Positions 1-25,378 of a stretch of DNA of 25,378 bases are shown one piece after another (positions within the stretch are counted from its first letter, which is position 1; every line of letters starts with the position of its first letter). The notes below the pieces were generated by a model. That model was not told the DNA's origin, did no database searches, and saw only the letters and a list, made by a program, of their open reading frames with translations. Source of the stretch: Cladosporium sp. IMV 00045 (Eukaryota > Ascomycota > Dothideomycetes > Cladosporiales > Cladosporiaceae); assembly GCA_001931905.2 (NCBI GenBank), contig MSJI02000100.1, forward strand, positions 1-25,378, given 5' to 3'. The position numbers were made by a program, and so were the translations under genes.

Positions 1-178
1 TACTAGTGGAATGCAGCAGATCGTTGAGAGCGTATGTGGCAGCCAAGCTTTCCGACTCCATACTTACCAATCCACCCCGAATCTGAACGGCGGAATATTG
101 TTATTAGATTTTAATCTTGGATGCCTGCATATTTCCCATAAACTTGCGAATTTCCTAATCCCTGTCAGTGGGAGCCAA
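1..178. other. Left-edge segment without a recognised gene
   Basis: No reading frame here resembles a family I recognise. The segment ends at an inverted repeat and a telomeric tract, so it may be the 3' end of a further element attached to the distal side of the reverse-transcriptase unit. That is inference from position only: I saw no clear similarity to the 3' ends of the two units to its right. Confidence 0.3.
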
Positions 179-225
179 GGTTACACCAGCGAAAACCCTA
201 ACCCTAAAGGCTCGCTGGTGTAACC
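179..225. repeat. 14-bp perfect inverted repeat around a telomeric tract
   Basis: The left arm at 179-192 (GGTTACACCAGCGA) and the right arm at 212-225 (TCGCTGGTGTAACC) are exact reverse complements. The 19-nt loop between them holds two CCCTAA units. The right arm lies in the open frame of the truncated reverse transcriptase, so the left arm is an inverted copy of the element's 5' edge across the telomeric junction. Either strand could fold into a hairpin with the telomeric repeat in the loop. Confidence 0.85.
193..207 (+). repeat. Interstitial telomeric tract 1, about 2 CCCTAA units
   Basis: Two CCCTAA units, the C-rich strand of the common fungal telomere repeat TTAGGG. They mark the 5' boundary of the reverse-transcriptase unit. 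The in-frame stops that close the open frame on its 5' side (199-201 and 205-207) are the TAA triplets of these repeats, so the truncation point coincides with the telomeric junction. Confidence 0.8.
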
Positions 226-1590
226 GGGTTATATAGCTGGTGTAACCAGGATATACCGGCTAAGGGACAGTTAGAATTCTGGATCAGTCCCAAAGTCCAG
301 AAGTTTCTAGAACAGTACACGGAACGAAACGACATACCGAAGTTCCATGGGATTCCCAAGATCCATAAAAATCCCTGGAAAATTAGGCCCATTGTGCCTA
401 TGCATTCGTATGTTACGTCCACAGTTTCGATCGTCGTACATCACCTCCTCCTCCCGATACAGAGATCCTTCTCTTGGATTTGTGAATCCAGTCGGGAGCT
501 GTGTGAAGAAGTGAGAAGCTTCAACGAGAGAGGCAAAAGTGTCCGATTGCATACGGGAGATGTTACAGCAATGTATACCTCTATCCCGTGGGTTGACTTC
601 AAGTTAGCCCTCGCGTCTGTCGTCCACTGGTTTCCAGCGTACCGAGGAAATACAGCCCTCGAGGCCTGGATTCTCAAGGCGGCGGAACTTCTCTGGAAAA
701 GCACGGTTTTTCAGTTAGGAAACAGACTTTGGCACCAAACGGACGGGGTTCCAATGGGCATCCATTGCGGCCCTGTGTTTGCCAATCTGTATCTGGCTTT
801 CTATGAAAAACAGTATCTTCAGGATTTCGACGGTCTTTACCGACGATATATTGATGATATCTTCGTCCTTCACCGCTCGGACGACGTGGTTGGCCATTTG
901 ATCCAGGCTCCTGGTATGGAAATTGTCTGGAATCACTCCGAAATTGGTTTGTCCTTTTTAGATGTTTGGTTTCACACTCATCTCGGGACATCGGAGATCT
1001 GCTTCCGACCTTACGAGAAGGCCGGAAACCACCACCAATACCTTCCCTGGGCCTCTTCTCATCCTCTCTCGGTGAAGAAAGGATTGGTCAAAGGAGAGCT
1101 CACTAGGGCAGCTGCTATCAGTAACCGACAGCCGTACTTTCTGACATGGAAAGCGAAATTCCTTTCGAGGCTTATCAGTCGGGGCTGGCCTAGACGCGCG
1201 GTTGGGAAATGGGGCAGGCAGGTGCACTGGCGCCAACGGTGCGCGAATTACGGAGCGGCGCGTGCCCGCACTGGCGACTTTATCATTGCCGTCTCAAAGT
1301 ACAACCCCGCGTGGAATCCTGTTTCTTCATCCGACATTTGGAGAAGCATGCTGAAGACATGGAGATTTTGCGCACCTGCGAACAAATCCCTGCCTTTCCC
1401 TCAGCATGTTATCATATCCAAAAAACGGACCAGATCTCTTTGGGATCTGGTTCGGTCGGTAAATCGAAGCCTGCTCCACACGGAGTATGAAGAAACAACC
1501 TTGGAAGATGTTCAGTCGAGCCTGTCAGCTATGGACGTTGACGACCTACCGTTTGAAGTACCAAGACCTCTGACTGGTCTGGCACGGTGA
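208..1590 (+). CDS. Penelope-like element reverse transcriptase, 5'-truncated
   Basis: This 460-codon open frame has no ATG before 400-402 and begins directly at the telomeric junction, so the N-terminus is missing. PLE motifs in order are FHGIPKIHK (343-369) with RPIV just after, GDVTAMYTSIP (from 556), QTDGVPMG (736-759), the catalytic YIDD (847-858), FLDVW (from about 955) and the PLE-specific YLPWASSHP with a following K. The thumb-like end carries TRSLWDLVRS, which resembles the 'nLrdlLVRS' segment of PLE proteins. No GIY-YIG endonuclease follows before the stop at 1588-1590. There are no internal stops or frameshifts, and all catalytic Asp residues are kept, in contrast to the decayed genes to the right. 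PLE reverse transcriptases are the closest known relatives of telomerase RT. Identification as PLE is strong; whether this copy is expressed cannot be told. Confidence 0.88.
   Translation, partial: RLAGVTGLYSWCNQDIPAKGQLEFWISPKVQKFLEQYTERNDIPKFHGIPKIHKNPWKIRPIVPMHSYVTSTVSIVVHHLLLPIQRSFSWICESSRELCEEVRSFNERGKSVRLHTGDVTAMYTSIPWVDFKLALASVVHWFPAYRGNTALEAWILKAAELLWKSTVFQLGNRLWHQTDGVPMGIHCGPVFANLYLAFYEKQYLQDFDGLYRRYIDDIFVLHRSDDVVGHLIQAPGMEIVWNHSEIGLSFLDVWFHTHLGTSEICFRPYEKAGNHHQYLPWASSHPLSVKKGLVKGELTRAAAISNRQPYFLTWKAKFLSRLISRGWPRRAVGKWGRQVHWRQRCANYGAARARTGDFIIAVSKYNPAWNPVSSSDIWRSMLKTWRFCAPANKSLPFPQHVIISKKRTRSLWDLVRSVNRSLLHTEYEETTLEDVQSSLSAMDVDDLPFEVPRPLTGLAR
214..257 (+). repeat. Imperfect 22-bp tandem duplication
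   Basis: Two adjacent 22-nt copies begin with GCTGGTGTAACC (214-235 and 236-257). They share the first 12 bases and then diverge slightly around a common GG..ATATA core. They lie at the extreme 5' edge of the element unit, overlapping the right arm of the inverted repeat. They may be a trace of template slippage when cDNA synthesis stopped. Confidence 0.6.
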
Positions 1591-2070
1591 CAAGATCTGC
1601 TTTACGGAAGCTCCCCCTTCGGGCGGGAGGCCCCTAGGACAAAGGGGTCAAAGTACGAATTGCAGTGTATCGTCAACTTGGATCCGCGACCAGTGCAGGG
1701 GTGTGGCGAGGTGACGTCCTGACCACCTCCGCCGGGTCTTTTGCAGTGAGGGGGAGTGACGCGCTAGTACTGGGAGAGTCTGGTGGTTGAGTCCAGCTCT
1801 TTCGGGAAGATCTCTCTCGAGCAGCTAGCGGTCAAGCTCATTGCGAGCCTCTGAAGTTAGTTCTTCCCTCTTCTGTAGGACTCGGTCGCGGCCCTTGTCT
1901 GCCTCTGATCCACACCGTCTGAATCATACCTCAGGACACGAGGGTGGGTACGGGTGTGGTGTATCGTCAACAGAGGATGCTCTCAAAGGATGGAAGTTAA
2001 TGGCTTTGGTTATAGTTGGCCCGATAGAGGGAGTTTCGCACATTTGTTTGTTAGCGAGTTCAGTTGGTTC
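1591..2070 (+). other. Element 3' untranslated region with strong hairpins
   Basis: There is no convincing coding frame. Three predicted RNA hairpins lie just after the RT stop. The first, 1611-1629, has a CUCCC-CC stem closed by a UUCG tetraloop and one bulged C. The second, 1631-1647, has a CCCCU/AGGGG stem. The third, 1705-1733, has GAGGUG/CACCUC extended by three pairs past a bulge. Such structure is expected where an RT must recognise its own RNA, but that function is inference. Confidence 0.5.
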
Positions 2071-2130
2071 AAAACCCCAACCCAAACCCTAACCTAAGCA
2101 ATAAGCGCCTAACCCCAACCCTAACCCTAA
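2071..2130 (+). repeat. Interstitial telomeric tracts 2 and 3, degenerate
   Basis: Two clusters of CCCTAA-type units separated by about a dozen bases. The first (2073-2096) contains variants CCCCAA and CCCAAA; the second (2109-2130) contains CCCCAA followed by two perfect CCCTAA units. The orientation matches tract 1. They separate the 3' end of the reverse-transcriptase unit from the next short unit. Confidence 0.8.
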
Positions 2131-2480
2131 TCTATCGGTTACTTGGTTTCGGCGCCAAATCATTGGCTCACATTCATCGCAGAACAGGTGAGCCTGGTTT
2201 GGTTCTTCCCTTCGCATCCAGTAGAATATTGCAAGAATTCTGCTAACTCTCATTCAGGTAGCAGGCGCTTGCTGATGCATGCGTAGGCGGTTACCTGCAT
2301 GACATGTGAAGGGTCATGGCGCTTCTTGGCTACCATGACAAGGTATAAGAGACTGTATATTTCTCCCTGATGAGTTCTTCTTTTTTCTGCAAGGGAACGA
2401 AAGGTCTTCACTTTGTGAGATCTCGGTTTTTGTTTTACTTGCAGTATTTAAGTCTGTATCCAGCACATCTTTTGTCTTCT
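2131..2480 (+). mobile_element. Short non-coding unit bounded by telomeric repeats, probable truncated or non-autonomous PLE
   Basis: About 350 nt lie between telomeric tracts 3 and 4, with no recognisable protein. The unit contains a hammerhead-like fold in the same sense as the upstream RT. PLEs commonly carry hammerhead motifs in their terminal regions, so I infer a strongly 5'-truncated or non-autonomous PLE copy. Sequence similarity to the 3' part of the neighbouring unit is not obvious, so it may belong to another family. Confidence 0.5.
2352..2445 (+). ncRNA. Candidate type I hammerhead ribozyme
   Basis: The conserved core is complete: CUGAUGA at 2367-2373 and GAAA at 2399-2402, joined by stem II (2374-2379 with 2393-2398; GUUC/GAAC plus two G-U pairs, 13-nt loop). 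Stem III pairs 2402-2407 with 2418-2423 and continues after a bulged U as CAC/GUG over a UUU loop. It places U16.1 at 2423 and C17 at 2424, so cleavage would follow 2424. Stem I is the weak part: two G-C pairs next to the core (2365-2366 with 2425-2426), a large internal loop, then a six-pair outer helix (2352-2357 with 2440-2445). Hammerheads are a known feature of PLEs. The fold was done by hand. Confidence 0.5.
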
Positions 2481-2507
2481 CTAACCCTAACCCTAACCCT
2501 AACCCTT
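2481..2507 (+). repeat. Interstitial telomeric tract 4, about 4 CCCTAA units
   Basis: The longest tract in the window: CTAA followed by nearly four uninterrupted CCCTAA units, same orientation as the others. It is the innermost tract and probably marks the old chromosome end to which the retroelement units were added. Confidence 0.9.
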
Positions 2508-2588
2508 GACGGGAATGGTTTCGGAGATGCTGCGTGCCAGATCAACTGTGGACCTTCCTGCAACTGTGACTAGGTTTTCGAGAAATAT

Positions 2589-2715
2589 TCAGAATTCTCC
2601 ATAATAAATCTGATACACTATATGCCCAGCCAGAGTTATCACCTCATTGTCATCCATATCAAGCAGTAACTGTACCACATCGGTGTTGCCTGCTAGTGTA
2701 GCAGCGTGAAGCACA
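2589..2715 (-). pseudogene. Ankyrin-repeat gene fragment
   Basis: On the minus strand, translation from about 2712 gives LHAATLAGNTDVVQLLLD, a good match to the first part of an ankyrin repeat (the 'LHxAAxxGhxxvvxlLLd' pattern). About 20 more residues lead to a stop at 2589-2591. No further repeats or start codon are visible, so this is a remnant of a larger ankyrin protein. It lies just inside the innermost telomeric tract. Confidence 0.45.
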
Positions 2716-2781
2716 ACCAATACCTACCCATAGTCTTAAATCGCCTTAGATATGAAACTCCAGTTCTGTCGCTGTTCCCAT

Positions 2782-3735
2782 TCATCGACGCTTCCTAGCT
2801 CTGGGCATTCGTTCAACTGCCATCAGGTCAGCGTACCTCCTTTGGTTCCATCTGTTTATGGGCTGACATACCTGGCTCGGGTCAATCTCAGTTGGGTCAT
2901 CACGTGCTTCGTATGCGCACTCATTGAAGTATGCCCAGTTGTCATCCAATTCCGCCTTCAAGCCTTCAGGAAGAGCAATATTTGGTTCTCCGGCTGGTAA
3001 AGTTGCGTGTCCTCCCAACAGACCAGTGACCTTGGCAAAGAATTCTACCTTCTCCTCTAGAAACATCCATTGGCAATAGGCTACAAGATGCTTGCCAGGA
3101 GCATCATTGAGCAGAGCCTTAACAAGGGGACGAGCTTCTTCGTCTGGAGCGATCAAGGGCAAGCTTCAAATCGCGCTTAACGCTACTTGCAAATATTACG
3201 AAGTCGTTGTCCTGCAGCAGAAGTTGTTACTGCGTGCGTTCCATATGGATGAGGTATTACCTACACGTCTAGGCTGGACGAGTGGATTGCTAAGGTAAGC
3301 TGAAAGCCGCTCGTCTTTGCCCATAGGTCTGGATGAGCTTTCTCAACATACTCGGCGACCTGAGATTTGAAGTCGAAGTGAAAGACGTGGGTGTACTTTC
3401 CACGAGACCACTTCGAGCAGTTAGGCAGACTGAATAACACCTACCGTTACAAAGAAGGAGATCTTGAAGCAGCATCAATGGCGTTGATTAGTTGATGCTT
3501 CTCAGCACGCGCAGCCCGCAAGTTCAAAGACTCGCCTCGGGCGGGTTTTGCAGTGTTTGCTGGGTCTCCGTAAATGCCCCAAAAGTCGGTAACGATTAAG
3601 ATTGCCTACAAGTCCGCGAAGTCTACGATGAGAGAGACCTTCCATCATTCAAATCAGCCGTAACGACCGCTATATCACGACATGCGAGCTTTAGAGCTTT
3701 ATCGCTGTTGAAATTGCGCGTTACACTGCGCTCTA
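2782..3735 (-). pseudogene. NmrA-like NAD(P)-binding protein, broken by frameshifts and stops
   Basis: Pieces of one NmrA-family protein occur in order on the minus strand but in different frames. From about 3727 comes SVTRNFNSDKALKL, followed by VVTADLND. Then come VTDFWGIYGDP (about 3560-3590), a segment with KYTHVFHFDFKS and KAHPDLWAKTS (about 3330-3400), and finally a 126-codon frame at 3162-2782 with PLIAPDEEARPLVKALL and LDDNWAYFNE. NmrA-like proteins are Rossmann-fold redox sensors or atypical dehydrogenases. The N-terminal GxxGxxG dinucleotide-binding segment is missing, and several stops and frameshifts separate the pieces, so the gene is dead. Its decay matches the damaged transporter next to it. 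Confidence 0.75.
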
Positions 3736-4036
3736 TACCAAGGCAGAATCGCTCGAAATTGCGAATTTGACCACAGAACAGGGGCGGCTCAGGAATGTCA
3801 AAGTCATGCGATTCCTCGGCATTCGTGATATTGCAGCGGCAGATGCCATTTTCTGGTTCCATTAGGAGAGAGATCAAGAAGCTACTGGTGTGATTCTGAC
3901 TCCATCGACTCTGATCACTTATGTGCGACAGACACATGAATTGCAGCAAAGGGTCTTGGCCCAAGAGGCTTCGATAACGGCACTTGGATAGTAGCAATGG
4001 CGTTCGTCGGATCAGGGCTTGTTCAATCGTAGCCAC

Positions 4037-4669
4037 GTTACGATCCGGTTCTAGGTCGTTGTTCCCCCAAACTTCCGCAATATATCTGCACGCTAGACTT
4101 GACTTATATCGACCGGACTGAGACGATCAGGCTCCACGATAAAGCTCGAGGTGTGGACATCATCAAGCAATAGAATCACAAAAGGTGATGAAGAAGGCTA
4201 CTACATCCCAATGAAATTGTTATCGTTACGCGATGGGAGCGCCAACTTTTTCCCAGCGTCGCCGAGCAAAGTCTCCGCTGGCAGTCAACCTCTCACGCAG
4301 GGAGATTTCGGTGTAGTAGACAAACGCCCAGCCCACAAGACGTCTAACATCGGCTCGGCGATCTCATTTGCATTTCAACCTAAATGCGACGCAGACTCAA
4401 GACCTTGTCCGTGGATCGTGAGTGCAAAGTATCTGAGATCCGTGAAGCTACCTCAGAAACCCCAAGGCGGAAGGCATGCCTTCCAAGGCGGGCGGCCACC
4501 TAGGTGTCCTCGAATGACCGCTAAAGTCACAAGCCAGTCATGATTGAGTTGGCAGTCCTGTTTCTTATAGAGCCTTTGCTCTTCTGTGAGATTTCTGGGT
4601 GTCTTTTTCACTCAGGGTCTCTGACTCCCGACGTTTGACGAAATATCGTATTATCGGCGCTTCAAGAAA
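4037..4669. other. Gap without a recognised gene
   Basis: A 130-codon plus-strand frame (4151-4543) is the longest opening, but its translation matches no family I know and shows no membrane segment or signal peptide. A 16-bp palindrome, GGAAGGCATGCCTTCC, lies inside it near 4467-4482. The right part would be the promoter of the transporter that follows. I do not call a gene here. Confidence 0.4.
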
Positions 4670-6517
4670 ATGGCACCACCCGAAGTGCTTGACAGTGCGT
4701 TGCACAAAAGGCAGCAGTTGATGGGCGCATCTGGCCCATGGGCAGTCCTCAAAACTTCAGGGTTTTCCTCATCGCAGCTTTCGCGTGTCTGGGAGGGTTA
4801 CTCTATGGATACAATCAGGGCATGTTCAGCGGCATTCTTGTGATGCCAGCGTCCGAAAGGCGTAAGTATTTCGCGAGCGTCTGGCGGATAGTGTTGACGA
4901 ATTGCAGAGATGGGGGGCTACATCGACAATCCAACGAACCTGGGCTGGCTCACCTCAATCATGGAGATAGGATCCTACTTGGGAGCGATTTTGTCAGGGT
5001 TCATCGCGGAAGTTCTCTCTCGGAAGTATGGTATACTCATTCCAACGACGGTGTTTCTCCTCGGTGTTATCATTCAAGTCACAGCGATAGCATAGTCCTA
5101 CCAGGTGGTCCTCGCGGGCCGTTTCATTACTGGAATTGGTGTCGGTAGTTTGAGCATGATCGTTCCACTCTACAATTGTGAGGTGGCTCCACCTGAGGTT
5201 CGAGGTGCTTTAGTAGGTCTGCAACAGTTGGCCATTACTTTTGGAATCATGATCAGCTACTGGATCAATTACGGCAAGCAATATATTGGTAAAATTGACG
5301 AAGACCAATCTAATGCAGCCTGGCTGATCCCAATCTGCCTGCAAATCGCCCCAGGTGTGATACTACTCGTGGGCATGTTCTTCATGCCATTCTCACCTCG
5401 CTGGCTCGTACACCATGGAAGAGAAGAAGAGGCACGCAAGGTTCTGGCTTCGCTCCGAGGACTATCAGAAGATGATGAGCTCGTCAATGTCGAGTTCCTG
5501 GAAATCAAGGCAGACTCGCTGCTCGAAAGGCGCAGCCTGGCTGAGAAGTTCCCTAAACTCCAAGCGCAGACCGCCTGGAACGTCTTCAAATTGCAGTTTA
5601 TTGCAATCGGATCACTTATCAAGACTAAGGCCATGTTCAAGTGTGTCATCTGTGGTACGGTCACAATGTTCTTCCAACAATGGTCCGAAATCAACGCGAT
5701 CTTGTACTACGCGCCGATCCTATTCTCTCAGCTTGGACTCGGCGACAACGAGACAAGTCTGCTGGCGACAGGAGTTGTTGGTATCGTTATGTTCATTGCT
5801 GTAAAGGTCAAATGTCTAACGCATTGCTGTGACCTCACTAACTCGACCAGACCATTCCGGCTGTACTCTACATTGACAAGGTGGGAAGGAAGCCATTACT
5901 GATAGTAGGAGGTAAAGTGGGCTCGTTGAACTATTCCATCGTATCGGTGTACTCTGACAAATGATTTCTGGACAGCTATCGGCATGGCAACATGCCATAT
6001 TACCGTGGCGATCATCTTAGCGCTGAGAAAAGGCAACTTTAATAACGCATAGGCGGCTAGTTAGGCAGCTATGGCAATGATTTGGCTTTTCGTCGTTAAT
6101 TTTGGCTACTTCTAGGGCCCTTGCGCTTGGATACTCATTGTAGAGATCTGGCCTATCTCGATAAGACCGTATGGTGTCGCACTCTCAGTCTCTAGTAACT
6201 GGATGACCAACTTCATGTGAGTGAGAGTATTGCGAAGCCGCTTCTAGACTCTATCTGATACACAAATAGCGTCGGCCAGGTCACTCCGGACATGTTGGAG
6301 AATATCACCTATGGCACATACATCCTATTCGGCCTCCTGACTTATCTCGGTGCAGCCTTCATTTTCTTCGTAGTACTAGACACTAAGCGCCTGTCGCTCG
6401 AGGAAATGGTAGGCTTACTCGGTGTATCTTTGCGAGGTTGCACTTGTTAATGATTGACAGGATGTCATCATTGGGTCAAAGGGTGCCGCATTTGCTGATT
6501 TCGAGCGTATGAAATAA
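4670..6517 (+). pseudogene. MFS monosaccharide transporter, inactivated by RIP-like stops and a frameshift
   Basis: A near full-length hexose-type transporter. Exons are 4670-4861, 4908-5800, 5851-5911, 5976-6216, 6270-6408 and 6461-6517, and all five introns keep GT..AG ends and join family motifs correctly (for example MFIA|TIPAVLYIDKVGRK and NFI|VGQVTPDML). Motifs include GGLLYGYNQG, GRFITGIGVG, PFSPRW, VGRKP and DTKRLSLEEM (usual PETKR altered). The gene is broken by TAG stops at 5093-5095, 6050-6052, 6062-6064 and 6113-6115. It also has a one-base loss in an A run at 4751-4754, where five As would restore the frame. By family alignment the stops replace CAG or TGG codons, that is CA to TA and TG to TA changes, the signature of repeat-induced point mutation. 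It converges on the GMC oxidoreductase gene. Confidence 0.85.
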
Positions 6518-6969
6518 GTGCAGGCGGAGGTGGGTCTGTTCACTGCAGCAGACTCTGGAACGGGAACAATTGGGTATCTTAGGGAAAAAAACGTGCATAC
6601 TGAGCACCGCGAAAAGGTGTAGAAGTCTGACGTCTTTCATAACGCGGGTGCAATGGCAATTCCTCTTTCGCCGGCCGAAAGCAAAGTATTGCATCGTGTG
6701 GCCTGTCACTTAGAGCTACCTATCAGCTATGTTGCAGCGGAATAACTGGCTTATGGCATGTCTATCGACATGACTTAAGACGTTTCTTCAATAGATTGAC
6801 TAATACTAGTGAGGAGGGTAACTCATGTAGAGAGCCTAGCTTGTTTTGATCAACGCACATGACTTCCAAAGGCAAAAGATGAATATGAATATGAAAATAA
6901 AAATAAATAGCAGCAGCTGTCTTGCGTAAAACTTCATTTTTTGTGTGAAGCTTCGTTCTAGTATCGCCC
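6518..6969. other. Convergent intergenic region
   Basis: This lies between the 3' ends of the broken transporter and the GMC gene. An A+T-rich stretch with GAATAT and AAATA repeats sits near 6884-6910, where the minus-strand gene would be polyadenylated. No coding frame is recognisable. Confidence 0.4.
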
Positions 6970-8891
6970 TTACGAGAGGTCATACTCTGCGATCAGCTTC
7001 TCAGCTGCTGTTGCGCCGGTGACATACGCCACGGACTGAATGTGACAGCTAGCAAGAACAGGGACCACACCGCTATCTACAATGCGGAGATTCTCGAAGC
7101 CGAAGACCTTGAAATCGCTGTCCACGACCGCGTCCTCGTCAGTGTCTTTGCCCATCTTGGTGGTACCCGTCATGTGCCAGCTAGACGAGATGGTAGATCG
7201 CCAATAGGCAAGCAACTCTTCATCGGATTCTCCTTGCGGACCTGCCAGCATCGCCACGTTGTCTTTAGTATATCCCTCTGATTTGGCGAGGCGGAAGGCA
7301 TCCCTCAAGGATTCGATCGCCACACGACGATCATAGGGTGTCCCAAGGAATTTCGGGTCGAATTTCAGAGGGGCATTCGGGTCAGAGGACTGCAGAGTGA
7401 CCTCACCGCGAGCCTGTGCATTGTAGTAGAACACCAGAATGCAAGAATAGTTGAGGCTCGAATCGGGGAAGCCGGGAATAAACCAGTGGATCGGAAAGTG
7501 TGTTAAGATCTCGTAGTGTGGAACGGTTTCCTTGTTCAAGAATGCTTGCTCTTCTGCTGGAAGGGCCTTGAACTCTTCGGTTTCAGCCAATTTGTCCAGC
7601 TTGAACCATCCAATACCCAGTTCGCATGCAAACTTGGTCCAAGGGCCAGTACTGTCCTTCTTCCACTGTTCCATGGCTTCGTCCATGATCTTCTTGTCGC
7701 CGTAAAACTCCTGTCGGGCTGTGTCGCCCGGCTTGCGCGTGTAGACGAGGGGTGTAAACATATGATCCCTGAGACCTTGTCCGACACTTGGAACGTCCTT
7801 CACAACGGGAAGACCGTATTGCTCTAGTTGAGCCTTTGGGCCAATGCCGGAATGCATAAGAATTTTCGGAGTGTCCAGGGATCCAGCAGAGAGGATGACT
7901 TCCTTTTTGGCTAAGACTAGAGAGGCGTCAGAGCGAGCTTCTTGATAGATCGAACGAGGGACGAATTTCTGCTATCATGGGTGAAGGGATGGAATGCGCA
8001 ATTAGAAAACAACGATTCTAGTCATACTCACACTTTCTACCGTTTGACTCAACGCCCACGGCCTTGGTTCCTTCGAGTATCACCCTTTGAACAGGAGAGT
8101 CGGTGACGATGGTCAGGTTTTCGGGTTGCGGTGTGAGCAGATCGTTGGCGGTTGAACGGAGACCATTGTTGCTTGAGTTGATCAGAACAGACATGCCCAG
8201 AGGGTTTCCTGAGTTGTGGTCGGGGTTGAGAGGAAATCCAGCTTTGTCAAACAGGTCCAATACGGGAGGCAGATCCTTCTCCCACTCCTTAGCATAGCCC
8301 ACGTGCAGACCTCCAGATTTTCCGTGATGCTCCTCTTTCGGTGCCGCATATTTGGAGTCGATGCCTGCAGGAAGCTCGCCGTGAAACGTCTCAAGTGCCT
8401 TGTAGCGGGCTTGGATCTTCTCCCAGCGGAACGCATCATCACCGGTGAGACGCGCCCACTCATCATAATCATCGCGGGCGCCGACCGTATACACTCCGAA
8501 GTTGATAGCGCTGGAACCACCGAGTCCTTTGCCTCTGGAATAGTCGCACTCCCGGTTGTCTGCATTTTCCTGGGGCACCGTTTTGTAACCCCAGTTCATG
8601 TCCTTGTTCATAAAGGTGATCCAACGTTGCCCATCTACCCTGAGATTGCGATCCTCATTGGCACCACCGGCTTCCAACAACAAGACGCTTGGCTTCTTTG
8701 CGGAGCGCGCGAGGCCTGATGCGGTGGCACAGCCAGCTGGGCCGCCTGCATATTCATATGACCGTCAGTGCCTTGGGCGTCTGCGATTGAGGTACAGTAT
8801 CGTATCCAACTTCATTGAAAGAGCCTTTCTTCGCCTCGGGAGATCGTGACCTACCTCCGACGACCACAAAGTCGTAGTTAGTAGAAGCCAT
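6970..8891 (-). CDS. GMC-family FAD oxidoreductase
   Basis: Predicted 572-residue glucose-methanol-choline oxidoreductase, which oxidises an alcohol or sugar using FAD; the substrate cannot be told. Exons (minus strand) are 8891-8855, 8745-8032 and 7937-6970. The first intron splits the FAD-binding glycine motif, giving VVVGG|GPAGCATASGLA. Also visible are LLEAGG, the first GMC signature around GKGLGGSSAINF, the second signature GSLDTPKILMHSGIGP, and the C-terminal active-site region SSWHMTGTTKMG with CHIQSVAYVTGA. In the last motif the residue before the catalytic-region His is Cys, where relatives usually have Asn. The acceptor of intron 2 is the least certain part: AG at 7938 keeps the frame without a stop. 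Start 8891 was preferred over an in-frame ATG 18 codons upstream because GMC proteins begin close to the FAD motif. No signal peptide is seen, so it is probably intracellular. Confidence 0.88.
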
Positions 8892-10462
8892 CCCAAATCG
8901 CTTCAGGTCTTGGTCAGAAAGTCGTGGTGTGGAGGCGATCAACAACCCTCAATTGGCAAATTAGGCAAGTGGTGACAGCGTCTGGTAGGCGGAGAAGATT
9001 CTGGACCGGTAGAGGAGATTGTCCGGTTTCCAACGTAGCAAAACGGCGAATTCTGGACATGTTATTATCCTTCGAAAGCCCATACAGGAGGGGCAATGCA
9101 GGTCAAGGATCCGGTGCGGCATACCACCCACTAACGCTCATAAATGTGGGTTCAATAATCCGCTCTGCTGTCAATCCCTGGGAACAGACCATTTGTTGGA
9201 CATCCTTGCTGTAGAAGATGACAAGGCTTCGATTATCTTTACTTCAAGAGGCCATGATGGACTTGCACCTTGAAGCGGCAGATGCCGCATCAGAATGCAA
9301 CCAAGTGCACATCTAGAACGCGATGACAATAATGATGATGAACGACGACGGTTTGTCTTCCTCTGTGCCGTCACGCCGTCGCGGAAGTGCAGACCTGGGC
9401 ATAATGCAGGGTTATAGGGGTCGTTAGTCTCTCCACAGAATCTTCACGCTAGCTAGGGGAAACTTCTGCTAATCAACGGGCAAACATGGCACAAAGCCCA
9501 TCGATTGCTAGCCGCGCTCCGCGATGCACTTTTGAGAGGATAACGTATGAGGCTTGCGAAACGCCGGGAGTCATGATCCTTGCTTTATCCACCAAGAATC
9601 CTTCGTGCCTGCTCAAGCGTCGGCGAAAATTGGACTACTTGCAACCGACGCCACGGCCAAGTTTACATGTGGCCGCATGGTCGCATTAGTGCAGTCCCCA
9701 ATCTTGCGGTGACAGGAGAAGATCACTTGGCACACGATTTTGGTAGGTGTTCTCTCCGAGAAAAAGTCTTCCACCACCAGTCACGTGTCTGGATGTCTCG
9801 TCGAGTCTTTTCTCACACAATTCTTCTACTACCTGACTTCCTTGCGAATTTGAAGCGGCCTCAACGATCATAACCAGCCGTTACCACCGTATCATGTGCC
9901 ATGCCACGTGCAAACATACAGGCTTACCGGTGAGACGGTAGCCTGGACGTCTCTGAATCGCAACATTGCCTAGTTGAGCGTCGGCAGTCTCATCCCAAGG
10001 TATAACCCCGGAGTTCCGTCCGGCTTGATAGGGCGTCCTATGACGATCGACATCTGCGCTCCAGAGAACTCGGAGCCGACTGGATGATACAGCATCGAGT
10101 GATCGGCCCTAGGGTCGTCAAGCGTTGCAGGCTTACTAAAACCAGAATTCTCCGGCAGTCTCATTACAAGGTTAGCAGTGGGCCGAATATTAGGCTGTCA
10201 AACTGTCAATCCCGAACGTTATGAGCGTTGGAGCGTCGCACGGTTTGGAATGCATCAGGCTAGGAGTTCGGACGCTTTTCCACCCACGCGAACGCTCGGT
10301 ACTCACTGTAACCTGACAATCCGTCTTATGTATGACAGCTGCCTTCCTTTCCCATAACTTACTCGACCTCCGGCTTCTGATTTCTCCCTTCGATCCTTGA
10401 CAGCTCCACCTTGGGTCGACGAGACTCTGCCAGCGCCTTCCGCTGCCTCACCAGTTACCAAG
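8892..10462. other. 1.57-kb region without a recognised gene
   Basis: Several short frames exist (for example 8924-9214 +, 9486-9689 +, 9686-9871 - and 9970-10164 -), but none gives a product I recognise and none has clear introns linking it to another. It should hold the promoters of the two flanking genes, which point away from each other. It could contain old gene debris, and the minus-strand frame at 9970-10164 is the most protein-like piece. Confidence 0.4.
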
Positions 10463-11899
10463 ATGACCGTCGCAGAGCAGTTCGCTCTCCTCTCGATTGG
10501 GCTGATTACCATCATGATCCGGATCTATATACGATGGCGCAGCGTGGGGCCATCAAATTGGCAGGTCGACGACTATTTGATGCCGCTGACAGGCGTGAGT
10601 CAACCCGGCGCTCTTGTCATAAGATGGCACGCTCATCGTGAGCGCATAAGCGCCTATACTGATGCTGTCTCTTAATAGTTGATTTTCATTGCTGAAGTGG
10701 TAGCGGCCTACCTTGTCGGCGCCAAATTCGGCGGAGTCACGAACAGCTACATGACGGATGAGCAACGCGCAAACATCGATCCGGCTTCGAAAGAACATTA
10801 CAATCGCGTTTGGGGCTCCAAGATCCAAATCATCGGGTGGTCTTTTTACGCTGCGATTCTCTGGGGCCTGAAAGTCTGCATGGCCGCGCTCTTCGGAAGA
10901 TTAACGTAAGTTACATCCTGACTGTCGCAACAATGACGCATCTCGCTAACTTCCACTCCAAAGCACCGGAATCTCCCATCTTGAAATGCGCGTGCGCATC
11001 GCATACGGACTGTTGGTAGTAAGCTACCTGGGGGTGGCACTTACGCTGTTGCTGTCGTGCCAGCCGTTTCACCACTTCTGGCAAATAACCCCGAATCCTG
11101 GGCAGTTTTGCCAGGCCACGAATTCGCCGATCTATGTGTGGGTGGTGTTGATCACCAATGTGGCTACGGATGCATATCTTCTTTCGATCCCGCTACCAGT
11201 AAGCTCTCCCCGGTGGCCAGAACCAGTTGTGATGCCAGCGTGACTAACGTCAAACAGCTTCTTTGGGGAGTGAACATTACAATTAGAAGGAAGCTCACGC
11301 TGATGCTGCTATTCAGCGGAGCTGTCTTCATCATAATTGCCGGTACGATTCGAGCGGTGACCATTCTCACGGTAAGATTGCGAGTATCCGTCATTTTGCC
11401 AGAGTGCCATATTGACAGATTCGCCCAGTCTGGTCCGGATGGCGCAGTGTCTGGCAGCTTATGGGCTTGTCGCGAGACCTTTGTTGCTATCATTGTGACA
11501 AATTTGCCAATCATTCACCCCTTGATTCGCCAGATAGCCAAAGCCATTGGCCTTGGAGCCCTCCTCAGCAGGAACAGCCGATCGCGCTCACAAAGCTACC
11601 CGCTGCAGAGTGGAGGAATCGACAACCAGAAAGGCGCAAGTCGTAAAACGCACGCGCACCCCCTGTCCATACCCAATGATACGGCTTGGGCGAGTGATGA
11701 ACACATCCTACCCATGGGCAAGCTCGACAACTCGACTTCGAAAGAAGGCGGTGGCGGAATCGTCGTCGCCCAGGAAGTCAGTGTGAGATCTGAGGCAGCA
11801 GGTGGGAGGAATCCCAGCCCAGAGTCAGGACGATTGCGAGGCGACGATTGGGGATTTCAAGCCTCTGCGGGCGGAAGCGTACCTCAGGATCGCGTTTGA
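10463..11899 (+). CDS. Pth11/SAT4-like integral membrane protein (fungal rhodopsin-type domain)
   Basis: Predicted 392-residue multi-spanning protein. Exons are 10463-10594, 10679-10905, 10964-11198, 11258-11371 and 11429-11899. About seven hydrophobic segments run from FALLSIGLITIMIRIYI near the start to AIIVTNLPIIHPLI, then a hydrophilic tail of about 110 residues follows. Family landmarks are NWQVDDYLM after the first segment, a GRLT..TGISHLE junction, LLSCQPFHHFW, the charged turn GTIRAVTIL and WACRETFVAIIVTNLP. These match the large fungal family related to the Magnaporthe receptor Pth11, thought to be GPCR-like; no CFEM domain is present. Upstream in-frame sequence to 10358 has no ATG, so 10463 is the start. 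Ligand and role are unknown. Confidence 0.85.
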
Positions 11900-12770
11900 C
11901 GTATGGTCGAATGTTGAACACTTAAAACTTAATGTATATCTCCTCGGTGCAATACGCTCATTTCTTTTGGCTGCTCATCGAATGTCGACCCTCTCACGAT
12001 CACCCGCTGCGCCATCCCGAGTGGTCGAGGACTTGAAGATGCGCGAGAATCATCATTGGAGGTGCGTCCTGAAATGATTACCGTCGCTCACAAGCCGCAG
12101 ACCACGAGCGCATTCTGGAAATCGAGCCTTCTTATCTTCTTCTTATGTTGGAAAAATACAAGCTTGCCGGAGTTCGCCCATACCCGGATATTCACACATG
12201 CTGCCCGAAATGTTGATTGGTAGCTGAGATGGCGTGGAGATCTCGTAGCTGCAGTCTGTGCGTCTCCTCACTACGCCACCCGACACTTTACGGCCGCACG
12301 CAACTCCTTAGTAACAGGATCTCAGGAATCCATTGGCACGAGAACCGTCCTTCGCTAAAGATCCACAATCCCGACAACACCTTTCGCGCGAGAGATTTGA
12401 ACGCAGGATAGTGTCTTTGCTGTAATAGGCTTCACGCGTATACATCCGCCACTTTGCTCATGTCCATCCGTAGCCGCTGCTGCAGGCATGGTCCTGAGGA
12501 GGCCACCGCGTTTCAACAGGAGGCTCGCTCCAGCTGTCATTTCGCGTGTATATAATTTGACCTTCCGATGCAGGTTTGCTGTTCCATCTCCTCTCCAAGC
12601 ACGCAGAGAATTCCCCAAACGCCCTTGTCTTCGACGTTCACTCCCAACCCTGATCTTGCATTGGAATAAACAGCTCTGCATAAGCGCTGCCCCTTCGACA
12701 CACTTTCCAAAACACACTGAACAACGTTTGAATTTCTTGACGGGACTTACTCCGGCTGTCGACCGCCATC
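11900..12770. other. Long upstream region of the desaturase gene
   Basis: About 870 nt with no recognisable coding frame. The last 200 nt are rich in C and T on the plus strand, as is common in fungal promoters and leaders. I checked a GTTCAAATC string on the minus strand near 12395 for a tRNA B box but found no matching A box or cloverleaf. Confidence 0.4.
12549..12556 (+). promoter_or_regulatory. Possible TATA box of the desaturase gene
   Basis: TATATAAT lies about 215 nt before the ATG and just before the pyrimidine-rich leader. This spacing would give a leader of roughly 150-190 nt. It is assigned by motif and position only. Confidence 0.3.
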
Positions 12771-14105
12771 ATGACAACTCACAAAACGACCGCCGAATAC
12801 ACTACTCTCATCCAAGGTGGACTTGATGACGCATCAACACCGCAGAAGCCATGCACAATTCGAAGAGAGAAGGTTCACATCAGTGAGACTCCACTGACCG
12901 TGACAAATTGGCACAAACACATCAACTGGTTGAACGCTGTCCCGGTTGTGATCATTCCATTGTGTGGTCTCATTGCTATTCCTTGGGTACCATTACACCG
13001 GGAGACGGCAGTTTGGGCAATGGCATACTACTTCATGACAGGACTTGGAATCACGGCTGGCTATCATCGACTTTGGTCCCACAAATCATATTCGGCGACC
13101 GTTCCACTACAGATCTTCCTAGCCGCCGTGGGAGGTGGGGCAGTACAAGGCTCCATCAGATGGTGGTCTCGCGGTCACAGAGCTCACCATCGCTACACGG
13201 ACACCGATAAAGATCCCTACACCGTTCAGAAGGGTCTTCTCCATGCTCATGTCGGCTGGATGCTCATCAAACAAAATCCCAAAAGCATCGGTCGGGCAGA
13301 TGTTTCAGACCTGGATGATGATCCGATTGTCAGGTGGCAACACAGGCATTATCTCACGGTGGTCATCGTGATGGGCCTGGCTTTTCCGACTTTAGTAGCT
13401 GGCATCTGGAACGATTGGCTAGGCGGTTTCATGTATGCTGGCATTCTCCGCTTCTTCGTCGTTCAACAGGCAACATTTTGCATCAACTCGATGGCCCATT
13501 GGCTTGGCGATCAACCCTTCGACGATAGAAACAGCCCTCGCGACAACATTCTTACGGCGCTCGTCACGCTTGGCGAAGGATATCACAACTTTCATCACGA
13601 GTTTCCTTCGGATTACCGGAACGCTATCGAGTGGCATCAGTACGATCCTACCAAGTGGAGTATCTGGCTTTGGGCACGCATCGGTCTGGCCTATGATACC
13701 AAACAGTTTCGCGCTAATGAGATCGAGAAAGGACGCCTGCAACAGGAGCAAAAGGCTCTCGATCGCAAACGTGCGACTCTAGACTGGGGCGTGCCTATTC
13801 AGGAGTTGCCTGTGATGGAATGGGATGACTTTGTCGAAAGAGCTCAGGGAGGGCGTGAGCTTGTCGTGATCGCAGGCATAGTTCATGATGTCAGCGGGTT
13901 CTCAAAAGAACATCCCGGCGGCCGTACGATGATCAAATCTGCTTTCGGCAAAGACGCAACTGGAATCTTCAACGGAGGCATCTACATGCATTCGAACGCT
14001 GCGCACAACTTGCTCTCCACCATGCGTGTTGGTGTTATTCGTGGAGGAATGGAAGTTGAGGCCTGGAAACGGACACGGACTGGGTACAAGGGCACCACGG
14101 GGTGA
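12771..14105 (+). CDS. Delta-9 acyl-CoA (stearoyl-CoA) desaturase with C-terminal cytochrome b5 domain
   Basis: An uninterrupted 444-codon gene. The enzyme would put the first double bond into palmitoyl- and stearoyl-CoA in the endoplasmic reticulum, using electrons passed through its own cytochrome b5 domain, as in yeast Ole1. All three histidine boxes that bind the di-iron centre are present: HRLWSH, HRAHH and HNFHH, the last within [15 protein letters not shown]. Hydrophobic pairs flank the first and third boxes. The C-terminal part from about residue 345 carries the haem-binding HPGG of cytochrome b5 and a following [12 protein letters not shown] region with the second His. Length is close to that of fungal Ole1 proteins. 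The start is the first ATG, preceded by GCCATC. No damage is seen. Confidence 0.93.
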
Positions 14106-14228
14106 AGGGAAGTCACGATATCATTATCTTTCATATGCAACACATGATCTCGACGACGCCTAATGATATGCCATGGGTCTCGTGTCTCTCCCAAGAAGTC
14201 TCGCCAGAGTGACCGCTTCATCTGCCTT

Positions 14229-14768
14229 TTAGTAAGCCGCCATGCCATCGTTCAGCATAGCCTCAACTAGAAGACAATGTCTGTCTCCGGCCTCATCACT
14301 CCATTCAGTCTCGAAATTCAAGCCGTAAGGCCAGAAGTGTCCGCCTCCACAACTAATGGTGGCGGACCCACCGTCCCAGCTCTGCAACAGAGGAGTCGCC
14401 GTAGGCCAGTCGTTGTTGTCGCAATGGTCGTTGAAAGCCTGCCTCTGACCGACGCCGAGCGTGTGAGCGATCTCATGAAGGGCCGTCCGCTCTGTTTGGT
14501 AAGCTGCATTTGCCCCAAAGCGTAGATCGCCGTTGAAATTAGCTTCGGCAGTTGGCACGCCTGTAGAGTAGTAGACCCGAATTGTTTTCGAGATGCCAGG
14601 TGTAAGGCGTTGATGGCGGGCAGCGGCGGCTGTCATGGCTGCTTCGATGCGCTCGTACGCCGAGGATTCATCTTGCGAGGGATTTGCGCTCTTCTCCAAA
14701 GTCCAAGAGATCGCACCGAGAGCAGATGAGAAGCATGCTGAAGCACATACGAGGGTGGAGACGCGCAT
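14229..14768 (-). CDS. Small secreted HExxH zinc-metalloprotease-like protein
   Basis: Intronless, about 179 residues. The chosen start gives MRVSTLVCASACFSSALGAIS, a good signal peptide; an in-frame ATG 17 codons upstream would bury it. The mature part has HEIAHTLGVG, the extended zinc-protease motif HExxHxxGxG, at about residues 100-110. Next come FNDHCDNNDWPTATPLLQSWDG, HFWPYGLN and a C-terminal ETEWSDEAGDRHC. I recall similar proteins in fungi and bacteria, sometimes joined to a ricin-B-type lectin domain, which is absent here. A secreted protease role is inference, as no substrate or assay is implied. The 3' end lies 123 nt from the convergent desaturase stop. A TATA-like box sits upstream. 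Confidence 0.8.
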   Translation of the reverse strand: MRVSTLVCASACFSSALGAISWTLEKSANPSQDESSAYERIEAAMTAAAARHQRLTPGISKTIRVYYSTGVPTAEANFNGDLRFGANAAYQTERTALHEIAHTLGVGQRQAFNDHCDNNDWPTATPLLQSWDGGSATISCGGGHFWPYGLNFETEWSDEAGDRHCLLVEAMLNDGMAAY

Positions 14769-14893
14769 GATGAATTTGAGTAGTTTCAGTAACAGTATTG
14801 CACACTGAATTCGGTTCACAATAGCTTTTGTTTGGATGATAGGGATGAATGCGAGTGTTGGAGTGTGGGCCAGTGTTGCACGTCAGTTCTCCG

Positions 14894-14902
14894 AGTTATA
14901 TA
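14894..14902 (-). promoter_or_regulatory. TATA-like box upstream of the HExxH protein gene
   Basis: Reading on the minus strand, CTATATAAC occurs about 130 nt before the chosen ATG at 14768. The spacing fits a short fungal leader. Assigned by motif and position only. Confidence 0.35.
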
Positions 14903-15460
14903 GATGATGTCGCTTAAAAACTGACACAAGTGAAACGTTAGGCTTCTGCCGACCTATCGAGGCTATGTTGTATGGTTTCGACTGAATGTTCGAGATATAT
15001 TAATCTGTGCCAGACCGCTCGTTAGCGCGTAACACGTGCAAGGTTTGTCGACTAATGATAGGCAAGATACACGGTCATGTTACCCATCTAGGACATGACA
15101 GACGCTCAATCGCGCACTACTCAACTTGGCAGACTTAAACTTACAACGAGGGCACAAAACCCATTCATATAGGCTGGCTGATAGCTATTTTTCCACGAAT
15201 ATTAGATTACCGTTCGGAACCATGTGTCTTATTTGCCGAAGTCATGCTCTCGCCCTCCCAGACAACTTCGCCTATATGGACAGTATAAAGTTGTACGCAA
15301 CCACTTGGCGCTGCAGACTCAATATAAGTTGACGGCAAAGCTAAAAGTGTGCCATTGGGCCAAGAGCTAAAGCTCATGAAGAGATGTCACCATCTTCCCC
15401 TACTCTGGCTCCGCGAGAGGCTTTGGAAGCCGTGCAACTCACCATGCTGAGTCCTTCTGG
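14903..15460. other. Intergenic region without a recognised gene
   Basis: Short frames only, for example 15126-15332 +, with no recognisable product. It holds the upstream region of the HExxH protein gene and the 3' flank of the following transporter. Confidence 0.4.
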
Positions 15461-17196
15461 TTATTTGTTGCCTACAACCTCGATGTGCGTCGCTGCGTTG
15501 GGTTTGGATCGCACATCAGCATCATCATCTTCGATGTCCTCTACTCTCTTCAATTTCTCAGTCAGTGCGAGGGCCGCTGCTTGCGCGTTGCCCTTCCGGC
15601 CTGTGTCGAAGAGCACCGAAACTTCTTCGATGGTCATGTTTCTACGAAGATGAGTCAGACATCGCCAAAAGCATCAGGTCAAAAGACGGATCGTACCTTG
15701 TTTCTGGGAAGAAGAAAAGAATAAGGACAAGATATCCAGCAATGATTGCGACGTACACGATGTAGCTGCTTGGCGTTAGCATTGTATAGTACCGCGGACT
15801 CGTCAAAGACCTGAACTTACTACTTCCACTCAATAGCTGCCAGGGCGACAGGGTTGACCCACTGATTGAACGTGAGCGCAACGCTTTGAACACTCAGCTC
15901 GATACTCAAACCCTTCAGCCGCATGTTGTAGGGAAGAATCTCGGCGCCGTATGCGAATGGCAGAGGGGACCAGCTCATGCAGTAGAAGGTCTTGTAGATG
16001 TACATCATTGGCACGACCGCGAGGCCCACGGAATGCGACGGAGACTGGGCAAAAGATCCACTGAGGCCGGTGATGATAGCGTAAGTAGCAAGCATTCCAG
16101 CAGTGCCGGTGATCCAAAGAGTACGGCGCCCAACTCGCTCCGCGCTCATGGCTCCGGCGTAAGCCCAGATGAGAGACCAGACAGCAAGACCTCCGTTGAT
16201 CCCAGCAATCTCATCCGCAGCAGTGATGCCTACGAGTTTGAGAGCCGGTGACAAGTAATAGGCAATGATGCCATTACCCACCCAGTTGGATCCGGTTCCC
16301 ATGGTGATCAAGACAAGCAGTCGACGTCTGTTGCCGGGCGTCTTGAAGAAATCCATGTACTTGCTCTTCTGGTTTTCCTTCTCCAACTCGAGAGCACGGC
16401 AGATTTCCTCATATTCGTACCGAACCAATTCGTCGTTCGTGTCACCATTGGCATGCTCACGGGCGAGGATCGTGAGAGCTTTGTCCATTCGGTCATGAGC
16501 AATGAGCCACCTTGGGCTTTCAGGCATGTAGAGCAGATGGATCAAGACAAGGAACGGAGCAAAGGCTTGGAACAGGCATGGTGCTCGCCATCTCCAATCA
16601 GTTGATGTCCAGGAAAGAGTTCCGAAACAGAACCAGGCCGCAGCAATCTGCCCAAAGTAGTAGTTGCTGTAATAAGCTGTGGCAACGTATGGGCGTAGAC
16701 GAGGGTGGGCGATCTCCTGGAGCAACGCAATGCCTGTAATCTTGCCGAAAGGTCCTGCAGCGCCAATGATCACGCGACCGCCGATGAAGGTTGGGAGATC
16801 TTTTGCGAAAGCATTCAAGAACGCGCCGAGGATCAGTAGTAGCGATCCAACAGCCAAGCATATCTTTCGACCCCAGAGACCATTGATCCAAGATGCAACA
16901 AAGGGAGTGACGATGGCCGGGAGAAACAGACTAGCGGATATGAGGCCAAGTACACTTCCCGAAGGATGATCGAAGTACTCCTGCCACTCGGGAATGGCTT
17001 GGAGTCCGTTCATGAGAGATGCATCATAGCCCAAGTAGAACACGGCGAAGTACAACCCGACGCAATGGAAGACGTTTCTGCGTAAGCCTGCGTCTCGCCA
17101 CCATGTTGGGTCGGTGTTGTTCTGGAGGTGAGCGAATGAATGTTTTTGACCGGCTTTGGGCTTCAGGAAATCAATTATCGACTTGGTAGCCATCAT
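15461..17196 (-). CDS. MFS sugar transporter (lactose-permease/hexose type)
   Basis: Predicted 541-residue plasma-membrane sugar:proton symporter with 12 expected membrane segments. Exons (minus strand) are 17196-15821, 15765-15697 and 15641-15461. The junctions restore family sequence: AIEWK|YYIVYVAI and FFFPETR|NMTIEEV. Landmarks are the N-terminal DPTWWRDAGLRRN, FYLGYDASLMNGLQ, LWGRK in the first cytoplasmic loop, GGRVIIGAAG, PESPRWLIAHD at the start of the central loop, ERVGRRTLW, and PETR at the end of the last segment. This resembles the fungal LacP-like group, but the true sugar cannot be read from sequence. The tail of about 60 residues is acidic. Unlike the transporter at 4670-6517, this copy has no stops, and the two belong to different subgroups. 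Confidence 0.92.
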
Positions 17197-17818
17197 GAAA
17201 AGCGATGGGCATGAGAAGTAGTATGGGGTAAATCTGGGGTGTCAAGATTTGGGGAAGAGCTGAGTTGTGGGGCGTCCGTTTTATTACCTTAACATCGAAC
17301 ATTCGACGAATCAAAGTGATCGTCATGAGCCAGGTTGTTCGCACATCGGCGTCTGCTTCCGACTAGAAATGCGGATCTGGTCCGATATCACAGTCACATG
17401 GCTGCTCGGGAAACTCCTGTTCTTCGTTCACTCCCCCTTGCCTAGTTTCGATTGGGACGCCCGATGTGACTCGGCAGATCTCTTGGGTAAGCTTGGTCGA
17501 TTGGGCGGCTTCCTGGGTCAGGTGAATCCGCCCATGATATTGTCGATGTACGGTAAAGCTAGGGTTGCGTCTTTCGAAGGTCCTCTTCGCGGGAGCCGAA
17601 ACGCACGACAATGTTCGATGCCCAGATCCTGATTCCCTTTGCTTCCCCGCCCAATCTCTGTTAGCACTCACTGAAGCTTTTGGAGCTCTGAACAGCATCT
17701 ATCACTAGTATCGGCTCCATCGATAAACCTAAGAACATTCAGGACGCATGCAGTGGGCGTGAAATTTCCAAGGCCGAAGTAACCACGATAGCACTTGAAA
17801 TACATTGCGTTTGCATTG
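17197..17818. other. Intergenic region upstream of the sugar transporter
   Basis: No recognisable coding frame. It contains the promoter of the minus-strand transporter and the 3' flank of the dehydrogenase gene. Nothing else stands out. Confidence 0.4.
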
Positions 17819-18935
17819 CTATTCCCTGACCCCAGCCTCGAAAGCCTTCCGATTTACCGGAGTCAGCGGCTCACCCGCAAACGATCCATCCGGGCCAACG
17901 ACAGCAAGTATATTCTTCATAGCGTTCAATTCGAAATTGATCCGTGTCTCAAGCGCACCGCCTGCATTATGGGTGGTGAGAGTGACGTTGTCCATCTTAG
18001 CCAGGATAGGCGACACTTGCGGCTCGTGGTAATGTACGTCCAGACCGGCTGCGGCGAGTTTCCCGGTTTCGAGAGCGCGGATCAATGCTCCTTCTTCGAC
18101 GACTTCGCCCCTTGATGTATTTACGAGTCTGGCTCCATTCTTCATGAGGGAGAGGGTCTTGTCGTTGATTAGATGCTTGGTGTGAGCATTCAGTGGGGTA
18201 TGCAGTGAGACGCAGTCGGCGGTTTGTAGGAGGCTCTCCAATGTGCTGTGGAAAGTAATGTTCAGGCGGGATTCCTCTTCCGCACTTTGGCGGACTACAT
18301 CATAGTAGTGCACCTTCATGCCAATCGCTTGAGCTTTGAGCACCAGCTTCTTCGAGATGTTGCCCAGGCCGACAATGCCGAGCGCATGGCCGCCGGGGTT
18401 GCGCGAGATGTTTCCAATCAGTTTGTGCGTGGCAGTGAAGATCTCAGGATCGGCTGTGCTCGCCGCGCGAGTTTGACGGGTGAAATTGCGGAAGACTGAC
18501 AAGATCATCCAGAGCGCAGTGTCAGAAACCGCTTCGTCCGAAGCACCAGCGCCGTTCGCGTACCAGATCTTGTTTCGACCCAGCGCGTCTGTGTCTGCCC
18601 AGTTGAAGCCTGCTCCGGCGGAGGCGAAGATTTTAACAGATTCTGGCAAGAGGTTGATCAACTCGTCGTCCCATTGGCCCATTTCCCCACCTGTTTGGAA
18701 GTGCGGCCGAAAGATGGCAGAGAAGTCGCCAAATCTGCTGTGGTCAGAGATCAACCTTTGAAGCCAGAGGAAGATAGTAAACCAACCTCTTTTCCTGCGA
18801 TGCCTGTATGAACTCCTCTCGTGTCTCCGCACTATTGCGAACTACATCGAAGCGATTCAGAAATTCCTTGTTGTAGAAGTCATGATTATATTTGATGGCA
18901 TCACCAAGGTGAAGTATGATCGGCTTCTGCGACAT
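17819..18935 (-). CDS. D-isomer-specific 2-hydroxyacid dehydrogenase
   Basis: Predicted 354-residue NAD(P)-dependent enzyme that reduces a 2-keto acid to the D-2-hydroxyacid, for example glyoxylate or hydroxypyruvate. Exons (minus strand) are 18935-18787 and 18734-17819, with the 52-nt intron joining QASQEKR|FGDFSAIF. The dinucleotide-binding loop reads GIVGLGNIS, with Ser in place of the usual last Gly of GxGxxG. The catalytic set is present: Arg in NTSRGEVVEEGALI, Glu in HYHEP and His in TTHNAGG. Length is normal for the family. Substrate preference is uncertain; fungal glyoxylate/hydroxypyruvate reductase-like proteins look much like this. Confidence 0.9.
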
Positions 18936-19626
18936 GTTGAGTGTTTGCCAGGAAGGCCCTTCTCAATCGATAGCGATTCAAGCCGGGACCAGATAATCCA
19001 GACAATTAAGGAATTTCGGAGGTCATGACTCTTCACTTGACTCAGGTGTTCCAAGTTGAGATGTTCAGAATCACGGCAGAATCCCTCCGATCACGTCGGC
19101 GCGCGATGGCCGCATTGCGTCGAAGGAACATGCGGATACTGATCGGAAAAGGTCACAACACCTGACATGTGGTCGGCATTGCCGTGGAAAAAGCGTAGGA
19201 TTTCTTGATCACTGCGGGGTAGCCTTGTGGAGTCGCCTTTGCATTCTTGGGTTTTTGCAGATGGGTTCGGAGTAACGTATGTCCGAGATGCAGGAAGGTG
19301 CCGCGATGGAACTCGTCGACATAGGATTGCGAGGGTGATCTCCCCAGTAGTCGCTTCTGATTCATCATCTGGGATACCACAGCTTGTCAGTGATTTGGCT
19401 GCCACATGTATCTCGCTAGGCTCAAATAACCCGAGCAGACACGATACGCAAAGATCGACGGATATAAACATATTGCAGATGCTACTATCTACACAAATTA
19501 GCCAAAGTATCATTTCACATAAACAAAAGCCTCATGCCAACCATGATATGCATGCATGCACCGCGTAATGAAGAAACAGGGCGATTCCCAGAATATGTAA
19601 CAGCCTCCCTTGGGATGACAAGGCTC
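18936..19626. other. Intergenic region without a recognised gene
   Basis: A 140-codon minus-strand frame (19091-19513) is open but resembles no family I know and lacks supporting features. The region covers the promoter of the dehydrogenase and the 3' flank of the Sec14-like gene. Confidence 0.4.
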
Positions 19627-21553
19627 TCAGCCACCTTGGTTGCCCGGCTCCTGCGGCCTGGTCATGTTCTTTGCTCGCAGGAACTCTTCCACTTTCCTCT
19701 CGTCCATGCTGTCGACGACAGGATCGTCTTTCTTGGTCTGCTCTTGTGACTGCGGGTTTATGGCGGGCTTCTTCTCACCCATGCCGACAGCTGACATGAC
19801 TGTAGATGGCAGTGTGGTCGCTTGCGAATAGACCTGGCCAGCTACGTCCTTGGCCTGATCGATAACAGATGACTGCTCCTCAGCGACTGGGACTGGATGT
19901 TCCTTCGGTGCTTGACCGATCGTGCCGGGCTCCATGACGTTGACTTTGTCGCCATGGCCCATGTGACGGACTTCGGGAGTACCGTCTGCGAGTTTGTCTG
20001 CAGCATGTGTCGACTGTTGCTGCTCGAAGCGAGTTTCGCTCGTGCCTCCACGGACCTCTGGAGGTTGTGAGCGCTCGCCTGCAGCGTCGCGGAATGGAAC
20101 AGTGTATGTTCCCAGTCTGCTGGTACCAGGTACATCGGCATTGTCACTTGTGCCTTCGGCGAGATCTGGATCAGTCACCTTGTTCGTCTTAGCATCGCTG
20201 TTGTTGCCCGACATGTCTTCGGGCTTCACTGCTGCAGCCCCAGGTGGGGGAGTGGGAGGATGAGTGGCCTCGCCGGTGGTGGTCCTAATCAGTTCCGCTT
20301 TGGACCCGCGGCCGGGCTTTAGTGACGATTGAGCAGACGTAGCATCTGGGTGAATCCCCGCAATAGGCACGCTGCGCTTGACGCCGTTTTGCGTACCGAC
20401 TGCGACGGCATGCATCGTGCCGTCGGCACCTTTGTCCCACTTGATGGGACCGGCGGGAAAGGAGCGGAAACCTCCCTGGCGGGTGTTGTCCTCCCAATCC
20501 ATGCTGTCAGCGATGGCAGGCTCCAGCATCGGCATGTCGCCGAACTTGAAGTCGAGCTTGCCACCATACTTGGTGGGGATGTTCTCTTCATCAATATACT
20601 GCAGTAAAGTAGGCTTCACTTCCGCCGCGGAAAGGATGAAAATCTTCGAAACGGTGATTGGGTCGAACCAACGCTTAATCCAGGACCAGACCGTTGGGAA
20701 AAATGAAGGCGCACCAATCAAGAAAATCCTGTCCAAGGTTTCCGGGTAGTGGGAGGTGGCCAAGAGCGAAGCGTCCTGCATGTGGTTTTTGAGGTTCCCT
20801 GGGATAGGTTAGAATCAGATGATACGCATTTAAATCAGCGGTGCGGTAACGTACAGAATTGACGAAGTCCCACATTGGAGATATCCACAATGTTGCTGCT
20901 TTGACTGATAGGAGTCTCGGGGTATGGTCGGTCTGGAACCGTGGAGCACAAGGGCAAAACGAAACGGCAGAGGTTTTCGTAGAGTGCAAAGAGTCGGAGC
21001 ATCTTAGGAGGCACCTTAGACGGAGGCAGACTTTGGCCCTTCTTCTCGGTGCTGTTTGCGTTGGCAGTCACCGCCTTGTTGTCCAAGTGCGCCACCTCAA
21101 AAAGGTAGACAGGAATGCCGCGTTTGTCTCGTCGGCCTAGCCATTGCGGGTAGAGCCTCCTGGTAGTGTCGTACTCCTCGATATCGATGGTCTCGTAAAG
21201 GGCGTCAATGTGGTTCTCTTTGCGCCAATCCTCCGTGTCTTTCAGCTGGCCGAAGGCCTCTTCCGGGACAAACTTGCGGGCTCTCAAATAGCGGAGAAGG
21301 GTTTCGTCATCGTGGCTCGGTGGTGCGGAATCGGCGGCCGGGGTGTAGTATTGTTTAGACTGGCAAAGATCCCTAAAGCGTTGTAGAGCATCTTGCTGGT
21401 TCTGGGTGAGGTGGCCGACATGTCCGGAAGGATACTAGGTGGTGAAGATGTTAGAGGACTTGCGCGGAGAAGAGATGGAGGGGCGTTCGCGGGCGTACCT
21501 ACTTGATACGACTCAACGCGCTTGAGCGGCGCGCCGTCCTGAGAGGTGGACAT
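19627..21553 (-). CDS. Sec14-type CRAL-TRIO phosphatidylinositol-transfer protein with long disordered tail
   Basis: Predicted 600 residues. Exons (minus strand) are 21553-21503, 21434-20855 and 20798-19627. The first, 17 codons long, is MSTSQDGAPLKRVESYQ. The CRAL-TRIO N-terminal helix region carries LLRYLRARKFVPEEAF and DTEDWRKEN. The lipid-binding core follows with SSNIVDISNVGLRQF|WNLKNHMQDAS, ATSHYPETLDRIFLIGAPSFF and KIFIL. Sec14 proteins exchange phosphatidylinositol and phosphatidylcholine and support Golgi-to-membrane traffic. After about residue 310 comes a 290-residue hydrophilic tail rich in P, T, E and G, ending in DERKVEEFLRAKNMTRPQEP. The tail is much longer than in yeast Sec14 (about 304 residues in total). 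The gene diverges from the F-box gene. Confidence 0.9.
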
Positions 21554-21589
21554 GGCCTAATGAAAGATGATATCCCAGATATCGTCCTG

Positions 21590-21606
21590 AGGAGGAGGAG
21601 GAGGAG
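21590..21606. repeat. GAG/GGA trinucleotide repeat
   Basis: About five tandem GGA units on the plus strand (CTC/TCC on the transcribed side), within the probable leader of the Sec14-like gene, roughly 40 nt before its start codon. Confidence 0.7.
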
Positions 21607-21828
21607 ATGTATGCAAGAGAGGTGTCGACAGGGCCGGGTTAAGGTTATTGTAGGGCTGGGAATAGAGCTGAGTGACGAGTGGACGGGCCTGTGACGCATG
21701 GCGGATGCTGTGCGCTCCGAGATGCCGCGAAAGAAGAATACCTAACCACATTTAACCTTAACCAACCTTGATTTACCAATCGACTCTCGCGCTTTTGGTG
21801 CCATCTAGGGAGGCTTTTTGTTTTTGCC

Positions 21829-21855
21829 ATTATTATTATTATTATTATTATTATT
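21829..21855. repeat. (ATT)9 microsatellite
   Basis: Nine perfect ATT units in the middle of the divergent promoter. Such tracts vary in length between strains and may exclude nucleosomes. Confidence 0.95.
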
Positions 21856-22202
21856 GTATTCGACTCAAAACAGCAAGACCGACGTGTGTGGACTTCCATA
21901 CACCTTCTTGCTCTGTCACGACAGCTACGAGAGACGAAGATCCCCTCCCTCACAATCCTGTCATCACTCTCCCGCCTTCACCCAGCCTACCCTGTGGCGT
22001 CATATACCAGCTCGATCTACAACGGAGGTAGATCCTCACCGTCCTCTGACACCATTGACATGCCCGGAGTCGCCTTCTAACCATTGAAGGGCCATCTTCA
22101 CCCTCGCAATCCACGACTGCCGCGCTTTCGCTCGGTTCCTGCTGCTCCCAACGCCAAACCACCCCAAGGCCGCCATCCTCACCGAGGCATTGCAGCACAA
22201 AC

Positions 22203-24029
22203 ATGGAGGCCTCGCCCATGCGCAAGCTCCCCGACGAGCTCCTCGAAGCCATCGTATACAACCTGCCGCCGCAAGCCAATCTCTCCTTTGGCGCAACCTG
22301 CAAGCGTTGCAACAAAATCACATACGAGCCGCTGGTCTGGCGTCGGCATTGCATCGAAACATGGCGGTACTGGAATCAAAATCATGACTTGCAAGAGAAG
22401 CTTGGGCGTCCGCCGGCGCAAATGCAGTGGCGGCAAATGTACAATCTGCGGTGGCGGACTGACCGAGAGGCAAGGCGGCTGTTTGACGAGTTGCTGCTTA
22501 CGCAGCAATATCGCCTGCAGCGTATGGAGAAGATCTCAAGCATGGGCTATGACATCAAGGATCTAATGCTGCGCCTTCTCAACGAGACGCCGGACGATGC
22601 TGAAGACGTATTGGCACGGCGATATCATGCGAATGCGATTCTCGGTCAGCTGCACCGCGGCACGGCTATCGAGAAATGGACACGCCTGCAGAAGAAACAG
22701 ATGGTGGCGCTGGAGGAGGTCCTTGGCGCATACGATCTCTTTGTGCTGACGGGCAAGCGCGGGGATCTGTCAGACATCTCGCGCGAGCTGGACAGGATCG
22801 CGGAATGCGTTCGCTCGCAAGAGGAGGACTTCGACGATTTGAGCGTTCGGAGGAAGGCGCAAAGTATCGCGAAATGGCTGCGATCACAAGAACTTGTCGG
22901 AAACCCGAACGAGAACGACTACCACGCGTTGCGCAACAACTTCATCAGCATTGCCCTCTTCGACGATATTCACACAAGCCTGCCTCTCCAGTCAGTCGCG
23001 ATTTACTGCGCCGTCGCTCGGAGACTTGGTGTAAACGCTAAACCTTCCAACTACCCAGCTCACGTACACGCGGTGATCGAGGCTCCGCAAGATCAGACTC
23101 TTGATGGCAAACCAAAGGCACCGCAAACCGACGAGGAGCCCGAGATCATGCACATGGACCCTTGGCGCTCCCACGAAGAAGTGCCTCGTGAACCACTGTC
23201 CCTACGGCTTTCACAGATGGGTGCACCAACTGACCAGCACGCATATTTCCTCGGCGCAACTTCCACGCTCGAAGTCGTCTTGCGTACCGGTCGCAACATC
23301 ATGAACAGCGTGCAAGTGGCTCGCGGCCAAGAACACGCTGTGGCTCGTCGCTCACTCGTGCCAGACCTTGAAGCTGCCTGGTACAGCATGCTCTGGTCTA
23401 TGATGATCCTTGGTGACGGAAGCTCCCAGGCATCGTCCATTCACAGGCGCAAACAGTGCCTTCCTTACCTGATAGACCATCATCAGTCTCACTTCCCCGA
23501 GGACCTTGGTCTAATTGAGAACACAGTCCTGCCTATGTTCGTAGACGAAAGGGAGCATCCCATTCTAACACATCTGGTCATGACCGCAAGGACTGCGGAC
23601 AACAATAAGAAAGCCCCCAGCCCGCGCGGAGACAACACTTTGCGCGTCAGCTATAACATTGGTGCCCATTTCCGACATAGACGGTTCGGTTACGAGGGTT
23701 TCATCATCGGTTGGGATCTGAGGTGCAGCGCAGAAGATCGCTGGATTCGGGAAATGGGCGTGGATGATCTGCCACAGGGCAGGGAGCAGCCATTTTACAA
23801 CGTCGTGTAAGTTGACGAGGGTACATATTTTGTGGAAGGACATCACTGACAATTGATCACAAGTGCCGACGACAAGAGCGTGCGATACGTTGCGGAGGAA
23901 AACATCCGCCCGACGACCGATCCACCTTCCGAGGATCTTCTCGATCTTGCGGGTCGATACTTCAAGCGCTGGGATGAATCTCAAAAGTCCTTTGTGAGCA
24001 ACATTCGGGACGAGTATCCTGACGACTGA
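22203..24029 (+). CDS. F-box protein with SirB1/transglutaminase-like and YccV-like domains (FBXO21-like)
   Basis: Predicted 589 residues. Exons are 22203-23806 and 23864-24029, and the 57-nt intron joins FYNVV|ADDKSVRYVAEENI. The N-terminal F-box (about residues 6-50) includes LPDELLEAIVYNLPP and WRRHCIETW. F-boxes dock onto Skp1 in SCF ubiquitin ligases. The middle holds a SirB1-like region around YHALRNNFISIALFDD and LPLQSVAIYCAVARRLGV. The C-terminal YccV/HspQ-like domain begins with VSYNIGAHFRHRRFGYEGFI and includes the YAEEN-like VAEEN near the end. This architecture is that of animal FBXO21 and its fungal relatives; the substrate here is unknown. The stop lies 49 nt from the stop of the convergent lactate dehydrogenase. 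Confidence 0.9.
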
Positions 24030-24078
24030 AGCAATTCTACGATGATTACGATTACAAAGATTCTCATCGCATAAACCA

Positions 24079-25163
24079 CTAGTGGCTCTCAGCCTCTTCA
24101 ATCACTTCCCTCAATTGCTTGGCCGACTGTTGCAGCGCGCTACTCTCCTCTTCATTGAGCGGCAGCTGCAAAATATTTTCCACTCCTTGCCGCCCGAGCA
24201 CCACAGTCTTGCTCAGGCAAACGTTCAAGTCTTCGTTAAAGATACTGACAGGACGGACGTTGCGCTGATCGAACAAGATCGACTTGCAAATGCTCGATGT
24301 CACGCTGCCAATGCCAAACTCGGTAGAGCCTTTCGAGTTGATCAAGGCGGACGCCTTTTGCTTTGTGTCATTGGCCATGGCCTCGCGATCAAGCGATTTC
24401 GTGGCAGGGAAGAGATGGAGTGGGATTCCAGCGATGGAGGCGCTAGACCATGCGACCTAATTATTGTTAGCATTGAATGGCCCTTCGAAAGATCGCGACG
24501 ATGTCTGCCTTCGCAATTCACTTACGATTTGCGATTCGCCGTGTTCTCCCAACACGAAAGCATCGATGGAGCTTGCTGCAACACCAGCTTTGGTCGCCAA
24601 AGCGCCTCTCAAACGCGCAGAGTCGAGGAACGTACCACTACCGATGACTTGCGTCTTCGGCAGACCGGAGTACTGAAGAGCGAAGTAGGTGAGAATATCG
24701 ACAGGATTGGCAATAAGGAGCAGAATAGCCTTGGAGTTAAATGGCTTCATGTCAGATATAACGCTTTGCAAAATAGATTGGTTGCGGCCAATCAAGTCCG
24801 TGCGAGATTCCCCTGCGCGGCGGGAAGTCAGCTCATGTCATTCATTAATTCACCAAAACATCATGGTCTCCGACAATGATTACTTTCACACACACCTTTC
24901 TTCTGCTTCGCCCCCGCGGTCACGACGATGATATCGCACTGACCCGCCTCGGCATGAGTCCCGGCTCTGACGTGCGTGGAAGTATTGCCGTGGTAGGTCG
25001 CATCGCTAAGGTCTTGGACTTGGGCATCGCGAAATTCCTCTTGCGGATCGACGAGCAAGATCTCGCTGGCGACAGGGTTGTTGAGTAGTGTGTAGGCGAT
25101 GGTCGAGCCGACTGAGCCAGCGCCGATGATGGCTATGCGAGTGGAAAGAATGGGTTGGGGCAT
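24079..25163 (-). CDS. L-lactate dehydrogenase
   Basis: Predicted 310 residues. Exons (minus strand) are 25163-24896, 24812-24526 and 24456-24079. The enzyme interconverts pyruvate and L-lactate with NADH in the cytosol. The NAD-binding loop is GAGSVGSTIAY. The mobile loop over the active site, rebuilt across intron 1, reads GAKQKKG|ESRTDLIGRN. It has Gln at the specificity position where malate dehydrogenases have Arg, and the catalytic-loop Arg is kept. Further motifs are ANPVDILTY, GTFLDSARLR with the substrate-binding Arg, the proton-relay His in LGEHGES, and VAWSSASIAG at the second junction. Length is normal. Intron 1 (83 nt) begins GTGTGT, a less common donor. The gene looks intact. 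Confidence 0.93.
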
Positions 25164-25378
25164 TTTCGTTTATTTGTCCGTAGACTTTATGTCTCTTTTT
25201 GGACGCCGATGAAGTTGTCCGATGATGGCGAATGTAGAATCGCCCTTCTTGTTTGTATGGATTTTATTACCTTCGTCTTAATTTGAGATGTTTTCTCTAG
25301 CATCTCATCAATGATACTCACAGGGTTCTGACGTAACCATTTGCTGTTAGCGTTGAGGAAGATCATCATTATTGCGGG
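25164..25378. other. Upstream region of the lactate dehydrogenase gene
   Basis: About 215 nt up to the window edge, holding at least part of the minus-strand promoter and leader. A short minus-strand frame at 25187-25369 has no recognisable product. Confidence 0.4.

Follow-up and report, generated by a model that had tools for sequence, protein, structure and literature searches.

A broken, endonuclease-lacking Penelope-like reverse transcriptase gene between a high-copy repeat and telomere-like arrays in a fungal genome

The window, as the stretch of DNA analyzed here is called, comprises contig C100 in full (25,378 bp) in an assembly of 49,867,185 bases in 954 contigs. It harbours most of a reverse transcriptase (RT) gene of the Penelope-like element (PLE) type, preceded by the terminal part of a high-copy repeat to which it is unrelated and followed by two telomere-like arrays (Table 1). 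Between the second array and a sugar-transporter-like gene (2507-4700) only short frames of 126-137 aa are present.

Table 1 Features of the window around the Penelope-like RT gene
Feature	Positions	Strand	Basis
Terminal stretch of unrelated high-copy repeat, TTAGA end (on +) at 275	1-275	-	Genome matches
14-bp perfect inverted repeat (179-192 / 212-225) flanking CCCTAACCCTAA (196-207), inside the repeat	179-225	.	
PLE RT gene, 3' two-thirds: last 438 residues and stop	274-1590	+	Homology to full-length relatives
HGIPKIHK motif	346-369	+	Translation
QTDGVPMG motif	736-759	+	Translation
YIDD catalytic motif	847-858	+	Translation
Presumed PLE 3' untranslated region	1591-2072	+	Self-match only in assembly
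Degenerate CCCTAA-type repeats, presumed PLE 3' end	2073-2130	+	Repeat scan
Spacer separating the two telomere-like arrays, self-match only in assembly	2131-2480	+	
Exact interstitial telomeric array (CTAACC)4.3	2481-2506	+	Repeat scan

The RT frame is open as far as its stop codon at 1588-1590. Frame 1 is open from position 208, yet homology to PLEs starts only at the codon 274-276, which spans the boundary between repeat and RT; position 193, where a preliminary description of this DNA had placed the start of the element, falls inside the repeat. The core of PLE-type RTs is made up of DKG/DKN, PKIHK, QxxGxxMG and YIDD blocks. The last three blocks were recovered in the window protein; the DKN block is found in the related protein P0001, within the portion absent from the window copy. 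HGIPKIHK, QTDGVPMG and YIDD, which we take to be PLE RT motifs, were located in the open frame as originally described, and Pfam RVT_1 was detected in the window protein with an E-value of 4.7e-7 (30.2 bits, cut-off 29.6). A PDB search with the window protein alone returned mostly RTs at a best E-value of 0.074. The same search with profile A1 returned 30 chains up to E=1; RTs ranked first (best 1e-8), telomerases reached 4.5e-6, and the weakest chains were unrelated. P0001 (650 aa) was the closest protein in the homology search, with 98 % identity over 99 %. The two differ at 9 of the 440 residues encoded from position 268 on, and the first two of these differences are repeat-encoded. The N-terminal 212 residues of P0001 are absent from the window copy, which resumes at codon 213. 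When this N-terminus was searched against the assembly, only its 16-residue overlap in the window and a weak match in C761 (E=5.1) were found. Judged from its sequence, the window gene is a genuine Penelope-like RT gene that has lost its 5' part.

The RT had been described as lacking an endonuclease, and indeed no Pfam match to GIY-YIG was found in the window protein. The occurrence of this domain in fuller-length relatives, named beforehand as evidence against the description, was looked for: Pfam detected it in 0 of 27 aligned relatives, 26 of which contain RVT_1. The homology search yielded 91 relatives and a profile search 752, the best 120 of which were listed. PF01541, the GIY-YIG accession, is missing from the precomputed domains of the 91 and of these best 120; the precomputed domains include two unnamed accessions, PF26215 and PF28514. 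Furthermore, none of 210 proteins, 6 of them non-PLE, contains a GIY..YIG-like pattern.

The closest relatives, P0001-P0069, share 50-98 % identity with the window protein. Most of them (63 of 69) are at least 600 aa long, whereas the window copy is without the 212 N-terminal residues counted on P0001. The sole named protein among them is P0047, M3J09_012137 of Ascochyta lentis. A quick maximum-likelihood tree combined the window with 66 proteins selected from both searches for relatives; its 67 rows are free of Athena, Coprina and any endonuclease-bearing PLE reference (Penelope, Neptune). In this tree P0001 and the window form a pair (support 100), and both belong to a clade of 33 rows, mostly proteins of ~650 aa and including P0047 (SH-aLRT 100). 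The 31 members of P0001-P0069 included in the tree form this one clade together with the window and P0071. Seven proteins of ~950 aa and P0072 are its nearest neighbour, and P0074 of Tulasnella is more distant. Some outer branches are very long, which carries a long-branch warning and makes the placement of those rows unsure. Among P0105-P0140 there is a second endonuclease-less PLE-type group, of proteins of ~950 aa whose N-terminal part is long, adjoining the 650-aa clade. For 58 of the 63 close relatives of at least 600 aa the longest contig measures 2.9-4.6 kb, and the median over all 63 is 3,937. Such sizes hint faintly at multi-copy units of ~4 kb, short contigs being common in such data.

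Downstream of the RT gene, eight CCCTAA units (at most 1 mismatch) start within 60 bp in the first array, against a maximum of 4 on the + strand in 200 random sequences matched in length and dinucleotide composition. The exact sequence CCCTAACCCTAA occurs at 4 window positions, 3 of which lie beyond the 3' end of the RT; it occurs in 0 of the 200 random sequences on either strand. Both 3' arrays show the expected strand and lie no farther than ~900 bp from the stop codon of the RT. The presence of C-rich repeats 3' of the RT, as first reported, was thus borne out by two arrays that are denser than in the 200 random sequences. An RT in sense toward C-rich 3' repeats would fit priming at the 3' end of a TTAGGG strand. 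These C-rich-sense repeats at the 3' junction were seen at one locus, and the exact 3' end of the element is presumed. Elsewhere in the assembly, the region 1590-2075 has no match.

The exact telomeric 18-mer is found at four places in the assembly: in the window, in C723 and in C742, all non-terminal, and at the end of C890. A control, the 18-mer read backwards, likewise gave 4 matches. Since the reversed control is equally frequent, a lone interstitial 18-mer such as those of C723 and C742 is weak evidence, and the interstitial-repeat argument for a chromosome-end origin is slightly weakened. The short interstitial arrays inside these two contigs (C723:18231-18248 and C742:20335-20352) are without a PLE RT match.

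Hammerhead ribozymes have been reported for PLEs. In the spacer between the two arrays a faint candidate for a hammerhead-like core with stems was noticed at ~2355-2438. A search of positions 1-3000 against Rfam gave two matches (E-values 5.7 and 9.3), neither of them a ribozyme. A motif scan counting both strands, with thresholds chosen after the site was seen, found 1 site in the window, as against 4 across 10.15 Mb of random sequence and none across the loci examined (250,928 bases). Free folding favours another hairpin (z -0.58), and a hammerhead ribozyme at this place is not claimed.

The 5' side of the RT gene is of a different nature. A search of the genome with positions 1-260 gave 41 matches including the window, 22 of which, window included, are at full score. 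In all of the first 10 other loci compared, identity runs up to TTAGA (275) and divergence follows, as judged by eye. In a further set of loci, 26 repeat ends with at most 3 mismatches were found; the last 18 bases are exact in 21 of them (window included) and show 1-3 mismatches in 5. At least one copy, C553:26333-26556, extends only to 223 and so is without the fixed end, and the flanks of the C333 and C714 copies are themselves related repeats. CCCTAACCCTAA and the bases following it are present in 18 of the 20 loci L027-L046, the exceptions being a 63-bp copy and the C890 telomere. Because this sequence is internal to the repeat, the supposed 5' telomeric junction is not a PLE junction. 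The preliminary description had CCCTAA repeats abutting both ends of the element; this stands for the 3' end, where arrays were found, and fails for the 5' end, where the motif belongs to the 41-match repeat. Likewise, of the features of orientation said to match chromosome-end priming, the sense of the gene and the C-rich 3' repeats were upheld. The truncation side was not: the RT gene breaks off where it meets an unrelated repeat (275/276), which leaves a telomere-side truncation unsupported. In this copy the 5' truncation adjoins that repeat and not telomeric repeats.

In 29 of the 41 matches (window included) the inner side of the repeat lies within 500 bp of a contig end. Contig ends are expected beside such a sequence, as high-copy repeats break assemblies. 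Another 11 matches are located deeper inside contigs, and one (C942) was unplaced. Seven of the 11 have an N run directly at the inner side, with non-repeat sequence past the gap in 4 (C656, C25, C862 and C888). Among 16 inner ends inspected, 7 are N runs and the others include real truncations. Truncated copies are arranged head-to-tail at C950, C440, C339 and C361. The copy at C950:374-2609 contains a decayed frame on the opposite strand, leading away from the TTAGA end, and the frame with the fewest stops has 31 of them against 45-85. Six relatives of the decayed protein were found (324-863 aa). OrsD exceeds the Pfam cut-off in 3 of these and a weaker C2H2 zinc-finger was detected in 5, while Pfam on the read-through piece itself gave an unrelated family at a best E-value of 0.016. 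Fungal telomere-linked helicases often carry an OrsD/zinc-finger-type N-terminal region, and the hallmark of TLH elements is a RecQ-type helicase domain. No such helicase domain was found in the six scanned relatives, and the remainder of the repeat is missing from the assembly. As the coding body is scarce, the tie between the OrsD protein and the repeat end rests on C950 and partly on C553 and C440; L036:374-1640 matches itself alone and L033:5550-6150 matches three places.

Known classes of mobile DNA were considered for the repeat. A LINE 3' end, with one end fixed and the other variable, was set aside with the coding frame being on the opposite strand, and a canonical Helitron was likewise set aside since the base outside TTAGA varies. 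The repeat ends inspected offered no convincing case of a target-site duplication. We regard it as very improbable that the repeat is a mobile telomere-related element, with CCCTAA in a hairpin loop, a fixed end and head-to-tail stacking, that may join broken or eroded chromosome ends, PLE-made ones included.

Ten alignments of positions 1-275 to seven other loci were compared for repeat-induced point mutation (RIP), with the window as unmutated reference. In six of them, with 2, 14, 17, 27, 28 and 9 differences, every change is a C>T preceding A or a G>A following T. Changes are of mixed types at L033 and L034, where C>T or G>A account for 26 of 32 and 29 of 65, respectively; the second match in L040 has 2 differences, neither of this kind, and that in L039 has none. 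The substitution pattern in the repeat copies reads as the signature of RIP. The 22 full-score matches coexist with heavily RIP-mutated ones. The RIP signature supports a filamentous ascomycete as host, and together with the Ascochyta lentis relative it makes the host named in the preliminary description very probable.

The description had also raised the question of further telomeric copies and a candidate role in telomere maintenance, and neither is supported. Searches with three query proteins detected one PLE RT copy in the 954 contigs, the one lacking its N-terminal part, and the 3' untranslated region matches itself only. Copies may be missed, as the RT search scores best candidates only and the assembly is fragmentary, with most chromosome ends missing. 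A telomerase RNA-binding domain is encoded at C646 (131.9 bits, cut-off 25). The terminus of C890 consists of TTAGGG repeats; the telomeric 24-mer occurs nowhere else in the assembly (control 0), and at this sole contig end with a telomeric array no PLE match was found. Retroelement-assisted telomere maintenance is thus not supported by this genome. Viral contigs gave 4 pattern matches and no relative.

The explanation preferred here, with a probability of roughly 0.8, is that the window holds a single-copy, broken relic of an endonuclease-lacking PLE, primed at a chromosome end and later cut by the high-copy repeat, in a fungus with telomerase. Most likely, as sense and repeat orientation suggest, an exposed TTAGGG strand would have offered its 3' end as primer for reverse transcription of the PLE RNA, so that CCCTAA-type repeats came to lie on the 3' side of the element. 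The repeat would later have been inserted or joined at RT codon 213. Junction 275/276, a sharp boundary, is the site of the 5' loss, and either insertion or end-joining may have produced it. In this fungus a telomerase gene is present, as is at least one telomere of the ordinary TTAGGG type. Against this explanation it counts that the telomeric origin depends on the repeats of one locus, the nearer array being degenerate, that the reversed 18-mer is as frequent as the telomeric one, that the C553 copy of the repeat is short of the fixed end, and that the missing 5' RT part could sit in contigs absent from the assembly. The original view, in which a PLE truncated on its 5' side was added at a chromosome terminus, capped by telomerase and involved in retroelement-assisted telomere maintenance, agrees with the RT sense and the 3' repeats, and the open frame, which departs from a full-length relative at 9 of 440 residues, points to a young copy. 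Against it stand the 5' CCCTAA as part of the 41-match repeat, the single PLE copy detected, the telomerase domain and the lack of a PLE match at the sole telomere found, and this view is extremely unlikely to be right.

It is unlikely, if worth keeping in mind, that the repeat is a subtelomeric block which heals broken or eroded ends and was added to an already eroded PLE instead of being inserted into it. The 29 matches close to contig ends, the head-to-tail truncated copies at four contigs and the failure to find the N-terminal RT part in the assembly speak for such a block, but contig ends are expected at any assembly-breaking repeat, and 11 matches lie deeper in contigs, 4 of them with non-repeat sequence past the N gap. 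The RT might also have come to lie beside interstitial telomere-like repeats by chance, without priming at a chromosome end. Internal exact 18-mers at C723 and C742, the 4 matches of the reversed control and the lack of PLE RT matches outside the window are in line with this. The two expected-strand arrays, which lie no farther than ~900 bp from the RT stop and exceed the 200 random sequences in density, argue against it, as does a related ascomycete family with the same arrangement in the available text of its report (PMC4522978), and a chance neighbourhood is quite improbable.

Indeed, endonuclease-lacking telomeric PLEs are already known, in ascomycetes too, as a putative family was described in the available text of that report. 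In 2014, telomere-localised, endonuclease-lacking elements of Mycosphaerella graminicola were assigned to putative PLE family 4 (PMC4522978). According to the same text, this family comprises 34 full-length (3.4-3.5 kb) and 49 truncated elements, full-length ones being located on 26 of 41 chromosome ends, and carries telomeric hexamers at a 3' end that faces away from the telomere (PMC4522978). By description, the window element resembles this family in its filamentous ascomycete host, the absence of an endonuclease and the telomere-type hexamers at its presumed 3' end, but differs from it in that one broken copy was found here (PMC4522978). In the sections available, Macrophomina phaseolina is reported with 109 Penelope elements in one isolate and 0 in the other (PMC6829926), Agaricus bisporus is mentioned for telomere-linked PLEs (PMC7473861), and the corresponding sections of PMC8022934 and PMC8381367 contain nothing on PLEs. 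The non-LTR telomeric elements FoTeR and MoTeR of filamentous ascomycetes have RT and REL domains and the 5' end toward the terminus, as given in the portion available (PMC12857005). By description, they resemble the window PLE, itself a putative telomeric element, as telomere-associated retroelements of filamentous ascomycetes whose 5' end faces the terminus, but their assignment to the non-LTR elements and their RT and REL domains set them apart (PMC12857005). Outside the ascomycetes described above, Athena has, in the text available, an RT without endonuclease and telomeric repeats on the 3' side (PMC5537684).

The window element shares, by description, an endonuclease-less RT and telomere-like repeats on the 3' side with Athena and Coprina. 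Coprina combines an endonuclease-less RT with telomeric repeats on the 3' side, and both were reportedly presented as endonuclease-deficient PLEs by Gladyshev and Arkhipova in 2007. The window element is a broken member of a kind of PLE known from ascomycete telomeres since 2014. Its apparent 5' telomere junction is an illusion created by a repeat with an internal CCCTAA, and recognizing this corrects an attractive but unsupported claim. Of the PLE and the high-copy repeat, less is understood about the repeat. If it is a subtelomeric element that joins to chromosome ends, it would represent a further route for rebuilding fungal chromosome ends, besides telomerase and retroelements.
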